DNA of 64,000 nucleotides from Candidatus Undinarchaeales archaeon (GTDB taxonomy: Archaea; SpSt-1190; JASMDC01): positions 8,455 through 72,454 of the forward strand of contig JASMDC010000018.1 of the NCBI GenBank assembly GCA_030753015.1. Direction: 5' to 3'. How positions within the stretch are numbered: the first letter of the stretch is position 1; each line of letters begins with the position of its first letter. Shown here piece by piece: positions 1-64,000 of this stretch. A model generated the notes under the pieces. It was not told the origin of the DNA. It was given only the letters and a program-made list of their open reading frames with translations, and did not search any database. Position numbers and translations under genes: made by a program.

Positions 1-1
1 C

Positions 2-1564
2 GGCCTCAAGGTCCCTGACGAGCTCTTCGTAATGCGAAAGAGCGTTGTCGATGGGAGCAACACCTCTGGATTCCAGCGCACCTGCCAGATAGGCATCCAG
101 ACCGAGGGATCAGTGCTCGAGACCACCAAGGTACCCGTCCGCATCGAGTCCCTCTTCATCGAAGAGGAGGCGGCCAAGATCGATAACAAGCGGTCCAAGG
201 GCCGGACGAGGCACTTCAGCCTCTCGCGTCTCTCCATCCCGCTCGTGGAGCTGGGTACATGCCCCGACATCGTGGATCCCGAGCACGCACGGGAGGTCGC
301 AGAGACCATAGGGCTCATGCTCCGAGCGACCGGTGCCATGAAACGTGGCATTGGGACAATCCGGCAGGACGTGAACATATCCATCTTCGGAGGGGCGCGT
401 ATCGAGGTCAAAGGATGGCAGGACCTGCGCTCCCTCTCCAAGCTCGTGGAGAACGAGACCACACGACAGGAGTCCCTGCTCAAGCTCATGGACGAGCTGA
501 AGGCCGCTGGGCTCGACAAGATACCCGGCGATGTTCTGGACGTCACCGAAACGTTCGCGAACGTGAAGACGAAGTTCCTGGCAAAGCTCATCAAGGACGG
601 TGGTCGCGTCGTGGCGACCCGACTCCCCGGATTCGATGGTAGGCTGAAGAAGGAGGTATGCACCGGACGCACACTCGGTCGGGAGTTGGCCGATTACGCC
701 GTTGCGGTAGGGGTCGGTGGCATCATCCATTCCGACGAGGATCTGAAGAAGTACGGCCTCGTCAAGGAGTTCTCCACCCTTCGCTCATCCCTTTCTGCTA
801 GCGAGAGCGACCTGGTGCTCATCGCCGCGGGCCCCGATGTCGTCGCCCGCAAGGCAGTGGACGCGGTCGTCGAGCGTGCCCGTTACCTTCTGGTGGGCAT
901 CCCCGAGGAGACCCGGGCACCTAACTACGATGACGCCACGACATCCTATGCTCGCCCCCTCCCGGGGGCCAAGCGGATGTACCCTGAGACGGACCTGCCA
1001 CCCCTTGCGGTCACAGAACTGATGTTACAGGAAGCGGAGGACGACCTTCCCGAGACCCCGGTCCAGCGAAAGAAGCGCTATCTGGGGATTGGGCTGTCCG
1101 ACGACCTCGCCGGGCAGCTCATCCGCTCGCGACACATGTTCCTCTTCGACAAGGCCGTGGAGCGTTTTGACATCAATCCCACCGTGGCCGCGTCGATCCT
1201 CACGACCATCGTGGTCGAGGTCCGGCGTAAGGACGGGGTGGACACGGACGAGATCGATGAGGATGGCTTCATGGAGCTCTTCGACATGCTCGCCGAAGGG
1301 AAGCTCGCAAAGGAGGCGATACCACGGGCGCTTGTCTGCTTGGCGAAGGGTGAGCCCATCGAAGTGGAAAACGTCTCCGGAGGCGAGCTTGATACAATCG
1401 TCGACCGTATCTTCACCGAGAAGGCAGGCATTATTGAGGCAAAGGGGGAGCGCGCGTTCGCCCCGCTCATGGGCCTTGCCATGAAGGAGGTACGAGGGAA
1501 GGTCGATGGCAAGCTCGTCGCCCAGGCGATACGTCAACGCCTCCAGGCTGCCCTGAAGGGCTAG
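2..1564 (+). CDS. gatE: Glutamyl-tRNA(Gln) amidotransferase subunit E, 5'-truncated by window edge
   Basis: GatE with GatD (not in this window) converts Glu-tRNA(Gln) to Gln-tRNA(Gln) in the archaeal cytoplasm. The frame is open from base 2 with no believable start, so the N-terminus lies outside the window; about 520 residues are visible. Seen directly: the GatB/GatE signature GSNTSGFQRT near the visible start, a long catalytic/kinase-like region (GTCPDIVDPEHA, MKRGIGTIRQDVN), an inserted GAD-type domain (LPGFDGRL, GRELADYAVA) and the helical YqeY-like tail that binds tRNA. The GAD insertion separates GatE from bacterial GatB. The ATG at base 32 is internal to the conserved region and is not the start. 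The following gene has its own TATA box, so gatE probably ends its transcript here. Confidence 0.95.
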   Translation, partial: GLKVPDELFVMRKSVVDGSNTSGFQRTCQIGIQTEGSVLETTKVPVRIESLFIEEEAAKIDNKRSKGRTRHFSLSRLSIPLVELGTCPDIVDPEHAREVAETIGLMLRATGAMKRGIGTIRQDVNISIFGGARIEVKGWQDLRSLSKLVENETTRQESLLKLMDELKAAGLDKIPGDVLDVTETFANVKTKFLAKLIKDGGRVVATRLPGFDGRLKKEVCTGRTLGRELADYAVAVGVGGIIHSDEDLKKYGLVKEFSTLRSSLSASESDLVLIAAGPDVVARKAVDAVVERARYLLVGIPEETRAPNYDDATTSYARPLPGAKRMYPETDLPPLAVTELMLQEAEDDLPETPVQRKKRYLGIGLSDDLAGQLIRSRHMFLFDKAVERFDINPTVAASILTTIVVEVRRKDGVDTDEIDEDGFMELFDMLAEGKLAKEAIPRALVCLAKGEPIEVENVSGGELDTIVDRIFTEKAGIIEAKGERAFAPLMGLAMKEVRGKVDGKLVAQAIRQRLQAALKG

Positions 1565-1588
1565 TTTGATCCCCGCACCCCCAGAAAG

Positions 1589-1596
1589 CTATATAA
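1589..1596 (+). promoter_or_regulatory. TATA box for the pilin-like gene
   Basis: The sequence CTATATAA lies 28-35 bp upstream of the ATG at 1624, so transcription would start at or just before the start codon. This is the normal archaeal TATA geometry. Only a weak AAGG precedes the ATG. Confidence 0.6.
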
Positions 1597-1623
1597 TCCG
1601 ACAGTGCCTAGGTACTAATAAGG

Positions 1624-2136
1624 ATGATGCGGCGGCGGATGATATACGGCACACGCGCTCAAGCGCCGGTCATAGGTGCGCTCCTCATGACGTTCATCTC
1701 CATCATGGTGTTCGGGGTGCTGTATAACGCCTATAATTACCTGGGCCAACTCATCGCTCGAGAGTGGAGCAATAAGCAGGAGGACATCGTTCGGGAGCGG
1801 GACCTGGACATCGTGTGGATCGGTCCGGGTCACGACAACAAGCTCTCAATCTATCTTAAGAACCTCAGCGAGAACGATCTCACTGACCTCACCATCGATG
1901 TGGGAGGGGATCTGGAGAGCGTCAAACGTATCGATACGGGGCAGGTCCTGGAACGTGGTGTAACCAAGTCCATCCCACTGTGCGACAAGGAAGGGTGGTG
2001 CCTGGAGCTAGAGCCGGGCAAGCACATCATACACGTGAGCTCCGCCCAAGGTGTGGAGTACAGGGAGGACCTTGTTCTTGACCTGGTGAACCTCAACCTC
2101 ACGGACCTGACGGTGGAGACCAAGACCACGACCTGA
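1624..2136 (+). CDS. Archaeal type IV pilin-like / archaellin-N-like secreted protein
   Basis: A 170-residue protein with a basic N-terminus (MMRRRMIYGTRAQ) followed by one hydrophobic helix (about residues 14-36, starting APVIGALLMTF) and then an all-soluble domain. A short charged segment ahead of a single N-terminal hydrophobic helix is the layout of archaeal class III (type IV pilin-like) signal peptides, so it may be processed by a prepilin peptidase or stay anchored. The soluble part is rich in alternating hydrophobic residues (LSIYLKNLSENDLTDLTI), consistent with a beta-sandwich like FlaF/FlaG, and has two Cys that could pair. No pilus assembly ATPase is nearby. It has its own TATA box. 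The family assignment is inference from architecture. Confidence 0.55.
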   Translation: MMRRRMIYGTRAQAPVIGALLMTFISIMVFGVLYNAYNYLGQLIAREWSNKQEDIVRERDLDIVWIGPGHDNKLSIYLKNLSENDLTDLTIDVGGDLESVKRIDTGQVLERGVTKSIPLCDKEGWCLELEPGKHIIHVSSAQGVEYREDLVLDLVNLNLTDLTVETKTTT

Positions 2137-2141
2137 TCGGT

Positions 2142-3347
2142 CTACACGCCCGCCCGCACCCATGCCCTTTCCCGTGCAAGTCTGGCACGCTCTTCAAGGT
2201 TCTCCGCTTCCGTGACACGTCCGGTCGCTTGGTAGAGCTCGGCCAGATTCTCGAGCAGGTCGGCAACGAGATGATGATCGGGTCCAAGGGTCGCTTCCCA
2301 GATCGCCAAGGCCCTTAGATAGAACCTCTCTCCTTCAGCGAACCTCCCTTGTGCTCGGTAGAGGATGGCGAGGTTCTCCAGAGTTGTTGCGACATCGGGA
2401 TGGTCTGGCCCAAAGCGACGTTCACGGATGGTCAGAGCCTGCTGGAGCAGAGGCTCCGCATCCTCGAACTTGCCCATACCGCTCAGGAGCTCACCGATAT
2501 TGTTCAATGACGAGGCGACCTCCGGATGGTCCTGTCCGAAGGAGTGTGTCCTGATGGTCAGCGCTCGTTGGTAGAGGGGGAGTGCGTCGTCGAACCGGGC
2601 CATTCCCCGATAGAGCTTCGCGAGGTTGTTGAGCGAGGTCGCGACATCGGGATGGTCTGGCCCGAGGATGGTCTCACGGACGTTCAATGCCTCTAGGTAA
2701 AGTGGTTCGGCCTGGTCGTATCTGCCCCAGGCCCGATAGAGTTTGGCCTGGTTGTCGATAGCTGTAGCGACCTCCGGATGGTCCGGGCCATGGGCGGTCT
2801 TCAGGATGCCCACAGCCCTGACGTACAGGGGATCCGCTTCAGAGAACCGTCCAAGGACCGCGTACACAGCAGCTAGATTGTTGAGGGCCATTGCGACATC
2901 GAGGTCATCTACATCGGCCTCTTCCCAGATGGCAAGGGCCCGCAAATGAAGGGGGATAGTTTCGTGATACCGACCCTGCTGGTAGTACAGAGCAGCAAGG
3001 TTGTTGAGGCATGTGGCCACATCGGGGTGATGGGGCCCAAGGGACGACTCCCATATCGCCTTGGCCTCTAGGAAGTGCCCTTCGGCCTCGTCATACTTAC
3101 CGAGGACCTGCTCGTATTTCGCGAGATTGTTCAGCGAGACCGCCACGTCCGGGTGCGATGGGCCCTTGGAACGTCTGGCGAGCTCTACCATCCGCATCGC
3201 CAGAGAGGCAGCTTCACCGTACCGTCCCTGTTCCGCACGTATGGACGCCTCCACACCAAGCTCGTTCCACGTGGCCCCCTCTCCCGTATAGAGCGACATA
3301 ACTAGGACGACTACTAGAACGATCGGGATGGCCTCTTTTCTGCGCAT
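2142..3347 (-). CDS. Secreted tetratricopeptide (kinesin-light-chain-type TPR) repeat protein
   Basis: A 401-residue protein. Residues 1-25 are a signal peptide (MRRKEAIPIVLVVVLVMSL). The rest is eight tandem 42-residue TPR units plus a partial ninth, each of the form G-RY-EAE-LY-RAL-I-E--LGPDHPDVA-SLNNLA-LY. The 42-residue period and the GPDHPDVA core identify the TPR_10/TPR_12 type seen in kinesin light chain and NB-ARC regulators. TPR arrays are protein-binding scaffolds; with a signal peptide this one probably acts outside the membrane. It converges on the pilin-like gene, with 5 bp between the two stops. The start is supported by an AGGTG Shine-Dalgarno 9 bp upstream, directly after the stop of a possible small upstream ORF. 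The partner is unknown. Confidence 0.85.
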   Translation of the reverse strand: MRRKEAIPIVLVVVLVMSLYTGEGATWNELGVEASIRAEQGRYGEAASLAMRMVELARRSKGPSHPDVAVSLNNLAKYEQVLGKYDEAEGHFLEAKAIWESSLGPHHPDVATCLNNLAALYYQQGRYHETIPLHLRALAIWEEADVDDLDVAMALNNLAAVYAVLGRFSEADPLYVRAVGILKTAHGPDHPEVATAIDNQAKLYRAWGRYDQAEPLYLEALNVRETILGPDHPDVATSLNNLAKLYRGMARFDDALPLYQRALTIRTHSFGQDHPEVASSLNNIGELLSGMGKFEDAEPLLQQALTIRERRFGPDHPDVATTLENLAILYRAQGRFAEGERFYLRALAIWEATLGPDHHLVADLLENLAELYQATGRVTEAENLEERARLARERAWVRAGV

Positions 3348-3358
3348 AGTCCGACACC

Positions 3359-3424
3359 TTACGGCAGCGCTAGGGCGAGGGCCCTCACGCTCATCATGAG
3401 CAGAATGAATATCGCGGCCATCAT
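3359..3424 (-). CDS. Possible small hydrophobic upstream ORF (21 aa)
   Basis: An ATG-ATG ORF encodes a short, very hydrophobic peptide (MMAAIFILLMMSVRALALAL). Its TAA stop touches the AGGTG Shine-Dalgarno of the TPR gene, the arrangement expected for translational coupling. The frame stays open upstream without an ATG and would add a basic segment (QRYRLSKRD), so a longer protein from a non-ATG start is possible. The only good TATA box for the TPR gene is near 3505-3513, which would put this ORF inside the transcript. Coding status is uncertain. Confidence 0.3.
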   Translation of the reverse strand: MMAAIFILLMMSVRALALALP

Positions 3425-3504
3425 CGAGACGGTATCCCTCTTGGATAGGCGATATCGCTGATCGAGTAAGTTATTGCAGAGGCTGGGCGTGGCTCGTTCC
3501 TCCG

Positions 3505-3513
3505 TATATTTAT
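3505..3513 (-). promoter_or_regulatory. Probable TATA box upstream of the TPR gene
   Basis: On the minus strand the sequence reads GGATAAATATACGG, a good archaeal TATA box in an otherwise GC-rich spacer. It is far (about 160 bp) from the TPR start, so it implies a leader that contains the small ORF at 3359-3424. Bases 3514-3697 show no convincing gene. Confidence 0.4.
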
Positions 3514-3697
3514 CCAATCTCTACCGGTATAAGAGGCTTGGGGAGAATGTTTTCAGGACCGTCTGCACGGTCGCGTAAGGTCATTCCATTCTAGCTGAAA
3601 CGGGCGGATTATCTCCCCTACCTTTCCAAGAGAGAAAGAAAACCTTAAACGACAATATTGGGGACGAATAGGGATTTATTCATAATTCAGAGTGTGA

Positions 3698-3720
3698 CGG
3701 GCCGCCCCTGGAACGGCCCG
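3698..3720 (-). terminator. Stem-loop downstream of the 3733-5148 gene
   Basis: CGGGCCG at 3698-3704 pairs with CGGCCCG at 3714-3720 around a 9-base loop, 13 bp beyond the stop of the minus-strand membrane protein gene. It has no strong T-tract, so it may be a transcript-end hairpin rather than a true intrinsic terminator. Confidence 0.35.
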
Positions 3721-3732
3721 CCATAATTACTC

Positions 3733-5148
3733 TTATTCCTCTACCTTGGCGGGCTCGGGCTCTGGTTGTGGTTCCGGCTTCTTCTCCTTCTTCTTACCCT
3801 TGCCCGTGAGGAAGAAGCCCATTATCGAGTTGGCATAGGAAACGGCGCCGATGAGGACCAGCCCGATACCGCCCATCGTTCGCTTCTCCAGACTGATCTT
3901 CACCTGGTCGCGGATGTTGCTGATGTAGATCTTGGACACGCCAAGAGCGATGCGGCTCTCAAGTTTCTCACCCTCCATCCGACTCATGATGGGCCCGTCG
4001 TCATCGAGGATCGCGGTGACCTTCGTGCCCAGCTTCATGAACCCGAAGAGCAGCACACCGGCGATCATCAGTGCGATGCCGAAGTACTTGAAGGCGTCCT
4101 TGAACCCTGTAGAGATGCTCAGGCTCAGCACCCCGTTGATGAGGAACAGTCCTCCTCCGAGGATGAGGTCGAGCACCACGAAGATGATGAGACCCGTCTT
4201 GAGCTTTCCGTTGAGCTCGGCAGGGGTCAGTTTATCGTTCACCAGGGGGAACACCATGGCGATGGGGCTTGACAGCAGGGGGAGGGCGATGGCGAAGATG
4301 GCCTCGGGGCCCCGCTCCTGGAACATCGCCTTGGGTTCGGAGAGCGAGCCGGAGAGGCCGAGGTTCATCTCCTTGTACTTCTTCGAGAAGTCAGCGGTCC
4401 CCTTCACGCTCGCCTGGAGTTCCTTGAACTTGGTGACCTGGGGATCGGTGATGTTCAGGATCGTGTCCGCGCCAAGGACCTTCCCAGCGGTCTGGATGCT
4501 GATAACGAGGGTATCGCCCAAAGCGTTCCCGTAGAGGTTCTCAACCTTCTCATCCATGCCCTTCTTCGCACCGGGCTCGGTAAGCTCGGCCTCGCGGATC
4601 GCGGCTAGCTGAATCTGAGCTACGAGCTCCTTTTTGATCTCCTCGGTATCGCTCTCCTCGATCATCTTCCTGGAAAGCAGCTGTTTCTGCTCGCTCGTCA
4701 GCTCGAGCTTGTCGACACCCAGCTTATTGTGCAGGTCCTTCGCCGCAAGCTCCTCTTCCATCTTGTCGAAGAGGATGGTGCCCACGGCTGTGTTCACCTT
4801 ATCCTTATCAGACTCGGCTATCCCCTCCACGAGGTCAGTCTTCGTCTGACCCTCGAGCTCGAACTCGTCGTGCTCCGCGTCGATGGCGACGACGATGATG
4901 TCCACTATCTTCTCGAGGTCATCGTCCTGTATCAGTACATCGAGGCTCGCCTTCATGCTCCCCTCGGTGGAGAGGTAGAAGGCGAAGAACATCTCGGCAG
5001 TAAGCAACACTGTGATTATCAGCAACGCCGCAAGCATCATGTTCAGCATACCACGAACGAGCGAAACCACCACAACACCAAGCACGATTGCGAGCACGGC
5101 GGCCACAGCGATCATGAGCGGTCCGGACATCAGCATCTCAAGTCCCAT
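3733..5148 (-). CDS. Unrecognised multi-pass membrane protein with a large helical soluble domain
   Basis: A 471-residue protein I do not recognise. Two adjacent hydrophobic helices (about residues 12-32 and 36-57) are followed by about 215 acidic, mostly helical residues (60-275), then four more hydrophobic segments (about 278-298, 315-335, 350-372, 425-447) and a Lys/Pro/Glu-rich tail (KKKEKKPEPQPEPEP). The acidic domain has heptad-like Leu/Ile spacing without catalytic-looking motifs. The layout suggests a membrane scaffold or envelope protein, but no function is shown. It is monocistronic, with a TATA-like CCTTTAAAAAGG about 35 bp upstream and a stem-loop after the stop. Base use matches its neighbours. 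Confidence 0.7.
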   Translation of the reverse strand: MGLEMLMSGPLMIAVAAVLAIVLGVVVVSLVRGMLNMMLAALLIITVLLTAEMFFAFYLSTEGSMKASLDVLIQDDDLEKIVDIIVVAIDAEHDEFELEGQTKTDLVEGIAESDKDKVNTAVGTILFDKMEEELAAKDLHNKLGVDKLELTSEQKQLLSRKMIEESDTEEIKKELVAQIQLAAIREAELTEPGAKKGMDEKVENLYGNALGDTLVISIQTAGKVLGADTILNITDPQVTKFKELQASVKGTADFSKKYKEMNLGLSGSLSEPKAMFQERGPEAIFAIALPLLSSPIAMVFPLVNDKLTPAELNGKLKTGLIIFVVLDLILGGGLFLINGVLSLSISTGFKDAFKYFGIALMIAGVLLFGFMKLGTKVTAILDDDGPIMSRMEGEKLESRIALGVSKIYISNIRDQVKISLEKRTMGGIGLVLIGAVSYANSIMGFFLTGKGKKKEKKPEPQPEPEPAKVEE

Positions 5149-5180
5149 AGGATTGCACCGGCGGTCAAGGTAGGCGCTCT

Positions 5181-5192
5181 CCTTTAAAAAGG
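5181..5192 (-). promoter_or_regulatory. TATA box for the 3733-5148 membrane protein gene
   Basis: The palindrome-like CCTTTAAAAAGG sits 33-44 bp upstream of the minus-strand start at 5148, at archaeal TATA distance with a short leader. A second T-rich run at 5215-5220 points the other way. Confidence 0.5.
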
Positions 5193-5249
5193 TTCACCCG
5201 TCCGTGCCAAAAGGTTTTTTAACAGGCCGGTCTACCGTCCTTCCCGCGC

Positions 5250-5315
5250 GGATGATGAGGTGTAACACCCACTGACCTTGCCCGATGAAGAGTATTTCGC
5301 TAGCCTAGTCCGAAA
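5250..5315 (+). ncRNA. Candidate C/D-box guide sRNA (tentative)
   Basis: In a 240-bp gap between two minus-strand genes there is an ordered set of C/D-like boxes on the plus strand: a perfect C box ATGATGA (5252-5258), CTGA as D' after 13 bases (5272-5275), GATGAAG as a degenerate C' (5284-5290) and CCGA, not CTGA, as a weak terminal D (5310-5313). A T-rich TATA-like run (5215-5222) lies about 30 bp upstream. The archaeal C-D'-C'-D order and size (about 60 nt) fit, but the last box is non-consensus, the D'-C' spacer is long and no terminal stem is obvious. Chance occurrence is quite possible. The rest of 5193-5388 shows no gene. Confidence 0.25.
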
Positions 5316-5388
5316 GGGCGATGACAGCAAACTGTCTCTCTGAGATGTGCGGGGTATGACGAACGGTTGGTAGCTTTTGACGCGCGTC

Positions 5389-6003
5389 CTACCGAACTTT
5401 CAGTTCGACCTTACTTACTAGTCCCTCCACCCACGTCACCACGGCATGCCCCTCGGTGATGGGTGGTGTGTTCACCAACCAGGTATCAGTGGCCTCGTAC
5501 CGCATGATCTGTGGGCTGTGGACGTGGCCGGAAAGGGAGAGTGAGGGGGAGAGTGAGGCCACGAGGTGCGTGATAGTCGAACACCCTCGCCAGAGAGGGC
5601 GGGGCGACTCGTGGGTGAGGAGCACGTCGACGTGACCGGCCTCCTTCAGACGTGCTACTTCAGCCTTTCTGAAGTGACCACGCTTACGCGGTCGCTCGGC
5701 CCACACGCCCCCGAGAGCGCCAGCCGTGGCATCGAGCTCGGGGATCCGTGCGACCGTTCCCGATGGGATGAGGGTGAGCCCACGGAACGTCCGTCGACCG
5801 GTAAGGATATCGTCCACCTGTTGCCAATCCTCATGGTTCCCGGGGACAGCGTACACGGGGATTTCGGAGTCCCAGTACCCTTCGGCGTCACCGAGCACGA
5901 AGATGAGGTCGACGCGCTCGTCGGCAGCGGCTTCTCGGGCGAGATCGGCACGTCCATGGAGGTCCGAGCAGCATAGGATGCGGACCGTGTCGTTGCCTCC
6001 CAT
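5389..6003 (-). CDS. Calcineurin-like metallophosphoesterase
   Basis: A cytoplasmic metal-dependent phosphoesterase of the YfcE/MJ0936 type, substrate unknown. All five metal-site motifs are present in order: SDLHG, GDAEG, GNHE, LTHESP and SGHVHSP; the family binds two metal ions with these Asp, Asn and His residues. I place the start at the ATG at 6003 (MGGNDTVRILCC). The longer reading from 6054 would put the TATA box TATTTAAA inside the coding region, whereas from 6003 that box is about 40 bp upstream. The product is then about 204 residues, normal for the family. It diverges from hmgA, sharing the same TATA element. Confidence 0.85.
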   Translation of the reverse strand: MGGNDTVRILCCSDLHGRADLAREAAADERVDLIFVLGDAEGYWDSEIPVYAVPGNHEDWQQVDDILTGRRTFRGLTLIPSGTVARIPELDATAGALGGVWAERPRKRGHFRKAEVARLKEAGHVDVLLTHESPRPLWRGCSTITHLVASLSPSLSLSGHVHSPQIMRYEATDTWLVNTPPITEGHAVVTWVEGLVSKVELKVR

Positions 6004-6040
6004 ATCGGATCCCACCGCCGTAGGCGGCGCCCCGGGAACC

Positions 6041-6048
6041 TTTAAATA
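6041..6048. promoter_or_regulatory. Bidirectional TATA box between phosphoesterase and hmgA
   Basis: TTTAAATA reads as a TATA box in both directions. It is about 35 bp upstream of the hmgA ATG (6079) on the plus strand and about 40 bp upstream of the phosphoesterase ATG (6003) on the minus strand. No other AT-rich element lies in the gap, so the two genes probably share it. Confidence 0.6.
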
Positions 6049-6078
6049 TCTCACGACATCTGCTCAGGACGAAGCAAC

Positions 6079-7323
6079 ATGGAAGATTCAGAACTCATCA
6101 AGAAGGTCGCAACGGGCGAGGTCAGACTCCACCAAGTCGAGGGTCTTGTGGACGGCGACATCGACCGCGCCACCGAGATCCGACGGGTCGCCCTCGAACA
6201 GGCCTTAGGAGTTTCCCTCGAGAACTTGGGCTCCAGCGCGATCGAGATGAGCATCACACGTGCCAGGAACGTCGAGAATGCCATAGGGTGGACACAGATC
6301 CCCACCGGGATAGCTGGCCCGATCAAGGTCACGGGCGAGTATGCCGACGGTAACTACTATCTGCCCATGGCCACGACCGAGGGCGCGCTGCTGGCCTCGG
6401 TGGCCCGGGGCTGCTCGGCCATCTCCAAGTCCGGCGGCGCTACGGCCCGCGTGCTCCGCTCCCTGATGACACGTGCTCCTGTGATGAAGGTGCCGGACAC
6501 CGACCATGCCGTACAGCTCAAGCGATGGATCGAGGAGAACTTCGACAAGGTGGCGGCGGCCTTCAAGGGTGACGAGCCCTTTGTATGGCTGCGGGAACTA
6601 AAGATCTGGATCGTCGGGCGGAACGTGTTCATCAGGTTCCTTGCCGATCCTGCTGATGCCATGGGCATGAACATGATCTCGAAAGGGAGCCGTGCTGCCT
6701 GTGACTTCATCAGCGAGCACAATCCTTACGCCATCCTCATCGCCACCTCCGGGAACCTCTGCGTCGACAAGAAGCCCTCGGCAATGAACTGGATCGAGGG
6801 AAGGGGCAAGACCGTCCAGGCCGATGTGATCCTTCCCCGGGAGATCGTCCAGAAGATGTTCAAATGCACGCCCGAGGCCCTCTCGGACGTGGCCTACCGG
6901 AAGCTGTACATAGGTGGCGCTCAGGCCGCGGCCTACGGCTTCAATGCGCACGTGGCGAACATCATCGCGGCTCTCTTCATCGCAACGGGACAGGATCCCG
7001 CCCAGGTCGTGGAATCGTCCATGTCGATGGTCACAGCCGAGGTTACGGATGAAGGTGACCTCTATGCCAGCATCACCCTTCCATCGCTCGAGGTCGCTAC
7101 ACTCGGTGGTGGGACAGGGCTCCCCACCCAGCTCGAGGCGCAGAACATCCTTGGATGCTCAGGTCCGAACACGAAGGACCCGGGCGCCAACGCCAAGAAA
7201 ATCGCCGAGATCTTCGCTGCAGCGGCCCTTGCCGGGGAACTTTCCCTTCTGGGCGCACTGGCTGCTGGCCATCTGGTAACAGCCCACGAACGCCTGGGAC
7301 GCGGCAACGTGACCAAGGAGTGA
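6079..7323 (+). CDS. hmgA: 3-hydroxy-3-methylglutaryl-CoA reductase (class I, NADPH)
   Basis: Reduces HMG-CoA to mevalonate, the committed step towards archaeal isoprenoid lipids. The 414-residue protein carries the class I signatures in order: ENAIGWTQIPTGIAGPI and MATTEGALLASVARGC (substrate loop with the catalytic Glu), the Lys-containing CVDKKPSAMNWIEGRGK, GGGTGLPTQ, and the C-terminal GHLVTAHERLGRGN with the catalytic His. It has no membrane anchor, as is usual for archaeal forms. It is the first gene of a tight run: the S16 protease starts 4 bp after the stop. Transcription should come from the shared TATA box at 6041. Confidence 0.97.
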   Translation: MEDSELIKKVATGEVRLHQVEGLVDGDIDRATEIRRVALEQALGVSLENLGSSAIEMSITRARNVENAIGWTQIPTGIAGPIKVTGEYADGNYYLPMATTEGALLASVARGCSAISKSGGATARVLRSLMTRAPVMKVPDTDHAVQLKRWIEENFDKVAAAFKGDEPFVWLRELKIWIVGRNVFIRFLADPADAMGMNMISKGSRAACDFISEHNPYAILIATSGNLCVDKKPSAMNWIEGRGKTVQADVILPREIVQKMFKCTPEALSDVAYRKLYIGGAQAAAYGFNAHVANIIAALFIATGQDPAQVVESSMSMVTAEVTDEGDLYASITLPSLEVATLGGGTGLPTQLEAQNILGCSGPNTKDPGANAKKIAEIFAAAALAGELSLLGALAAGHLVTAHERLGRGNVTKE

Positions 7324-7327
7324 GTTC

Positions 7328-9250
7328 TTGGACGGCGATGGGGTTCATCCGCGGATCGTAGGGACCACGATATTTGTCGTGGCCCTATTCCTTCTTGCAC
7401 ATGTCATTCCCTCGTCGGTCGTGCTCCCCTTGGTGGCTGTAACAGAGAGCGGCGAGGGCATCATCACTGACCTCATCGTCGAGGTGCGGCCCGGCTCGGG
7501 TCGTGCCCTCTCTGAGATAGTTCCTCCGCTCGAGCTCAACACTCAGCGCTCCCTCGAGGCCGCCATCTCGGCCGCCGAGATGCTGGAAGGGGTGTCCTTC
7601 GCGGACCGTGACATCATATTCTCCTTCGACACGTCAGCCCGCTCGGTAACGGGCCCATCTGCAGGCCTGCCCACAGCGGTGGCGCTCGCGGCCATCATAC
7701 GGGGACGCACTCCCAGGAGCGATGTAGTGCTCACAGGCTCTGTTGAAGCGGACGGTGACGTCCAGCCTGTGGGGGGTCTGCTCCAGAAGGCCCAGGCCGT
7801 GGCCCATTCCGGTCGAACCCTGGTGGTCCCGCAGGGGCAGGGTACGCTTATCGCGCCCCTCCCGCTCGTGATCGGTTTCATCGAACATGGGGCACCCTTA
7901 CTTGCGGGGAGTGCACTCGCGCCCACCTTCGTCGATCACCGCGATATGGTCCTGTCACGAGGTCTTTCGTCCATGGCGCTAGCACCGTTCATCCAGGAGC
8001 ACTATGGTGTCGAGCTCAAGGAGGCGGGCACTCTGCGAGAGGCTGTGGACATCGCGTTGGACGGAGAGGTGTCCGCGCGACCTTCCGGCCCGAGCAATAT
8101 CACGACCGTGATTGAGGCCGTGGCCATGACAGAGCTGAAGCGGGCCAAGGAGGCCTTCTACGAGGTGCGCGACCTCAATGGTACACATTCCATCCAAGAA
8201 CGCATCGACCGGGCGGACGATTTACTGGCACGAGGATACCGATATCCTGCGGCCTCGGACGCGTTCAGAGCAGTCATCGATATCAAGTCCCTCCACTTCC
8301 GGGAGGAGCTCGACAACAAGACCGACGCCGAACGCCGGCGTGTGGTACTGGGTCGTATCAGGACGATACGTCGCGACGCCGCGATGCTCGAACAAGACAT
8401 TGGTGCTACAACTCTCCCTCCGCTGCGGATGGAACTGATCGTGTTCGCGCAACAGCGACTGATGTGGGCCGAGTACTTCCTCTCCCTCATCGTCACCGGA
8501 CTAGGGGAGAGCGTGGAGGTACCGGACGATGAGCTGTTCGCTTTCTATGTCATGGCCGCCGAGGAGTGGGTGCACGGCGCATCGGTGTTTCATGAGCACG
8601 CGAAGGCCATTGAACCCGCTGGCAAGCCCAGGGACGTGGCGTCCCATTGTGCTGACCTCATGGAGGGGGCGCGTACCGGTATCATCAGTGCCCAGAACCT
8701 CGGGATCCCGGACCTTGTGGGGGCCGACCGCTTCTACCTGGCATCCCGTCTTGAGGAACAGAAGGGGTGGACCGTCGCTTCCTGCTTCGATGCTGCCTCG
8801 GCATACGCGACGACAGAGGCGCTCTCGGCCAATCTCAACGACCTCGAAGCACGGGCGCACTTAGAGGTGAACACGAGCTTCGAGCCCACCCATCTCTCGG
8901 GTTTTATCAACCAGGAGTACGCACTTCTCTCTCTCGAGGAGATAGGGAACGGGACGAGCAGCGCGCTGGACGCTGTACTGTTCGCTCGCCGGGCCGTTGC
9001 ATCCGAAGCTCTCGCTCTGCGGATCGCACAGGGACCGCCGTCCACACAAGCACCGATACAGGGGACCGAAGAAACGGCATCGCGATCGCTCAAGCTCGTT
9101 GCAGCCGTGAACATCACGTTCTTATTACTTGGCTTCATGCTGTGGCTCGGTCAGGGCCATGGTGGAGATCGACGTCATAGAGATCAAGAACCCGAACACG
9201 AACGAGATAATCATCGGTCAGGGGAACTTCTCCGTAAAGACGATCGATGA
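7328..9250 (+). CDS. Secreted/membrane-anchored Lon-like serine protease (S16, Ser-Lys dyad; COG1750 type)
   Basis: A 640-residue protein starting at TTG, 4 bp after hmgA. Residues 12-28 form a hydrophobic signal or anchor. Residues about 35-200 are a Lon-type protease domain lacking the AAA+ module: the nucleophile Ser111 is in GPSAGL and the general base Lys154 in GGLLQKAQAV, a spacing of 43. The rest is a long helical region, then a C-terminal membrane helix (about 592-610). Archaeal ATPase-free Lon-like proteases of this class act on the outer face, substrate unknown. A paralog with the same layout lies at 56408-58447. The last 31 codons overlap the DUF355 gene in another frame and encode a charged, low-quality tail, so the natural C-terminus may be affected by a frameshift or the overlap may be real. 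Confidence 0.85.
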   Translation: MDGDGVHPRIVGTTIFVVALFLLAHVIPSSVVLPLVAVTESGEGIITDLIVEVRPGSGRALSEIVPPLELNTQRSLEAAISAAEMLEGVSFADRDIIFSFDTSARSVTGPSAGLPTAVALAAIIRGRTPRSDVVLTGSVEADGDVQPVGGLLQKAQAVAHSGRTLVVPQGQGTLIAPLPLVIGFIEHGAPLLAGSALAPTFVDHRDMVLSRGLSSMALAPFIQEHYGVELKEAGTLREAVDIALDGEVSARPSGPSNITTVIEAVAMTELKRAKEAFYEVRDLNGTHSIQERIDRADDLLARGYRYPAASDAFRAVIDIKSLHFREELDNKTDAERRRVVLGRIRTIRRDAAMLEQDIGATTLPPLRMELIVFAQQRLMWAEYFLSLIVTGLGESVEVPDDELFAFYVMAAEEWVHGASVFHEHAKAIEPAGKPRDVASHCADLMEGARTGIISAQNLGIPDLVGADRFYLASRLEEQKGWTVASCFDAASAYATTEALSANLNDLEARAHLEVNTSFEPTHLSGFINQEYALLSLEEIGNGTSSALDAVLFARRAVASEALALRIAQGPPSTQAPIQGTEETASRSLKLVAAVNITFLLLGFMLWLGQGHGGDRRHRDQEPEHERDNHRSGELLRKDDR

Positions 9251-9647
9251 TATGTACACGGCCATCATCTCGACAGTGCCGAACGTGAAGTTCGGAGTTG
9301 CCATGAACGAGAGCAAGCCTCAGCTCACCCGGATGAACGGGAACGATGACGGTCTCAAGGATCTTGCGTCCCAGACGGCCCTCGACATAGCAGCGGGTCA
9401 TGTGTTCGTCATCTATCTCGACGGTGCCTACCCCATCAACCTCCTCAACACGATCAATGCCATCCCTTGTGTGGTCAATATCTATGTGGCGACCTCCAAT
9501 CCGCTCGAGCTACTTGTGGCCAAGACCGGCCTCGGCCGTGCCGTGGTGGGGGTCGTGGACGGGCTCCACGCAACGAAGAAGGAGACCGATGAGGAAGTGC
9601 AGGCACGTCGGGACCTCGTCAAGGAGCTGGGTTTCCTCCCGGCCTGA
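9159..9647 (+). CDS. DUF355 / adenosine-specific kinase-like protein (COG1839)
   Basis: A 162-residue cytoplasmic protein recognised from the conserved N-terminus (VEIDVIEIKNPN), VKFGVAMNESKP, GHVFVIYLDGAYPINLLN and GVVDGLHATKKETDEE. Archaeal members have been described as adenosine-specific kinases, but the physiological role is not settled. The ATG at 9159 is chosen because the family begins VEID; the upstream TTG at 9129 only adds residues read from the protease gene. It overlaps the 3' end of the S16 gene by 92 bp, an unusually large overlap. It is part of the hmgA run and converges on uppP. Confidence 0.85.
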   Translation: MVEIDVIEIKNPNTNEIIIGQGNFSVKTIDDMYTAIISTVPNVKFGVAMNESKPQLTRMNGNDDGLKDLASQTALDIAAGHVFVIYLDGAYPINLLNTINAIPCVVNIYVATSNPLELLVAKTGLGRAVVGVVDGLHATKKETDEEVQARRDLVKELGFLPA

Positions 9648-9652
9648 ACCGT

Positions 9653-10465
9653 TCACAGAACGAACATACCGGCCGCCCCGAGCACGGTAAGTGCGCCCAC
9701 TATCACGCAGAACCGGGCGAACGCGATCTTTCGTGCTACTCGCATGAGCGCACCGAGGCTCAATAGTCCGGTGACGAACGCGGTCACCATTGCCACGGTA
9801 TCGATGGCCATCCCGTGAGCACTGAGGAACACCTCGGCTCCCAGGACAGCGGGGATGCCTGCTAGGAAGGAGAGCTCAAGCGCTACAGGGGCGGGAAGCC
9901 CGCGCAGGAGGAGCACGGCCACGGTGATCCCTGACCTGCTGATGCCGGGGACGGCCGCCAGTCCCTGGCATGCACCGAGGAGCGCAGCATCACCCCATCC
10001 CAGGGTCGTGAGATCGCGATCACCGCCCTTTCCGCTATCCTCGTGGAGCATCCCCGTAAGGACGAGGGCAGCTCCCATGAGGAGCAGTAGTGTCGAACCG
10101 GGCAATATGGACGCTGCGCTCTTGACGGCAAGGTACACGGGGAGGCCCACGATCCCCGTGACCAGGGTAGCTCCTACAAGAGTAGAAATTACTGCGTCCT
10201 CCTCGGTACCGAAGGGCTCGGTACGGACGCGCCGGGCCCAACCGCTGATCCCATGAACGATGGCGACGAGCCGTGTTCGGAAGGCAACGATTGCGGCAAG
10301 AGCCGTGCCGAGATGGAGCGCAATGGCAAGGTCGACCGCCTCCCCGGGCGCAAGGTCCATGATGAATGAAGCGAGAATGGTGAGATATGCCTGGCTGCTC
10401 ACCGGCAACCACTCCAGCACGCCCTGGAGTGCCCCGAGGACCATCGAGGAGAAAGCGTCTCCCAT
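9653..10465 (-). CDS. uppP: Undecaprenyl-diphosphatase family protein (UppP/BacA)
   Basis: An integral membrane phosphatase that, in bacteria, recycles undecaprenyl diphosphate; archaeal homologs probably act on dolichyl or other polyprenyl diphosphates. Both catalytic motifs are visible: GALQGVLEWLPVSSQ near the N-terminus and GLAAVPGISRSGITV in the middle, with about eight hydrophobic segments over 270 residues, the normal length. The start is placed at the ATG at 10465 and not the TTG at 10486: the TATA box GGTTTTATAACC at 10488-10499 is about 28 bp upstream of the ATG, making a leaderless transcript, whereas the TTG would lie next to the box. The gene is divergent from the Cys-motif surface protein gene. 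Confidence 0.9.
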   Translation of the reverse strand: MGDAFSSMVLGALQGVLEWLPVSSQAYLTILASFIMDLAPGEAVDLAIALHLGTALAAIVAFRTRLVAIVHGISGWARRVRTEPFGTEEDAVISTLVGATLVTGIVGLPVYLAVKSAASILPGSTLLLLMGAALVLTGMLHEDSGKGGDRDLTTLGWGDAALLGACQGLAAVPGISRSGITVAVLLLRGLPAPVALELSFLAGIPAVLGAEVFLSAHGMAIDTVAMVTAFVTGLLSLGALMRVARKIAFARFCVIVGALTVLGAAGMFVL

Positions 10466-10487
10466 TGGGACGGGAACGACTCTCAAC

Positions 10488-10499
10488 GGTTATAAAACC
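10488..10499 (-). promoter_or_regulatory. TATA box of uppP
   Basis: GGTTTTATAACC on the minus strand ends 23 bp before the ATG at 10465, so transcription should start at or beside that codon. This element decides the uppP start. Confidence 0.6.
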
Positions 10500-10523
10500 G
10501 GCGGTCGGTCGGGTGCCGCAGGA

Positions 10524-10555
10524 TAACCTTTTTATTGCGGGGTAACCTTTTTATT
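10524..10555 (+). promoter_or_regulatory. Tandemly duplicated core promoter (two TATA-like elements)
   Basis: The 13-base sequence TAACCTTTTTATT occurs twice, at 10524-10536 and 10543-10555, exactly 19 bp apart. The downstream copy runs into TATAAC and lies about 25 bp from the ATG at 10579; the upstream copy lies about 45 bp away. Each includes an AACC that could be a BRE-like flank. It is either a recent duplication giving alternative start sites or an activator/TFB-binding arrangement. Confidence 0.5.
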
Positions 10556-10578
10556 ATAACGCGTGAACGGTGGACACC

Positions 10579-12033
10579 ATGGATAGACGACTGATAGCTG
10601 TATTTACTCTCTTCCTGATAGCTGGACTTGCTATGGCAGCCCCTCGGGTCCCCACGGCCGATGGCAACATCGAAGGTATCACCATCAGCGGGAGTGTCAC
10701 AACCGATCCTGATCCGATCCCGACGATGGAGTTCGGGGCGGCGACGCACTCGCGGGATCCCTGTGATAAGCATACTGAGGGGGCGTGCACGGGAGACACC
10801 AATTGCAAGTGGAAAGCCGGGGAGACCACCCCTGAGGGGGATGTGCTCCCTGCCTCGTGCATTTCGGATGGGAGCGAAATGGGGGAAGGGCCAGCGACGG
10901 CTGGCGGATCCATGATCAAGGTCATGCTCAACGGTATCGCCGCAGATGCTGATGGCGAGGCCAACCTCTTCATCTCCGGATTCGGCCAGGCGACACTCCG
11001 CAGTGATTCGCACAGTACGATCCTGCTGCCCGCAGGAACGGACTCGGCGAACCTAGAGGTGGCGCACGAATCATTCCCTCAGGGCCAGGCCACCCTCACC
11101 GTGTGCATCAATAAGACGGCTTGCCCGGACTGGAGCGCCGAGTGCGCCGCCTGCAAGCACAAGCAGGTGACGATCGGCACTACTACCTACGATGACACTG
11201 GTAATGTCGTCGACATAGACAGCCAGCCGCCCATGATCTCCTTTGACGCGGGGCAATTCAATGCCGATCCTGACTGGAACATGAACCTCCTCGAGGACGT
11301 GACCGCGAACATCGTCGTGATCGAGTTGGACTCACCCTGGCAGATGAACTGCCGGTTCGTCGGGGTCGATGCGAACAATGCTCAGAACGACTCCATGTGC
11401 GCCCCTGGCGTGTTCGAGCCCAACGTTTGCGAGGGGCGGCAGGCCGCCACGCCCCCCGAGGGCGCGAAGGTGAAGATAACCATCGGGAAGGCGATGGCCC
11501 TCAACGGCTGGAAGGAAGGACGCTACGAGATCCATTGCCACGCTTGGGACTTCGCCGGTGGTGGAGACTCACAAGGGAACACCGGGACCGAGTGGGTCCA
11601 GGGGTTCCAGGTGGGGACCACCACACTTGTCACTCCGCCTCCACCCCCCGAGACCCCCCCTGATGTCCCACCCGAGGGTACTGTACCCCCTGAAGGTTCG
11701 GGAACTGCCGAGCCTCCCGCTCCGACCGACGCGGGAGGCCTCCCCATACCTACCGGGACACCCGGCCCCGGTGAACCTGAGCCAACCGCGACCGATAAAC
11801 CGATCCAGCCGGCCCCGGCCACCTGCGGCGACAACGTCTGCCAGCAGGACGAGAGCCAGGAGAACTGTTGCAATGACTGCGGTTGTCCCGTCGGATGGAG
11901 CTGTTCGGGTGGCGTGTGCGCCGAGTCCTCACCCCCCACACCCAAGCCGCCGGCCCCCAACACCGCCGTCGTCGCGGTCATTGCCATACTCGTGGTCGTT
12001 GGTGGCTTCTACGCCCTCGGGCTGAAGAAGTAG
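10579..12033 (+). CDS. Secreted, C-terminally anchored surface protein with Pro-rich stalk and a Cys cluster
   Basis: A 484-residue protein with a signal peptide (IAVFTLFLIAGLAMAAP), an extracellular region with several Cys (about residues 55-350), a Pro/Thr/Glu-rich stalk (about 355-415), a compact Cys block (CGDNVCQQDESQENCCNDCG followed by CPVGWSC), and a final membrane helix ending GLKK. A similar Cys block occurs in the small membrane protein at 44334-44687. The layout matches a surface protein standing off the membrane on a rigid stalk. Function is unknown. ATG 10579 fits the downstream TATA copy; the GTG at 10570 is the alternative. The next gene begins 15 bp later in the same frame, so the three genes to 15532 may be co-transcribed. 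Confidence 0.75.
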   Translation: MDRRLIAVFTLFLIAGLAMAAPRVPTADGNIEGITISGSVTTDPDPIPTMEFGAATHSRDPCDKHTEGACTGDTNCKWKAGETTPEGDVLPASCISDGSEMGEGPATAGGSMIKVMLNGIAADADGEANLFISGFGQATLRSDSHSTILLPAGTDSANLEVAHESFPQGQATLTVCINKTACPDWSAECAACKHKQVTIGTTTYDDTGNVVDIDSQPPMISFDAGQFNADPDWNMNLLEDVTANIVVIELDSPWQMNCRFVGVDANNAQNDSMCAPGVFEPNVCEGRQAATPPEGAKVKITIGKAMALNGWKEGRYEIHCHAWDFAGGGDSQGNTGTEWVQGFQVGTTTLVTPPPPPETPPDVPPEGTVPPEGSGTAEPPAPTDAGGLPIPTGTPGPGEPEPTATDKPIQPAPATCGDNVCQQDESQENCCNDCGCPVGWSCSGGVCAESSPPTPKPPAPNTAVVAVIAILVVVGGFYALGLKK

Positions 12034-12048
12034 GCGGGAACGGGCCCC

Positions 12049-13581
12049 GTGGCGTTCCTCTGGACAGGAGGGGCTGGTAGCGGCGGGTGCGCGGTGTGCC
12101 GGGCCTTGCGCCCGGCACTCCCGACCTATCCGGAAGATCCATCTATCGATGAGGTAGTGGCCCTTCTCGATAGTGTCCCTTTGAACGAGGAACTGGTGCT
12201 CGTCGGCGAGGAACCAACCCGAAGAGAGGACCTCGCTGATCTGGTGCGTACAGTTCGAAAGGAACGCCCTGGCGCGATCGTCCGCATCGTGACCGATGCT
12301 GCACGGTGTGCGGACCGCGCGTACGCGACCTCCTTATCGGAGGCGGGCGTTGACCGGTTCACCGTGCGCCTCTTCGGTCCTCGTCCCGCGGTCCACGATG
12401 CCGAGACAGGCACACACGGGAGCTTCGATGCCAGTGTGGCCGGGATACGCACGCTCGTCGCCCTTGGCCTCTGGGTCGAGGTCGAGGCCGTAGCGACACG
12501 ACGCGCCCTTCCCCATCTTACCGAGACAGCTCGGTTCATCGCCACATCGCTGCGTGGTGTTGCACAAGTTCTTGTACGCAATCCCCTGTGGGGCGACAAC
12601 GGACTGGTCCGAGGAACGTCCCACAAGGTGCATCCGCACGAAGCCTACCCACCGGTGGACATGGCGGCAGATATCATCGCTCACCACGATATCCCAGTGC
12701 GGCTAGAGGGCTTCCCCTTCATCGTGACCGGCGGGAAGGCGCCTTACCCGTTGACCGACAGCAAGCTCGCCGGTTGGCCCATAGGGCTCGCCCTGGAGGT
12801 GATCGCTATGGAAGAGGGGCTCAAGCCCGCAGCCCGGGTATCTCTTGATCTGGAACGTACCAAGACCCTAGCAGGCTTCTGTCGCGGCCGTGGGTTGACA
12901 TTGGAACAGGCGAGCTTCCGTCATCGTTTCGGTCCCAACGAGGCAGGCCTGCGCGAAGACTCGTCCGATCCCCGGGCGAGGCTCGTCTATTGCTATCTGG
13001 CGCCGGAGAAGGCCGCAGCGAAAGCGGTTCGGGACGCCGATGCAGCAGGTGATGATGATGCTCTGGGCGAAGCCCTCGGGTACCCGGCGTGCTGCCGCAG
13101 GTTCTACGCCCGGAACGTCACCGCAGGACATCACCCCGACCTGGCCATGGCCGCATACAACGAGGGACCAGCGGACACATATCCTTTCGAGCTGAACACC
13201 CTGTCCACATACATAACAGGCCTGGTGTTCCACCAGCCACATACCTATACCTGTGCCCCGAGCCTCCGGATGGCGCGTGATCTGATGGCCGCTCTTCGTC
13301 GAAGTGAGCCTCTCCTGGCTACCGCCGTGGAGCACGCCCTACGATGCCATGTAGTGTACGCGTCCCCGGCCAGCCGCATCTCCCTGTGGGGCCGCCGTAA
13401 GGGTGGTCGCATAGAGGTCGAGAACCTCATCCCATTCGGCGACGCTATCCGTCCGGACCTTGCGAAAGTGGATACTGTGGAGCTGGTAGAAGATGCCGTC
13501 ATGCTCCGTGCAGGGGAGAGGGTGATCGCTAGGATAACTGCTCCTGGTGGGGTGCGGCCTCTGCTCGCTACCTTTGAATAA
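12049..13581 (+). CDS. Degenerate radical SAM-fold protein fused to a DUF483-type domain
   Basis: A 510-residue cytoplasmic protein from a GTG start. Residues about 1-240 follow the radical SAM barrel pattern: a start strand, LVLVGEEPTRREDL in place of the usual TGGEP motif, VRIVTDAARCAD where TNG normally sits, and HDAETGTHGSFDASVAGIR. However, the CX3CX2C iron-sulfur motif is incomplete: GAGSGGCAVC has the second and third Cys (C14, C17) with Gly10 in place of the first. From about residue 300 it resembles DUF483 (ALGYPACCRRFYAR). No SPASM tail follows; a SPASM-like Cys set opens the next gene instead. It sits 15 bp after the surface protein gene and 10 bp before the B12 radical SAM gene. 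Whether it binds a cluster is unknown. Confidence 0.65.
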   Translation: MAFLWTGGAGSGGCAVCRALRPALPTYPEDPSIDEVVALLDSVPLNEELVLVGEEPTRREDLADLVRTVRKERPGAIVRIVTDAARCADRAYATSLSEAGVDRFTVRLFGPRPAVHDAETGTHGSFDASVAGIRTLVALGLWVEVEAVATRRALPHLTETARFIATSLRGVAQVLVRNPLWGDNGLVRGTSHKVHPHEAYPPVDMAADIIAHHDIPVRLEGFPFIVTGGKAPYPLTDSKLAGWPIGLALEVIAMEEGLKPAARVSLDLERTKTLAGFCRGRGLTLEQASFRHRFGPNEAGLREDSSDPRARLVYCYLAPEKAAAKAVRDADAAGDDDALGEALGYPACCRRFYARNVTAGHHPDLAMAAYNEGPADTYPFELNTLSTYITGLVFHQPHTYTCAPSLRMARDLMAALRRSEPLLATAVEHALRCHVVYASPASRISLWGRRKGGRIEVENLIPFGDAIRPDLAKVDTVELVEDAVMLRAGERVIARITAPGGVRPLLATFE

Positions 13582-13591
13582 GGAGGATCTC

Positions 13592-15532
13592 ATGAGCGAC
13601 GCGCCATCTGAGGACGGTCGCGTGTTCCGCGGTACCGTCGCTGAGCTCGCTGATGCTATCGCCGATATGGTGGACGTCGGTGTGCCCGTTCAGTTATCCC
13701 TCGAGGTCCCTCCGGCGGACCGGACCCCTGCTCTGGGGCGCCGCCTACGGGACGCTCTCACAGCGTTGCGCGAGGGCGGGATCTCCGTCCAGATGCGTAC
13801 GCCTCTCCCCCTCTGCCTTCTCGGTGCCGGGGACCCGGCCTGGGGTATCGATGTGCCCACGTCATGTGATGGGTGCAAGGACGCCTGGACAGTTGAGTAC
13901 GGACGCGTGGTGCTATGTCGAGTCGCCGATAGGTGGTGCGGTCCTCCGCGCGCCTCCTTCCCGAGCGCTACTGCAGTGGCCGATTACGCTCGCCTCTATC
14001 GCGAGGCCGCACCTGTTCCCGACGGGTGTCGGACCTGCCGTCACTGGGCACGCGGGACCTGCCACTGGGGCTGCCGGGCGTCACCCCGCTCGTTCGCACC
14101 TGTCCGGCGGGCCGCAGGCAAGCGGATCACCCTGGTGTGGCCTCCCACCGTGGACGGTACCGCACCGCGCCCCTCGCTCAACCTCGCTTACCTGACCGCG
14201 GCACTGGAGCATGCCGATCCGTCCCTTGAGGTGTCCTGCATCGATACCAACCTCGTGCTTGACCTCGATAACGTCATCACCGTACCACTCGCCGAGGCCC
14301 GGCGACACCTTTCACACACTCTCTCGCTCATCGAGCGGACCCGGCCCGACATACTGGCCGTTGGTGCATGGACCTCCAATCTCCCGTTCGCTCTGGAGCT
14401 GGTCCGTGCCTTCAGACCGCGCCATCCCGACGTGCCCGTTGTGATGGGCGGCTATCCCGCCACCGAGGGGCCGGTCGAGCTCCTCTCCATCTTGTCGGAG
14501 GTCGACGTGCTCGTGCGTGGCGAAGGCGAGGCCACCCTCCCTGGTCTCGTGGCCCGGTTAATCACGGGACGGCCCATCGACGACGTGCAGGGGCTGTCCT
14601 ACCGCAGCGGGTCCAAGGTCGTACACACGCCGCCGGCGGTACCCCTCAAGGACCTGGACGCGTTACCCTTCCCCTCCTACGAGCGGTTCGTGGGTGCCCG
14701 GCCCGGTCGCGCGGTGACCGTGAGCACAAGCCGCGGTTGCCCATTCTCTTGCACCTACTGCTCCAACGAGAAGATGTACCAGGCCATGCGCCAGAACTCG
14801 CCTGAGTACGTCGTCCGTGAACTTGCCGACCTCCACAAGCGGTGGGGCGTGACGCGCATCGAGTTCTCCGACAACCTCTTCACGGCAGATCCACACTGGG
14901 TCGCCCGGTTCTGCGAGGTCCTCGATGAGAAGGGTTCGGACCTCGTGTGGACGTGCTCGTCACGTGTGGACACGCTGACCACTGACCTCATAGACCGGAT
15001 GCGCGCGGTCGGCCTGGAGAGCATCTATCTGGGCCTGGAGAGCGTGGTCCCGGACAGCCTGCGGTTCATGGGCAAGACCGGAGATCCCACTAAGTACGTT
15101 GAGCGGGCCCGGCGGCTCATAGCCCATGCCGCGTCCTCCAGTGTCGGGATGAGCGTCGGGGGCATCGTAGCCCTCCCGCACGAGGACCGCGCGGATATGC
15201 AGGCCACCGTGTCGTTCCTCGAAGAGATGGTCACGACCAATGCGCCGTACGTGAAGCCCAACCTGTTCTCTCTCATCCCCTTCCCGGGAAGTCCCCTCTG
15301 GGACGCTGTCCAGCGGGGCGATCACGCTCTGCTCCCGGTGAGGAACCCTGCCTTCTCAATCTGGAACGGCGGGCTGTTCCGTGAGCTCTACTGGCACCTA
15401 CCGTGGGTGGTTCCGGGAGCGTTCGAGTTCGCCAACGACCATCTCGAGCAGAACGAGGTGGAGCGGTTCGTCATCGAGGCTCGTGCAAGGTTGCAGGAGC
15501 TTGCACCAGAAGGATTCGAGGCGAAGTTCTGA
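13592..15532 (+). CDS. B12-binding radical SAM protein with an N-terminal SPASM-like cysteine domain
   Basis: A 646-residue protein; AAGGAGG at 13580-13586 fixes the ATG at 13592. Residues about 60-165 hold a SPASM-type arrangement: PLCLL, then C92-C95-X8-G-X4-C109, and later C146-X2-C149-X7-C157-X3-C161. Residues about 170-320 are a cobalamin-binding-type Rossmann domain (LNLAYLTAALE, AVGAWTSN, VVMGGYPAT). A canonical radical SAM domain follows, with C383, C387 and C390 in TSRGCPFSCTYCSNEK. B12 radical SAM enzymes catalyse methyl transfers or other radical chemistry; the substrate here is unknown. A SPASM-like unit in front of a B12 radical SAM enzyme is atypical, because SPASM normally follows the barrel. 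It is tightly coupled to the preceding degenerate radical SAM gene. Confidence 0.85.
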   Translation: MSDAPSEDGRVFRGTVAELADAIADMVDVGVPVQLSLEVPPADRTPALGRRLRDALTALREGGISVQMRTPLPLCLLGAGDPAWGIDVPTSCDGCKDAWTVEYGRVVLCRVADRWCGPPRASFPSATAVADYARLYREAAPVPDGCRTCRHWARGTCHWGCRASPRSFAPVRRAAGKRITLVWPPTVDGTAPRPSLNLAYLTAALEHADPSLEVSCIDTNLVLDLDNVITVPLAEARRHLSHTLSLIERTRPDILAVGAWTSNLPFALELVRAFRPRHPDVPVVMGGYPATEGPVELLSILSEVDVLVRGEGEATLPGLVARLITGRPIDDVQGLSYRSGSKVVHTPPAVPLKDLDALPFPSYERFVGARPGRAVTVSTSRGCPFSCTYCSNEKMYQAMRQNSPEYVVRELADLHKRWGVTRIEFSDNLFTADPHWVARFCEVLDEKGSDLVWTCSSRVDTLTTDLIDRMRAVGLESIYLGLESVVPDSLRFMGKTGDPTKYVERARRLIAHAASSSVGMSVGGIVALPHEDRADMQATVSFLEEMVTTNAPYVKPNLFSLIPFPGSPLWDAVQRGDHALLPVRNPAFSIWNGGLFRELYWHLPWVVPGAFEFANDHLEQNEVERFVIEARARLQELAPEGFEAKF

Positions 15533-15541
15533 AGCGACGTA

Positions 15542-15646
15542 TCACGTCGCCTCGTCCACCGCTCTGCTATAGATATCCTTCAGGGTATGGTGAGTAACGT
15601 CGATGGCCTTGGCCATTTCCTTGTCATCGATCCCTTCGGGCCGCAA
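15542..15646 (-). pseudogene. Possible remnant of a helix-turn-helix protein C-terminus
   Basis: On the minus strand a frame open from about 15686 to the TGA at 15542 encodes a helix-turn-helix-like end (DDKEMAKAIDVTHHTLKDIY followed by SRAVDEAT) that resembles the last helices of TFB or similar HTH proteins (KEIAEAAGVT--T-RNRY). There is no ATG; only a TTG at 15646, which gives 34 residues, and an upstream in-frame TAA. It lies between two plus-strand genes. It could be a decayed gene end or chance. Confidence 0.25.
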
Positions 15647-15693
15647 TAAGGATCCATAACTTGGGACGTCCTCCGCTCGCCGGGACCATAACC

Positions 15694-15700
15694 TTTATAG
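15694..15700 (+). promoter_or_regulatory. TATA box of the GH31 gene
   Basis: TTTATAG preceded by AACC lies about 42 bp upstream of the chosen ATG at 15739, leaving a short leader that contains an AAGGGGAT Shine-Dalgarno. Confidence 0.5.
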
Positions 15701-15738
15701 GCAGCCTGTCGAGCATGGTATGTCATAAGGGGATAAGT

Positions 15739-18105
15739 ATGGCAGGGGTTGCCACGAATCATAGCCAGAGCGAGGACGCTGGCGGTCAGACCGCTCACGG
15801 TGTGGGTGCCGTCGGAGGGTACGACCTGGACGGTGACTCCTACGTGTTCCACGGATCGGAGGCCGACGTCCGTATCGAGTTCCTCGCCGCCGATGTGGTG
15901 AACGTCCGGCTGGACCCTGACGGCGCCGCTCGCAAGGACTCCCCAGCCATCTTCACCCGCGATCTTGGGGGGTCCGATGTGACCGTCGAGGACCGCTCCG
16001 ATTCCTACCTTCTCACCTCCGACGAGCTCCACGTGTATGTCGATAAGACATCCGGGAGAGTGACCTTCGCCGATACCGATGACACCGTCATCACACGCGA
16101 CACCGACCAGGGCATGACCTGGGACGACGATGGCCGGATCAGGATGGAGCGTGAGGTCGCCGGGGACGAATCCTTCTACGGACTGGGAGAGAAGACGGGA
16201 GCCCTGGACAAGCGTGGCGAGCACCTCACACAGTGGACCTGGGATGCCAACGGCGACCACGCCGGTGGAACCGACGAGATGTACCAGGCGCACCCGTTCT
16301 ATATCGGGCTGCACGACGATGCTGCCTACGGGCTGTTCCTTGACAACACCTTCCGCACTACTTTCGCCATGGCCGAGAACGGGGCCGACAAGGCCACTGT
16401 GACGGCGGATGGAGGCCAGCTCAACTACTACTTCCTCAAGGGCCCCGCCATGCGCCACGTGGTGGAGCGCTTCACCGAGCTCACCGGCAGGATGCCGCTA
16501 CCTCCGCGATGGTCGCTGGGCAACCACCAGTGCAAATGGAGCTACTTCCCAGAGACCACGGTGCGCGAGATCGCGGACGGCTTCCGCCAGCGGGACATCC
16601 CCCTGGATGCCATCTGGCTCGACATCGACTACATGGACCAGTACCGAGTGTTCACCTGGGATCCGCAGCGGTTCCCGGACCCGGAGACAATGATCAAGGA
16701 CCTGAAGGACCAGGGGATCCGCACGGTCACCATCATCGACCCCGGGGTGGACGACGGGGCCAACTACGATGTGTACGCCGAAGGGATGAAGGAGGGCTAC
16801 TTCATCACCGACGAGAACGGAGAGGTGTTCCACGCCCCGGTATGGCCCAAATCCGCCGCCTTCCCGGACTTCACCCGGGAGGAGGTCAGGCAGTGGTGGG
16901 GTGACCTGTACGGCCGGCTCACCGATGCCGGGATAGCCGGTGTCTGGAACGACATGAACGAGCCCGCTATCATCGACACGTACAAGACCATGCCCGACGA
17001 CATGGAGCACCACGGCGACCTGGGTGACGTCAAGCACAATGAGGCCCACAACGTGTACGGTATGTACGAGGACATGGCCACCTATGAGGGCATGCTACGT
17101 GCCAACCCGGACGAGCGTCCCTTCGTGCTCACGCGCTCTGGCTTCTCCGGCATCCAGCGGTACGCGGCCGTGTGGACCGGCGACAACCGGAGTAAGTGGG
17201 AGCATCTGGACATGGGCATGCCCATGATGGAGAACATGGGTCTTTCGGGGATGGCGTTCATTGGCACCGACATAGGCGGGTTCGGTGCAGACTGCACACC
17301 CGAGCTCTACGCCCGCTGGCTCCAGTTCGGTGCGTTCTCGCCCTTCTGTCGCACCCACTCCTCCCGCCACACCCGTGAGCAGGAGCCCTGGACCTTCGGC
17401 CAGGAGACCGAGGACATCGCCCGGGACTACCTCACCCTCCGTTACCGCCTAATGCCCTACACCTACGATGCCTTCCGTCAGGCGTCCGAGACCGGCATCC
17501 CAGTGATGAGGCCACTGGTGCTCGACCACCAGAACGACCCGAACGTGCGCAACCTCTCGAACGAGTTCATGTATGGGGATGTCCTCCTGGTCGCTCCCGT
17601 GACCGAGGAAGGGGCGCGGGAACGCGATGTCTACCTTCCCGAAGGCCGATGGGTCGACTACTGGACCGGCGAGATCCACGATGGCCGCCAGACCGTCGTC
17701 AGGGACGCTCCCGTGGACACCATGCCCCTGTACGTGAAGCAGGGTTCGATCGTGCCCATGGGGCCGGCCATGCAGTACACCGACGAGAAACCGACGGAGG
17801 AGCTGGAGCTCCACGTGTACGCGGACGACCGCGCCGAGGGCAGGTTCTACGAGGACGACGGACACTCCTTCGGATTCAAGCAGGGCGAATACAACCTCAC
17901 CGAGTTCGCCTACCGTAACGACACCGGCACCGCCGCCATCACCGTGGACCGGGTCCATGAGGGCTACGCCACCGAGGTAGGGACCTACAAGTTAGTCATC
18001 CACTCGGAGCGCGATGTGACGGGGGCGACAGTGAACGGCCAAGACACCGCAGTGGCGCGAGATGGCGATGCGTACGTCGTCGAGGTGGACGCGGGAGCGA
18101 TATAG
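15739..18105 (+). CDS. Alpha-glucosidase, glycoside hydrolase family 31
   Basis: A 788-residue enzyme that cleaves terminal alpha-linked glucose (or related alpha-glycosides). The GH31 signatures are clear: WLDIDYMDQYRVFTWD, the nucleophile region GVWNDMNEPA (Asp of WNDMNEP), the acid/base region WTGDNRSKW, and GTDIGGFG. The order is N-terminal beta-sandwich, (beta/alpha)8 barrel from about residue 255, then C-terminal beta domains. There is no signal peptide from this start, so it is probably cytoplasmic, degrading imported or stored glucan. ATG 15739 is preferred because it has AAGGGGAT upstream and lies after the TATA box; an upstream reading would include the promoter. It is apparently monocistronic. 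Confidence 0.93.
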   Translation: MAGVATNHSQSEDAGGQTAHGVGAVGGYDLDGDSYVFHGSEADVRIEFLAADVVNVRLDPDGAARKDSPAIFTRDLGGSDVTVEDRSDSYLLTSDELHVYVDKTSGRVTFADTDDTVITRDTDQGMTWDDDGRIRMEREVAGDESFYGLGEKTGALDKRGEHLTQWTWDANGDHAGGTDEMYQAHPFYIGLHDDAAYGLFLDNTFRTTFAMAENGADKATVTADGGQLNYYFLKGPAMRHVVERFTELTGRMPLPPRWSLGNHQCKWSYFPETTVREIADGFRQRDIPLDAIWLDIDYMDQYRVFTWDPQRFPDPETMIKDLKDQGIRTVTIIDPGVDDGANYDVYAEGMKEGYFITDENGEVFHAPVWPKSAAFPDFTREEVRQWWGDLYGRLTDAGIAGVWNDMNEPAIIDTYKTMPDDMEHHGDLGDVKHNEAHNVYGMYEDMATYEGMLRANPDERPFVLTRSGFSGIQRYAAVWTGDNRSKWEHLDMGMPMMENMGLSGMAFIGTDIGGFGADCTPELYARWLQFGAFSPFCRTHSSRHTREQEPWTFGQETEDIARDYLTLRYRLMPYTYDAFRQASETGIPVMRPLVLDHQNDPNVRNLSNEFMYGDVLLVAPVTEEGARERDVYLPEGRWVDYWTGEIHDGRQTVVRDAPVDTMPLYVKQGSIVPMGPAMQYTDEKPTEELELHVYADDRAEGRFYEDDGHSFGFKQGEYNLTEFAYRNDTGTAAITVDRVHEGYATEVGTYKLVIHSERDVTGATVNGQDTAVARDGDAYVVEVDAGAI

Positions 18106-18164
18106 GCCCACGTGCCCACCATGCGGTCCATGACATGAGGCAGTTCACCACCCCAAACGAATCC

Positions 18165-18170
18165 TTATAA
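18165..18170 (+). promoter_or_regulatory. TATA box of the DUF401 gene
   Basis: TTATAA (in ATCCTTATAACG) lies 25-30 bp upstream of the ATG at 18195, giving a leaderless transcript. Confidence 0.55.
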
Positions 18171-18194
18171 CGCCCCCACGCCTTCCAGTCGTCC

Positions 18195-19385
18195 ATGCCC
18201 CTTCCCGTGGTCCTGAGCCTGGCGCTGTCCTTCGCCGTGCTCTTCGCTGTGGCGCGATGGAGCCTCCCGGGCGCTCTCACGGCAGGGGCGCTGTCCTTGG
18301 GGTTCCTGACCCTCCCGCCCGCCACGGTGGTGTGGGTGGCAGGGGCCACCCTGGGCGATCCGTCGGTGCTGGCCCTCGCCCTGGCGGTCGCGGTCATTCC
18401 CCTAATCGGCGGTGTGATGGAGGAGGGTGGGCTCATGGACCGGCTCGTCGCGAGCCTCCGGATGGGCCGCCGGCCCTTCCTTGCTGTCGCGCCGGCCATG
18501 GTTGGGATGCTCCCCATGCCCGGTGGTGCACTGCTCTCGGCGCCCCTCGTGGAACGGCGCGGGGCGGACCTCCCCGGTGAGTTGAAGGCGGCCATCAACG
18601 TCTGGTACCGGCACCTCATGCTTCTGATCTATCCTCTCAGCCCCTCGCTCATCGCTTCGGCCCAGATGGCCGGTCTCGGTGTGTACGAGATCATCCCCTG
18701 GCAGGTGCCCGGGTTCCTGTTCTGTGGCCTGCTGGGCTATGTCTTCCTGTTACGACGTGTACCGGCCGATGGTCCGGGGATAGGCGATCCGAGGACCGGT
18801 AACGTGCCCCTGACCGTCCTGTTCTCGGCACCGGCCGTCGACCTGCTCCTACAGCGCGCGGGCCTGCTCCCGTTCCCGACACTTGGTGCGCTGGCGGGTG
18901 TCACCGTGGGACTGGTCCTTGCCTATGCGCATTCGGGACCCAAGGGACGCGACCTCGGGACCATCGCCCGTAAGATGCGTCCATGGAGCTTCGGCGCCAT
19001 CGTCTTGGGGATGTTCCTGTTCCTGGAGATGTTCACGGCCTCGCCCGCGCCGTCGTTCATCGCAGATGTGGCACCATCTCAGTGGGCGCTCCTGGTGCCA
19101 GTGGGCTTCATCCTGGGTGCGGCAACGGGGCGCATACAGCTCCCTGCCTCGATCCTCATTCCCATCCACCTGGCCATGGTGGGCGCAACGACAATGCAGC
19201 CGATACCCTTCGCTGTGATGTACCTGGCAGTCTTCCTGGGCTACATGGTATCCCCTATCCACCCCTGCTTGGTCGTGTGCCTCGAGTACTTCAGGACGGA
19301 CCTGCGAGGATTCGCCAGAGCCGTGGTTGGTCCGGTGACGCTGGCCTTCCTGGCCGCGGGACTGGTGGGCCTAATGGTCCTCTAG
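18195..19385 (+). CDS. DUF401-family multi-pass membrane protein (COG1906), putative transporter
   Basis: A 396-residue protein with about ten hydrophobic segments. The family is recognised from the central GMLPMPGGALLSAPLVE and the C-terminal SPIHPCLVVCLEYF. DUF401 proteins belong to a superfamily of ion/organic acid permease-like proteins (related to GntP/DctM-type carriers), with no defined substrate. It follows the GH31 gene but has its own TATA box, so co-function with the glucosidase is only a guess. Start choice is firm: the ATG is 25 bp from the TATA box. Downstream lies a 444-bp spacer. Confidence 0.75.
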   Translation: MPLPVVLSLALSFAVLFAVARWSLPGALTAGALSLGFLTLPPATVVWVAGATLGDPSVLALALAVAVIPLIGGVMEEGGLMDRLVASLRMGRRPFLAVAPAMVGMLPMPGGALLSAPLVERRGADLPGELKAAINVWYRHLMLLIYPLSPSLIASAQMAGLGVYEIIPWQVPGFLFCGLLGYVFLLRRVPADGPGIGDPRTGNVPLTVLFSAPAVDLLLQRAGLLPFPTLGALAGVTVGLVLAYAHSGPKGRDLGTIARKMRPWSFGAIVLGMFLFLEMFTASPAPSFIADVAPSQWALLVPVGFILGAATGRIQLPASILIPIHLAMVGATTMQPIPFAVMYLAVFLGYMVSPIHPCLVVCLEYFRTDLRGFARAVVGPVTLAFLAAGLVGLMVL

Positions 19386-19829
19386 GCCGCGACCGGTTGG
19401 AGGATCGAGTGAAGTGAGCGGTCGTCTGATAAATAGGGAGGATCATCATGGATGGGTCGCCTCCCCTCGGTTCACTTCTTTTTCGAGGTGCAATGTAGGA
19501 ACTCCCTTCTGTTGTCATGGGCAGGCCTCAGAGAGGGGAACGATAAGGGATGGCCCGGGGAGGGCCGTGGTGGCATCAGCACCCCCCCGGGTCGATTGGG
19601 TGATCCTCTATTCTCACATGGCCTCATGTCGTCGATACAGGATCGGTACAATCCTAGTGGTTATCGCCCGTCCCGGCTCCGGTGTGCCGGTTGGACGGGG
19701 CGTGGCCCGTGGTCTCGCTTATTAAGTAGCTTGTGCTTCCGGATATTAATAGAAATGGAACAGAATATGGTACGATGTGGAACATCCAGCAGCTCTTGAA
19801 GGGCGGCCGTCCTTTGGACAGACAGATAA
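19386..19829 (+). other. 444-bp spacer with no convincing gene
   Basis: No ORF here has plausible composition. The longest open frames are rich in Arg/Gly/Ser and share no motif. It contains TATA-like GATATTAATAG (about 19741-19751) and GATAAATG just before the kinase start, and one strong stem-loop listed separately. No tRNA, SRP or RNase P hallmark was seen. Confidence 0.5.
19667..19699 (+). other. Strong stem-loop of unknown role
   Basis: CCCGTCC (19667-19673) pairs with GGACGGG (19693-19699); inside, CGGC pairs with GCCG around an eight-base loop, with a GTT bulge on the 3' side. About 11 base pairs in 33 nt could be a structured leader or a small RNA element upstream of the kinase. It has no T-tract. 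Confidence 0.3.
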
Positions 19830-22514
19830 ATGTTTGTGTTCATATCGTCGTACGTGGGAGCATTCGACCGGTTGAACGACCTGCAAATCTCCTCCAAGCT
19901 CTTCCTCCTAATCCTCGTGCTCTCAGTGATCCCCCTGATCATTGTCGGCTACATAGCCGTGTGGAACGCCCGGGGCATCGCCATGAACGCAGTGGAAGGC
20001 TCTACCAAAATGGGGGAGCGGGACCTGGCCGCTGCCAAGGAGCTGGGTCGCGCTGCGGTGAACGATAGTGTCGAGGCACTGGACGCGAAGGCCATCGAGG
20101 CTCTCGAGATGCGTGCCGTCGAGCTCGCGCGGAGCATCGCCAACTTCCTCTACGAGCGCGACGGCGACATCCTGGGCGCCCGGTCTCTAGACAGGAGACC
20201 GGAGACCTACCGTGCGTTCCTGCTGTCGAAGCGACATATCGTGAATCTGGGCCACCAGCGACAGGAGGTACCCCTCTACTCCGAGATGACCTTCATCGAC
20301 CTTACCGGTCGCGAGATAATAAGGGTGCACAAGGACGACATCCAGGTGGTCCTGCGCAACGTGGCTAATACCGCTGACACCTACCTCGGCGTCGAGGACT
20401 ACTTCGAGCATGCAAAGGTGCTGGGTGAAGACGAGATTCACGTCTCTCATCTTGTGGGACAACGCATTGATCCGTACCGTGCGTACAGGGGAGTCGAGCG
20501 TCCGAACGGGGACCGGTTCGACGGCATCATCCGGTGGGTGACCCCGGTATACGAGGATGATGAGAAGGTGGGCTATGTGACCCTGGCCCTCAACCACACC
20601 CACCTTATCGAGTTCATCGAGCACGTCGTGCCCACCACAAAGAGATTCATCGACATCCCTGATCCGGGAGCTGGCAGCTTTGTCCTCATGTGGGACGACC
20701 AGTGGCATAATATCGTCAATCCCCGTCACGACCGCATCTGGGGATACACCAAGGAGGGTATCGAGGGTCAGGAATGGGCCAACACGACGATCGAGGGCCT
20801 CTTGAGCTACCCGACGAACTGCGAGGTCCTGGGCACCCACCTACCCTCCTGCTCGCAATGGAGGCCCGAGAACGCTGATGCCGGTCTGGTATCCTTCACG
20901 TTCATGTGGATAGGGGAGGACCTGGTGACCACGTTCGCCACCATCCCGTACTTCTCCGGGCCTTACTCGGCCCCTCAGGGATTCGGCACTCTTACCATGA
21001 TCTCGGACAGCGCGTCATTCCACGCGGCTGCGGAACGGACCCGATGGATGATTGACGAGACCACACGGAGACAGAGCGAGCGGATCCGCGAGACGGTCGA
21101 GCTCACCATCGATACGATCGACCAGCGTGCCCGGGTCACTACCGTGCTCCTCGTGTTCGTCGCCATCGCCTCGGCCTTGCTTGTGGCCACCGTGGGCGCC
21201 GGGATGTCGATAACACTCACCGAGCCACTCATGACGCTGACCGACAGCGCCGAGCGCATCTCGGACGGCGACCTCGAGCTCGAGCTCGACGTGCAGCGGG
21301 GCGACGAGATAGGCCAGCTTGGCAGGGCCTTCAGCCGGATGTCACAGGAACTGCGCAAGACGTTGGATAACCTGCGCACGGCCAACCTCGAGCTCAAGGA
21401 GCTGGATCAGCTCAAGTCGCAGTTCGTGTCCGTCGCGTCCCACGAGCTGCGGACACCCATCATCTCCATCCGTGGTTACATCGAGCTGGTCAGGGAGGGT
21501 GAGGGCGGGCCCGTCACCGACGAGCAAGAGAACATGCTCGCAGTGGCCTCACGTAACACGGAACGGCTGCTCACCATCATCAACGACCTGCTGGACATAT
21601 CCCGCATCGAGGCCGGTGCCCTGCACCTGGATATGGTGTCCGTTGACATCAACCGTCTTGTCCGGGACACCCTCGAGGAGATCCGGCCGCTGGCGGACCG
21701 ACACGGCCACACGATGAAGCTCGAACTGGATAGCAGCATCCCAGAGGTTGAGGGGGATCCTGACCGGCTGGCCCAGATCGTCACGAATCTGCTCAGCAAC
21801 GCTATCAAGTACACACCGGACAAGGGCAGGATCGTCGTCCGTACTGAACGCGGGGATACGGACGGGATTCATCTGAAGGTGGAGGACGACGGGATTGGTA
21901 TCCCCTCCGGAGACCTCCCGCATATATGGGAGCGGTTCTATCGGGGCCAGCATGCTTCTGGCCACCATCGTCCCCGGAGCATGGACTTCAGAACAGGAGG
22001 GACCGGGCTCGGGCTCCCCATCGTGAAGGGTATCGTGGAGGAGCATGGAGGGAAGGTTCGGGTTGAGAGCGAGGAGGGTGCCGGGAGCACGTTCCATGTC
22101 AATCTTCCTACCGAGACCGCGATGATAGCAGCGACTGGGCACAGTTCGCGTAATAGGAATCCCATGGTGCTCGTCATCGACGATGATGAGGAATTTTGCG
22201 ACCAGATCGAGCTGGTCCTTCGCAAGGACTTCAAGGTGGTCAAAGCGACGAGCGGCAAGGAGGGAGTGGATATGGCCGGCAAGCACCGTCCCGACCTAAT
22301 CCTCCTCGACATCCTCATGTCAGGGCTCGACGGGTACGAGGTGTGCCGTGCGCTGAAGGAGAGCGACGACACTAAGAACATCCCCGTCATCATCCTTTCC
22401 TCGATGGACCGGGAGGACGTGTGGGCGCGTGCCGAGGACGCCGGGGCTGACGATTTCATATCGAAGACGTTCAAGCGGAAAGAGCTGCTGGAAAAGGTGC
22501 GTTCGCGCCTGTGA
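19830..22514 (+). CDS. Hybrid sensor histidine kinase (Cache-HAMP-HisKA-HATPase-REC)
   Basis: An 894-residue membrane sensor. TM1 about 22-45, a large extracellular double-Cache-like sensor about 46-428, TM2 about 430-452, HAMP about 453-505, HisKA with the phospho-acceptor His538 in SHELRTP, HATPase_c with N box NLLSNAIKYT, G1 DDGIGIP and G2 GGTGLGLPI, then a C-terminal receiver with Asp827 in LLDILM. All residues needed for autophosphorylation and internal relay are present. The ligand is unknown. The following regulator gene begins 12 bp later, so the pair is an operon and probably a cognate phosphorelay. The in-frame TAA immediately upstream fixes the longest start at ATG 19830. Confidence 0.93.
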   Translation: MFVFISSYVGAFDRLNDLQISSKLFLLILVLSVIPLIIVGYIAVWNARGIAMNAVEGSTKMGERDLAAAKELGRAAVNDSVEALDAKAIEALEMRAVELARSIANFLYERDGDILGARSLDRRPETYRAFLLSKRHIVNLGHQRQEVPLYSEMTFIDLTGREIIRVHKDDIQVVLRNVANTADTYLGVEDYFEHAKVLGEDEIHVSHLVGQRIDPYRAYRGVERPNGDRFDGIIRWVTPVYEDDEKVGYVTLALNHTHLIEFIEHVVPTTKRFIDIPDPGAGSFVLMWDDQWHNIVNPRHDRIWGYTKEGIEGQEWANTTIEGLLSYPTNCEVLGTHLPSCSQWRPENADAGLVSFTFMWIGEDLVTTFATIPYFSGPYSAPQGFGTLTMISDSASFHAAAERTRWMIDETTRRQSERIRETVELTIDTIDQRARVTTVLLVFVAIASALLVATVGAGMSITLTEPLMTLTDSAERISDGDLELELDVQRGDEIGQLGRAFSRMSQELRKTLDNLRTANLELKELDQLKSQFVSVASHELRTPIISIRGYIELVREGEGGPVTDEQENMLAVASRNTERLLTIINDLLDISRIEAGALHLDMVSVDINRLVRDTLEEIRPLADRHGHTMKLELDSSIPEVEGDPDRLAQIVTNLLSNAIKYTPDKGRIVVRTERGDTDGIHLKVEDDGIGIPSGDLPHIWERFYRGQHASGHHRPRSMDFRTGGTGLGLPIVKGIVEEHGGKVRVESEEGAGSTFHVNLPTETAMIAATGHSSRNRNPMVLVIDDDEEFCDQIELVLRKDFKVVKATSGKEGVDMAGKHRPDLILLDILMSGLDGYEVCRALKESDDTKNIPVIILSSMDREDVWARAEDAGADDFISKTFKRKELLEKVRSRL

Positions 22515-22526
22515 GATAGGAGGACA

Positions 22527-24080
22527 ATGATCATGGCCAAGGACAGTGCAAAGGATGAAGGCGCGGGGCTGACGGTCCTTGTGGTGGACGATGAACCGGA
22601 CACCGTGGACTACATTACCCTGCTCCTCACCACGCGCGGGTACGCGGTGCTCCCTGCCAACTCCGGCGAGGACGCTCTCGCCACACTCGACAAGCACGAC
22701 GAGGTCGACCTCGTGCTCCTTGACCTGCGCATGCCCGGCCTATCCGGTGCCGACGTCCTCATGACGATCCGGGCCGACGAGCGGACCGCGACCCTTCCCG
22801 TGGTCATACTCAGCGTCAACACAGAGACAAAGGACAAGGTCAATGCCCTCGGGCTGGGCGCGGACGACTACATCGAGAAGCCCTTCAGGAAGGAGGAGCT
22901 GTTCGCCCGCATCCGTTCCCACATCCACCGCAAGACACTTCGCGAGGAGCTGGAGGAGCTGAACCGGACCCTCGACCGCAAGGTGATGCAGCGGACCATG
23001 GAGCTCTTCCTCGAAAAGGAGTTCAGCGAGTGTCTCATCGAGAACGCCTCGGACATAATCTGTGTACTGGACCGCGAGGGGAAGCTCGTCAGGGTGAACC
23101 GGGCGGCAGAAAGGCTTTTCGGTCACGGGAAAGAGGAACTGCTCGGCCAGGCGCTCATCAGCTATGTAGTCCCCGAACACGTCCCTATCCTCACCGAGAA
23201 CCGCACCCAGCGACTGCGGGGAGCGGACATCTCACCATACGACGTTGACGTGGTGGCCGGCGACGACTCGCGTCGTACAATCGAGATAGGAACGAGCCTG
23301 GTCAAGGACGAGAGCGGTGAGTTCGTGGAGTTCATGATCGCACGGGACATCACCGAGCGCAAGCGTGCTGAGGAGGAAATGCGCCGGCGGCTGATGCGGT
23401 TCCGTCTCAAGGAAGGAACCCTCTACCTCGTGGATGAGCACGGCCCGGGGCTCGCCCTCGAGGCGTTCAGGGACCTGCTCCGTGCTGGCTATCGTGCGCT
23501 TGCCATCACCCGTACGCCCGGAGAAGAGTTCCGGAAGGATACCGGAGGAGAGTATGAGCTCGAATGGCTCGCGGAGCAAGAGGGTCCGGACGCCCTTCCC
23601 CCCGAGCTCGGGATGGTCGAGAACCGCATCAAAGGGCTATCGCGACGGACTGCCGTGCTAATCGAACGGCTCGATTATCTCCTGTTCAAGAACGGCTTCG
23701 AAGCGACCCTTTCCTTCGTCCAACGCCTTCGAGAGATCGCGTACGTCCACGGCCACGTGGTGGTCCTCGCACTGGACCCGGCCGCGGTGACGCCCGACCA
23801 GCGCAACCTCCTCGAGAACGAGACGGGAATGATCGAGACACAACAAGGAGTGCGGCTCCCCGAGGATCTCATGGTGATACTACGGTTCGTCCACCGGCAG
23901 AACCTTATAGGCGTCAAGCCCCCCCTCTCGGAGATCGGCCACGAGTTCGGGATGAGCCGACCAACGGTGCGGCGGAAGGTCAAGCAGCTCCTGGCAGGGG
24001 AGTACGTGCTGGCACACCAGAAGGGGCGATCCAAGGTGCTCGAGCTGGCGCCGCGGGGCCGACGTCTGTTCGAGCGGTGA
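22527..24080 (+). CDS. Response regulator with REC-PAS-DUF835-winged helix architecture
   Basis: A 517-residue protein. Residues 10-130 are a receiver (VVDDEPDT, phospho-acceptor Asp66 in LLDLRMPG, Lys in EKPFRKEE). A coiled linker and a PAS/PAC domain follow (about 150-285, ending FMIARDITERKRAEEE). Residues about 295-440 are DUF835, an archaeal signalling domain with a degenerate RecA-like look (LIERLDYLLFKNGFE, VVLALDPA). Residues about 455-517 form a winged-helix-like HTH (SEIGHEFGMSRPTVRRKVKQ), implying DNA binding. AGGAGG at 22516-22521 precedes the ATG; a second ATG lies two codons on. It is downstream of, and probably phosphorylated by, the hybrid kinase. REC-PAS-DUF835-HTH proteins suggest Thermoplasmatota-like lineages. 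Confidence 0.9.
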   Translation: MIMAKDSAKDEGAGLTVLVVDDEPDTVDYITLLLTTRGYAVLPANSGEDALATLDKHDEVDLVLLDLRMPGLSGADVLMTIRADERTATLPVVILSVNTETKDKVNALGLGADDYIEKPFRKEELFARIRSHIHRKTLREELEELNRTLDRKVMQRTMELFLEKEFSECLIENASDIICVLDREGKLVRVNRAAERLFGHGKEELLGQALISYVVPEHVPILTENRTQRLRGADISPYDVDVVAGDDSRRTIEIGTSLVKDESGEFVEFMIARDITERKRAEEEMRRRLMRFRLKEGTLYLVDEHGPGLALEAFRDLLRAGYRALAITRTPGEEFRKDTGGEYELEWLAEQEGPDALPPELGMVENRIKGLSRRTAVLIERLDYLLFKNGFEATLSFVQRLREIAYVHGHVVVLALDPAAVTPDQRNLLENETGMIETQQGVRLPEDLMVILRFVHRQNLIGVKPPLSEIGHEFGMSRPTVRRKVKQLLAGEYVLAHQKGRSKVLELAPRGRRLFER

Positions 24081-24110
24081 GCCTTGTAGAGCGACTGCTA
24101 CCATCAGTCG

Positions 24111-24140
24111 TCCCATGTTGTTCCATGTTCCGTTCCATGT
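24111..24140 (+). repeat. Three direct repeats TYCCATGT directly upstream of a TATA box
   Basis: TCCCATGT at 24111-24118, TTCCATGT at 24121-24128 and TTCCATGT at 24133-24140 are spaced 10 and 12 bp apart, close to one helical turn, and abut the TATA box ACTTATAAC at 24141-24149. The position immediately upstream of the core promoter fits an activator site. The HTH regulator just upstream is a natural candidate binder. Confidence 0.5.
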
Positions 24141-24158
24141 ACTTATAACTGGGGAACG

Positions 24159-24785
24159 GTGTCCTTCGGATTGGGAGCGAGAACGGTCAAGAAACGCGAG
24201 CGTCTCATCACAGTGACCCAGGATTGGAGGTCGGTCCTCCATCAAGACACCACCCCCTCGGCGGCGGCCGTCAGACAGGTCGCCACGTCCGTGCTCACCC
24301 TCGTCCGTGGACGGGAGCCGGGCGCCCGCGCCGAGCTCTTTTACAGACTTCTTGCACTCTTGGCCACATGCGGTTACCGTGTGTACTACCTCTCCTGCGA
24401 CAAGGGTCGGGAGGAGGTCATCGAGCGATGCGCGAGGTACGGTCTGCGTCCGTCGTCCGTGAACGTGCTCGAGCTAGGGAGGGACTGGACCGTTCCTTCC
24501 TTCGAGCGCGATCCCTCCCATATCAAGGACCGCATCGCCTTCATACAGAACGCCCATCAAGGATTCTCCCAGGACGAGCCCCTCATCTTCGCTGGGGACG
24601 TTGTCACGCATCTGACCACGCATTACGGTGTCGCGCGGACAACCGATTTCCTGCGTGATATCGTCTCGGACGCCAGGAGTTCGACCACGCGGTTCGTCTT
24701 CCCCATCGATGGAAGACATCCGGGGACCGAGGACCTGCTTCCGACCGCGGACCTAGTGCTTGAGCTCGACGGCACTGACCGTTGA
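24159..24785 (+). CDS. RecA/KaiC-like protein lacking a Walker A motif
   Basis: A 208-residue protein, GTG start at 24159 or TTG at 24171 (the latter is about 25 bp from the TATA box). It follows the RecA-fold rhythm: a long helix after LVRGREPGARAELFYRLLALL, then VYYLSCDKG and VNVLELGR, LIFAGDVVTHL in the Walker B position, RFVFPIDGRHPG, and a final LVLELDG. There is no GxxGxGKT, so it is unlikely to be an ordinary ATPase. Similar degenerate RecA-like proteins accompany archaeal signalling systems, and DUF835 in the preceding gene has a related look. It is transcribed from its own promoter with three upstream repeats. Family assignment is by pattern only. Confidence 0.5.
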   Translation: MSFGLGARTVKKRERLITVTQDWRSVLHQDTTPSAAAVRQVATSVLTLVRGREPGARAELFYRLLALLATCGYRVYYLSCDKGREEVIERCARYGLRPSSVNVLELGRDWTVPSFERDPSHIKDRIAFIQNAHQGFSQDEPLIFAGDVVTHLTTHYGVARTTDFLRDIVSDARSSTTRFVFPIDGRHPGTEDLLPTADLVLELDGTDR

Positions 24786-24844
24786 TGACGCTCACCGAAG
24801 CGCTCAAGGGAAATGCTTAAGAGGGCGCTTGATAGCATACGGGT

Positions 24845-25843
24845 GTGACGATGGAGGAACCATCCGTTGGAGGACGTATCGGGAGGCGCAGGTTCCTCAG
24901 ATGGGGCCTGGGCCTCGGCGTTGTGGCCTTGGCCGCATACCGCTTCCTCCCCGTGAAGAGATTGGTGATCGCGTCCACACCCGGTACTCCGAGGAAGCGG
25001 ATCGCACCCCCGCCATCGGCCCCACCTGTTCCCTCTGTCGCACCTACGGGGTCCTCTGAGATCCCTGTCCAGCTCTGCTCGGTACGGGGTGGCACGGTGG
25101 CCGACAGGGTACGGACCGCTTTCGAGAACATCGGCCTTGATTCCCGCGTCACGAAGGGAACGAAGGTGGTCCTCAAGGTCAACCTGCTTCAAGCCTCCAA
25201 GAAGGCATGCAATGTCCCGGAGTTCGTGGGAGCGCTCGCCAAGGAGTTCCTCGACCGTGGTGCCGAGGTCCTGGTGGCCGACTCCTCGTCAGGGGGCTCC
25301 ACCCGGCAGGCAGCGGAACACACAGGGCTCCTCAAAGTATGCGACGAGGTCGGTGTCCCCTTCAAGGTGCTCGAAGATTCTGAGCGTGTTGCGGTGGACG
25401 TCCCGAACAGCTTGCGGCTCAGCTCGGTGAACGTCGCCAAGGAGGTAATGGACGCCGACCTTCTGGTCTCCGTTCCCAAGCTCAAGCTCCATGGCCAGTC
25501 CATCATCACCCTTGGCATGAAGAACATGATGGGGACCATCCACCGCTTCGAGATGAAGGACTTCCATATGGACATCCAATCGAGCGTCGCGGACCTCATG
25601 CGCGTAGTGCCGCCGGACGTCGTGTTCATTGACGGTACGGAGGCCATGGTGACCGGGGGCCCCATGAACGGGCGCATGGAGCAGCGGGACCTCGTCATCG
25701 CGGGCTACGATGTGGTGGCGGTGGATGCGGCAGGCTCCCGCGAGCTCGATATAGATCCCATGGGTGTGGGTTACATCGTGAACGCGCAGAATGCGGGCAT
25801 AGGCTCCATGGAGCCCGCGTCGTCACGGGACATCAAGCTGTGA
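24845..25843 (+). CDS. Tat-exported DUF362 protein
   Basis: A 332-residue protein starting at GTG 24845 (or ATG 24851). The N-terminus has a twin-arginine signal (GRIGRRRFLRWGLGLGVVAL), so it is folded in the cytoplasm and exported, perhaps remaining anchored. The body is DUF362: VVLKVNLLQASKK, VLVADSSSGG, VSVPKLKLHG, GMKNMMGTIHR and FIDGTEAMV. DUF362 proteins are often iron-sulfur or redox associated, but this one lacks the ferredoxin-type Cys clusters; only isolated Cys are seen. Function is unknown. It converges on the phosphate block. Confidence 0.75.
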   Translation: MTMEEPSVGGRIGRRRFLRWGLGLGVVALAAYRFLPVKRLVIASTPGTPRKRIAPPPSAPPVPSVAPTGSSEIPVQLCSVRGGTVADRVRTAFENIGLDSRVTKGTKVVLKVNLLQASKKACNVPEFVGALAKEFLDRGAEVLVADSSSGGSTRQAAEHTGLLKVCDEVGVPFKVLEDSERVAVDVPNSLRLSSVNVAKEVMDADLLVSVPKLKLHGQSIITLGMKNMMGTIHRFEMKDFHMDIQSSVADLMRVVPPDVVFIDGTEAMVTGGPMNGRMEQRDLVIAGYDVVAVDAAGSRELDIDPMGVGYIVNAQNAGIGSMEPASSRDIKL

Positions 25844-25855
25844 AGGCCGGCCCTG

Positions 25856-26557
25856 CTACTCCCCCTTCTCCTTCCGTTTCTTTTTCATCTCCTCCTTGAA
25901 AGGATTGTACCCCAGTTGGGGGATGGGCTGGATCACACCGGACGCGACGTTACGCAGGTGGGCGGAGATACGACGGAGGTTGTTGGTGAGCAGAGCGTAT
26001 ATGATTGCCTTACGAGCGTCGATCTCCGTGTCCTCGGTGAGACGACGGGCGAGGTCGGCGTGTTTGCGCTTGGTGCCCTCCTCATGCATCCCCATCACGG
26101 TCTTGGCCTTCTTCTCGTTGTCCTCCTGTAACGACTCCTTGGTGAGATCGAACATCTTGATAATCCGGCCGTACATGGCGATGACATCCTTGCGGTACTG
26201 GTCGTCGTCGAGGATTGTGGGGTAGAGGAGCTTGAGCTGAGCGATGTTCTTGCAGTAGTCGCCTATACGTTCGTAATCGATGACGATGGATATCAGGTAG
26301 AGAGAGCCGGAGAGGTCGGGGGAAGCGTTGAAGGCCAGGTACTTGAGCACTTTGGTGCGCACTCCCACTTCCAGCCGGTTGATGAGCTTGTCCTCGCCAC
26401 ATATCCTCTCAGCGATGTTGCACTTATCGTCCAGCAGGCATTTGAACGAGTCGCGAAACATGGACTTGCTCTGCTCGTTCATCTCCTCGATCTCGTCGAA
26501 GGCGTCGTCGAGGATGCTGCCGCGCGTCAGTGCGTCGTATATCTCCTTGAATGCCAT
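25856..26557 (-). CDS. PhoU-family phosphate regulator
   Basis: A 233-residue all-helical cytoplasmic protein with two PhoU-like three-helix units, seen as MAFKEIYDAL, YLISIVIDYERIGDYCKNIA and LLTNNLRRISAHLRNVASGV. The E-R-I-G-D-Y pattern is the PhoU metal/phosphate-binding signature. It ends in a Lys-rich tail. It is directly downstream of the Na/Pi-type permease, whose stop overlaps the upstream GTG alternative (26566). ATG 26557 is preferred because GGTGAT lies just before it. It probably restrains or senses transport through the adjacent permease. Confidence 0.85.
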   Translation of the reverse strand: MAFKEIYDALTRGSILDDAFDEIEEMNEQSKSMFRDSFKCLLDDKCNIAERICGEDKLINRLEVGVRTKVLKYLAFNASPDLSGSLYLISIVIDYERIGDYCKNIAQLKLLYPTILDDDQYRKDVIAMYGRIIKMFDLTKESLQEDNEKKAKTVMGMHEEGTKRKHADLARRLTEDTEIDARKAIIYALLTNNLRRISAHLRNVASGVIQPIPQLGYNPFKEEMKKKRKEKGE

Positions 26558-26562
26558 CAGTA

Positions 26563-27630
26563 TCACCGTATCATGAATATCACTATCCCGGGTACTATGT
26601 AGAACGCGAAGATCATGTAGGCCAGCGCCAGCTTGCGCTGCTCGGACACCACCTCGGCAAGCCGCCGCGCCAAGCCGATAGGCACCTGCCTGAGTGGGTA
26701 CCAGATGACGATACCGAATATGTTGAAGAGCAGGTGCGCGGAAGCAGCCGTGACCGCGAGCTCGTTCTTGGTGACCAGCGCGGCCAGGAAGGCGGTGATG
26801 GTGGTGCCGATGTTGGCGCCCAGTGTGTAGGGGAATATCATCTCCAGTGTGACGAGGCCGGCGCCGGCCAGTGGGATGACCAGGGACGTCGTGATGGAGG
26901 AGGACTGCACCGCGGCGGTGACCACTACCCCCAGAATGAACGAGATGAAGGCCGTGCGGAACAGAAAGCGGTCCAGTAGCAGCTGCATGCGGTCCATCAC
27001 TAGCGAGCGCATGCAGTTCACGATGGCCTTGAGGGCGAGGAATAGCGTGACCATGGCGAGGACCAGGATGAGCCAGAGCGGGAGGTTGTGCTTGAGCACG
27101 GCGATCACCGGCTTGATTATGTAGTCCAGCGGGCTCACCAGTTTGAGCCCACCCATGGACGCGAAGGTGCCGGCGAGCACCCGGGCCGAGGACTCGATGG
27201 GGTGGTACATGATCTCGATCGGTAGGAGCACAGCGGCGGCGAGGATGTTGAAGAAGTCGTGTACGGTGGCGGCGGAGAAGGCCTTCTCGAAGTCCCTGCG
27301 GGAGGAGACGTGGCCCAGGGAGACGATTGTGTTGGTGATGGAGGTGCCCATGTTGGCGCCCATGATGATGGGGATGGCACAGGAGAGCGTCAGGAGCCCT
27401 CCGTCCACCATGAGCACGACGAGCGACGTCGTCGCCGACGAGGACTGGATGAGGGCGGTGGCGACCACGCCCACGAAGAAGGCCGCCAGTGGATCGGTGG
27501 TGGAGGCGATGATCTGCTCCGAGTAGTCGGCGCCCACGGCCTTGAACACGGCGCCGATGGCGCTGATGCTTAGGATGAACGCGTACAACGCCAGGAGCAG
27601 GGTGGCGAGCTTGAGATGCTCCTCCTTCAC
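26563..27630 (-). CDS. Na+/phosphate cotransporter family protein (NptA/YjbB type)
   Basis: A 355-residue membrane protein with two inverted Na_Pi_cotrans repeats, marked by QSSSATTSLVVLM in the first half and QSSSITTSLVIPL in the second. It imports (or in YjbB-type proteins exports) inorganic phosphate coupled to sodium. About eight hydrophobic segments are visible. The start is a GTG at 27630, about 27 bp from the TATA box GGCTTAAAACAC, so the message is leaderless. The PhoU gene follows with overlapping codons, which matches the usual permease-PhoU pairing (in many bacteria the two are fused). Confidence 0.9.
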   Translation of the reverse strand: MKEEHLKLATLLLALYAFILSISAIGAVFKAVGADYSEQIIASTTDPLAAFFVGVVATALIQSSSATTSLVVLMVDGGLLTLSCAIPIIMGANMGTSITNTIVSLGHVSSRRDFEKAFSAATVHDFFNILAAAVLLPIEIMYHPIESSARVLAGTFASMGGLKLVSPLDYIIKPVIAVLKHNLPLWLILVLAMVTLFLALKAIVNCMRSLVMDRMQLLLDRFLFRTAFISFILGVVVTAAVQSSSITTSLVIPLAGAGLVTLEMIFPYTLGANIGTTITAFLAALVTKNELAVTAASAHLLFNIFGIVIWYPLRQVPIGLARRLAEVVSEQRKLALAYMIFAFYIVPGIVIFMIR

Positions 27631-27651
27631 GTTAAGGGTGGAAGTGCAGTA

Positions 27652-27663
27652 GTGTTTTAAGCC
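27652..27663 (-). promoter_or_regulatory. TATA box of the Na/Pi permease-PhoU operon
   Basis: GGCTTAAAACAC on the minus strand lies 22-33 bp upstream of the GTG at 27630, at leaderless-transcript distance. Confidence 0.5.
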
Positions 27664-27690
27664 TAACGCCGGGGCCCTGCGTTCACGCGC

Positions 27691-28878
27691 TCATGCCGGC
27701 AGCACTTGGCGCAGTATGTAGTAGAACGCGATGGACAGCACAGCCCCCGAGATGGGCGTGGCCAGCCAACCGAGCATGATGTTCCGGATGGTGCGGAGGT
27801 TCACCGTTCGCGTCCCCTTGGTGAGCCCCACACCGATGACGCCGCCCACGATCGCCTGGGTCGTTGACACGGGGATGCCCTGCTGGATGAAGACGTACAC
27901 CGTGATGGCCGACGCGAACTGCGCCCCCAGCGCCGACACGGGGCCCAGGGTGGTGATCCCGCCGCCCATGGTCTCCACCACACCGCGGCCGAACATAATG
28001 GCGCCGAGGCCGAGGCATACGCCCCCGAGAAGCGCTCCCACCATGGTTGGAAGGACGTGCAGGTCGATGTAGACGTGGCCCGATTCGACCGACGACCACC
28101 CGCCCTTCAGTGCGTACTCGTTGAGCACATTCGACCCGACCAGCGGTCCCATGGCGTTGGCCACGTCGTTGGCGCCGAGGTTGTAGGCCACCGCCATCGC
28201 CGCCACTAGGGTGAGGACCTTTACCAGGGCACTGGTCGTCGCCCTGCTGCCGGACCGTGCCAGAATCCGGTTGAAAAAGTGGTAGAGGACGTAGGCCAGC
28301 ACCATGGAACACAGAGGGGAGAGCACCCAGCTCACCAGCATAGTCTTCAGGATGGCGTAGTTGATGGGCGCGGGCATCCCGCCGAAGAGGTTGAGTCCGA
28401 TGCCCGCACCAGCCACCGCACCGATGAGCGCCTGGGTGGTGGAAGTGGGGATTTTAAGAGCGGTGATAGCGAGCATGAATACACCCGCTGCCAGGAACGC
28501 GGCGAGCACGGCGCGCCGGTCCTTCTCCAGGTAGATGATCTTCTGGCCGTTGACATGGCTGCGGCACTCGCCTGTTGTGACTTTCGCGTTCGGTGGGCTG
28601 GTGATGGCGCAGGTGTACTCCGCGTTGATGGCACGACACGGTTCGTCCGTCTCGCACTCGACGGCGGGGACGATACCCTTGCCCACGGTCTTCATGACCT
28701 TGTAGCCCTCCAGTGTGGCGCCCAGAAGGGCGAACACCACGACGATGATGACAGCCTTGTGGAACGGCAGGATGCCGCCGCCCACGGTAGTACCGATGGC
28801 GTTGGACGCGTCGTTGGCGCCAATGTTCCACGCGACCAGCAGGCACGCGCCGATGATGAGGATGGACAGGGGGTCCAT
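27691..28878 (-). CDS. Pit-family inorganic phosphate transporter
   Basis: A 395-residue PiT permease with the duplicated family signature: GANDASNAIGTTVG near the N-terminus and LGANDVANAMGPLVG in the second half. About ten hydrophobic segments are seen, with a soluble insertion (about residues 65-105) that contains four Cys and may lie outside. It moves phosphate or metal phosphate in symport with a cation. It follows the DUF47 gene by 9 bp, as in many genomes where pit is paired with a PhoU-like DUF47 protein. Together with the adjacent Na/Pi-PhoU pair, this block holds two independent phosphate systems. Confidence 0.93.
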   Translation of the reverse strand: MDPLSILIIGACLLVAWNIGANDASNAIGTTVGGGILPFHKAVIIVVVFALLGATLEGYKVMKTVGKGIVPAVECETDEPCRAINAEYTCAITSPPNAKVTTGECRSHVNGQKIIYLEKDRRAVLAAFLAAGVFMLAITALKIPTSTTQALIGAVAGAGIGLNLFGGMPAPINYAILKTMLVSWVLSPLCSMVLAYVLYHFFNRILARSGSRATTSALVKVLTLVAAMAVAYNLGANDVANAMGPLVGSNVLNEYALKGGWSSVESGHVYIDLHVLPTMVGALLGGVCLGLGAIMFGRGVVETMGGGITTLGPVSALGAQFASAITVYVFIQQGIPVSTTQAIVGGVIGVGLTKGTRTVNLRTIRNIMLGWLATPISGAVLSIAFYYILRQVLPA

Positions 28879-28887
28879 GATCCCACT

Positions 28888-29553
28888 CTAGGCGGTGCCG
28901 GTGATCAGCATGATGTTGAGAACGTCCGAGGCGTTCTCAGCGGCGTCGGTGAGCCCCGCAGTGGCGTCGGCGATGCCTGCCACCAGGAAGAGCAGGATAG
29001 GGTCATTGATCTCATACAGCTTCTCGTACAGCTCCCCCTTGAGTTGGTCGGCCTGAGCCTCCCGGTCGGCGATCTGCTTGAGGACACGTTTAGTGTCCTC
29101 GGGTCTCTCCTGGAGGGCGTCGTAGGCGAAGAGCAGGAGCTCGGTGGCGTCGATGCCGAGATCGGTCATGCGCTTGAGGTGCTTTGCGATGGACGGATCG
29201 CACTTCATATCCAGCATGTGCATCGAGATGCTCGCTGCGTCCTTGGACTCGTCCACGATGTCGTCCACCCGCTCCACGAGGTCGATGATGCGGCTGCGTG
29301 ACAGAGGGAGGAAGGCTCCCGAGTAGAGGAGTTCCTCGATGCTGTGGACGAAAGTGTCCGCGTCATTTTCCTGCTTTCGGATCTCCGCAAGCTTCGCCCG
29401 GGCCAGCTCCTTGTCGCACTCGCCAACGGCGTCGAAGAACTCGCCCAGTGCCACAACGCTCTTGTTGGCTTTCACCATGTGCTTTCGGATGAGCTCGAGC
29501 ACCTGGTTCTCCTTGTCCCTCCCGAAGAAGGGAATGCCGTCGAGGAATCCCAT
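28888..29553 (-). CDS. DUF47 (PhoU-like) partner of the Pit transporter
   Basis: A 221-residue helical cytoplasmic protein of the TIGR00153/DUF47 family: MGFLDGIPFFGRDKEN, IRKQENDADTFVHSIEELLY, LVERVDDIVDESKDAA and LKQIADREAQADQLKGELYEKLYE. DUF47 proteins resemble PhoU and are encoded with pit, probably controlling it. ATG 29553 begins the conserved MGFLDG; the longer start at 29562 adds only three residues. AGTGAT lies about 8 bp upstream as a Shine-Dalgarno, and TTTTAAAA (about 29590) is the TATA candidate. It heads the two-gene operon with pit. Confidence 0.9.
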   Translation of the reverse strand: MGFLDGIPFFGRDKENQVLELIRKHMVKANKSVVALGEFFDAVGECDKELARAKLAEIRKQENDADTFVHSIEELLYSGAFLPLSRSRIIDLVERVDDIVDESKDAASISMHMLDMKCDPSIAKHLKRMTDLGIDATELLLFAYDALQERPEDTKRVLKQIADREAQADQLKGELYEKLYEINDPILLFLVAGIADATAGLTDAAENASDVLNIMLITGTA

Positions 29554-29622
29554 GATAATCACTCTTACTTAAGGACTAGGACATGCCACTTTTAAAACGC
29601 TTGTGCTCGCGTCCAGCCGGTC

Positions 29623-32600
29623 CTAACCGACAGTCACGGTGCACTCACAGGCGCATGAGCCGGGATCGGTGCGTATGCGGCACTTCTTCCGGTCGAGCCA
29701 GAGAGTGCAGGTCGGCAGGCAGTCGTTGCACGACACACGGAGCGTGCAGCCGGAGTAGTCGATACCGTGGTCGATGAACACGCTCTCGCCCTGCACGACC
29801 GTCGGCTCCCGCACCTCGAGCCGCGCGAGAGGGAAGAGGTCCGCGTTCACGATGCCTTGGGAAGTCGGTTCGACGGCCCACTCACGTCCGTGTACGTCCC
29901 TGGCCCTCACCACGATGGTGTAGGAGTTACCCGGTTCGGCCATGAAGGACCCAGACATAACGGTCGTGGATCCCTCGCCCCAGATGGCGACCTGTGTATC
30001 AGCGTTGCTCCCTTCGACCGCCAGCGACCAACCATCGATGACAGCAACGGACACCATTCCCTCGAAGGGCACGGTCGCGATGTCGGACAGGTCCACGGTG
30101 GCATGGACCCGCGTGGGCTCATAGAACACCGCAGAGGTGAGCCCCTCATCTGTCTCGAAACCCGCTTCGGAGATCCTGAGCTCGGGCCGCGTGATCTCGA
30201 GGTAGGCATTGGGGTAGTCCATGCGGAACTCGAGCGCGTCCTCAAGGCACCAGAAGGTCATGACCTCCCCGGAGCAGGAGTTCGAAGGCAGGCCTTGTTC
30301 AGGGAGGGTCTGGTCGAACACCGTCATGTTGTTCTCGTCCATGGCCTCCACCCTGAGCCGGAGCACGAAACCGACGTACTCTGAGGGGGTCTCCACCTCC
30401 CGTGTCTCGAGTCTGCTGCCCTCGAGCACGTCCATCACCATGATTGACGCCAGAGATCCATGGACCTCTTGTCCCTCTGCGTCCACCATGGAGACGGACA
30501 CGGTGAGGGGAAAGAGAGCGGACTTGACGGTGACGATCCCTTTGACGCGGGTACCGGCATGTGCCTTGGTCGCCCGCTCGCCGTCCACCGTGAACCAGGC
30601 GTCCTGGACTGCTACTGTGCCCATTGGCAGCACCTTCGAAATGGAGCCCACGGCCGTGGCGACAGTCCTCCCCTGCTCGTCGTACACCTCGAGCACCGGC
30701 TGCACCGTCTTACCTACAAGGTCCTCTTCCATTTCCTTGAGGTTCGAGAGCAGTGTTACGTCGGTGCCGGGGTCCACGGACGAGACGGGGATGGTGGCCA
30801 TGATGGCTGAGAACAGCTCCTCACAGGAGCACTCGCACACAGCGTCCTCGGGACAGAAGGGACATTCACAGGCATCGAAGAGCCTGAGCTTGACCTCGGA
30901 CCTACCGTAGAACGAGAGGAATCCGGCGTTGGCCACGTCCGCTCGGAACCGCACGCTCTCCCCACCATAGAGCGCTTGAACCTCGCTCTGGCCTCGGAGG
31001 GTCGCCAGGCTCACACTCAGCTCGGGAGTCAGCGCCTTGCACATGCGCGCGCACACGTCCCATATCCCCGTGTCCCGCTCGTCACGTGGACAGCTGAGGA
31101 TGCACTCGAATGTCGTATCCGGCCAGTCCCGTTCCCCCTCTCCTTCCCAGCAGTCGTCGACACAGACACGTGACTCCCTGGTCTCGGGGAACTGCGTGAC
31201 ACAGGTCCGTTCACACGCTACTTTGGCACCCATGCAACGGCGTGTGCATGCGTCCGTGCGTTCGCGGTTGCTGCCGAACAGGCTGTGACATGCTCGGCGG
31301 CACGAGGAGCTGCCCATGCACGTGGACGTGACGGGCCGTTCGTCGAATCCGTACCGGCAGCACAGCCCGATGGGGGAGCGCCCTGTCTGGCAGCGGTCGA
31401 AGAGGGGTCCGCCGCTCAGGGCGTGGGATGGTGACTCGCACAGCTCGGGATCGAACGGGCACTCGCCCTCCACGCCCTCGCCACAAAGGGCACGCGTGGT
31501 CGACCAGGGGACCGGTGTCTGTGGCCCGGGCTCGTACACGTCGGCGAACATACCCTCGCAGCAGGCCTGGATGCTCGCCCGATCGGTATCGTTGAGCAGG
31601 GGATCTGCGCACTGGTACGCCGTCGTCCGCCACTCAGTGCCCAGTCGGCACACGCACAGCTCGAGCTGGGCGTGGCAATGGGCCATTGACGTGCCATAAC
31701 ACTTCTTGCACACGTCCTCGCACAGCGAGACCTTGGGGATCTTGTGGACGAGGCAGCTCAAGGTATCTACGAATACGTCCTCCACATCGGTGTCCCTGAT
31801 GATCTCGATGGTGTCCATGTGCTCCTCGGACCACTCGTCCATGTTGATGTCCTTGATATTGGCGATGGCCGGCTCGTGGGGGGCACACCCGCCGCGGTAG
31901 CCTCCGCATCCGGGGACCGGTGGCTTGGGCTGGGGAAGCGGGGGCAGACTACCGGGCTTCATTCCCTCGGGCCGCTTTCCGCACTCCTTGACGTTGAAGT
32001 TACGACAGAACACGGCCCATTGGCGGTGCGGATCGGCGTTCGGCGGCTCCTCGCCCGTTTTGTACATCAGGTTCGGATTCGTGCCCGGTGGGAAGTGGAG
32101 GTCCTGGATCTCCACGTCAGAGCAGAACTTGCTGACCTCGGAAGGGAAGTTGTGGCGGAATGTGGTGAGGTCGGCAAGGAGCTTGTCGTTCTGGAGGAAG
32201 AGGAGCATGTCGGTGGTCTCCTCCTGGAACTCATCGGAGCTTCTGATGCGGTCCGGCTTACCGTCCGTCGCCTCGTACTTGTCGATCCTCAGTGCGATGG
32301 CGGCCAGTTCGTCCAGGTTCTCCTGGACATGTGTGTAGGTCGCGCCCTGCTCCACGTTGCTCTGGTACTTTGCCCTGACGGCCTCCAGCTGGCCGATCAT
32401 CTTGGGCAGCTCCTTGAGCATGTTCCCCAGGTAGTCGAGGATACGCTCCAGCTGGTCCTCCACCTCGCAGGGGGTTCGGTAGCTCTTCTCGTCCTCCTCT
32501 ACCTGTGACGCTGGCGGGCGGTACGCGGCGAAGTCGAAGGGCGTGTGAGCGCAGTGGTGCCCCTCGGTGGGGGGCGGGGGCCAGGCGTACTCCCCGGAAT

Positions 32601-34089
32601 CGTAGTCCTTGAGACGTGTTCCGATCACCTCGTCGAGCTCGCACACGTCGTGGAGATCGGCAAGCTCATGTGTGCACTGGCGTATCTTACGTGGTGAGGG
32701 GCGGCTGTTCTTGGCCTTCTTGGTCTCCAGTGAGCGCCAGGCCTCGGCGATGATGTGGTTGGGCCTGTAGCAGCCCGCGTTCATGTAACCGTAGGGATCG
32801 AACTGCTCGTTGATGCACGGCCGCACACAGCAGGCGATCTGTCCCTTGGGATTGACGTTGTCAAGACCGGTGTCGCATCCCTTGAAACCGCCGTGCTCGT
32901 CCGGCTGACCGATGGCCTTGTTGTCCCCGCAGAAGTAATCGTTGTGCCAGCACTCGTGCACCTCGCCCACCGGCTTTCGGGGCACCCCGTGCGTGTCGCA
33001 GTTGTCCCCGTAGTTGCAGGGATAGGGATCGCACAGAGGTTGACACATGGACATCCCGTTGTTGCCCTCGACGCACTTTTCCTTGTCCATGCAGGCCACC
33101 CTGGCCGTGCGGAAGCACGAACTGGGCGAGGGGAGGTCGCCGATCTCCACCTCGAGCACGCAGCCACCGTACTTGTCGTTGAACTCTTCGATGGAGCCCT
33201 CGCACAGGTTGCACTGCCTCTTCGCAGCGTTGTAGATGTTGCGCAGGTCCTTCTCCACCGACGTGTAGAACTTCTTGAAATTTTCATAATAGGCGATCGT
33301 GGTCTCGACGAAGTCGGCCATGCTCTCGTAGTTGGCGGCGATCTTGCTCACGTCCTCGGGACAGTCCAACAGGCTCACGTTGAGCTCGTCAGGCTCGTAT
33401 CCCGTGTACTCCGGCTTCTCAAGCCCCGCGATCATGGTGTTGCATATGTACGGTTCGCCCTCAGTGAGGGGGTTCTCCTCGCAAGGGCGGAGGTTGAGGT
33501 CGGGACGCGGTCCGCCGTTGGCCTCACCATATCCTTTGTCAACGCACACCGCGCCAACGTACCCGTCGCCCCCGAAGGCGCACTGCCAGGTGCAGATCTT
33601 CATCTTGAAGGACTGGCGACACTGCTCGTCAGCGCCGCCACCGTCCCCCCCGCCGATGCTCAGGGGACCACAGTGGCCCACGCTGTGGCCCGAGATGGCG
33701 ATCGATTCACAGCCGGCTTCGTCATCTGAGAACTCGTCCTCGCATTCGCAGTCCTCGCCCGGCAGGCAGTCCTCGCCCGACTCCCAGCAGGCGTTGTCGC
33801 CGTCGTACAGCCCCACCGAGCCACGGCACTGGAAGAACTGGCCAGGGGAGCTCTCCTCCAACTCACAATCATCGGACGCGCCCTCGGTCTCCATGATGCA
33901 CCAGGTCTCCATGCCCGGCTCCAGCTTCGGGGAGCATGCAGAGGGTGCCAGGGCTAGGTCCATGGACAGGACGGTGAGGAGGGCGAGCGTGGCGACGAGC
34001 AGTATAGCATGTGCCAGGGGGGAGCAAGGATCCCCTCCTTTCCCCTTCTTCCAGGTCAGCGCCACCGGGATGTCCGCCCTGTCATGCAT
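29623..34089 (-). CDS. Giant secreted Cys-rich protein, paralog A
   Basis: A 1488-residue exported protein of no family I know. A basic stretch and hydrophobic signal (HAILLVATLALLTVLSM) are followed by an acidic Cys-rich head, a helical middle (about residues 560-700), a dense Cys core with GCGGYRGGC and CEDVCKKCYGTSMAHCHAQL, then beta-type CARDB-like domains (VSVSMVDAEGQEV) and a final Cys block (CLPTCTLWLDRKKC, CACEC). Dozens of Cys imply many disulfides or metal sites. No C-terminal anchor is seen. It is a tandem paralog of the next gene over essentially its whole length. ATG 34089 is chosen: it lies 20 bp after the upstream stop with GGAAGG just before it; the longer reading overlaps the neighbour. 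Confidence 0.75.
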   Translation of the reverse strand: MHDRADIPVALTWKKGKGGDPCSPLAHAILLVATLALLTVLSMDLALAPSACSPKLEPGMETWCIMETEGASDDCELEESSPGQFFQCRGSVGLYDGDNACWESGEDCLPGEDCECEDEFSDDEAGCESIAISGHSVGHCGPLSIGGGDGGGADEQCRQSFKMKICTWQCAFGGDGYVGAVCVDKGYGEANGGPRPDLNLRPCEENPLTEGEPYICNTMIAGLEKPEYTGYEPDELNVSLLDCPEDVSKIAANYESMADFVETTIAYYENFKKFYTSVEKDLRNIYNAAKRQCNLCEGSIEEFNDKYGGCVLEVEIGDLPSPSSCFRTARVACMDKEKCVEGNNGMSMCQPLCDPYPCNYGDNCDTHGVPRKPVGEVHECWHNDYFCGDNKAIGQPDEHGGFKGCDTGLDNVNPKGQIACCVRPCINEQFDPYGYMNAGCYRPNHIIAEAWRSLETKKAKNSRPSPRKIRQCTHELADLHDVCELDEVIGTRLKDYDSGEYAWPPPPTEGHHCAHTPFDFAAYRPPASQVEEDEKSYRTPCEVEDQLERILDYLGNMLKELPKMIGQLEAVRAKYQSNVEQGATYTHVQENLDELAAIALRIDKYEATDGKPDRIRSSDEFQEETTDMLLFLQNDKLLADLTTFRHNFPSEVSKFCSDVEIQDLHFPPGTNPNLMYKTGEEPPNADPHRQWAVFCRNFNVKECGKRPEGMKPGSLPPLPQPKPPVPGCGGYRGGCAPHEPAIANIKDINMDEWSEEHMDTIEIIRDTDVEDVFVDTLSCLVHKIPKVSLCEDVCKKCYGTSMAHCHAQLELCVCRLGTEWRTTAYQCADPLLNDTDRASIQACCEGMFADVYEPGPQTPVPWSTTRALCGEGVEGECPFDPELCESPSHALSGGPLFDRCQTGRSPIGLCCRYGFDERPVTSTCMGSSSCRRACHSLFGSNRERTDACTRRCMGAKVACERTCVTQFPETRESRVCVDDCWEGEGERDWPDTTFECILSCPRDERDTGIWDVCARMCKALTPELSVSLATLRGQSEVQALYGGESVRFRADVANAGFLSFYGRSEVKLRLFDACECPFCPEDAVCECSCEELFSAIMATIPVSSVDPGTDVTLLSNLKEMEEDLVGKTVQPVLEVYDEQGRTVATAVGSISKVLPMGTVAVQDAWFTVDGERATKAHAGTRVKGIVTVKSALFPLTVSVSMVDAEGQEVHGSLASIMVMDVLEGSRLETREVETPSEYVGFVLRLRVEAMDENNMTVFDQTLPEQGLPSNSCSGEVMTFWCLEDALEFRMDYPNAYLEITRPELRISEAGFETDEGLTSAVFYEPTRVHATVDLSDIATVPFEGMVSVAVIDGWSLAVEGSNADTQVAIWGEGSTTVMSGSFMAEPGNSYTIVVRARDVHGREWAVEPTSQGIVNADLFPLARLEVREPTVVQGESVFIDHGIDYSGCTLRVSCNDCLPTCTLWLDRKKCRIRTDPGSCACECTVTVG

Positions 34090-34108
34090 TACCTTCCAGT
34101 CCACCGGG

Positions 34109-37100
34109 CTATGTGGCCGAGGAGATGCACTCGCAGGCACAGGTGCCCGGATCAGATTTGATGGTGCATGACTTCCGGTGGAGCCAGAGGGTGCACGTAG
34201 GCAGGCATTCCTCGCACGCCACCTGGATGTTGCAGTCCGAGTAGCTGATGGACGAGTAGATGTACGTCGCCTCGCCCTGTACCAGGGTCTTCTCCTTCGC
34301 CTCCAGACGGGCCAGTGGGAAGAGCTCGGGATTCACCAGGCCCGAGGCCGTGGGGACGATGGCCCACTCCCTGCCCTGGTGGTCCGTGCCCCGGACCATG
34401 ATCACGTAGGTGTTCCCGGGCTGAGCGGTGAAGTACTCCGACCACGCTGTAGTATCCTGCTTGCCAGCGAGGGTGATGTCCACCTGTCGAGAGCTTCCCT
34501 CGACCTCCACGGACCAGGAGTCCAGAGCGGAGATGGTCACCATCCCTTCGAAAGGTATGGTGGCGATGTCCGTCAGCTTGATGGAGGCCCGTACCTCTGT
34601 CGCCTCGTACATGACCGCCGATGACAGCCCGTCCTTGGTCTCGAAAACCGCCTCATTGAGCTTCAGCTCCGGCCGGCGGATCTCAAGGTAGGCGTCCGGG
34701 TAGTCCATGCGGAAGTCCACGGTCTCCTTCTGGCACCATGCGGTCATCACGTCGCCAGCACAGGCGTCCGAGGCGAGCCCCTGTTCAGTGAGGGTCTCGG
34801 CGATGACGGTGGTGTTGTCCTCGTCCATGGCCTCGACATGGAGGCGCAGCACGAATCCGACGTACTGGGCGGGAGTTTCAACCTCCAGCGTCTCCAGCTG
34901 GCTGCCGTCGAGCACGTCCTCGATCTCGATAGCGCTACGTGAGCCCTCGATCTCGTTCCCGTCCGCGTCCACCATGGACACGTACACGGTGATGGGGAAG
35001 AGGACTGATTTCACCTTTATAGCGCCCTTGATCTTCGAACCGGCATAGGCCTTCGTGTCACGTTCGCCGTCCACGACGAACCAGGCGTCCTGGATGGCCA
35101 CCTTCCCCATTTCGAGGACCTTCGAGATAGGTCCCTGAGCGGAGCGTATCAACCGGTTGTCCTCGTCGTACAGCTCCATCACGGGCTGGACGGTCTTGCC
35201 CGCGAGCCCTTCGTCCACGCCCTTGGGATCTGAGAGAAGGACCGAGGACTCCCCTGGCTCCACCAGGGGGACCGGGATCGTGGCCAGGATGGCGCTGAAC
35301 TGGTCATCGCACGCACATTCGCACACAACCCCCTCGGGGCAGGGCGGGCAGTCACACGAGTCGAAGAGCCTGAGCTTCACCTCGGCCCGTCCACGGAACG
35401 GCAGGAAGCCCTTGTTGTCCACTGCGGCCTTGAACCGGATGTCCTCACCTGCATAGAAGGCCTGGACGTCGCTCTCACCGCGCAGTGCCGACAGCCGGAC
35501 GTCGAGCTCGGGTGCGAGCGCCTTGCAGATACGCTGACACACCTCTTGGACCTTTTCGTCCTTCTCGTCGGGCCTGCAATTACGGATGCAATCGAACGTG
35601 TACTCGGGCATCTCCTCCTGTTCCTGCTTCCAGCACTCGTAGATGCATCGCCGCTCCTCACGGATGTCCAGGGACTGTGTCAAACACTGCTGCTCGCACG
35701 AGACCTCGGCCGTCATGCACCGGGCGGTGCACGCGTCCACGCGTTGTGGGTTCCCCCTGAACTTCTCCTGGCAGCCCTTCCGGCATGACGCGCTCTCGGC
35801 GCAGGAATAGGTGATGGGCTTCTCCTCGAACCCGAACTTGCAGCACAGTCCCGTCTCGGAGGTGCTGGTCTGACAATAGTCGTAGAGCGGGCCCGCGTTG
35901 AGGACGTGGTCGGGCGTCGGGCACAGCTCCTTGTCGAAGAGACAGTTCTCGTCCATCCCCACAACGCACTGACGATTGGCCGTACCGCCACCGGGCTTGT
36001 ACACGACGTGAGGTATCCCCGTTCCGGAAGTGGGTGCGCTCACGTCAGCGTACATGGCCTCGCAGCAGGCCTGGAACTGGGCCTTGTCGGTGTCGTTGTG
36101 GATGGGCTCTTGGCATTCGTACGCGGTGGTCTTCCACTCGGTCCCCAGCCGGCATACGCACAGACCCAGCTGGGCATGACAGTGGGCAATGGACGTGCCA
36201 TGGCACGACTTGCAGATGTCCTCGCACATCGATACCGTCGGGATCTTGTGGCGGAAGCAATCTCCCGAGTCGACGAACATATCCCGGAGATCTAGCTCAC
36301 GGAACTCCTGGAGAGCCTCCATGTGCACCTCGCCCCACTCGTCCATGTTCTGGTCCTTCCAATGGAACATCTGGGGGACGTGAGTGCATCCTCCCCGGTA
36401 TCCACCGCACCCGAGGATGGGGGCTCCTTCGGCGTTCCCGCTCATCATCATGGTGGTCATGGCGAAGCTCTGCTCGTTACCGGACTGGCCGCCTCCGCCT
36501 GGGATCACGTTCCACCGGCTGCAGAAAGCACCCCACTTGTCGCAACCGTCGCCCTTGTGCTTCATTTCCTTGGGGGTTCCCCCTGGGAAAGCGAGCTCGC
36601 AACCGGCAGCGTCGAGCTTGCAGGCCACAGCGTTCCAGGAGTGCTTCTTAGTGAGGTCGGTGAAGAACTCGCTCGTCTGGAAGAACTTGACGAGCTTTGT
36701 GAGCAGCTTCTGGAACTTGTCGGTGTCCAGTTCCTCCTCGTCGCCGCTCTTCTCGAGCTTGTCGATGTTCCCCATGATGGCGACCAGTTCGTCCATGTTC
36801 TTCTTGATCTCGACGTAGGAGGCGCCCTGGTTGATGGAGGTCTGGAACTTCGTCTTCACCTTCTTGAGCTCGGCGATGGCCTTGGGCATCTGGGTGAGGA
36901 GGTTCTTGAGGTACTTGAGCGTCTTCTTCATGTCCTTCTCCACATTACAGGCGATCTCGTCCTTGTCCATCTCGCAGATGTCCCTAAGGTCGGCGAGCTT
37001 CTTCTCGCACTCCCGCACGCCCACGGGGGCCACCACGGCACGCTTGGACTTCTCGGTCACCAGCGTCCGCCATGCCTCAGCGATTATGTGGGACGCACTG

Positions 37101-38260
37101 TCCTGGAAGCATGCTTCGTCCTTGAAGGAGTAGATGTCCGTGCACGTTGGTGGCTGAGGCTCCTCATCAGGAGTGGGGGTCTGCTGCTGCGCCTCATTCC
37201 ACTCGCCCCAGGCATTGAGGAAGGCACCGAACTTGGCCTGACAGATGACACTGGCCTCCATGCAGCACCCGCCCATGTCCACGGTGGCGGGATCCGGCTT
37301 AGGATTGCACCCTGCTGCCCCGAAATCGTCGCCCGGTGAGCCGATCGTATCGTCGGTACCGCAGAAGTTCTCATTGGACCAGCACTCACCGTCGGGTCCG
37401 GGCACACCCTTTTCGCACTCCTTGCCATAGTTGCACGGGATGGCCTCACACATGGGGCACATCTTCACCATCCCTGCCTGGCCGCCGCTCCCCTCGTTGC
37501 AAACGGAACCCCGCTCGCAGAAGGGCTTGGCCACGTTCCAGCAGATTGTGGGTGCGGGCAGGTCCTCCATCTCGTTCTCGGGCATGCCACAGATGGCGTA
37601 CTTCTCGTTGAACGACTCGAGGCTGCTCTCGCATGTGGAGCACTGCTTCTTGACTGCAGTGTATACGATCTGGAGGTCGTTGTTCAGCTCCTTGAAGAAC
37701 TTGAGGAAATTCTCGTAGTAGAGGATGGTGGTTTCGACGTACTCGGCCATGTTCTCGTAGTTCGCCGCGTCCACACCGCCCTCCTCGGGGCATTCGAGGA
37801 GCGAGACGTTGAGCTCATCCACCTCTGCCTCGGACTCGAACTTCGGCTTCTTGAGGCCCGGGATCATCCCCTCGTTGATCATTGGCGATCCTTCAACGGG
37901 TGGATTTTCCTCGCAGGGCGGGAGATTGAGCTCCTCGCGGGTGGGGCTATTGCTCATCCAGCCCTTGGCGACGCATACCTGGCCCACGTAGGCCTTCTCG
38001 CCGAGATTGAATAGATAGGAGCATGCCTTCCAGCTATAGTCATCATCGTCCTCCTTGTAGTCGCCCTTCATGATGCTGAGCATCCCGCACTCTCCCGGCA
38101 TCAGGGTGGCTGCATCCTCGATGCTGCTACACTTCTCGAACTCGTCGTCGGGTTCGTACTCGTGGATGCACCACACCAGTTCCCCTTCCTCCGAGCTCAC
38201 GGGGACGGCGCTCATTAGCACTACGGCCATAACGGCCAAGATAACGTATCTGGATTTCAC
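34109..38260 (-). CDS. Giant secreted Cys-rich protein, paralog B
   Basis: A 1383-residue exported protein, first of the tandem pair. The GTG at 38260 is chosen because a textbook AGGTGATC Shine-Dalgarno precedes it and the product then begins with a clean signal peptide (KSRYVILAVMAVVLMSAVP). Shared blocks with paralog A, in order: DELNVSLLECPE, YVETTILYYENFLKF, CNYGKEC, SHIIAEAWRTL, GCGGYRGGC, CEDICKSCHGTSIAHCHAQL, CVCRLGTEWKTTAYEC, CKALAPELDVRLSALRG, the CARDB-like VYVSMVDADGNEI and the terminal CLPTCTLWLHRKSC. Paralog A is longer at its head; B has an extra Pro/Gln-rich insertion (about residue 365). There is no membrane anchor. It could be a shed surface or matrix protein. It is transcribed from the TATA box at 38327. 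Confidence 0.75.
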   Translation of the reverse strand: MKSRYVILAVMAVVLMSAVPVSSEEGELVWCIHEYEPDDEFEKCSSIEDAATLMPGECGMLSIMKGDYKEDDDDYSWKACSYLFNLGEKAYVGQVCVAKGWMSNSPTREELNLPPCEENPPVEGSPMINEGMIPGLKKPKFESEAEVDELNVSLLECPEEGGVDAANYENMAEYVETTILYYENFLKFFKELNNDLQIVYTAVKKQCSTCESSLESFNEKYAICGMPENEMEDLPAPTICWNVAKPFCERGSVCNEGSGGQAGMVKMCPMCEAIPCNYGKECEKGVPGPDGECWSNENFCGTDDTIGSPGDDFGAAGCNPKPDPATVDMGGCCMEASVICQAKFGAFLNAWGEWNEAQQQTPTPDEEPQPPTCTDIYSFKDEACFQDSASHIIAEAWRTLVTEKSKRAVVAPVGVRECEKKLADLRDICEMDKDEIACNVEKDMKKTLKYLKNLLTQMPKAIAELKKVKTKFQTSINQGASYVEIKKNMDELVAIMGNIDKLEKSGDEEELDTDKFQKLLTKLVKFFQTSEFFTDLTKKHSWNAVACKLDAAGCELAFPGGTPKEMKHKGDGCDKWGAFCSRWNVIPGGGGQSGNEQSFAMTTMMMSGNAEGAPILGCGGYRGGCTHVPQMFHWKDQNMDEWGEVHMEALQEFRELDLRDMFVDSGDCFRHKIPTVSMCEDICKSCHGTSIAHCHAQLGLCVCRLGTEWKTTAYECQEPIHNDTDKAQFQACCEAMYADVSAPTSGTGIPHVVYKPGGGTANRQCVVGMDENCLFDKELCPTPDHVLNAGPLYDYCQTSTSETGLCCKFGFEEKPITYSCAESASCRKGCQEKFRGNPQRVDACTARCMTAEVSCEQQCLTQSLDIREERRCIYECWKQEQEEMPEYTFDCIRNCRPDEKDEKVQEVCQRICKALAPELDVRLSALRGESDVQAFYAGEDIRFKAAVDNKGFLPFRGRAEVKLRLFDSCDCPPCPEGVVCECACDDQFSAILATIPVPLVEPGESSVLLSDPKGVDEGLAGKTVQPVMELYDEDNRLIRSAQGPISKVLEMGKVAIQDAWFVVDGERDTKAYAGSKIKGAIKVKSVLFPITVYVSMVDADGNEIEGSRSAIEIEDVLDGSQLETLEVETPAQYVGFVLRLHVEAMDEDNTTVIAETLTEQGLASDACAGDVMTAWCQKETVDFRMDYPDAYLEIRRPELKLNEAVFETKDGLSSAVMYEATEVRASIKLTDIATIPFEGMVTISALDSWSVEVEGSSRQVDITLAGKQDTTAWSEYFTAQPGNTYVIMVRGTDHQGREWAIVPTASGLVNPELFPLARLEAKEKTLVQGEATYIYSSISYSDCNIQVACEECLPTCTLWLHRKSCTIKSDPGTCACECISSAT

Positions 38261-38326
38261 GATGATCACCTTCGATCGGCCCATCTATGACAGAGTGGGT
38301 CCTGTAACGATACCTGCTGTCCCACG

Positions 38327-38334
38327 TATAAATA
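38327..38334 (-). promoter_or_regulatory. TATA box of the giant Cys-rich operon
   Basis: TATTTATA on the minus strand is followed by about 70 bp to the GTG at 38260, leaving a leader that carries the AGGTGATC Shine-Dalgarno. This is one of the few genes here with a clear leadered message, which fits high expression. Confidence 0.55.
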
Positions 38335-38470
38335 GGATTCTCGGAACAGCTATGGGACGCTAAATTCATGAGCACGTCCTCGTGCTAAGTGAACCGACGC
38401 TAATAGATCCATTTGGACTGGAATGGCGTGTTTCTCCAGGGATATGAACTGAACGGGGGGCGTTACGCCC

Positions 38471-38678
38471 TTATTAAGGACACGTATTAGTGACTCTATC
38501 CACGGCCCTGTACGTCGACAATGTAACTAGTATACTACGTCATTGACGCGAAATCTTCTCGGAAAACAGGTTTATTTCAGAATAAATCGTATTAATCCTT
38601 AATAAATCCTTGGGGCGGGGGCGTAAATGTAAGAAAAAACAAGAAAATGGCTTAATATTACGAAGCATTTATTAAGGA
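38471..38678. repeat. Three copies of TTATTAAGGA in an AT-rich regulatory spacer
   Basis: The 10-mer occurs directly at 38471-38480 and 38669-38678 and inverted (TCCTTAATAA) at 38596-38605. The spacer 38335-38735 is strikingly AT-rich compared with the rest of the window and lies between the divergent giant Cys-rich operon and the RHH-nucleotidyltransferase gene. The last copy overlaps the likely TATA box CATTTATTA (38666-38674) of the latter. I see no gene in the spacer. Confidence 0.55.
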
Positions 38679-38683
38679 TAACC

Positions 38684-38696
38684 TGTCCTAGGGACA
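38684..38696. promoter_or_regulatory. Palindrome TGTCC-TAG-GGACA, likely operator
   Basis: A perfect 5-bp inverted repeat with a 3-bp centre sits between the TATA candidate (38666-38674) and the ATG (38736), close to the predicted transcription start. The site is where a repressor would block initiation. The adjacent gene encodes an N-terminal ribbon-helix-helix domain, so autoregulation is plausible. Confidence 0.45.
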
Positions 38697-38735
38697 AGTC
38701 GGGCGGCCAGCCGCTCACATACCCAGGTGAGAAAC

Positions 38736-39578
38736 ATGCGCCGAAGGATTATCTCCATTTCCTTGAGGGAGGACCTCATAACCCGTGTAGACAACCTTGT
38801 CGACGGTACCGTTATCCGGAACCGGTCGCACGCTCTCGAGAGCATCCTTGTCAACTACTTCCGTGAGGAGAAGATCAAGGTGCTCATCCTCGCAGGGAGC
38901 CAGGGAAAGGACCTCCTGCCCCTGACAAAGGATACTCCCAAGTGCATGCTGGATGTCGGAGGGAAGCCCATTTTGGAGCATGTTGTACGCAACCTCCGAG
39001 TGCTCGGTTTCACCCAGATGATCATATCCGTCTCATATAAATCCGACAAGGTCATGGACTACTTCGGTGACGGGAGCCAGTTCGGTGTGGAGATCACGTA
39101 CATCCAGGACCCGGAACCTCTCGGAACGGCCGGTGCCCTCATCAGGGCCGACAAGTTCATCGACGGGCGGTTCATCCTCATCTACGGGGATAACTTCTTC
39201 AAGTTCGATCTCAGCGACATGGTGGAGTTCCACGAGAAGGCCAGCGCCCTGGGAACCGTTGGCTTGACAACCGTTCCGGACCCAGCGGCCTACGGTGTCG
39301 TCGAGCTGAAGGGTAGCAAGGTCGTGGACTACACAGAGAAGCCCACCGACTACCGCTCCTTCATCATCAACGGTGGTATCTACATCTTCGAGCGTGAGAT
39401 CTTTTCGAGCCTCGATGCCTCTCAGCGCTCCCTGGAGCGGGACGTGCTACCTCAACTGGCCAAGGAGGGGAAGCTCGCCGGGTACAACCTCGCCGGGCAA
39501 TGGATCGGTATCGACACCAAGGAAGACCTCGAGAGGGCGCGCAAGCTCTTCTCTGAGAAGAAGGTCGAGACCATCTAG
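38736..39578 (+). CDS. Ribbon-helix-helix domain fused to a sugar nucleotidyltransferase-like domain
   Basis: A 280-residue protein; AGGTGAG just upstream supports ATG 38736. Residues 1-45 are a ribbon-helix-helix DNA-binding domain (RRRIISISLREDLITRVDNL, NRSHALESILVNYF). Residues 48-280 match the NTP_transferase fold of GlmU/RmlA/mannose-1-phosphate guanylyltransferases: CMLDVGGKPILEHVVRNL, DPEPLGTAGALIRAD, YGDNFFKFDL, YGVVELKG, TEKP and WIGIDTKEDLERA. The nucleotide loop, normally LAGGxGTRLxPLT, reads LAGSQGKDLLPLT: the second Gly and the catalytic Arg are replaced, while both metal-binding Asp (GDN, GID) remain. It may be a sugar- or nucleotide-sensing regulator rather than an enzyme. It lies behind repeats and a palindrome that look like operators. 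Confidence 0.8.
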   Translation: MRRRIISISLREDLITRVDNLVDGTVIRNRSHALESILVNYFREEKIKVLILAGSQGKDLLPLTKDTPKCMLDVGGKPILEHVVRNLRVLGFTQMIISVSYKSDKVMDYFGDGSQFGVEITYIQDPEPLGTAGALIRADKFIDGRFILIYGDNFFKFDLSDMVEFHEKASALGTVGLTTVPDPAAYGVVELKGSKVVDYTEKPTDYRSFIINGGIYIFEREIFSSLDASQRSLERDVLPQLAKEGKLAGYNLAGQWIGIDTKEDLERARKLFSEKKVETI

Positions 39579-39583
39579 ATCCG

Positions 39584-39928
39584 TTACACGAGCACCCGGA
39601 ACAGCCCTATTACACCGTCTTCTTCGTCGGCCAACCGATTGAACAGTTCGGCAGCCTCAGGTGTAGGGAGCGAATGCATCTTCACGCCCATACGCTCGAT
39701 CACCTTCTCGTCCGCAGGTGAGAGGTTGTGGATACCGATAAGTCCACGTCCGAACACGAATATCTGGGCATGGTGATGGAGAAGGAGGAGCTCGAGCTCG
39801 CGAAGGGTGACCTTACCCTTCTCCGTCCTAGGCTCCACCCAGCCCCACTGGGTGAGCACGATATCCTCCTTGAATGCTTGGCCGTCCACAACGATATGTC
39901 GGTGGGCGACCTCGTCGATATGGGCCAT
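39584..39928 (-). CDS. Mth938-like domain protein (DUF498)
   Basis: A 114-residue cytoplasmic protein with the Mth938 fold pattern: IVVDGQAFKEDIVL, an acidic/basic turn, QIFVFGRGLIGI and a C-terminal helix EAAELFNRLADEEDGVIGLF. Mth938 relatives include the mitochondrial complex I assembly factor NDUFAF3, but archaeal functions are unknown. ATG 39928 begins the conserved HIDEV segment; the longer reading from 39958 would run into the shared TATA box. It is divergent from the MBF1 gene and convergent with the RHH-nucleotidyltransferase gene, 5 bp apart. Confidence 0.7.
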   Translation of the reverse strand: MAHIDEVAHRHIVVDGQAFKEDIVLTQWGWVEPRTEKGKVTLRELELLLLHHHAQIFVFGRGLIGIHNLSPADEKVIERMGVKMHSLPTPEAAELFNRLADEEDGVIGLFRVLV

Positions 39929-39958
39929 TAGTATTGTCCAATGATGTGGCCTGTACAA

Positions 39959-39970
39959 ACATTTTAATGT
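39959..39970. promoter_or_regulatory. Shared near-palindromic TATA box for the Mth938 and MBF1 genes
   Basis: ACATTTTAATGT lies about 31 bp from the minus-strand ATG (39928) and about 22 bp from the plus-strand GTG (39992). It is the only AT-rich element in the 63-bp divergent gap. Confidence 0.5.
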
Positions 39971-39991
39971 CTACCCGGCTCCCAATCGGCC

Positions 39992-40450
39992 GTGGAGTGC
40001 GAGATTTGCGGACGTCAGATGCACCGAGGCGAGCGTATTCGCCTTGAGGGTGCTACCGTCACCGTGTGCAGGGACTGCGCCTCCATGGGAACCCGCATGG
40101 GCCCTGCCTACGAGCCGCGCCCGGTCGAGCGTTCCGTGAAGCGAACTCCCGACCGGCGCAAGCCCGAGGAGGAGATAGTCCCAGAATGTGCCTCACGGGT
40201 GCACCTAGCCCGCGAACGGCTAGGCATCACACAGAAAGAGCTCGCTGAGCGTCTCAACGAGAAGGAGTCGGTGATAACCCGTATCGAGACCGGACGTATG
40301 GTGCCGCCGATCTCCCTGGCCCATCGCCTCGAACGGAAGCTGGAGATAACCCTGGTGGCCGTGCTCGAAGAGGAGGATGTCGGTCCCCTAAAGAGCCATG
40401 ACGCCCCGCTCACCCTCGGGGACGTTGTCAAGGTCCGGAAGCGCGGCTGA
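39992..40450 (+). CDS. Archaeal multiprotein bridging factor 1 (MBF1) homolog
   Basis: A 152-residue protein from a GTG start. The N-terminal zinc ribbon has CEICGRQMHRG and VCRDCA (two CxxC pairs). The C-terminal Cro/C1-type HTH is HLARERLGITQKELAERLNE then SVITRIETGRMVPPISLAHRLE, the most conserved part of MBF1. Archaeal MBF1 binds the translation/transcription machinery and is usually monocistronic. It shares a short divergent promoter with the Mth938 gene. The following UPF0182 gene begins 4 bp after the stop, so they may share a message. Confidence 0.9.
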   Translation: MECEICGRQMHRGERIRLEGATVTVCRDCASMGTRMGPAYEPRPVERSVKRTPDRRKPEEEIVPECASRVHLARERLGITQKELAERLNEKESVITRIETGRMVPPISLAHRLERKLEITLVAVLEEEDVGPLKSHDAPLTLGDVVKVRKRG

Positions 40451-40454
40451 ACCT

Positions 40455-43400
40455 ATGGCGAAAGCTTGGAGCAACAGCCGTGGGAAGGTCATCCTGCTCG
40501 GCCTTGGAATGACCATCTTAATCCTGACGAGCTTCTATCTCAACCACTACCTTCCGTTCAAGCAACAGATGCTCCATCTGGCATGGAAGGGCACGATCCT
40601 GGACGGTAGTGTCGAGTCCGTGAGTGTGCTTGGAGCGGAAGTACCTGTCGGAGGCGGTACATTCATGCGTCAGGTCACCTTGGCCGTAAATGGCATGGCC
40701 CTCTGGACGCTGGTGTCGTGGCTTGCGTTCTTCCACTTCGATCCAGGGCTCATGCTCCTTCTCTGGGGCACTTGGCAGTTCTCCTTCCCGGTCGGACTGG
40801 GACTGCTCACACTGTGGGCGCTGGTGAGCACGCGTCTTGAGCGCTTCGAGCAGCGGGACGGACTCCTACATCATCTTCACATCCTATCCTTCAGGTACGT
40901 GCCCCTCTTCCTAGTGCTCCCATGGGCGCTGGCCTGTTTGATGATACGGAAGCGAACCCCGGACCGCGCACCGTTCGAGGACCCCGTGGTCAGGGAGGTC
41001 ATCGATCTATCCCGGTACCACGTTCCCGTCATGGTGTTCTACTCGCTGGCCATCCTCATGCTCGTGTTCGGCATGATGGGTGGAGTACGGTCCGTGGTGG
41101 CGGCCTCCGGCGACCTCCACGGCATGCTTGACCTGCCCGAAGCGCGAAGGTACTACCTCACCGGGTTCGCTCTCGAGGCACGAGAGAACGGATTCGAGCT
41201 CCTCCCTGATCCCGGTGCGCTCCGCGAGATAGCCGTGCTCCATCTGGCTCCCATCCTCACAAAGGAGCACCTTCCGGCCGAGTACGTATCCCTCATGGGT
41301 CTCGTCGGCTTGGAGGCGGGGCAGTTCGACCATGCTCGATACACTGAACTGGTAACTGACAACGCCCTGTTCTTCACCTTCGTGGGCCCGCTCCTCACTC
41401 CGCTCGTGGCCCAGGTGGTCTCTACTTTGCTCTACTTCGCGTTCATCTGGCTGGTGCTGCCCCGGCGGACCGATGCGTCCGTGTTCTCCTCGACAGCACG
41501 CGCGCTGTTCACCATCCTCATCGCCTGGCTGGCCCTCTCTACCGTGAACTTCTGCCTGCGAACACTGGTGGGCGACATCGGAGTGGCCACTGCACCGACG
41601 AACCTTCTTACCGTCATCACCCTCATGGTCCGCTGGGTGGTCGTGCTCGGTGGGATGCTGGTGGCCTATGCCGTGCTCAGGCTCGACATCGCCAAGACCC
41701 TCGTTAACGGACTGGCCCCGGTCTCTGGGAGCAAGGACGGCGCCCGGGCCGCGATGCTGGTAGCGGTGGCGGTCGCGCTCATAGCAGGGCTGATCGTGGT
41801 GTTCACCATGCTCGCACCGGTGCTCGATCGTCTCGTGCTCTCGCCCATGAACAATCAGGTCCAGAGCCATCCGGAGCTCTATTATGACACCCTCATCCGA
41901 GCGGGGCTGGGCATCAACCGGTACCTTGCAGACATCCCTGCCGATAGCGTCCAAGTACGCGACCTCGGGGGCGAGGCACTTCGACAGAACCTCCGGTTCC
42001 AGGACAACTTCATTAATACCAACGCAGACATGCTCTCCACAGTCCGCCTGTGGGACCGTGAGCGTGCCCGTGTGCGAACCGATCGCAACATGGGCGAGGT
42101 ACCGTACCTCGACATCGGGAACGAGGATTTCCTGGTGCGTGAGGAGAATGGTCGGATGGCCCCCTTCTGGGCCGTTGAGCTCCCTCTTCGGCGGGACAAG
42201 GTGACGGACGGTGACTTCTACAACAACCACCAGTTCTACACACACTCCGATCAGGGCTTCATGACGCTGGACGCCAACACGGGCCACGGTATAGAGAACG
42301 CGTACCCCGAGGACCAGATGTACTACGGAGTCCACGAGGATTTCGCTCTCTTGGAGAGCTACCTGACCGAGGAGAATGTGACAGAGGTCGGAGACGTCAC
42401 GTACGAGGGTAAAGGCCTCGAGGTTACCGTTCCTGACGTGTTCTTCTACGACGCCCACTACATCGGATTATTACCGAACGCCCTACGTCGGTGGCGAGTA
42501 CCGTCGGACGAGACCTTCTACTGGCGATGGGCCGAAGCAATCGACCGGGGGGACATTTCCGGATTCAAGCTCCTGCTCATGCGCCGGTTGGACCTGCGGC
42601 TGCGCAACCTTCTACCCGTGCTGGCCACGACCGAACCCTTCGACATCAAGGGCAACGATCCCTATCCCATTACATATCGCGGGGGCACCTGGTTCCTCAT
42701 GCACGGATTCATCGCACTCGATCCGTCCCTCATCCCCCTCACCCGTATGGAGGTCACCGGTGGTGTGGGCTCCCGCAATCCTGTCGAAGCGTACGCCCGG
42801 TACACTGTTATCGCACTGGGAAACATCTACACGGGGGAGATCGAGCTCTACGCGCCCTTCGATGACCGGCTCTCCCAGCTCCTACGCACCGTGTATCCTG
42901 ACCTCGGCCGGGAGCTCCCTGACGAGGTCCGGCGCCAGCTCCGATATCCCAAGCAGTACCTCACCTGGCGCGCCCACAAGCACTTCGACAACCATCCCAT
43001 GCCCGAGGACTACTACAAGGGGCTGGACTTCTTCAAGTCCGATCCTTCGCAGGAGACGATTTACTACACTCCGTTCCAGATGGACGATGGTGCCACGGAG
43101 TTCGTGGGCATCCTTCCGGCGTTGCTCGACAAGGGAGCGGCCCAGACGCAGACCGAGACCGGGCTCGTTGGATTGTACGTGGTGCGCAACTCCTTCCTCC
43201 GGGACGACCTGGAGCATTTCGGAGATATCGTGCTCTACCGCTTCCCCAAGTCCGGTGGGGACGAAGGCGGCTGGCTCTTCTACTCGTACCAGGCCATCGA
43301 GCGCAACTACAAGGGCGATGCCCGTTACCAGGAATGGGCACGTCTGAAGGAGAGCGAGACGCTCAAGCCAGGCAACATGCTCCTCTATCGCATCGGCCGA

Positions 43401-43823
43401 CATTGGATCTATATCCGGCCTATCTATCTGGAGACCGGAAAGGGCATCACACGTCTCGAGAAGGTCGTTGCCATGCTCGGCTCCTACCAGGTGAACGCCA
43501 CACGGGACGAGTATCGGGTCGGTTTCGGCGATGATCTCCATGGCGCCCTGCGCGACCTCATGACGACGACAGTTGTCCCCTCGACAACGGAACCGGAACC
43601 GAACGTCACGATACCCCCGCCATCACACCCCTCGACAACTGATGACGATGTGGCCGAGGCCTTGACCGCACTTAAGTCCCTGGTGGACGAGAAGGTAGAG
43701 TGCCTGCGCGCCAACGACCTGGTGTGCGCCATGGCGGTCGAGGCACGGATGACGGAGGCCGAGGCCCGGTTGGCGGAACTGTTCGCACGCAATCGCACGG
43801 GAGGTGGTACGGATGCCGCGTAA
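40455..43823 (+). CDS. UPF0182-family large membrane protein
   Basis: A 1122-residue protein of the COG1615/UPF0182 family, function unknown. Residues about 10-480 hold seven or so hydrophobic helices (VILLGLGMTILILTSFYL, LVFGMMGGVRSVVAAS, MLVAVAVALIAGLIVVF). The rest is a large exported domain with family motifs QVQSHPELYYDTLIRAG, WDRERARVRTD and YGVHEDFALLESYL. A helical linker and an Arg/Glu-rich end follow a Thr/Pro-rich segment (about 1045-1075). ATG 40455 is chosen because the upstream frame is only the shadow of MBF1. The next gene overlaps its end by 11 bp, indicating an operon. Confidence 0.85.
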   Translation: MAKAWSNSRGKVILLGLGMTILILTSFYLNHYLPFKQQMLHLAWKGTILDGSVESVSVLGAEVPVGGGTFMRQVTLAVNGMALWTLVSWLAFFHFDPGLMLLLWGTWQFSFPVGLGLLTLWALVSTRLERFEQRDGLLHHLHILSFRYVPLFLVLPWALACLMIRKRTPDRAPFEDPVVREVIDLSRYHVPVMVFYSLAILMLVFGMMGGVRSVVAASGDLHGMLDLPEARRYYLTGFALEARENGFELLPDPGALREIAVLHLAPILTKEHLPAEYVSLMGLVGLEAGQFDHARYTELVTDNALFFTFVGPLLTPLVAQVVSTLLYFAFIWLVLPRRTDASVFSSTARALFTILIAWLALSTVNFCLRTLVGDIGVATAPTNLLTVITLMVRWVVVLGGMLVAYAVLRLDIAKTLVNGLAPVSGSKDGARAAMLVAVAVALIAGLIVVFTMLAPVLDRLVLSPMNNQVQSHPELYYDTLIRAGLGINRYLADIPADSVQVRDLGGEALRQNLRFQDNFINTNADMLSTVRLWDRERARVRTDRNMGEVPYLDIGNEDFLVREENGRMAPFWAVELPLRRDKVTDGDFYNNHQFYTHSDQGFMTLDANTGHGIENAYPEDQMYYGVHEDFALLESYLTEENVTEVGDVTYEGKGLEVTVPDVFFYDAHYIGLLPNALRRWRVPSDETFYWRWAEAIDRGDISGFKLLLMRRLDLRLRNLLPVLATTEPFDIKGNDPYPITYRGGTWFLMHGFIALDPSLIPLTRMEVTGGVGSRNPVEAYARYTVIALGNIYTGEIELYAPFDDRLSQLLRTVYPDLGRELPDEVRRQLRYPKQYLTWRAHKHFDNHPMPEDYYKGLDFFKSDPSQETIYYTPFQMDDGATEFVGILPALLDKGAAQTQTETGLVGLYVVRNSFLRDDLEHFGDIVLYRFPKSGGDEGGWLFYSYQAIERNYKGDARYQEWARLKESETLKPGNMLLYRIGRHWIYIRPIYLETGKGITRLEKVVAMLGSYQVNATRDEYRVGFGDDLHGALRDLMTTTVVPSTTEPEPNVTIPPPSHPSTTDDDVAEALTALKSLVDEKVECLRANDLVCAMAVEARMTEAEARLAELFARNRTGGGTDAA

Positions 43824-44310
43824 GCGCAAGGACGAGGAGGAGATGCCGCCCTTCGTTCCCCTTGGTCGGGATGAGGAGGAAGTGCCCGGGATCCGTGTAT
43901 TGGTCGAGGAGGACGGGAGCTACCGCGCAGGACCACGACGTGGTAAGAAGAGCTCGTCCGGTCCGAAGCCCGGTGAGGACCGCCCCCGACGGTCCTCGGA
44001 CGGAGGTGGTGGGTCTGGCCCGGTGCTCACCCTCCTTGGGCTGTTCCTATTTGTGAATGTTGTGTCCTACATGGCAGTATCCGTCCTGTACGCGCCCTTG
44101 CTCGGCCAGGACCCCTGGGTACTGATGCTCCTTGCGCTCGTCCTCACGGTGGTGCTCGCCCGGACGGTGATAGACGCCGCGAAGCATGCTCTCGCGGCCC
44201 TGGTCGCCGGTGTGCAGCGCTTCCAGAAGGAGAGAGAAGAGGTGACCCGGCAGCGCAGGATGAACCAGTTCTTCCGCCAGGGCGGGTTCGATAACGGATT
44301 CGATAGGTGA
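43813..44310 (+). CDS. Small two-helix membrane protein downstream of UPF0182
   Basis: A 165-residue protein with a charged, disordered cytoplasmic N-terminus (PRKRKDEEEMPPFVPLGRDE, then a Gly/Ser/Lys/Arg-rich stretch), two hydrophobic helices (LTLLGLFLFVNVVSYMAV and PWVLMLLALVLTVVLA) and a basic helical tail ending FRQGGFDNGFDR. GGAGGTGGT lies 3 bp upstream of ATG 43813, and the start overlaps the UPF0182 stop, so translation is probably coupled. It may be a subunit or localisation partner of the UPF0182 protein. I do not recognise the family. Confidence 0.65.
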   Translation: MPRKRKDEEEMPPFVPLGRDEEEVPGIRVLVEEDGSYRAGPRRGKKSSSGPKPGEDRPRRSSDGGGGSGPVLTLLGLFLFVNVVSYMAVSVLYAPLLGQDPWVLMLLALVLTVVLARTVIDAAKHALAALVAGVQRFQKEREEVTRQRRMNQFFRQGGFDNGFDR

Positions 44311-44333
44311 TTGCGTCCCATCGGTGCGGGGAT

Positions 44334-44687
44334 TCACTCGCGAGGCAATACTCCCTTTAGCACGCCCAGAGCGAGGAGATAGGCGGCAACGCCGAGCCCA
44401 AGACCGACGAGGACGTTCCATACATTTCCCTCCCAGGTGCTGGATGAGCGGGAGGCTTCTCTCACACAATAGTTACTGACACAGATATGACCTATAGGAC
44501 AACCGCAGTCAGTGCAACAGGTCTTGTACGTCTCGCCCTGGCTGCACTGCAGGTCACCGCACACCGTCGGTGGTGACGCGGTGACCAACGATTCCGCTGG
44601 ACTGACGTCCGCCAAGCACGATCGCAGGACGAGCATGGAGATCACGATGACGAGGATCCATGCTCGGGTTCGACGTTCCGACCTCAC
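44334..44687 (-). CDS. Small exported membrane protein with a CGD...CCxDCGCPxG cysteine block
   Basis: A 117-residue protein. Signal peptide about 8-27 (AWILVIVISMLVLRSCLA), an external Cys block (CGDLQCSQGETYKTCCTDCG then CPIGHICVSNYC) and a C-terminal membrane helix (VLVGLGLGVAAYLLALGVL). The Cys spacing matches the block near the C-terminus of the surface protein at 10579-12033. The GTG at 44687 fits a TATA candidate near 44715 (ACCTTAATATTAC). It is divergent from the small RHH regulator. Function is unknown; a metal-binding or disulfide knob on the outer face is the simplest reading. Confidence 0.65.
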   Translation of the reverse strand: MRSERRTRAWILVIVISMLVLRSCLADVSPAESLVTASPPTVCGDLQCSQGETYKTCCTDCGCPIGHICVSNYCVREASRSSSTWEGNVWNVLVGLGLGVAAYLLALGVLKGVLPRE

Positions 44688-44770
44688 CTACGAGGAGCTC
44701 ATCGACGTAATATTAAGGTTTCATCCCTTGCACGACGGGCGCACGACTACGTTGAACCGATTCGAAATGA

Positions 44771-44805
44771 TAACGAATATATAACAAATGTATATTCAAT
44801 TGTTA
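44771..44805. promoter_or_regulatory. Dyad operator overlapping the RHH gene promoter
   Basis: GAATATA (44775-44781) and TATATTC (44791-44797) form a perfect 7-bp inverted repeat around 9 bp, extended by TAAC (44771-44774) and GTTA (44802-44805). The dyad contains the TATA box (AATATATAAC) and reaches the start codon at 44807, so a bound protein would block transcription. RHH proteins bind such short dyads, which suggests autorepression. Confidence 0.55.
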
Positions 44806-44806
44806 C

Positions 44807-45112
44807 ATGAGCCGAACCAGCGTCCTCCATCTCCGTATCCCCCGGGGTCTCGTGGACGACATGGACCGGACGATCTTGCGGATAGGTCGATGGGCTGGCC
44901 GGACCGAGTTCGTACGCGATGCATGTCGTCGTCTCGTGGAGCAGCTCGAAACGCCATCGCAACCCCCGGGACAGGTTCATGAGCGCGAGGAGCCGATAAC
45001 GAGCACGGACCGGCAGGAGGGGACCTCCGTGTGGCACGAGGCCATGGAGGAGGCTGATGGGGACGAGGGGGAAGCGAAGCTCATACTTGACGAGGAGCTG
45101 AGCGGTCTCTAA
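44807..45112 (+). CDS. Ribbon-helix-helix transcriptional regulator
   Basis: A 101-residue protein. Residues 4-48 are an RHH domain (SVLHLRIPRGLVDDMDRTI, GRTEFVRDACRRLVEQ): a beta strand of alternating basic and hydrophobic residues, then two helices with the conserved R-x-E-F-V-R. The rest is an acidic, probably disordered tail (EEADGDEGEAKLILDEEL) that might bind a partner. The ATG is about 25 bp after the TATA box, giving a leaderless message, and a long dyad covers the promoter. The likely targets are itself and perhaps the divergent Cys-block protein. Confidence 0.8.
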   Translation: MSRTSVLHLRIPRGLVDDMDRTILRIGRWAGRTEFVRDACRRLVEQLETPSQPPGQVHEREEPITSTDRQEGTSVWHEAMEEADGDEGEAKLILDEELSGL

Positions 45113-45233
45113 TGAGAGCAGGACGATATACTATCCTCGGGCTATCGTGATGGTCCGATATACACAGCTTCCTAGCAACAGCGCGCCGCCCCCGTCCTAA
45201 CCCTTTTATTTTCTACGCTCCTGCTGCGGAGAC

Positions 45234-46814
45234 ATGGGCACTCGCGTTCCCCCACAAGGGGGCGTCACCAGTTCGGGACGGACCGTGACCATGGTCGTCC
45301 TCATCGCTCTCCTCCTGAGCGTCTCGTGTGCCCTGGCGGCGAACGACACCGTCCATATCCACGTCTTCTACGGTGAGGGCTGCCCCCATTGTCGGGATGA
45401 AAAGCCATTCCTGGACTACCTTGAGGAGACCTATCCTTCGCTGGAGGTCCACCTGTACGAGACTTGGAGCGATCCGAAGAACGCGGAACTGTACCAGAAG
45501 GTCGCGGCCAGCTATAACGGAGAGGCCCGGGGAGTGCCTGGCACCTTCATCGGAGAGCACTTCATGATCGGGTACGGCTCTGCAACCACTTCGGGAAAGC
45601 AGCTGGAGGGCTACGTCAAGGAATGTCTTGAGAAGGGATGCGTAGACCCATTCGTGAAGGCGGGGATCACCACCGCAACGACGCCCGGTGGCTACCCGGA
45701 CCTGAGCGGTGTGGACGTCTGTCTGGTCGTCTTCCTGAACATGACCTGCGCTCCCTGTGAACGCCTCCTACCCTTCCTGGAGGAACTGGAAACGCGGTAC
45801 AACATCAACATCACGACCTACGAGGTCAACAATCCGCTCGGGAACGCCATCTACAAGGACTATCGCCGGCGCCACGGTATCAAGGAAGTGGGTTTCCCCC
45901 TAGCGTTCATCTCAGGTTATTACCTCATGGGCGAGGGCCTCATCCGCGACCACCTCCCCTCACTGCTGGAGGGCTGCTTAACCGAGTCCTGTATGTGCTC
46001 CGCAGGGAATATCGTACCGATCACTCCCGGCATACCCGATCCTATTGATGTTGATCCGCCAGAAAAAATTCATGTATGCCTCCCCTTCTTGGGTTGCATA
46101 AATACGCAGAACGCCTTCCTCCCGGTCCTCACCGTTGCGATCGCCCTTGTGGACGGCGTGAACCCGTGCACCATGTGGGTGCTCTCCTTCCTCCTGTCCA
46201 TGCTCTTCTACGCCCGATCGCGCAGGCGCATCATCATGGTGGGCCTGGTCTATCTCGTGACCGTGTTCACGGTGTACTTCGTGTTCATGGCCGCTTGGCT
46301 GAACACCTTCCTCTATATCGGCTACATCGACTGGATACGCAATTCCATCGGCCTCATCGCCGTTGTAGCGGGTCTTATCAACATCAAGGACTTCTTCTGG
46401 TTCGGTAAGGGCATCTCGCTGGTCATCCCACAGCGGTTCAAGCCCTTTCTTATGCGTCAGATGCGTAACCTTACCAAGGCCGAAGGCTGGCCCCTCCTCA
46501 GCGGGACTGTGTTCATGGCCGCGTCCGCCAGCCTCATCGAGCTCCCATGCACCGCCGGGTTCCCGGTCATCTACACGCAGATCCTGACCCAGCAGGGCTT
46601 CTCCGGCGTGAGCTACTACCTCTACCTTGTGCTCTACAACCTCGTCTACATAATCCCCGACGCCTGCGTGCTGGCGGTGTTCCTAGTCTTCATGGAACGC
46701 AACCGTAAGATCACAGAGCGGGAGGGGCGATGGATGAAGCTCGCAGGCGGTTCGATCATGCTCGTCCTCGGTCTCATCATGCTCTTCAAGCCCGATATGC
46801 TGATGTTAGGGTAG
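45234..46814 (+). CDS. Two thioredoxin-like domains fused to a CcdA/DsbD-type membrane domain
   Basis: A 526-residue thiol-disulfide relay. A signal/anchor (about 18-36) is followed by thioredoxin-like domain 1 with C50-P-H-C53 (FYGEGCPHCRDEKP) and domain 2 with C172-A-P-C175 (MTCAPCERLLPF). A six-helix membrane domain of the CcdA/DsbD type follows (about 295-526), with the paired Cys C312 in VNPCTMW and C439 in ELPCTAGFP. Such proteins carry electrons across the membrane to external disulfides, or oxidise them. With so many exported Cys-rich proteins in this window, it is a good candidate for their folding system. TATA TTTATT is at 45205-45210. Having two external thioredoxin domains in tandem is unusual. 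Confidence 0.85.
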   Translation: MGTRVPPQGGVTSSGRTVTMVVLIALLLSVSCALAANDTVHIHVFYGEGCPHCRDEKPFLDYLEETYPSLEVHLYETWSDPKNAELYQKVAASYNGEARGVPGTFIGEHFMIGYGSATTSGKQLEGYVKECLEKGCVDPFVKAGITTATTPGGYPDLSGVDVCLVVFLNMTCAPCERLLPFLEELETRYNINITTYEVNNPLGNAIYKDYRRRHGIKEVGFPLAFISGYYLMGEGLIRDHLPSLLEGCLTESCMCSAGNIVPITPGIPDPIDVDPPEKIHVCLPFLGCINTQNAFLPVLTVAIALVDGVNPCTMWVLSFLLSMLFYARSRRRIIMVGLVYLVTVFTVYFVFMAAWLNTFLYIGYIDWIRNSIGLIAVVAGLINIKDFFWFGKGISLVIPQRFKPFLMRQMRNLTKAEGWPLLSGTVFMAASASLIELPCTAGFPVIYTQILTQQGFSGVSYYLYLVLYNLVYIIPDACVLAVFLVFMERNRKITEREGRWMKLAGGSIMLVLGLIMLFKPDMLMLG

Positions 46815-46822
46815 GTGGGACC

Positions 46823-47599
46823 ATGGCGATGGAAGAGCTCTATGGTGCCCGTGTGTACGGACCTGTACGCTCCCGGCGCCTAGGTTCTTCGCTCGGTGTG
46901 GACATCCTGCCACCGCACACATGTACCTTCGACTGCGTGTACTGTCAGCTGGGGGGGACGCAGCACCTCGTGTCATCGGCCGATGAGGCCCCCGGCCGCT
47001 TTCCCACGACCGATGAGATCGTGGCAGCGGTGCAGCGGGTATTGGATGATATTCCTGAACTGGACTACATCACCATGTCAGGCCGGGGCGAGCCGATGCT
47101 CTCGCCATATCTTGGCGACGTCGTCACACGGATACGCGACATCACCGACGTGCCGCTCGCCCTCATCACCAACGCCACTCTCCTTGTCTCCCCTGCCGCC
47201 CGGAGTACGGCCTCGCGATTCGATCTGGTGGTCCCGTCACTGGACGCCGCGACCGACGAGGGTATCGCACGTGTCAACCGGCCTGCTACAGGATTCCGTG
47301 TCGAGGACATCATCGCGGGCATCGCGGAGGTGGCACGCTCGTCGGCCACGGTGTGGCTGGAGATCATGTTCGTGCGCTCTGACGAGGGGCCTTCGAACGT
47401 CGACGACGCGTCCATCGATGCCCTGGTGGCCGCCGCCAAAAGGATAGGGCCTGAACGAGTGGATGTCAACACATGCGTCAGACGACCGGCGAAGGAGTTT
47501 GTCCACGCGCTCTCACAGGAAGAGCTTGAGACCATCGCCGAGCGTTTCAGGACCGCGGACCTGCCCGTGCTTGTGGTGCCCGACAGGCCCGCCGGGTGA
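46823..47599 (+). CDS. Radical SAM protein (COG0731 type)
   Basis: A 258-residue radical SAM enzyme with the cluster motif CTFDCVYCQLG (CX3CX2C) near residue 32, the SGRGEPML motif in place of GGEP, and ALITNATLL. COG0731 groups small radical SAM proteins related to the TYW1 wybutosine enzyme, though this one lacks the flavodoxin domain, so the substrate is uncertain. ATG 46823 is chosen for its AGGTGGGA Shine-Dalgarno; the longer frame is a shadow of the preceding gene. It starts 8 bp after the thiol relay gene and may be co-transcribed with it. Confidence 0.85.
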   Translation: MAMEELYGARVYGPVRSRRLGSSLGVDILPPHTCTFDCVYCQLGGTQHLVSSADEAPGRFPTTDEIVAAVQRVLDDIPELDYITMSGRGEPMLSPYLGDVVTRIRDITDVPLALITNATLLVSPAARSTASRFDLVVPSLDAATDEGIARVNRPATGFRVEDIIAGIAEVARSSATVWLEIMFVRSDEGPSNVDDASIDALVAAAKRIGPERVDVNTCVRRPAKEFVHALSQEELETIAERFRTADLPVLVVPDRPAG

Positions 47600-47602
47600 A
47601 GG

Positions 47603-47610
47603 TTTATAAA
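47603..47610 (+). promoter_or_regulatory. TATA box of the Roadblock operon
   Basis: TTTATAAA lies 26-33 bp upstream of the ATG at 47636, a textbook archaeal core promoter. Confidence 0.6.
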
Positions 47611-47635
47611 TTATCTACGATGACCGACACAAAGG

Positions 47636-48004
47636 ATGGCCACGGTCAAGAAGATGCTCGAGAAGGTGCTCGACGGCCTCCGGTCCGTGGGTGACATCGA
47701 GGCATCCGCCATCGTCTCCCGGGACGGACTTCTCATGGCATCTGATATGGCCACAGGTATCAACGCTGAGACCTTTGCGGCCATGTCCGCCACCATGCTG
47801 GGTGCAGCTGAGACCGCTGCCACCGAACTGGGGCGTGGCCTTCCTGACCGTATCATCGTCGAGTCGGAGGAGACGAAACTCATCGCTATCGGTACCGGCC
47901 CCAAAGCGCTCCTTGTGGTCATGACCTCCCCCGAGGCGGGGCTGGGTCTCGTCCTCATTGAGTTGGAGAAAGCGGCCGATAAGATCAAGATGATCCTGGA
48001 GTGA
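47636..48004 (+). CDS. Roadblock/LC7 domain protein (MglB-like)
   Basis: A 122-residue single-domain Roadblock protein: LRSVGDIEASAIVSRDGLLM, MSATMLGAAETAATELG, DRIIVESEETKLIAIGTGPK and a C-terminal helix. The fold forms dimers that regulate small GTPases (MglB/MglA) or act as adaptors. No GTPase gene is in the window. The TATA box is 26 bp upstream. The following four-helix membrane protein gene begins 7 bp later, suggesting a membrane partner. Confidence 0.85.
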   Translation: MATVKKMLEKVLDGLRSVGDIEASAIVSRDGLLMASDMATGINAETFAAMSATMLGAAETAATELGRGLPDRIIVESEETKLIAIGTGPKALLVVMTSPEAGLGLVLIELEKAADKIKMILE

Positions 48005-48011
48005 TTACACA

Positions 48012-48548
48012 ATGCAAATGGACCAGCATACCATCCAGCGTACCTTCGCTCTCTCGCTCATCGTTTTCGTTATCTTCGCACTGTTCATCCTCCAGGCCAG
48101 GCCGTTGGCGACCCTGTCCTCGCTCTCGGGCCAGTTCGAGCTCCTTGCAGGAGTGCTGGGCATGCTCGGTGAGCTCATCGCCGTGTATGTTGTGTGGCGC
48201 ATGTACCAGTACCTGGAGGACACCGAGTTCGGTCGTGTCGCGCTCCTAGGGGGCTGCGGGCTCGTCTACCTCGCCATCGCATCCGTGTTCAGCACGCTCG
48301 GGCTTCTGGACGCTGTGGGAGTTGTCCTGCCAGAACTGGCACGCCAGCTCGTGAGCGTGGGGACGACCTACTTCACCCTCTTCAAGGGCGCCTTCATCCT
48401 CCTGGGATTCATTGAGCTCCAGAGGTTCCTCAAGAGCCCCCAGGCGCTCCCCAGCCTGCTCCTGGCCTTCAAGCGGATGCTGGAGACCGAGTCTGGGCGC
48501 ACGGTGGACATCTGCGAGCCGTGCGATGACGAGAAGAAGGACGAATAG
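48012..48548 (+). CDS. Four-helix membrane protein co-transcribed with the Roadblock gene
   Basis: A 178-residue protein with four hydrophobic helices (about 11-28, 42-63, 75-98, 113-137) and a charged cytoplasmic tail with CEPCDDEKKDE (one CxxC). The first helix region resembles sensor-type membrane domains, but no catalytic domain follows. The 7-bp spacing to the Roadblock gene implies joint function, perhaps as membrane receptor and adaptor. I do not recognise a family. Confidence 0.6.
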   Translation: MQMDQHTIQRTFALSLIVFVIFALFILQARPLATLSSLSGQFELLAGVLGMLGELIAVYVVWRMYQYLEDTEFGRVALLGGCGLVYLAIASVFSTLGLLDAVGVVLPELARQLVSVGTTYFTLFKGAFILLGFIELQRFLKSPQALPSLLLAFKRMLETESGRTVDICEPCDDEKKDE

Positions 48549-48559
48549 GACTCTCGCCA

Positions 48560-49024
48560 CTAGCTGAACGTGCAGCTATTATCCTTGCACATGCAAGCGG
48601 ATACCGTAGAGCTCTTCTTCAGGCACGCTGTCTGGTCGACACACACGTTCCCCTCGAGGCTGTCGAAGTTCATACAGGACCATTCGCTGTCACAGCACCG
48701 CGGGACGCAGCGACTGTTCTCATCGCAGGTCCGGTACTTGGTCGTGTCCTCGGGCATGTACTTGGCGGCATAGATGATGACGCCCGAGAGCACGAGGATG
48801 ACGAAGACGGACAGTAGGGCGACGAGCCAGAAGTGCCCTCCCTCTTCCTCCTCCTCCTCCGGGGCCGCCGCCTCGGGAGCGGGCTGCTGCTGTTGCTGCG
48901 CCGGGTAGCCCTGCTGATTATTGGTGTTGTAGCCGTAGACCTGGCTGTAGTACTGGGGGTAGGACTGCTGACCGTAGGGGGACGGGGACAAATAGGGCTG
49001 TTGTTGCTGGTCAGCGGGCGTCAT
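48560..49024 (-). CDS. Membrane protein with a Tyr/Gln/Pro-rich cytoplasmic head and a Cys-rich external tail
   Basis: A 154-residue protein. Residues 1-62 are low-complexity (PYGQQSYPQYYSQVYGY, NNQQGYPAQQQQQ, then a Glu run), resembling prion-like or FUS-type sequences. Residues 64-87 are one membrane helix (FWLVALLSVFVILVLSG). Residues 90-154 have ten Cys (CDENSRCVPRCC, CVDQTACLKKSS, CMCKDNSC), suggesting a compact disulfide or metal domain outside. The positive-inside rule is not decisive, but a Cys-rich domain outside and Q/Y-rich domain inside is most natural. It converges on the Roadblock operon. A related Tyr/Gly-rich tail is found at the C-terminus of the protein at 51487-53796. Confidence 0.65.
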   Translation of the reverse strand: MTPADQQQQPYLSPSPYGQQSYPQYYSQVYGYNTNNQQGYPAQQQQQPAPEAAAPEEEEEEGGHFWLVALLSVFVILVLSGVIIYAAKYMPEDTTKYRTCDENSRCVPRCCDSEWSCMNFDSLEGNVCVDQTACLKKSSTVSACMCKDNSCTFS

Positions 49025-49151
49025 AGATCCAACCTACGCCTCGGCCAGCCCATGGGGCTCACCTTAACGGAAATGGATGATACCATCACAGTAAAAAACC
49101 CTACCCTTCGCACGGGTGCCGTCTCGGTACCGCTTCCGTCCTAAGGGGATG

Positions 49152-50636
49152 TCAACGCTTCCCGAACATGAAACCCGCCAGGGCTATGAAAGGCAAGATC
49201 TCGAGACGGCCGACGAGCATCTCGAAGATGAGGACCACCTTACCGATGGGCTCGAGCTGCGGGCCACTGATGCCCACCGACAGCCCCACGTTCCCCTGTG
49301 CCGAGGCGACCTCGAAGAAGGAGTCTGTGCCGTTGTAGCCCAGGCTCATAAAGGCGAGAGCGCCACCGAAGAGGAACACGAGGTAGAGGAAGGCGTAGAG
49401 CGAGGCGGACATGATCTCCCCCTCCTCGAACACCTTGTCCCCGACCCGGAAGGGAAGGATCGCCCTGGACGGGAGGAAGAGCTTGCGGACGATCCAGATG
49501 ACCGCCTTGAAGATGATTACGAACCGGATGAGTTTGATGGCCGATGAGGTCGAGCCGTACCCGCCCCCGATGACCATGAGGATGGTCAGGATCCATTTCG
49601 AGAAGTCCGTCCAACTGGACAGGTCCGCGGTAGCAAAGCCCGTCCCGCTGACCGCTGATGCTGTCTGGAACAGGGCCTGGCGACCACGGACGGTGACCTC
49701 CGCGTTCAGCTCCGGCGAATCGTTGGCGTAGAGCACGAGGAAATGGTGCCCGGCGATGGCAAGGGTACTGAGGAGGATTACGCCCAGCAGAGCCCTTACT
49801 TCCACGTTACCGAACAGGAAGCGCCAGTTGCGCTCGAACAGCTTCTTGTGGACCACGAAGGAGATGGCGCCGGCAAGCATGAGGGGGATGACCACCATCT
49901 CGGCGTTCAGGTTGTCGTAGTGCCCTAAGGATTTGTTCTTCACTGAGAACCCGCCGGTGGCGATACCGGTCATGGAATGGTTCACAGCGTCCCATGCGGG
50001 CATACCTGCTACCATGAGGCCGATGGCCCCCGCGGCCGTGTAGAACAGGTAGATCCACCAGATGATGCGGGCGGTCTCGGTGATGGAGGGGACGATCCTA
50101 TCGGTCCGACCTTCTGCGGTGTAGAGCTGGGCCGCGGCAGAGCCCGGTGTCAGCAGGACAGCGAGGAACAGCACGATCACCCCCACCCCGCCGAACCACT
50201 CGGTGGCCGATCGAAAGAACAGGATGGCCCGGGGCGCGCTCTCCACGTCGGGGATCATCGTAAGACCCGTTGCCGTGTACCCGGATACGCTCTCGAAGTA
50301 GGCGTCCACGTAGGCCGCGGCTCCTGGATGGAGCTCCGGCGTCTCGAACTGGAAGAACTGGATGAAGGGGAAGATCCCTACGGCGGGGATGATGAGCCAT
50401 GCCAGTGCCGAGGCCACCATCGCCTCACCGCGGGAGATGTTCTCGGGAGAGAACCGGTCGCGGAGGAGGGTGCCCAGCACGAACACGATGACGGCCGGAA
50501 CGAGGAACGACTGGATGTAGTCATACTCACCGAAGAGGAGGCAGATGATCACTGGCGAGGCCGTCATGACGGCCGTGATATGAAAGACGACCCCGAGATA
50601 GCCGAGGATGTTGGAAATGCGCGAGCCGGAGAACAT
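49152..50636 (-). CDS. trkH: TrkH/KtrB-family potassium transporter
   Basis: A 494-residue potassium uptake channel/transporter. The four pore loops with the selectivity Gly are visible: SVSGYTATGLT, MTGIATGGFS, SAVSGTGFAT and SAQGNVGLSVG. It forms the membrane part and depends on the TrkA protein encoded directly upstream. The start codon at 50636 overlaps the trkA stop, so translation is coupled. It ends GFMFGKR, and nothing unusual is seen. Confidence 0.95.
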   Translation of the reverse strand: MFSGSRISNILGYLGVVFHITAVMTASPVIICLLFGEYDYIQSFLVPAVIVFVLGTLLRDRFSPENISRGEAMVASALAWLIIPAVGIFPFIQFFQFETPELHPGAAAYVDAYFESVSGYTATGLTMIPDVESAPRAILFFRSATEWFGGVGVIVLFLAVLLTPGSAAAQLYTAEGRTDRIVPSITETARIIWWIYLFYTAAGAIGLMVAGMPAWDAVNHSMTGIATGGFSVKNKSLGHYDNLNAEMVVIPLMLAGAISFVVHKKLFERNWRFLFGNVEVRALLGVILLSTLAIAGHHFLVLYANDSPELNAEVTVRGRQALFQTASAVSGTGFATADLSSWTDFSKWILTILMVIGGGYGSTSSAIKLIRFVIIFKAVIWIVRKLFLPSRAILPFRVGDKVFEEGEIMSASLYAFLYLVFLFGGALAFMSLGYNGTDSFFEVASAQGNVGLSVGISGPQLEPIGKVVLIFEMLVGRLEILPFIALAGFMFGKR

Positions 50637-50637
50637 C

Positions 50638-51297
50638 TCACTCGGTCCCCGTAAGCTTGGCTTTCACCTGCTTCTGGACCTCGAGGGACGCGAACACCGT
50701 CACTTTATCGCCGAGCTTGAGGAGGGTGTCCGCCTTGGGGATGATTAGCTCCTCGTCACGATAGATCGCTACGATGAGGCTCTCCTCTGGGAACTCGATC
50801 TCCTTGAGCTTCATACCGGCGATCTTCGACTCGGGTGGGACTACCACCTCGAACATCTCTGCCCTACCCCCGCCCAGGAAGTAGAGCGTGGAGATGTCGG
50901 GCCGCTTGACCACATCGGCGAGATAACGGGCCGTAGCGATGTCGGGGCTGATAGCCGTCGTCACCCCGGCCTTCTCGAAGATGCTGATGTGCTTGGGATC
51001 GTTCACCACGGAAACGATGCTCTTGACACCACGGTCCTTGGCGAGCATGGATGACATCAGGTTCAGCGAATCGTCGCGGGTCACGGACACAAGGACGTCG
51101 GCCCGGTCGACACCGGCCTCTCGAAGGATGTCAGCGTCGTCACCGTCGCCGTTGACGACAAGAGCATCGGTAGTCTTGGCGAGCTTGTCGCACAAGGCCT
51201 TGTCCCGTTCGAGGATAACCACGTTGACCCCATCATGAACGAGTAGCTTTGTGAGGTGTTCACCTATACCCTCTCCTCCGACGACAATAACATACAT
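50638..51297 (-). CDS. trkA: TrkA potassium-uptake regulatory protein (RCK domain)
   Basis: A 219-residue cytoplasmic regulator with an NAD/nucleotide-binding Rossmann TrkA_N domain (MYVIVVGGEGIGEHL, VVILERDKALC, GDGDDADILREAG) and a C-terminal TrkA_C ligand domain (ESKIAGMKLKEI, LKLGDKVTVFA). It gates the TrkH protein. It is the first gene of the two-gene operon and starts 29 bp downstream of the 3' end of tRNA-Ile on the same strand, so processing of a shared transcript is possible. Confidence 0.95.
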   Translation of the reverse strand: MYVIVVGGEGIGEHLTKLLVHDGVNVVILERDKALCDKLAKTTDALVVNGDGDDADILREAGVDRADVLVSVTRDDSLNLMSSMLAKDRGVKSIVSVVNDPKHISIFEKAGVTTAISPDIATARYLADVVKRPDISTLYFLGGGRAEMFEVVVPPESKIAGMKLKEIEFPEESLIVAIYRDEELIIPKADTLLKLGDKVTVFASLEVQKQVKAKLTGTE

Positions 51298-51326
51298 GGT
51301 CAGAACACCGTTCGATGGGGAGATAG

Positions 51327-51433
51327 TGGGCCCGCGGGGATTTGAACCCCGGACCTCCCGGTTATCAGCCTCGCCTCGCCCGGGGGAACACCCCGTACGA
51401 TCGGACGCTCTAACCTAGCTGAGCCACGGGCCC
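51327..51433 (-). tRNA. tRNA-Ile (GAU) with a 32-nt non-canonical intron
   Basis: A full cloverleaf is readable on the minus strand: acceptor GGGCCCG/CGGGCCC with discriminator A, D stem GCTC/GAGC, T arm CGGGG-TTCAAAT-CCCCG, and anticodon loop CTGATAA (GAU at 51364-51366). The anticodon stem only closes (TCCG+G against CCGGG) when 51370-51401 is removed, placing the intron between positions 30 and 31 rather than the usual 37/38. CCA is not encoded. The intron ends form a bulge-helix-bulge (see separate entry). It lies 53 bp after the stop-side of the next gene upstream and 29 bp before trkA. Confidence 0.9.
51370..51401 (-). other. tRNA-Ile intron at position 30/31 with a canonical bulge-helix-bulge
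   Basis: A 4-bp helix CGUC/GGCG (first strand positions 25-28 of the tRNA, second strand in the intron) is flanked by the 3-nt bulges CGA and AGG; cutting after the second base of each gives exactly the intron that restores the anticodon stem. UCG/CGA and CGGGG/CCCCG extend the intron hairpin. The geometry is what the archaeal splicing endonuclease recognises. Confidence 0.8.
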
Positions 51434-51486
51434 GTTCCCCAAACGGGGTGTGCACCTTTAAAAAGTTATCCTGACGGGCCGCGTCC

Positions 51487-53796
51487 CTACCGGTGACCGT
51501 ACCCAGGGTACTGGGCGTACGAGCCGTAATAGGACCCATAATTGGCGTAGGCCCCCACCTGGGGCTGCGCTGCCGCTCTGGCATACACCGTGCCCCCGGC
51601 CCCCGGAACCCATTCGCGCCGACGCGCCTCACGCATAGCGATGGCGAAGGCAGCAGCTGCAAAGGCCACCTCGAGGAACTGCATGAACATCTCCATCCGG
51701 CTGCGCGAGCTGCCCTCGTCCCCCTCGGAGAGCTTCTCGGCCAGGTCGGCTTCAGCAGTGGAGAGCCTCCGCAGGGCATCGGCATAGGCGCCGCCGTCCA
51801 TGTCCGCGCGCGCCTCGGTCACAAGGGCGTCCACCTCGGCGGTATCTAACCCTTTCCCATCGGCCCTCCCCATGAGACGCTCCACCTTGGACAAGGCTTC
51901 CTCCACGTCGCCCCGGTCCACGATCGTCCCGACATCCGGTGTGGGCGAGGGGGCGGACGTGGCCGTGGGGACCGCCGTAGGTGCCGTCGCGTTCCCCTTT
52001 ACTTTGAGTTGGAGCGATCTGTCATTAGTGGTGTAGGAGCCGAGAATACGGATCACTGGATCGTCTCCCCGCGTGAACACGGCCTCCACTGTATAGAGCT
52101 CCTCCAAGGTTGTGCTCTCCACTGTGATGCCCCCATCGATACGATAACCAAGGGCATTGAGCCGGTCACGTTCCTCGACGAACGCCGAATGTCTCCTCAC
52201 CTCTGCCTCCAGCTGAGGTGTCGGCGTACCGGGGGGGACGGGCGTAGGTGTCGGGATCGGAGTGGGTGCTGGCGTCGGGGATGGAGTCGCAGCTGGCGAT
52301 ATCTCTGGGGACACGGTGGGTGTCGTGGTCGTCGACGGGGATGGCGTGGTCTTCGTTGGGGGCGAGATGAGCATCTCGAACAAGAGCTCCTGGGAGAGGA
52401 CAGAGTGGAAGCATAGCTCCTTGAGCCGTTTCTGCTTGTTGATACATTCTGCGTATATCTTCTGTACCTCCGGGGGGGTGTTGAAGAGTGGTTGTGGAGG
52501 GCATAGGATAGCGCTCTTCACGACGCTCATACATGGCTTTTGGACGGAGGGGACAGTGCATGTGAACGAGAACGGCATCTGGGCGACGAGGTCCTCTGTA
52601 GCCTCGGGGAGGTTGAAATGAAATGAGAAGGGGATGTCGCCTTTGATAGCTTTCAGGGTTACCGCGTACTTAGAGGAGTTCGTGCACGTCTCACTGTTAC
52701 AATTCACATATCCCTGGGGATTCATGTGAGATATGGGCGGCGGTCTGTAAGTGAGCTCGCACTCCAGGGTACCGTCGGCGTCCTCGATCGCGTTGAACAC
52801 CATCTCCTGTTCGGTCTCGTCCCCCGTTACGGACAGTGTGCCGTTCACCAGGGTCTGCCCCGCACACCCCGGGCAGGTGACGCCCTTGTCCTGAATGCAG
52901 TCGCGACGCCCGAGCATGACGGTGAGCGGTCGTGTCTCCTTTCTGAAGCACTCGTTCTTACATGCCTGGCCCAGGCACATGCGGCACTCCTCGTTCTCGC
53001 CGAAGATGCAGTCCTGGCACGCCTCTTCCTCCGGTATGAACACCGAGCCTCTTCTATTGCATCCGAACTCCCATGGGTCGCATTCCTTGTTGCACGGCTT
53101 CTCGCACGGAGCACACTGTGCCAGGCAGCGGAGAAAGCACTTTTTACACGGTATCTCGGGCGTGAAGTACTCGCGATAGAGTTCGAACACGGACACGGAG
53201 GCCTCTATGGACGTCGTGTCACGCTCGAAGGCGGCCAGCACATCCTTCGGACCTTCAGGGGTGATGAGGACTGAGAACGTGTCCTTCCCATCTGTGATGT
53301 CCGTGAGCAGACCCGTGGGGATGGAGTAGAAGGTATAGTCGAGCGTGAACGTTCCCGTAGCACCTGTGCAAACCGGGATGGTCATCTCGGAAATGAATCC
53401 AGGGTGGTTATCGGAGCCCTCGGGTACGAGCAGGAATAGCTCTCCCGTGCGAGGTGAGTCCGGGGCCGGCTTCAGTACGATACGCTCTCCCGGGACCGGA
53501 TCGGGAATGATGACAGGTTTCTCCCCTATGGTGACCTCCTTCTCGCCATGGAGGAGTGTGATCACTTCAGTGGCGTCGAGGTAGACCGCGTCCAAGGTGT
53601 AATCCTCTGGAACATCGATGATGAAACCGTCGGACGCAAGGTTGGCTATGTCAACATCGATAAGTTCCTCCCAGGGGTCCTCGGGTACGAACTTGATCTT
53701 GAAGCTATCATCATCATCAAGGGCGGGCGCATCATCGAACGCTGTGCAGAGAAGCAGCAAGCAGATACCGACCAATAGTGCCCGGGCTGCTTTCAC
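51487..53796 (-). CDS. Cys-rich surface protein with Thr/Pro stalk, membrane helix and Gly/Tyr-rich tail
   Basis: A 769-residue exported protein. Signal peptide (KAARALLVGICLLLLCTA); beta-rich head (about 30-205); a dense Cys region (CKKCFLRCLAQCAPCEKPC, CRMCLGQACKNEC) about 210-310; a second Cys/beta region to 470; a Thr/Ser/Pro mucin-like stalk (about 480-525); a helical segment; one membrane helix (about 705-730); and a cytoplasmic tail rich in Gly, Tyr and Gln (GAYANYGSYYGSYAQYPGYG). The GTG at 53796 is chosen: it is about 28 bp from the TATA box at 53821-53827. No known family. The layout resembles the other Cys-rich surface proteins here and the Tyr-rich tail matches the head of the 48560-49024 protein. 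Confidence 0.7.
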   Translation of the reverse strand: MKAARALLVGICLLLLCTAFDDAPALDDDDSFKIKFVPEDPWEELIDVDIANLASDGFIIDVPEDYTLDAVYLDATEVITLLHGEKEVTIGEKPVIIPDPVPGERIVLKPAPDSPRTGELFLLVPEGSDNHPGFISEMTIPVCTGATGTFTLDYTFYSIPTGLLTDITDGKDTFSVLITPEGPKDVLAAFERDTTSIEASVSVFELYREYFTPEIPCKKCFLRCLAQCAPCEKPCNKECDPWEFGCNRRGSVFIPEEEACQDCIFGENEECRMCLGQACKNECFRKETRPLTVMLGRRDCIQDKGVTCPGCAGQTLVNGTLSVTGDETEQEMVFNAIEDADGTLECELTYRPPPISHMNPQGYVNCNSETCTNSSKYAVTLKAIKGDIPFSFHFNLPEATEDLVAQMPFSFTCTVPSVQKPCMSVVKSAILCPPQPLFNTPPEVQKIYAECINKQKRLKELCFHSVLSQELLFEMLISPPTKTTPSPSTTTTPTVSPEISPAATPSPTPAPTPIPTPTPVPPGTPTPQLEAEVRRHSAFVEERDRLNALGYRIDGGITVESTTLEELYTVEAVFTRGDDPVIRILGSYTTNDRSLQLKVKGNATAPTAVPTATSAPSPTPDVGTIVDRGDVEEALSKVERLMGRADGKGLDTAEVDALVTEARADMDGGAYADALRRLSTAEADLAEKLSEGDEGSSRSRMEMFMQFLEVAFAAAAFAIAMREARRREWVPGAGGTVYARAAAQPQVGAYANYGSYYGSYAQYPGYGHR

Positions 53797-53820
53797 ACTG
53801 CTACAGGTGGACCTCACGGA

Positions 53821-53827
53821 ATAAATA
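53821..53827 (-). promoter_or_regulatory. TATA box of the 51487-53796 surface protein gene
   Basis: TATTTAT on the minus strand, 25-31 bp upstream of the GTG at 53796. It lies inside the previously assumed longer reading frame's leader and so decides the start. Confidence 0.5.
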
Positions 53828-53854
53828 ACTACCCCAGATTAATGGGAAGGGCGA

Positions 53855-53879
53855 GAGGGCGTGTTCAGAACACGCCCTC
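53855..53879 (-). terminator. Perfect 12-bp hairpin containing the stop codon of the lipoprotein gene
   Basis: GAGGGCGTGTTC (53855-53866) and GAACACGCCCTC (53868-53879) are perfect inverted repeats separated by one base. On the minus strand the last codons and TGA of the lipoprotein gene form one arm and the apex. No T-run follows, so it may stabilise or process the mRNA end instead of acting as a simple terminator. Confidence 0.5.
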
Positions 53880-54530
53880 GGCAGCCTCTTCGCCGGTGAG
53901 CTCGGACTCTTCCCCGGCCTTGTCCACCTGGAACTTGTAGTAGTTGGCGGGAGTCGCGCGGTCGTCCTTGAACTTGACCGCGAGATAGGCCTCGTTGATC
54001 TCCACGGCGAAGGCCTTGCACAGATCCTCATCGGGCTTGGTCTCGATACGGATCTCCTGGCCAGCGTCGAGGTCTATGTCCTCGAGCTCCTTCTCTTCGG
54101 ACCAGAGAATGACCTCGCCGACCTTGGCGCCGAACACGATCGTGATGTCCTTGGCCTTGGCGCGGCCGGTGTTGTTGAGCACGAACTTGCCCTCGATGGC
54201 GTGGTCCTTGCATTCGTACTCGTCCCCGATCTTCCTGCCGTTCTCGATGTCCTTGGTCGCGGACCGGGTCACCTTGAGCACAGCGGACTGGTAGCTCTCC
54301 AGCTTCTCCGCCGCATCCTCGTACTTCGCCTTATAGTCATCATGGTCAGCTTCCAGCTTGTCCTTATCTTTGCGAAGGGTAGCGACCTCCTTCGTGAGGT
54401 CGTCCTTGGACTTGGTCAGGGTTTCCTTTTCCTTTTCTAGGCTCTCGACCTTGGCCTCGAGCTCGCTGGTGTCAACGCAGCCGGCCACGAGGACCAGGGC
54501 GATCAGGATTGCGACGGTTTTGTACTTCAT
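53865..54530 (-). CDS. Coiled-coil lipoprotein
   Basis: A 221-residue exported protein. The signal peptide ends in a lipobox (LVLVAGC, Cys18), so it is probably lipid-anchored on the outer face. Residues about 22-95 form a long coiled coil (KVESLEKEKETLTKSKDDL with heptad Leu). The C-terminal half (about 100-205) is beta-rich (GKFVLNNTGRAKAKDITIVF), like small extracytoplasmic FxLYD-type or CARDB-type domains. The promoter is the palindromic TATA ATTTAAAT at 54563-54570. Its stop codon is embedded in a perfect hairpin. The family is not recognised. Confidence 0.7.
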   Translation of the reverse strand: MKYKTVAILIALVLVAGCVDTSELEAKVESLEKEKETLTKSKDDLTKEVATLRKDKDKLEADHDDYKAKYEDAAEKLESYQSAVLKVTRSATKDIENGRKIGDEYECKDHAIEGKFVLNNTGRAKAKDITIVFGAKVGEVILWSEEKELEDIDLDAGQEIRIETKPDEDLCKAFAVEINEAYLAVKFKDDRATPANYYKFQVDKAGEESELTGEEAAEGVF

Positions 54531-54562
54531 AGCTCTTCCCGATGCCGTCGGTAGCGGACATC

Positions 54563-54570
54563 ATTTAAAT
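54563..54570. promoter_or_regulatory. Palindromic TATA box between the lipoprotein and a truncated GT2 gene
   Basis: ATTTAAAT is a perfect palindrome, 33-40 bp upstream of the lipoprotein ATG (54530, minus strand) and about 31-38 bp upstream of the plus-strand ATG at 54601. It could serve both directions. Confidence 0.5.
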
Positions 54571-54600
54571 TGTTACTTTCAAAACACAGGGCCGAGAGGG

Positions 54601-54660
54601 ATGATATCTGTCATTATCCCCGTCCGGAACGGCGGGGCGACACTTCGCGCTGGTATCGAG
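54601..54660 (+). pseudogene. Remnant of a family 2 glycosyltransferase (start and first strand only)
   Basis: The plus-strand reading from ATG 54601 begins MISVIIPVRNGGATL, the hallmark first strand of GT2 glycosyltransferases. After about 18 residues the similarity stops (EPHVLTKRAPTCRG) and neither this nor the other two plus frames continues with the expected DGSxD region. A TATA box stands at the proper distance upstream. The frame remains open to 54993 but is antisense to the membrane protein gene. It looks like a gene whose promoter and first codons survived a deletion or rearrangement. Confidence 0.55.
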
Positions 54661-54735
54661 CCTCATGTTCTAACCAAGAGAGCGCCCACGTGCCGCGGCC
54701 AGCGTGCTCCTCGATCTTATGGGCGGACGATAGAC

Positions 54736-56361
54736 TCAGATGCACCGCCGCACGTCCAGCGGACCCAGGGCCACCTGCCAGTGAATGAGCAGGAGGTAGA
54801 GGAGGACGATCCACACAATCAGGTCGCGCGGCCGTCCACGAACGAGACTGCGCAGCCCTGTGCCGGCGGCCATGGCCATGAACGGGTAGGCGTAGAGCAG
54901 GTGCCGGTCCTGGTCGCAGAATGTGATGGTCACGCGGTTCGCGGCCAGGAACATGAAGAACACCGCGAAGCACGCTGCCAGTGCGAGCGCTGACCGCCGG
55001 TCCCGCTGCCATAGTGCGACGAATCCTCTCATGGCGAGCACAGGCAGGAGGATAGAGTGGTGCCACAATCCCAGCCAGAAGGCCGCAAGCCAGCCTGTGT
55101 TGCGTACGAGGTACGCGGTGTCCTGAGCGTAGGGTGCGCCGAACGTGTCGAAGGAGCGGCCCACCTTGAGCCACATCGGGATCACGCAGAGCACGAGGAA
55201 GAGGACGGCGCACGGGGCCACACGACGCGGGGAGGCGCCCCATGCCATCAGGGCCGCCACCGCCACGGGGACGAGCAGGATGTTGATGGCCACGGTGTAC
55301 ACGGCCAGAGCGAGTGACACGGCGACCAGGCAGCGGCTCAGGTCCGTTCTTCGTCTGAGGTGGACCACACCAGCCCACACGGCCACCGCGGCAAAGGCGG
55401 TGGACGCGATGTCCCGTTGGATCGTCATGGCGTACTTCAGGAATAGGGGCGTGGCCGCCAGGAGCACTGCGGCACAGAGACCGGCATCGGGATCGCGGAC
55501 CAGGGCCGCTGTCGCACCGTACACTGCTGCAAGGGTCGCCAGGGAGAGACACAGGCCCATGACCATGCCCGACGCCTCCATCGCGACGGGCGAGCCTATA
55601 CCGTTGATCGCGAACCAGATGCTCCCTATGGCGTAGTAGCCTGTCTCGTACACGAGCGCCACGGGCTCACCCGCCAAGAGGCCTTCGATGATCCCGAGGT
55701 GCTGGTTCGCGTTCAGGAGCTGAGTACCCAGGTAGTGGTCCGACGCGGCATGGGCAGCGGTGGCGAACACCGCGAGCAAGAGCAGGAGCACGAGGTGATG
55801 GCGGTGCTCGCCCCTCGTCTCGGCCAGCAGATCATGGCGTGCGGCGATAAGAAGGACTGGGAACACCAGGAGCAGAAGGGCGATGATGGCGCCCTCGAGT
55901 CGGGAGAGGGTGCTCGGCTCCACCTGGCCTAGATGGTCCATGGTGGAGGGAGGCCCGGGCTCGGCCCTGACCACTCCGCCCATGCGCCATGGTTCCAGGT
56001 CCATTGTACCGTCCGGAAGGGACGGGGGCAGCCGTACGGATGCCTCGCCCACGATTGCACCGCCCTGGTCGAGTACAGTGAGGATGAAGCCCTGATCCGC
56101 CAGGACGGGATCGGGGGGAGTGAGCTGGACCGTGTCCCCGGGTCTCCCTGGGATGGCAGCGAGCCCACGTTCCAGAAACTCGTTGTCCTTTACTCTGATG
56201 CGGTAGGTGAGGCCCGATAGTGGCGGGATGGGTCGCAGCTCGAGCGTCCTGAGGGCACCCTCTCTGCACACACCCCGTAGGTCGGCCACCGTCACGTCAG
56301 CGAACACGGGGACACCCCCGGACGTGGTAGCGTAGAACTGGTCGAAGGCGACTATCCCCAC
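54736..56361 (-). CDS. Multi-pass glycosyltransferase-like membrane protein (PMT/ArnT type)
   Basis: A 541-residue protein with an external N-terminal beta domain (about 15-165) and roughly eleven membrane helices. The features fit GT39/ArnT-like lipid-linked sugar transferases: an early external loop with SDHYLGTQLLNANQHLGI, then YETGYYAIGSIWFAINGIG, TPLFLKYAMTIQRDIAST, and a conserved DRHLLYAYPFMAMAAG near the end. The donor would be a polyprenyl phosphate sugar, linking loosely to the UppP encoded elsewhere. The GTG at 56361 is the first usable start, yet the hydrophobic stretch AAALLLLIVGIVAF begins upstream of it in frame, with only CTG codons available, so a non-standard start is possible. 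The ends lie between a GT2 remnant and an S16 protease gene. Confidence 0.6.
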   Translation of the reverse strand: MGIVAFDQFYATTSGGVPVFADVTVADLRGVCREGALRTLELRPIPPLSGLTYRIRVKDNEFLERGLAAIPGRPGDTVQLTPPDPVLADQGFILTVLDQGGAIVGEASVRLPPSLPDGTMDLEPWRMGGVVRAEPGPPSTMDHLGQVEPSTLSRLEGAIIALLLLVFPVLLIAARHDLLAETRGEHRHHLVLLLLLAVFATAAHAASDHYLGTQLLNANQHLGIIEGLLAGEPVALVYETGYYAIGSIWFAINGIGSPVAMEASGMVMGLCLSLATLAAVYGATAALVRDPDAGLCAAVLLAATPLFLKYAMTIQRDIASTAFAAVAVWAGVVHLRRRTDLSRCLVAVSLALAVYTVAINILLVPVAVAALMAWGASPRRVAPCAVLFLVLCVIPMWLKVGRSFDTFGAPYAQDTAYLVRNTGWLAAFWLGLWHHSILLPVLAMRGFVALWQRDRRSALALAACFAVFFMFLAANRVTITFCDQDRHLLYAYPFMAMAAGTGLRSLVRGRPRDLIVWIVLLYLLLIHWQVALGPLDVRRCI

Positions 56362-56407
56362 GATGAGGAGGAGCAGGGCCGCCGCATTGCGTCCCCGGAC
56401 CGTGTCA

Positions 56408-58447
56408 TCATCGGTCCCCGTGGTCCTTCACCTCCGAGGCCTGCTGCACATCGCTCTCGAGCTCTCGCTGCAAACGTCCAAAGGCCCGATCGTCGATAAG
56501 ACCTTTCTGTCGGCTCCGCTCGAGCGCAGCAAGACCTGCCGCGCGTGCCTGCCCCCTGGCTTCGTGTACATCGCGTGACGTCGGTTCCTTCTTTCTGGGG
56601 GCCTTGTGGGTGCGGGTGATCAGGAAGAGCAGTGCCGCAACAACCCCTACGACGGCAAGGCCCCGGCCCTGGTCACGGCTGGAGCCCATCCCCATCTCAG
56701 GGAGACGCGTGCGGTTCCCGAACCTCTGCTCGAGACGGCCCCAGGCACGCCGGTGGAAGTCGGGTGGTAGGGTGGGCTCCGGGGGGAGAAGGTCTGCGGG
56801 ATACGTGCTATTTGTCATCGCCGTCCGTGGGAGTACGATGAAGGCCCTGGCCGTCCGTGCATGAAGGAAGGTGTCGGCTGGAGCGGAACTGTCCCGGGAA
56901 GCCTGGAGCATCGCGCGTGCCCAATAGACCGTTGGGTCGTCCGTTCCCAGACCGTCAAGCGTCTCGACCAGAAGCGACACCTCACGCAGGGCGATGGTGC
57001 TGTTCGCGATCCCTGCCTCGATCCGAGCGAGACCCAGGGACGCGTCGACCAGTGCTGCCAGGTGGAGCCCCTGCTCGGTGAGCAGCGGGGAGGACAGCAG
57101 ATGTGCTTCCGCTCCGTAAATGTCGGTCCCGAGAGCGTGGCCTAGGGCGACGTGGGACACGAGCAGCCCCTGCAGCTGTCGTGCCCGCTCGACCAGCCGC
57201 TCCTGCTCGAGTGGCAGGATGTCGCCCGTGGCCCGGTCAACTGCGATCCGTGCCAGGTCCGTGACCACTATCGACCAAGCATGGACGCCCGCTGTTGCGT
57301 ACGCGACGTCCAACGGATCGTCGCCCGCAGCGCGCAGATGGGCCCGTGCCCACGCGATGCGCAACTGTGCGGCGAGCACCCACTCCAGGGCGCCCGTGTC
57401 CGCGAGCAGGTGGTGGGGGACCGTTCCATTGGCACGGAGTATATCTGCCTCGGCCCGCTCGCGCCAGGACAGCACCAGGCCCTCGGGATCGGCCGTCGCT
57501 GCGTAGGCGGCGAGCATGCTCAGCAGCTCCACATCGACGAGTGCCTGGAAGGCGTCGTTGGCACCGAGGTAAGTCGCGTTCATGGCGACCTTGTTCCGGG
57601 CCTGGTCGACCATGTCCCGGCCCGACTTGATCCGTGGCCCCGTCGGCTCGTCGCCGAGCTGCGCGGGTACGAGCCCGGCCACCTCGTCCGCACGGACGCT
57701 GGCGACATCGATGAGGTGGAACGCCATGTCCTGCAGGGGGTCTGCCGATACGAGGGAGAGGTCGGGGGGCACCGGTCGCACGGTACGTTCCGGTCCACGC
57801 GTACCGTTGAGGTAGGCAAGAGCTGTGACAAGGTCGGTCACCTCGACCATGGCCAAGCCCCACTGATCGGCCGCATGTGCGGCGAGGTCGACGACCACGG
57901 ATGCATCCCCTGCACCGGTAGGGACCGTCACCCGCTCATGTCCCTGGTCCGGGGGGATTAGAAGAGCGCGGCCGTCGGCGAGGGCCACGGCCCGTGCCTT
58001 CGCGAGGATCCCGCCAGCAGGCCGCACGGAACCATCGCGTCCTATCCCGCCAGTGACGTGCACGCCTTGCATGGGCTCCCATCCCTGGACGGCGGCAGCC
58101 ACCCCTACCGCCATGGCGAGCCCTGCGCTCGGCCCGGCAACGAGGGGCCCTCGCGGATCGAAGGATATAATGACATCCAGTGCGTCCGGGTCCAGCCCGG
58201 GAAGTATCCGGAGCGCCGCGACAGCGTCCTCGGCAGCATCGAGGGTCGTGTTATTAGGTGGATCGATGCCCTCGATGGACACCAGGCCCGTGCCCGGGGC
58301 CGCTGTGACCTGCATCCGTACGAGCACGCCCGCACCATCGTCGCCCACGGCGGGCACGTCCAGCACCACTTCGGCGGCCGATATCGGAGTGGCTAGAAGT
58401 AAGAGGAGGAGGAGCGCGGGTGCCGCACGGAAAGCGGGAGCACCCAT
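56408..58447 (-). CDS. Lon-like serine protease paralog (S16, Ser-Lys dyad), membrane-anchored
   Basis: A 679-residue relative of the protease at 7328-9250. Signal peptide (APALLLLLLLATPISA), then a Lon-type protease domain with nucleophile Ser107 in GPSAGLAMAV and Lys150 in GGILAKARAV, a spacing of 43 as in the paralog. A long helical region follows, then a membrane helix (about 600-617, AVVGVVAALLFLITR) and a cytoplasmic Lys/Arg/Glu-rich tail. There is no AAA+ domain. ATG 58447 fits a leaderless message from the TATA box at 58467-58478; the longer reading to 58537 would contain the promoter. Substrates are unknown; surface protein quality control is a reasonable guess. Confidence 0.85.
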   Translation of the reverse strand: MGAPAFRAAPALLLLLLLATPISAAEVVLDVPAVGDDGAGVLVRMQVTAAPGTGLVSIEGIDPPNNTTLDAAEDAVAALRILPGLDPDALDVIISFDPRGPLVAGPSAGLAMAVGVAAAVQGWEPMQGVHVTGGIGRDGSVRPAGGILAKARAVALADGRALLIPPDQGHERVTVPTGAGDASVVVDLAAHAADQWGLAMVEVTDLVTALAYLNGTRGPERTVRPVPPDLSLVSADPLQDMAFHLIDVASVRADEVAGLVPAQLGDEPTGPRIKSGRDMVDQARNKVAMNATYLGANDAFQALVDVELLSMLAAYAATADPEGLVLSWRERAEADILRANGTVPHHLLADTGALEWVLAAQLRIAWARAHLRAAGDDPLDVAYATAGVHAWSIVVTDLARIAVDRATGDILPLEQERLVERARQLQGLLVSHVALGHALGTDIYGAEAHLLSSPLLTEQGLHLAALVDASLGLARIEAGIANSTIALREVSLLVETLDGLGTDDPTVYWARAMLQASRDSSAPADTFLHARTARAFIVLPRTAMTNSTYPADLLPPEPTLPPDFHRRAWGRLEQRFGNRTRLPEMGMGSSRDQGRGLAVVGVVAALLFLITRTHKAPRKKEPTSRDVHEARGQARAAGLAALERSRQKGLIDDRAFGRLQRELESDVQQASEVKDHGDR

Positions 58448-58466
58448 GACCGAGAGGTCCATCCAT

Positions 58467-58484
58467 CCTTTTATATCCTTTATC
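58467..58484. promoter_or_regulatory. Bidirectional promoter: GGATATAAAAGG and CTTTATCG
   Basis: On the minus strand GGATATAAAAGG (58467-58478) lies 20-31 bp upstream of ATG 58447; on the plus strand the same AT-rich block lies about 25 bp upstream of ATG 58501. Both transcripts would be leaderless. Confidence 0.55.
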
Positions 58485-58500
58485 GTGCCTCGTTCCCCCG

Positions 58501-58851
58501 ATGCCTTTCGATGTGGAGCGGTTACGGGGGCGCGCAAAGGACGACTTCGAGGGCACCCGTCTCCTGGGCCCCGACGCCCACAACCGCCTCGTCGTACGTG
58601 ATGGCAGCATACGCGCAGTGCCCGAATGGGATGACACCGCTGACGCCGTGACCGCCCTGGCCGCAGTCCGGGCCGAAAGGGATTTGAAGGATGAGGGGGA
58701 GGTCATGGTTCAGGTGCGGATGGTCAAGAGCGCGTCCGACGTGAACGTGACCCTCGATCCGCGGGCCTGCGAGTTCATACGTGGGAAAGAAGCGCCGCAT
58801 CGACGTTCGTGGTCCAGTGTTCGTGTGCGTGCACGCACGCAGGACCGATAA
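58501..58851 (+). CDS. Small hypothetical protein
   Basis: A 116-residue cytoplasmic protein with no membrane helix or Cys motif. It starts about 25 bp after a TATA box (leaderless). The first 70 residues are helical and charged (DVERLRGRAKDDFEGTRLLG, TADAVTALAAVRAERDLKDE); the rest has beta-like segments (VMVQVRMVKSASDVNVTLD) and an Arg-rich end. I do not recognise it. It is followed 6 bp later by a small membrane protein gene, so the two are probably co-transcribed. Confidence 0.5.
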   Translation: MPFDVERLRGRAKDDFEGTRLLGPDAHNRLVVRDGSIRAVPEWDDTADAVTALAAVRAERDLKDEGEVMVQVRMVKSASDVNVTLDPRACEFIRGKEAPHRRSWSSVRVRARTQDR

Positions 58852-58857
58852 GGAGGT

Positions 58858-59130
58858 ATGAGTGTGAATACGGGCAACATCCTTTTCTGGTTCATCGGCT
58901 CAGCGTGCATCCTGGCGTCGTTCGTCGTGCTGACCGGTGTCATGAACAACATAGAGTCGGGGGCCCTCTCCCCCGAGTCTGCGGACATGTGGGGTGCTGT
59001 GATGCTGTCGCTCGCTCTGGTGATGCTGGGCGGATGGATGTGGATCGGCTGTGCTGTGGGGATCGTGGAGGATGGTGGCGATGACTGGGACGAGATGGAC
59101 GACGACACACCCGGCGGACCTGTAGATTAG
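58858..59130 (+). CDS. Small two-helix membrane protein with an acidic tail
   Basis: A 90-residue protein with two hydrophobic helices (about 7-28, ILFWFIGSACILASFVVL, and 45-70, WGAVMLSLALVMLGGWMWIG) and an Asp/Glu-rich end (EDGGDDWDEMDDD). AAGGAGGT lies immediately before ATG 58858; the spacing is better for the GTG two codons on (58864), so either start is possible. Function is unknown. Confidence 0.55.
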   Translation: MSVNTGNILFWFIGSACILASFVVLTGVMNNIESGALSPESADMWGAVMLSLALVMLGGWMWIGCAVGIVEDGGDDWDEMDDDTPGGPVD

Positions 59131-59182
59131 ATTTCCGGCACCCACGGGAGCGCTTATATTGTTTAGTCCACTTGCATGATCC

Positions 59183-59521
59183 ATGCCAACGATGCAGGTG
59201 GATAACGAGGAGATCGAGGAGCTTTCAGGACGCATCCTGAAGGTCATCGGCGAGTACATGACTGAAGTCGCCGAGCTCAATCCCTCCGAGATCGCCCTGG
59301 CGCTGAGCCTTGCTTCCCATAAGCTGTGGGAGGGTGAGGGGCCAGCAGAGGAGGGTAGTGATGCTCCCGAGGCCGAGCCGGAGCCGGCCCCGGCCCCCGA
59401 GCCCGATCCGACCCCCGCCCCGGCCCCCGAGCCCGATCCGATCCCCGCCCCGACGCCTCCCACCCCTGTGGAAGAGCCGTCGAGCGATGACGAGGCCATC
59501 GACTCGTTCCTGGACGAATAG
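59183..59521 (+). CDS. Small acidic protein with Pro/Glu/Ala-rich tail, copy 1 of a tandem pair
   Basis: A 112-residue protein. Residues 1-52 are a helical unit (PTMQVDNEEIEELSGRILKV, ELNPSEIALALSLASHKLW), nearly identical to the next gene. The rest is a low-complexity EPAPAPEPDPTPAP tail and an acidic helix. The DNA for the tail contains a 30-bp tandem repeat. The TATA box TTATATT is at 59154-59160, and the message would be leaderless. The unit PSEIALALSL and the start motif MPTMQVDNEE are conserved between copies. Function is unknown. Confidence 0.6.
   Translation: MPTMQVDNEEIEELSGRILKVIGEYMTEVAELNPSEIALALSLASHKLWEGEGPAEEGSDAPEAEPEPAPAPEPDPTPAPAPEPDPIPAPTPPTPVEEPSSDDEAIDSFLDE
59391..59450 (+). 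repeat. 30-bp tandem repeat, two copies
   Basis: 59391-59420 and 59421-59450 differ at a single base (C/T in the 22nd position). The repeat encodes the Pro/Glu/Asp-rich tail of copy 1 and keeps the reading frame, so it can expand or contract in 10-residue steps. Confidence 0.8.
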
Positions 59522-59631
59522 GGTACACGCTCAGAACGGGGAAGGAACGCAGGACCTCCCGAGAGCGTGAGCTCGGTCCCGGGCGCCGCCTTGGGGCCAT
59601 GTTTTTATTTCTTGGTCCACTCAGCAAGACC

Positions 59632-59802
59632 ATGCCGACGATGCAAGTGGACAACGAGGAGGTGGAGGAACTCTCCAACCGCCTTCTGAAGGTCGTCAAG
59701 GACTATACCGGTGAGGTCGCGGAGCTCAATCCCTCCGAGATCGCCCTGGCACTGAGCCTTGTTCCGTACAAGCTCTGGAAGGAGATGGAAGGAGCGGAGT
59801 AG
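59632..59802 (+). CDS. Small acidic protein, copy 2 of the tandem pair
   Basis: A 56-residue protein from ATG 59632: MPTMQVDNEEVEELSNRLL and ELNPSEIALALSLVPYKLWK match copy 1, but the Pro-rich tail is absent and the protein ends KEMEGAE. TTTTTATTT at 59602-59610 is the TATA box, and the leader sequence (GGTCCACT...ACCATGCCGACGATGCA) resembles copy 1, so the promoter was duplicated too. The upstream in-frame reading (MFLFLGPLSKT) crosses the TATA box and is not the protein. Function is unknown. Confidence 0.6.
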   Translation: MPTMQVDNEEVEELSNRLLKVVKDYTGEVAELNPSEIALALSLVPYKLWKEMEGAE

Positions 59803-59811
59803 TAGGCGCCG

Positions 59812-60114
59812 TCACCCGTCAACCTTGAACACGAAGATAGTGCGGTTCGGGCGGGAGAGCTCGACCTTCTTTGCAAGAGCCGTCCGCTCCCCGTCCACGC
59901 GCAGGGGCGATGGGACCAGAAGGTACTGGGAACCGCGGTCCACGAGCTTGGACGCGGCATGGTAGCCCTGGTCGCCGACGAGGATGATCTTGTTACCGAG
60001 CTGGAACTGTTCGCTGAGCCGGTCGCTCTCGATCTCCACGTGCACTCGCAGCTTGCGGTCCTCCTTCAGATGCTCGACACCGACGAGCTTACCCTCGATC
60101 ATGGTCGGATACAA
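59812..60114 (-). CDS. Small hypothetical cytoplasmic protein
   Basis: A 100-residue, mostly beta-type protein (IEGKLVGVEHLKEDRKLRVH, GNKIILVGDQGYHAASKLVD, TIFVFKVDG). A TTG at 60114 is the likely start because AGGTGATG lies four bases before it; the ATG at 60102 is the alternative. TATA candidate ATTAAATAAAGG is at about 60127-60136 and could also serve the divergent gene. I do not recognise a family; base use is normal. It converges on copy 2 of the small acidic pair. Confidence 0.5.
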   Translation of the reverse strand: MYPTMIEGKLVGVEHLKEDRKLRVHVEIESDRLSEQFQLGNKIILVGDQGYHAASKLVDRGSQYLLVPSPLRVDGERTALAKKVELSRPNRTIFVFKVDG

Positions 60115-60181
60115 GTTTCATCACCTTTATTTAATTTTACCTTAAGATGTATCAGAAATCCTGGCTTCGGGATACGAAGGG

Positions 60182-60496
60182 ATGCGAATGGCCATAATCG
60201 AGAAAGTCGAGGCGGCAGAGGAGGACGAGGACGTCAGGCTCCATGTACGCATGAGCTACGAGGAATTCATCGCCCTTGAAGGGCACATGAAGGGCATCCA
60301 TCTATTCTCTGAGGCGGCGAGCAAACACACGACTACCATCTCGCGCAGGGGGCCGGGGAGCACGAGGTACATCCTCATCCCCAAGGCTCTGCGCAAGGGC
60401 ATCCCTCAATTCATCAAGGATGTACCAGTAACCCGTCTTGCCACGGCCTCTAAGGAATTCATCATCTTCACCATCTCGAAGCGGATACTCGGGTGA
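60182..60496 (+). CDS. Small hypothetical protein in the KaiC-like operon
   Basis: A 104-residue cytoplasmic protein starting at ATG 60182 or 60188 (the second has GAAGGG upstream). A helical acidic beginning leads to VRLHVRMSYEEFIALEGHM, then HTTTISRRGPGSTRYILIPK, and a C-terminal KEFIIFTISKRIL. The middle could be a small nucleic-acid-binding or sheet-forming unit. It ends 4 bp before the KaiC-like ATPase gene, so the two are an operon. The function is unknown. Confidence 0.55.
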   Translation: MRMAIIEKVEAAEEDEDVRLHVRMSYEEFIALEGHMKGIHLFSEAASKHTTTISRRGPGSTRYILIPKALRKGIPQFIKDVPVTRLATASKEFIIFTISKRILG

Positions 60497-60500
60497 GCAC

Positions 60501-61169
60501 ATGAAGCGCTGCAACACTGGCATCAAGAACCTCGACGCGATGGTCGGGGGCGGCTTCCCTTGTGGGAGCATCATCGGCATCGCCGGCCCTCCAGGCACCG
60601 GGAAGACGAACCTATCCCTCCAGTTCCTCATGGAGGGTGCGAAGAAGGGCGAGAAGGGCTACTACATAACGCTCCAGGAGCCCGTGAGCAACCTCGAGAA
60701 GGCTTACGCCTCCATGTCGTGGGGGAAGGAGTTCGAGACGCTCCGGAAGAAGGGCAAGATCGTCCTCAAGCACCTGCCCTATGCGGATTTCGAGGGGAAC
60801 CTCGACGCCATCGTGGACGAGGTGCTCGCCGACACGAAGGCACATCGCATCGTCATCGACTCCCTAGACGGCCTCATAGAGTTCATGAAAGAGCGCAAGA
60901 GGGGCGTGCGCGCCGTGCTCGATCCCCTCTTCGTGCGCCTGCGGCGTGACGACCTGACCACGGTCGTCGTGCTCGAAGGCTCTGGTGAGAATGGTCCGTC
61001 CAGTGTGGAGAAGTTCCTCGTGGACGGCGTCGTGTCCCTCGACCTGTTATCGTGGGGCGAGCTCGAGCGGCGTGTCTTCATACCCAAGATGCGGTGGACC
61101 GCACAGTACGAGTCGAGCGTGGGATACAAGATCACCAACAAGGGCATCGAGGTCGATAAGCCCGAGTAG
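60501..61169 (+). CDS. KaiC/RadA-like RecA-superfamily ATPase
   Basis: A 222-residue single-domain RecA-family ATPase of the archaeal COG0467 type: CNTGIKNLDAMVGGGFP, Walker A GPPGTGKTNLSLQF, QEPVSNLEKAY, and Walker B HRIVIDSLDGLIEF. Archaeal single-domain KaiC-like ATPases act in signalling and motility switching (ArlH is one); the substrate is unknown. ATG 60501 begins the conserved domain; the longer frame is a shadow of the preceding gene. It is the last gene of the operon with the 60182 gene. Confidence 0.9.
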   Translation: MKRCNTGIKNLDAMVGGGFPCGSIIGIAGPPGTGKTNLSLQFLMEGAKKGEKGYYITLQEPVSNLEKAYASMSWGKEFETLRKKGKIVLKHLPYADFEGNLDAIVDEVLADTKAHRIVIDSLDGLIEFMKERKRGVRAVLDPLFVRLRRDDLTTVVVLEGSGENGPSSVEKFLVDGVVSLDLLSWGELERRVFIPKMRWTAQYESSVGYKITNKGIEVDKPE

Positions 61170-61448
61170 GTCAGCGAGAGCGGTCGCTGGCGAGGCCCGA
61201 CGGGGTATTGTTCAAGGCACCTTCGGATAGATGCTCCTTCGTTTCTCTTGCGGATCCCCGGTCCGTTGTGAGAAACTACCCTTTTACGCTCCTCTACTGA
61301 ATGCGGATAGTGGGCAACGTTGATGTGGGGATGACCGTTCTGGTATGCGGGTGAATGTACAAATATGGGGATATTAAATCACAATATTGGATACAAAAGT
61401 CCTCAAAATAGTAAAATATATGAGTGGACTATATGACATAGACCCGAC
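61170..61448 (+). other. Spacer before the homocitrate-synthase-type gene
   Basis: 279 bp with no convincing ORF. The last 90 bp are AT-rich and contain AAAATATATG (about 61411-61420) and CTATATGAC as TATA candidates, the second very near the start. Short GATG/TGATG motifs near 61320-61340 are not ordered as C/D boxes. No tRNA. Confidence 0.4.
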
Positions 61449-62552
61449 ATGGGAAAGAATCTGACGATATTCGACACTACTTTGCGTGATGGCGAGCAGA
61501 TGCCCCACGTCGTGTTCTCCAAGGAGCAGAAGCTCGAGCTCGCTATGCTCTTCTCGGAGTTCGGAGTCGCATACATCGACATCATGCCCTTCATCTCGTC
61601 CCATGAGCTCGAGGTCACTCGGGAACTTGCCCGGCTCGATATGTCCGCTGAGATCGTCGCATCGTGCCGGATGATGCGAAAGGATATCGATACCGTCCAC
61701 CAGTGCGGAGTCCGTCGCATCTGCCTCTTCACGCCGCTGTCCGACCTCCACCTGGAGCGCAAGCTCGGCATCAGCAAGGAGCGGAACCTCGAGCGCTCGC
61801 TCGAGATGATCGATTATGCTCGTCGGAAGGGCCTTGCCGTCGATTTCGCCTGCGAGGACTACTCGCGCGCCGACAAGGATTACCGTTTGCAGTTCGTCGA
61901 TCGGATCTCCGACAAGGTGGGGACCTTCTTCCTGGCCGATACGACGGGATGCAAGACTCCCTCGGAGACCTTCGACATGGTGAAGGCGATCACGAGTCGG
62001 TGCGACTGCAGGATCGGACTGCACGAGCACAACGACTTTGGGATGGCGACTGCCAACACGCTCGAGGGGATCCGCGCGGGCGTCGAGGTGTTCTCGGGCA
62101 CGTTCACGGGCATCGGGGAGCGGGCCGGTAACGCCCCCATCGAGGAAGTGTGCGCTGCATTGAAGTTCATCGATAACGTCGACCTTCCCGTCAAATACAA
62201 CCTCCTCAAAAACATCTGTGACCGGGTCCAGGCGTTCTCCGGGATCAGCTTGCATCCCCATAAGCCGATAACAGGCGAGAACGCGTTCTCCCATGAGGCG
62301 GGCATCCACGTCCAGGGCATCCTCACCGATGCGCTGATGTACGAGAACTTCGACCCGGCATTCGTCGGGCATGAGCGGAGGATCTTGTTCGGAAAGCACA
62401 GTGGGAAGGCCGGGCTGAACCATTTCATAGACGATGCGCCGGACGACGAGATACAGATGCTGCTGGAGACCGTCAAAGAGATGTCCCAGGAGCAGGAGCG
62501 GTCGTTCTCTGCTTCTGAAGTGATTGAGCTTCACGGCTCTCTGTTCCGGTAG
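61449..62552 (+). CDS. Homocitrate synthase / isopropylmalate synthase family protein
   Basis: A 367-residue Claisen-condensing enzyme of the HMGL-like family: FDTTLRDGEQMPHVVFSKEQ (metal and substrate binding), HEHNDFGMATANTLEG (metal-binding His), GERAGNAPIEEV, and HEAGIHVQGILTD. It lacks the LeuA regulatory domain, and the unusual IDIMPFISSHE replaces the common IEAG/VDVG strand. With the next two genes it would make a 2-oxo acid chain extension module: lysine via alpha-aminoadipate, leucine, or a methanogen-type 2-oxo acid elongation. Length does not decide among these. The TATA box is within the preceding 40 bp. The dehydratase large subunit starts 9 bp later. Confidence 0.85.
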   Translation: MGKNLTIFDTTLRDGEQMPHVVFSKEQKLELAMLFSEFGVAYIDIMPFISSHELEVTRELARLDMSAEIVASCRMMRKDIDTVHQCGVRRICLFTPLSDLHLERKLGISKERNLERSLEMIDYARRKGLAVDFACEDYSRADKDYRLQFVDRISDKVGTFFLADTTGCKTPSETFDMVKAITSRCDCRIGLHEHNDFGMATANTLEGIRAGVEVFSGTFTGIGERAGNAPIEEVCAALKFIDNVDLPVKYNLLKNICDRVQAFSGISLHPHKPITGENAFSHEAGIHVQGILTDALMYENFDPAFVGHERRILFGKHSGKAGLNHFIDDAPDDEIQMLLETVKEMSQEQERSFSASEVIELHGSLFR

Positions 62553-62561
62553 CGCAGGATC

Positions 62562-63830
62562 GTGTCGGATATGGGCAAGACGCTTGTCGAGAGAATCTGT
62601 TCGGACAGGTGCGGGATGGACGTCTCCGCAGGGGACGCCGTCATCGTGGATCTTGACCATTGCTTCATCCATGACGCCACGGGTCCTCTTGCCGTACGTC
62701 AGCTCGAGCGTCTGGCCGATCTTCAGCGGGAGCGGTTCGATGACACACGGGTATTCTTGGACCATTTCACGCCAAGCCCGAGGATGGGCATCTCCAATGA
62801 TCACGCACTTCTCAGGGATCTTGCCGAAGAGAAGCACTGTTTTCTTTCCCGCGAAGGCGATGGTATCTGCCACCAGATCATGGCGGAGCGATTCGTAGCT
62901 CCTGGCGATGTCGTTGTGGGGGCCGATTCTCACACGTGCATGCTTGGGGCACTATCTGCATTGTCGGTCGGGATGGGATCGACCGATGTCGCGGTCGCCA
63001 TCGCCCTGGGTAGGACCTGGCTACTGGTCCCACAAACTATCAGGATCCTGGTGGATGGTCATCTCCCCTGGGGCGTCTATGCGAAGGACCTGGCCCTGCA
63101 TCTACTTGGCAAGATCAAATCGAACGGTGCAACGTACCGATCCCTGGAATTCTCGGGGACATTGATCGAGGAGCTCAGCCTCGGTGACAGGATGGTGCTC
63201 ACGAACATGGCCGTCGAGTTCGGGGCCAAATGTGGCCTGATGGAATCCGACAGGAGGACCGAGGAATACCTTCGCAGACACGACAGGGGCCACCAGTATA
63301 AAAGGATCGCGGCCGATCCGGACGCCATATACGAAGCGACCATCGAGATAGATGCTGGTGAGCTGGAGCCGAAGATAGCATGTCCCCACTCTCCAGACAA
63401 TGTCACGACTGTGACGAGTGGCGAGTGTAAGAACGTCCGTATCCACCAGGTGTTCATCGGATCGTGTACAAACGGAAGGATCCAAGACCTTCGGATCGCG
63501 GCCAAGATCCTTGACGACAACCAAGTCCATCCGCGGACGAGGTTGCTCGTATCCCCTGCTTCACGAAGGGTCTACAAAGAGGCAGTCTCCGAGGGGCTCA
63601 TTGATACGTTCATTGATGCGGGAGCATCGATAATCCCTCCTGGCTGCGGTCCCTGCGGTGGTGGCCATCAGGGCGTTCTCGCCGACGGGGAGCGTTGTCT
63701 CTCCACATCGAACAGGAACTTCCAGGGTCGGATGGGGAATCCAAATGCGTTCATTTTCCTGGCCAGCCCCGCTACTGCTGCTGCAACGGCACTGCGCGGG
63801 ACGATCACTGACCCGCGGGGGGAGCTATAG
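62562..63830 (+). CDS. Aconitase-family dehydratase large subunit (isopropylmalate dehydratase or homoaconitase)
   Basis: A 422-residue [4Fe-4S] dehydratase large subunit. The cluster Cys are in GSCTNGR and GCGPCGGG. Other signatures: DHFTPSP, VGADSHTCMLGALSAL, STDVAVAIALGRTW and STSNRNFQGRMGNP. The start is a GTG at 62562 or the ATG at 62571. The small subunit begins on the overlapping TAG-TG (63830), so the two are translationally coupled. The pathway cannot be told from this subunit alone: LeuC, homoaconitase and citraconate/methylmalate dehydratases share these motifs. It is the middle gene of the operon. Confidence 0.9.
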   Translation: MSDMGKTLVERICSDRCGMDVSAGDAVIVDLDHCFIHDATGPLAVRQLERLADLQRERFDDTRVFLDHFTPSPRMGISNDHALLRDLAEEKHCFLSREGDGICHQIMAERFVAPGDVVVGADSHTCMLGALSALSVGMGSTDVAVAIALGRTWLLVPQTIRILVDGHLPWGVYAKDLALHLLGKIKSNGATYRSLEFSGTLIEELSLGDRMVLTNMAVEFGAKCGLMESDRRTEEYLRRHDRGHQYKRIAADPDAIYEATIEIDAGELEPKIACPHSPDNVTTVTSGECKNVRIHQVFIGSCTNGRIQDLRIAAKILDDNQVHPRTRLLVSPASRRVYKEAVSEGLIDTFIDAGASIIPPGCGPCGGGHQGVLADGERCLSTSNRNFQGRMGNPNAFIFLASPATAAATALRGTITDPRGEL

Positions 63831-64000
63831 TGATCCTGAGCGGACGTGCGTGGAAGTTCGGGGACGATATAAGTACGGACCTGATTCTTCCGGGTCGTTT
63901 CTTTCCTATCTGCTCTTCCAACGAGGAACTCTTCAAGCATGTGTTCTCCGACATTCGTCCGGATTTCCTCTCCTTGATCGGAAGGGGGGATTTCATCGTG
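63830..64000 (+). CDS. Dehydratase small subunit (LeuD/homoaconitase type), 3'-truncated by window edge
   Basis: From GTG 63830, overlapping the large-subunit stop by one base, 57 residues are visible before the window ends. They show the LeuD swivel-domain opening: GRAWKFGDDISTDLILPGRF, then a loop and helix (EELFKHVFSDIRPDFLS) and the start of the second strand. In LeuD and homoaconitase the substrate-specificity loop lies further in, mostly beyond this edge. The pairing with the preceding gene makes the assignment firm, but the substrate is not determined. Confidence 0.85.
   Translation, partial: MILSGRAWKFGDDISTDLILPGRFFPICSSNEELFKHVFSDIRPDFLSLIGRGDFIV

Follow-up and report, generated by a model that had tools for sequence, protein, structure and literature searches.

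Genes A and B, adjacent in the 64,000-nt window (the whole stretch of DNA that was analysed), appear to be a pair that derives from the His-Xaa-Ser (Hxs) peptide-maturation toolkit of archaea; protein A would be a catalytically dead member of the HxsC family and protein B a catalytic, B12-dependent radical SAM enzyme. We favour this reading, while considering its chance of being right to be evenly balanced. The two proteins are taken to be re-used Hxs parts because the families of the N-terminal module of protein B and of the DUF483-like domain of protein A both recur near Hxs genes.

Gene arrangement

Gene A (12049..13581, + strand, 510 aa) encodes a pseudo-radical SAM barrel followed by a DUF483-like domain, as judged from Pfam/NCBIfam, an AlphaFold2 model and its matches to the barrels of NifB and viperin. 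It is followed head to tail by gene B (13592..15532, + strand), whose ORF and Pfam matches point to a SPASM-like module, a B12-binding domain and a radical SAM domain (646 aa from the ATG). The ORF of gene B already opens at a GTG at 13547 (661 aa from there), but the ATG at 13592 is the likelier start, since a strong Shine-Dalgarno sequence, AAGGAGGA, lies directly 5' of it (Shine-Dalgarno region and start codon together at 13581..13594, + strand). With gene A stopping at 13581 there is therefore a gap of 10 bases and no overlap between the two genes. The base composition by codon position is coding-like for both (the signal of gene A being somewhat weaker).

Protein B and its N-terminal module

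The catalytic part of protein B is laid out as the sequence-only reading had described it, with a B12-binding domain (14279..14548, + strand; PF02310, 3.9e-14) followed by a radical SAM domain (14720..15220, + strand; PF04055, 5e-21) in which the CX3CX2C motif is intact (CPFSCTYC at 14738-14761), the combination that defines B12-dependent radical SAM enzymes. Both domains and the motif are shared with its nearest relatives, i.e. ApyD (NF050148), BchE and TIGR03975, whereas protein B differs from them in its N-terminal SPASM-like module. All NCBIfam scores are under the curated cut-offs, and even the best match, ApyD at 2.1e-49, is far below its own.

The module (about residues 6-163; 13607..14080, + strand) was delimited by a family alignment (A1), homologues from a single-sequence search and a profile search. 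It contains nine cysteines, arranged as PLPLC, CxxC, x8-G-x4-C, a single C and CxxC-x7-C-x3-C; the C-x8-G-x4-C and C-x2-C-x7-C-x3-C spacings had been noticed before, while the preceding PLPLC and C-x2-C are additional. The SPASM cysteine pattern is CX9-15GX4C ... CX2CX5CX3C ... C, of which the N-terminus of protein B is a near match, with spacings of x8 and x7. Neither Pfam nor NCBIfam recognises this N-terminus as SPASM (TIGR04085 is not matched by protein B itself, and by one member of the module family at a sub-threshold 0.0039), and a search of PDB sequences gave no usable match. With hhalign the module matched SPASM-type radical SAM proteins with the cysteines in register (E 2.7e-4, probability 42), and it did not match the HxsB profile. 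A single-sequence structure model of the module reached a pLDDT of 46, too poor for use. Taken by its cysteine pattern the module seems to be SPASM-like, and it may bind Fe-S clusters. SPASM and twitch domains follow the radical SAM barrel as extensions at its C-terminus (PMC10470005, PMC9012708), whereas the module of protein B, with similar cysteine spacing and sub-threshold library matches, is N-terminal to the B12 radical SAM part.

That the module is more than a chance resemblance follows from the single-sequence search, in which one relative was found at E 4.6e-10 (L074) and another at E 4.2e-6 (L075); the profile search added relatives in G089, G268 and G196, as well as three proteins of G321. 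The module occurs independently, in confident hosts, in six other archaeal genomes (G075, G089, G196, G268, G321 and G327), either on complete radical SAM-SPASM proteins or, at L090, on a DUF362 protein. The family pattern in alignment A1 is PLPxC ... CxxC-x-E-x-F-x-V-x2-G-x4-C ... GP ... CxxC-x6-C-x3-C, the last cysteines being reduced in the f92 genomes. In a further radical SAM protein (L156; Pfam 2.1e-7) the C-terminal half matches the module profile at 6.5e-7, which likewise speaks for a SPASM-like nature of the module. Apparent matches within the own genome seemed to represent a thioredoxin-like protein and chance similarity.

The DUF483-like domain and the Hxs context

The sequence-only reading had placed DUF483 at the C-terminus of protein A, and a DUF483-like domain is indeed found there (residues 245-510; 12781..13578, + strand): the region scores 11.7 bits against Pfam DUF483, under the cut-off of 25, and it aligns over the full length with nine other DUF483 proteins (alignment A2). 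The LGYPxCC motif, which is invariant in this alignment, reads LGYPACC in protein A (Cys348-Cys349; 13090..13095, + strand). Further on, the family's PCSxxC is PHTYTC in protein A (His398...Cys402; 13240..13254, + strand), i.e. the HxPCxxxC motif of DUF483 has become HQPHTYTC, in which the last Cys is kept and one Cys is replaced by His, a swap that is shared by two Woesearchaeota loci (L124 and L126). Whether these residues form a metal site is a guess. DUF483 relatives were found in 11 of the 394 genomes searched (own genome counted). Pfam states no function for DUF483, nor is one shown in the titles or abstract text of the DUF483 papers that were found. At one locus (L110, with L118 being similar) a B12 radical SAM gene and DUF483 lie some 6 kb apart, in surroundings that by eye have the look of a polysaccharide locus.

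Both families turn up in the company of Hxs genes. HxsB, HxsC or HxsD is present in 12 of 35 named DUF483 loci from archaea and bacteria, including Elusimicrobia and Chromobacterium (a raw count), and all other confident module hosts are near HxsB, HxsC or HxsD genes. In three genomes (G196, G321 and G268) the module, DUF483, HxsC, HxsD and a His-Xaa-Ser repeat precursor are even found in one locus, with HxsB in addition in G196 and G268. Against the NCBIfam cut-off of 370 bits, HxsB scores 397 in G196 and 418 in the own genome. Genomes that have both the module and DUF483 are more frequent than expected (p 1e-5, or 2e-4 without the own genome), in a test that ignores kinship and in which the three f92 genomes represent one family. 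Finally, a Chlorobiaceae protein (L127) carries B12-binding, radical SAM and DUF483 domains fused in one chain, which links the parts that are retained in proteins A and B.

It is nevertheless conceivable, though on balance unlikely, that A and B work separately, in which case protein B would be a B12 radical SAM enzyme acting on its own in the metabolism of small molecules, lipids or the cell surface. A search of 394 archaeal genomes and two phyla turned up the exact gene pair nowhere else, nor did two contig scans by short peptide patterns, which distant relatives escape; the single-protein contig scan of this type likewise returned no relative of protein A. B12 radical SAM enzymes are moreover numerous in the own genome, and the class is not wholly peptide-modifying. 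No HxsA-type precursor or leader was found in the 64,000-nt window, so the A-B locus does not hold the combination of HxsA precursor and HxsB by which a His-Xaa-Ser system is recognised; in the own genome, an HxsA3-like peptide and HxsB are located on contig 40 (L042), a different contig from that of the gene pair. What argues against separate proteins is that the module of B lies near Hxs genes elsewhere while A is itself an Hxs-type protein, that the two genes are only 10 bases apart with a Shine-Dalgarno sequence in between, and that the L127 fusion exists.

Decay of the radical SAM barrel in protein A

The earlier description of protein A as a degenerate radical SAM barrel without its first cysteine was borne out. 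Residues 13-143 match Pfam Radical_SAM at 7.6e-9, and at the start of the barrel, which reads G10-S-G-G-C14-A-V-C17, the CX3CX2C motif is reduced to its last two cysteines (GxxxCxxC; 12076..12099, + strand). In an alignment with 14 HxsC-family relatives the corresponding motif is C-NN-x-C-xx-C, of which the C, N and N are invariant in all 14 and missing from protein A. The HxsC models are the best two of the 30 NCBIfam families matched by protein A (HxsC4 at 2.3e-18 and HxsC at 4.7e-17), and its barrel (residues 1-220; 12049..12708, + strand) is therefore HxsC-derived by origin; protein A is not itself an HxsC, given that its scores (66.5 versus 500 and 61.8 versus 267.9 bits) are far below the curated cut-offs. 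Intact HxsC relatives are present in the own genome as well as in other archaea and in bacteria.

The decay is extensive, with 10 of the 16 positions that are invariant in the 14 relatives gone from protein A (C10, N11, N12, the G54 of GGE, N83, G183, C225 and the three tail cysteines of CxxC-x5-C) and only C14, C17, E55, T57, G124 and P223 kept. Nearly all of the losses are located around the SAM and auxiliary clusters: within the barrel GGE has become GEE, TNG has become TDA and GNA has become DNG, while just past it PxC has become PFI, and all four cysteines of the HxsC auxiliary tail (PxC ... CxxC-x5-C) have disappeared. Since ten invariant positions were lost together, a sequencing error at the first Cys is unlikely. 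Compared to HxsC (TIGR03977, NF038332), to whose family the best profile match and the alignment assign its barrel, protein A thus lacks the first Cys of the SAM cluster, the SAM-site motifs and the auxiliary cysteine tail, and has gained DUF483. By this alignment evidence protein A is a decayed HxsC-family member. A weak match (6.7e-5) was also obtained to TIGR04347 (pseudo_SAM_Halo), a pseudo-SAM/SPASM family that is radical SAM-like yet pseudo by NCBI naming; compared by name and profile score, protein A is far below its cut-off (22.3 versus 525 bits).

The fold itself seems to have been spared. The AlphaFold2 model of protein A has a pLDDT of 85, its residues 1-219 match the radical SAM barrels of NifB (Z 18.9) and viperin (Z 18.1), and the barrel (a partial TIM-barrel) is predicted to be intact. 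As the reading frame has also remained intact despite this pattern of losses, it is suggested that protein A is maintained for some role other than SAM cleavage, probably as a non-catalytic partner of protein B.

Alternatively, protein A could still be alive, its two cysteines holding a cluster together with another ligand, and carry out a reaction of its own beside B. Because two of the three cysteines remain, residual cluster binding is possible, and the retention of C14, C17, E55 and T57 in a barrel that is predicted to be intact would fit with this. However, the CNN, the second G of GGE, TNG, GNA and the four auxiliary cysteines were lost together, which is the pattern expected once SAM binding escapes selection, and a live protein A is therefore a rather poor prospect.

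Intact relatives of protein A

Two Aenigmatarchaeota genes (L108:8068-9975 and L109:299-2206, the same genes as L066/L067) encode homologues of protein A that have all three cluster cysteines (CNNNCIHC), an auxiliary cysteine segment of their own and DUF483 in one chain of 635 aa; the auxiliary segment (PFC ... CxxC-x5-C) is of the one-cluster, twitch type, and the genes have further HxsC-like genes and another DUF483 gene as neighbours. Although protein A does carry a DUF483-like domain and no auxiliary segment, such homologues imply that DUF483 was an addition to an intact enzyme rather than a substitute for a SPASM part, and that protein A lost its own auxiliary segment later. Radical SAM and DUF483 are also combined in a Myxococcales protein (L129). 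In three loci of Deltaproteobacteria and Anaeromyxobacter (L123, L128 and L134), DUF483 is accompanied by a cysteine tail and a region without CX3CX2C that matches HxsC weakly in hhalign, with the tail in register (E 7.7e-4, probability 25), and hence the SAM cluster may have been lost ahead of DUF483 more than once.

The proposal of the sequence-only reading, in which an ancestral radical SAM-SPASM enzyme was divided and its SPASM portion was transferred to a B12 radical SAM protein, would account for the adjacency of the genes, the missing auxiliary segment of A and the SPASM-like spacing at the start of B, but it has become highly improbable, as the intact homologues, of a kind that this reading had itself named as refuting it, have both an auxiliary segment and DUF483, the HxsC-family ancestor of A has a short cysteine tail versus the SPASM-like nine-cysteine pattern of the module, the module belongs to a distinct family that is found in six other genomes on DUF362 or complete radical SAM-SPASM proteins, and the last barrel strand is already present in protein A (VPVRLEGFPFI) while the module brings an equivalent of it (ISVQMRTPLPLC), so that the pieces duplicate rather than complement each other.

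Proposed roles, substrate and implications

In the favoured reading, i.e. that of a pair rebuilt from Hxs parts, the dead barrel of protein A would most likely serve as a substrate-binding or scaffold subunit that presents the substrate, in line with the positioning role that the sequence-only reading had suggested for it. Protein B would be the catalyst, its B12-dependent radical SAM part probably C-methylating a peptide or protein, or forming a C-C bond on it; ApyD, for comparison, is a B12 radical SAM enzyme that forms beta-methyltyrosine in a peptide, i.e. by C-methylation (PMC10635010). The module, presumably a mobile part of Hxs loci, could dock the substrate or the partner protein, or relay electrons. 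For PapB, intermolecular electron transfer is reported, likely via an auxiliary cluster (PMC10470005). An example of a radical SAM enzyme that works together with a second protein is AprD4-AprD3 (PMC5461906), but AprD3 is an NADPH-dependent reductase and not a decayed radical SAM protein like A.

With regard to the substrate, the gene directly upstream (10570..12033, + strand) encodes a secreted Cys-block protein that had been put forward as a target with due reservation. That reservation was justified: the genome encodes three long paralogues at other sites (on C51, C95 and C117), none with a radical SAM match in its vicinity, which makes the upstream protein a weak substrate candidate that is probably not specific to the A-B pair. 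The substrate could instead be an Hxs-type peptide encoded elsewhere in the genome.

More tentatively, and with somewhat more doubt than conviction, we suggest that Hxs systems have two hitherto unrecognised, separable parts, DUF483 and the SPASM-like module, which are exchanged among radical SAM proteins and have been rebuilt here into a novel type of maturase, such that a radical SAM pseudoenzyme presents the substrate to a B12 radical SAM enzyme bearing a transplanted auxiliary-cluster module. If so, modules with auxiliary clusters would be able to leave their barrel of origin, and a decayed radical SAM barrel would be able to survive as a working partner. DUF483 would furthermore acquire a role that can be tested, within His-Xaa-Ser systems that are themselves poorly understood, and these systems would gain a B12-dependent branch.

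Hxs-related genes and domain combinations

The genome of the Candidatus Undinarchaeales archaeon itself carries a locus of the His-Xaa-Ser peptide-maturation (Hxs) system on contig 40 (L042:6703-13100), in which three HxsC-like genes are found together with HxsB, a repeat peptide of the His-Xaa-Ser type (SHGSHGSHASH) and one further HxsC. Elsewhere in this genome, an ORF of 1209 aa containing 176 cysteines (L043:1967-5596) has an HxsC gene nearby. The genome as a whole holds 84 radical SAM matches in 3.85 Mb, a size to be set against the 0.6-1.1 Mb of each of the nine other genomes of its phylum in the comparison set.

In four other genomes, ORFs of ~590-616 aa (G400:C11, G401:C3, G192:C7 and G395:C31), each half of which matches the HxsC part of the query, are apparently tandem HxsC-HxsC fusions. 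Several archaeal Hxs loci also include genes that, judged by eye, are prepilin peptidase-like (L105:1987-3024, L107:1261-2331 and L089:5256-6443).

The SPASM-like module recurs at the C-terminus of a DUF362/ferredoxin protein in genome G075 (L090:1193-2830), where an HxsC gene adjoins, and a DUF362-like ferredoxin gene is likewise part of the Hxs locus of genome G123.

DUF483 forms the C-terminus of a B12-binding radical SAM protein in Chlorobiaceae (L127:6547-9591), the gene of which clusters with two sulfatase-maturase-like radical SAM/SPASM genes. A long DUF483 protein of Anaeromyxobacter (L122:415-3258), for which a Pfam search found no radical SAM match, has C-x5-C-x2-C at the possible position of a radical SAM motif. 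In three deltaproteobacterial loci (L123, L128 and L134), the region upstream of DUF483 lacks the CX3CX2C motif and yet retains the cysteine tail; these DUF483 proteins are possibly parallel radical SAM pseudoenzymes.
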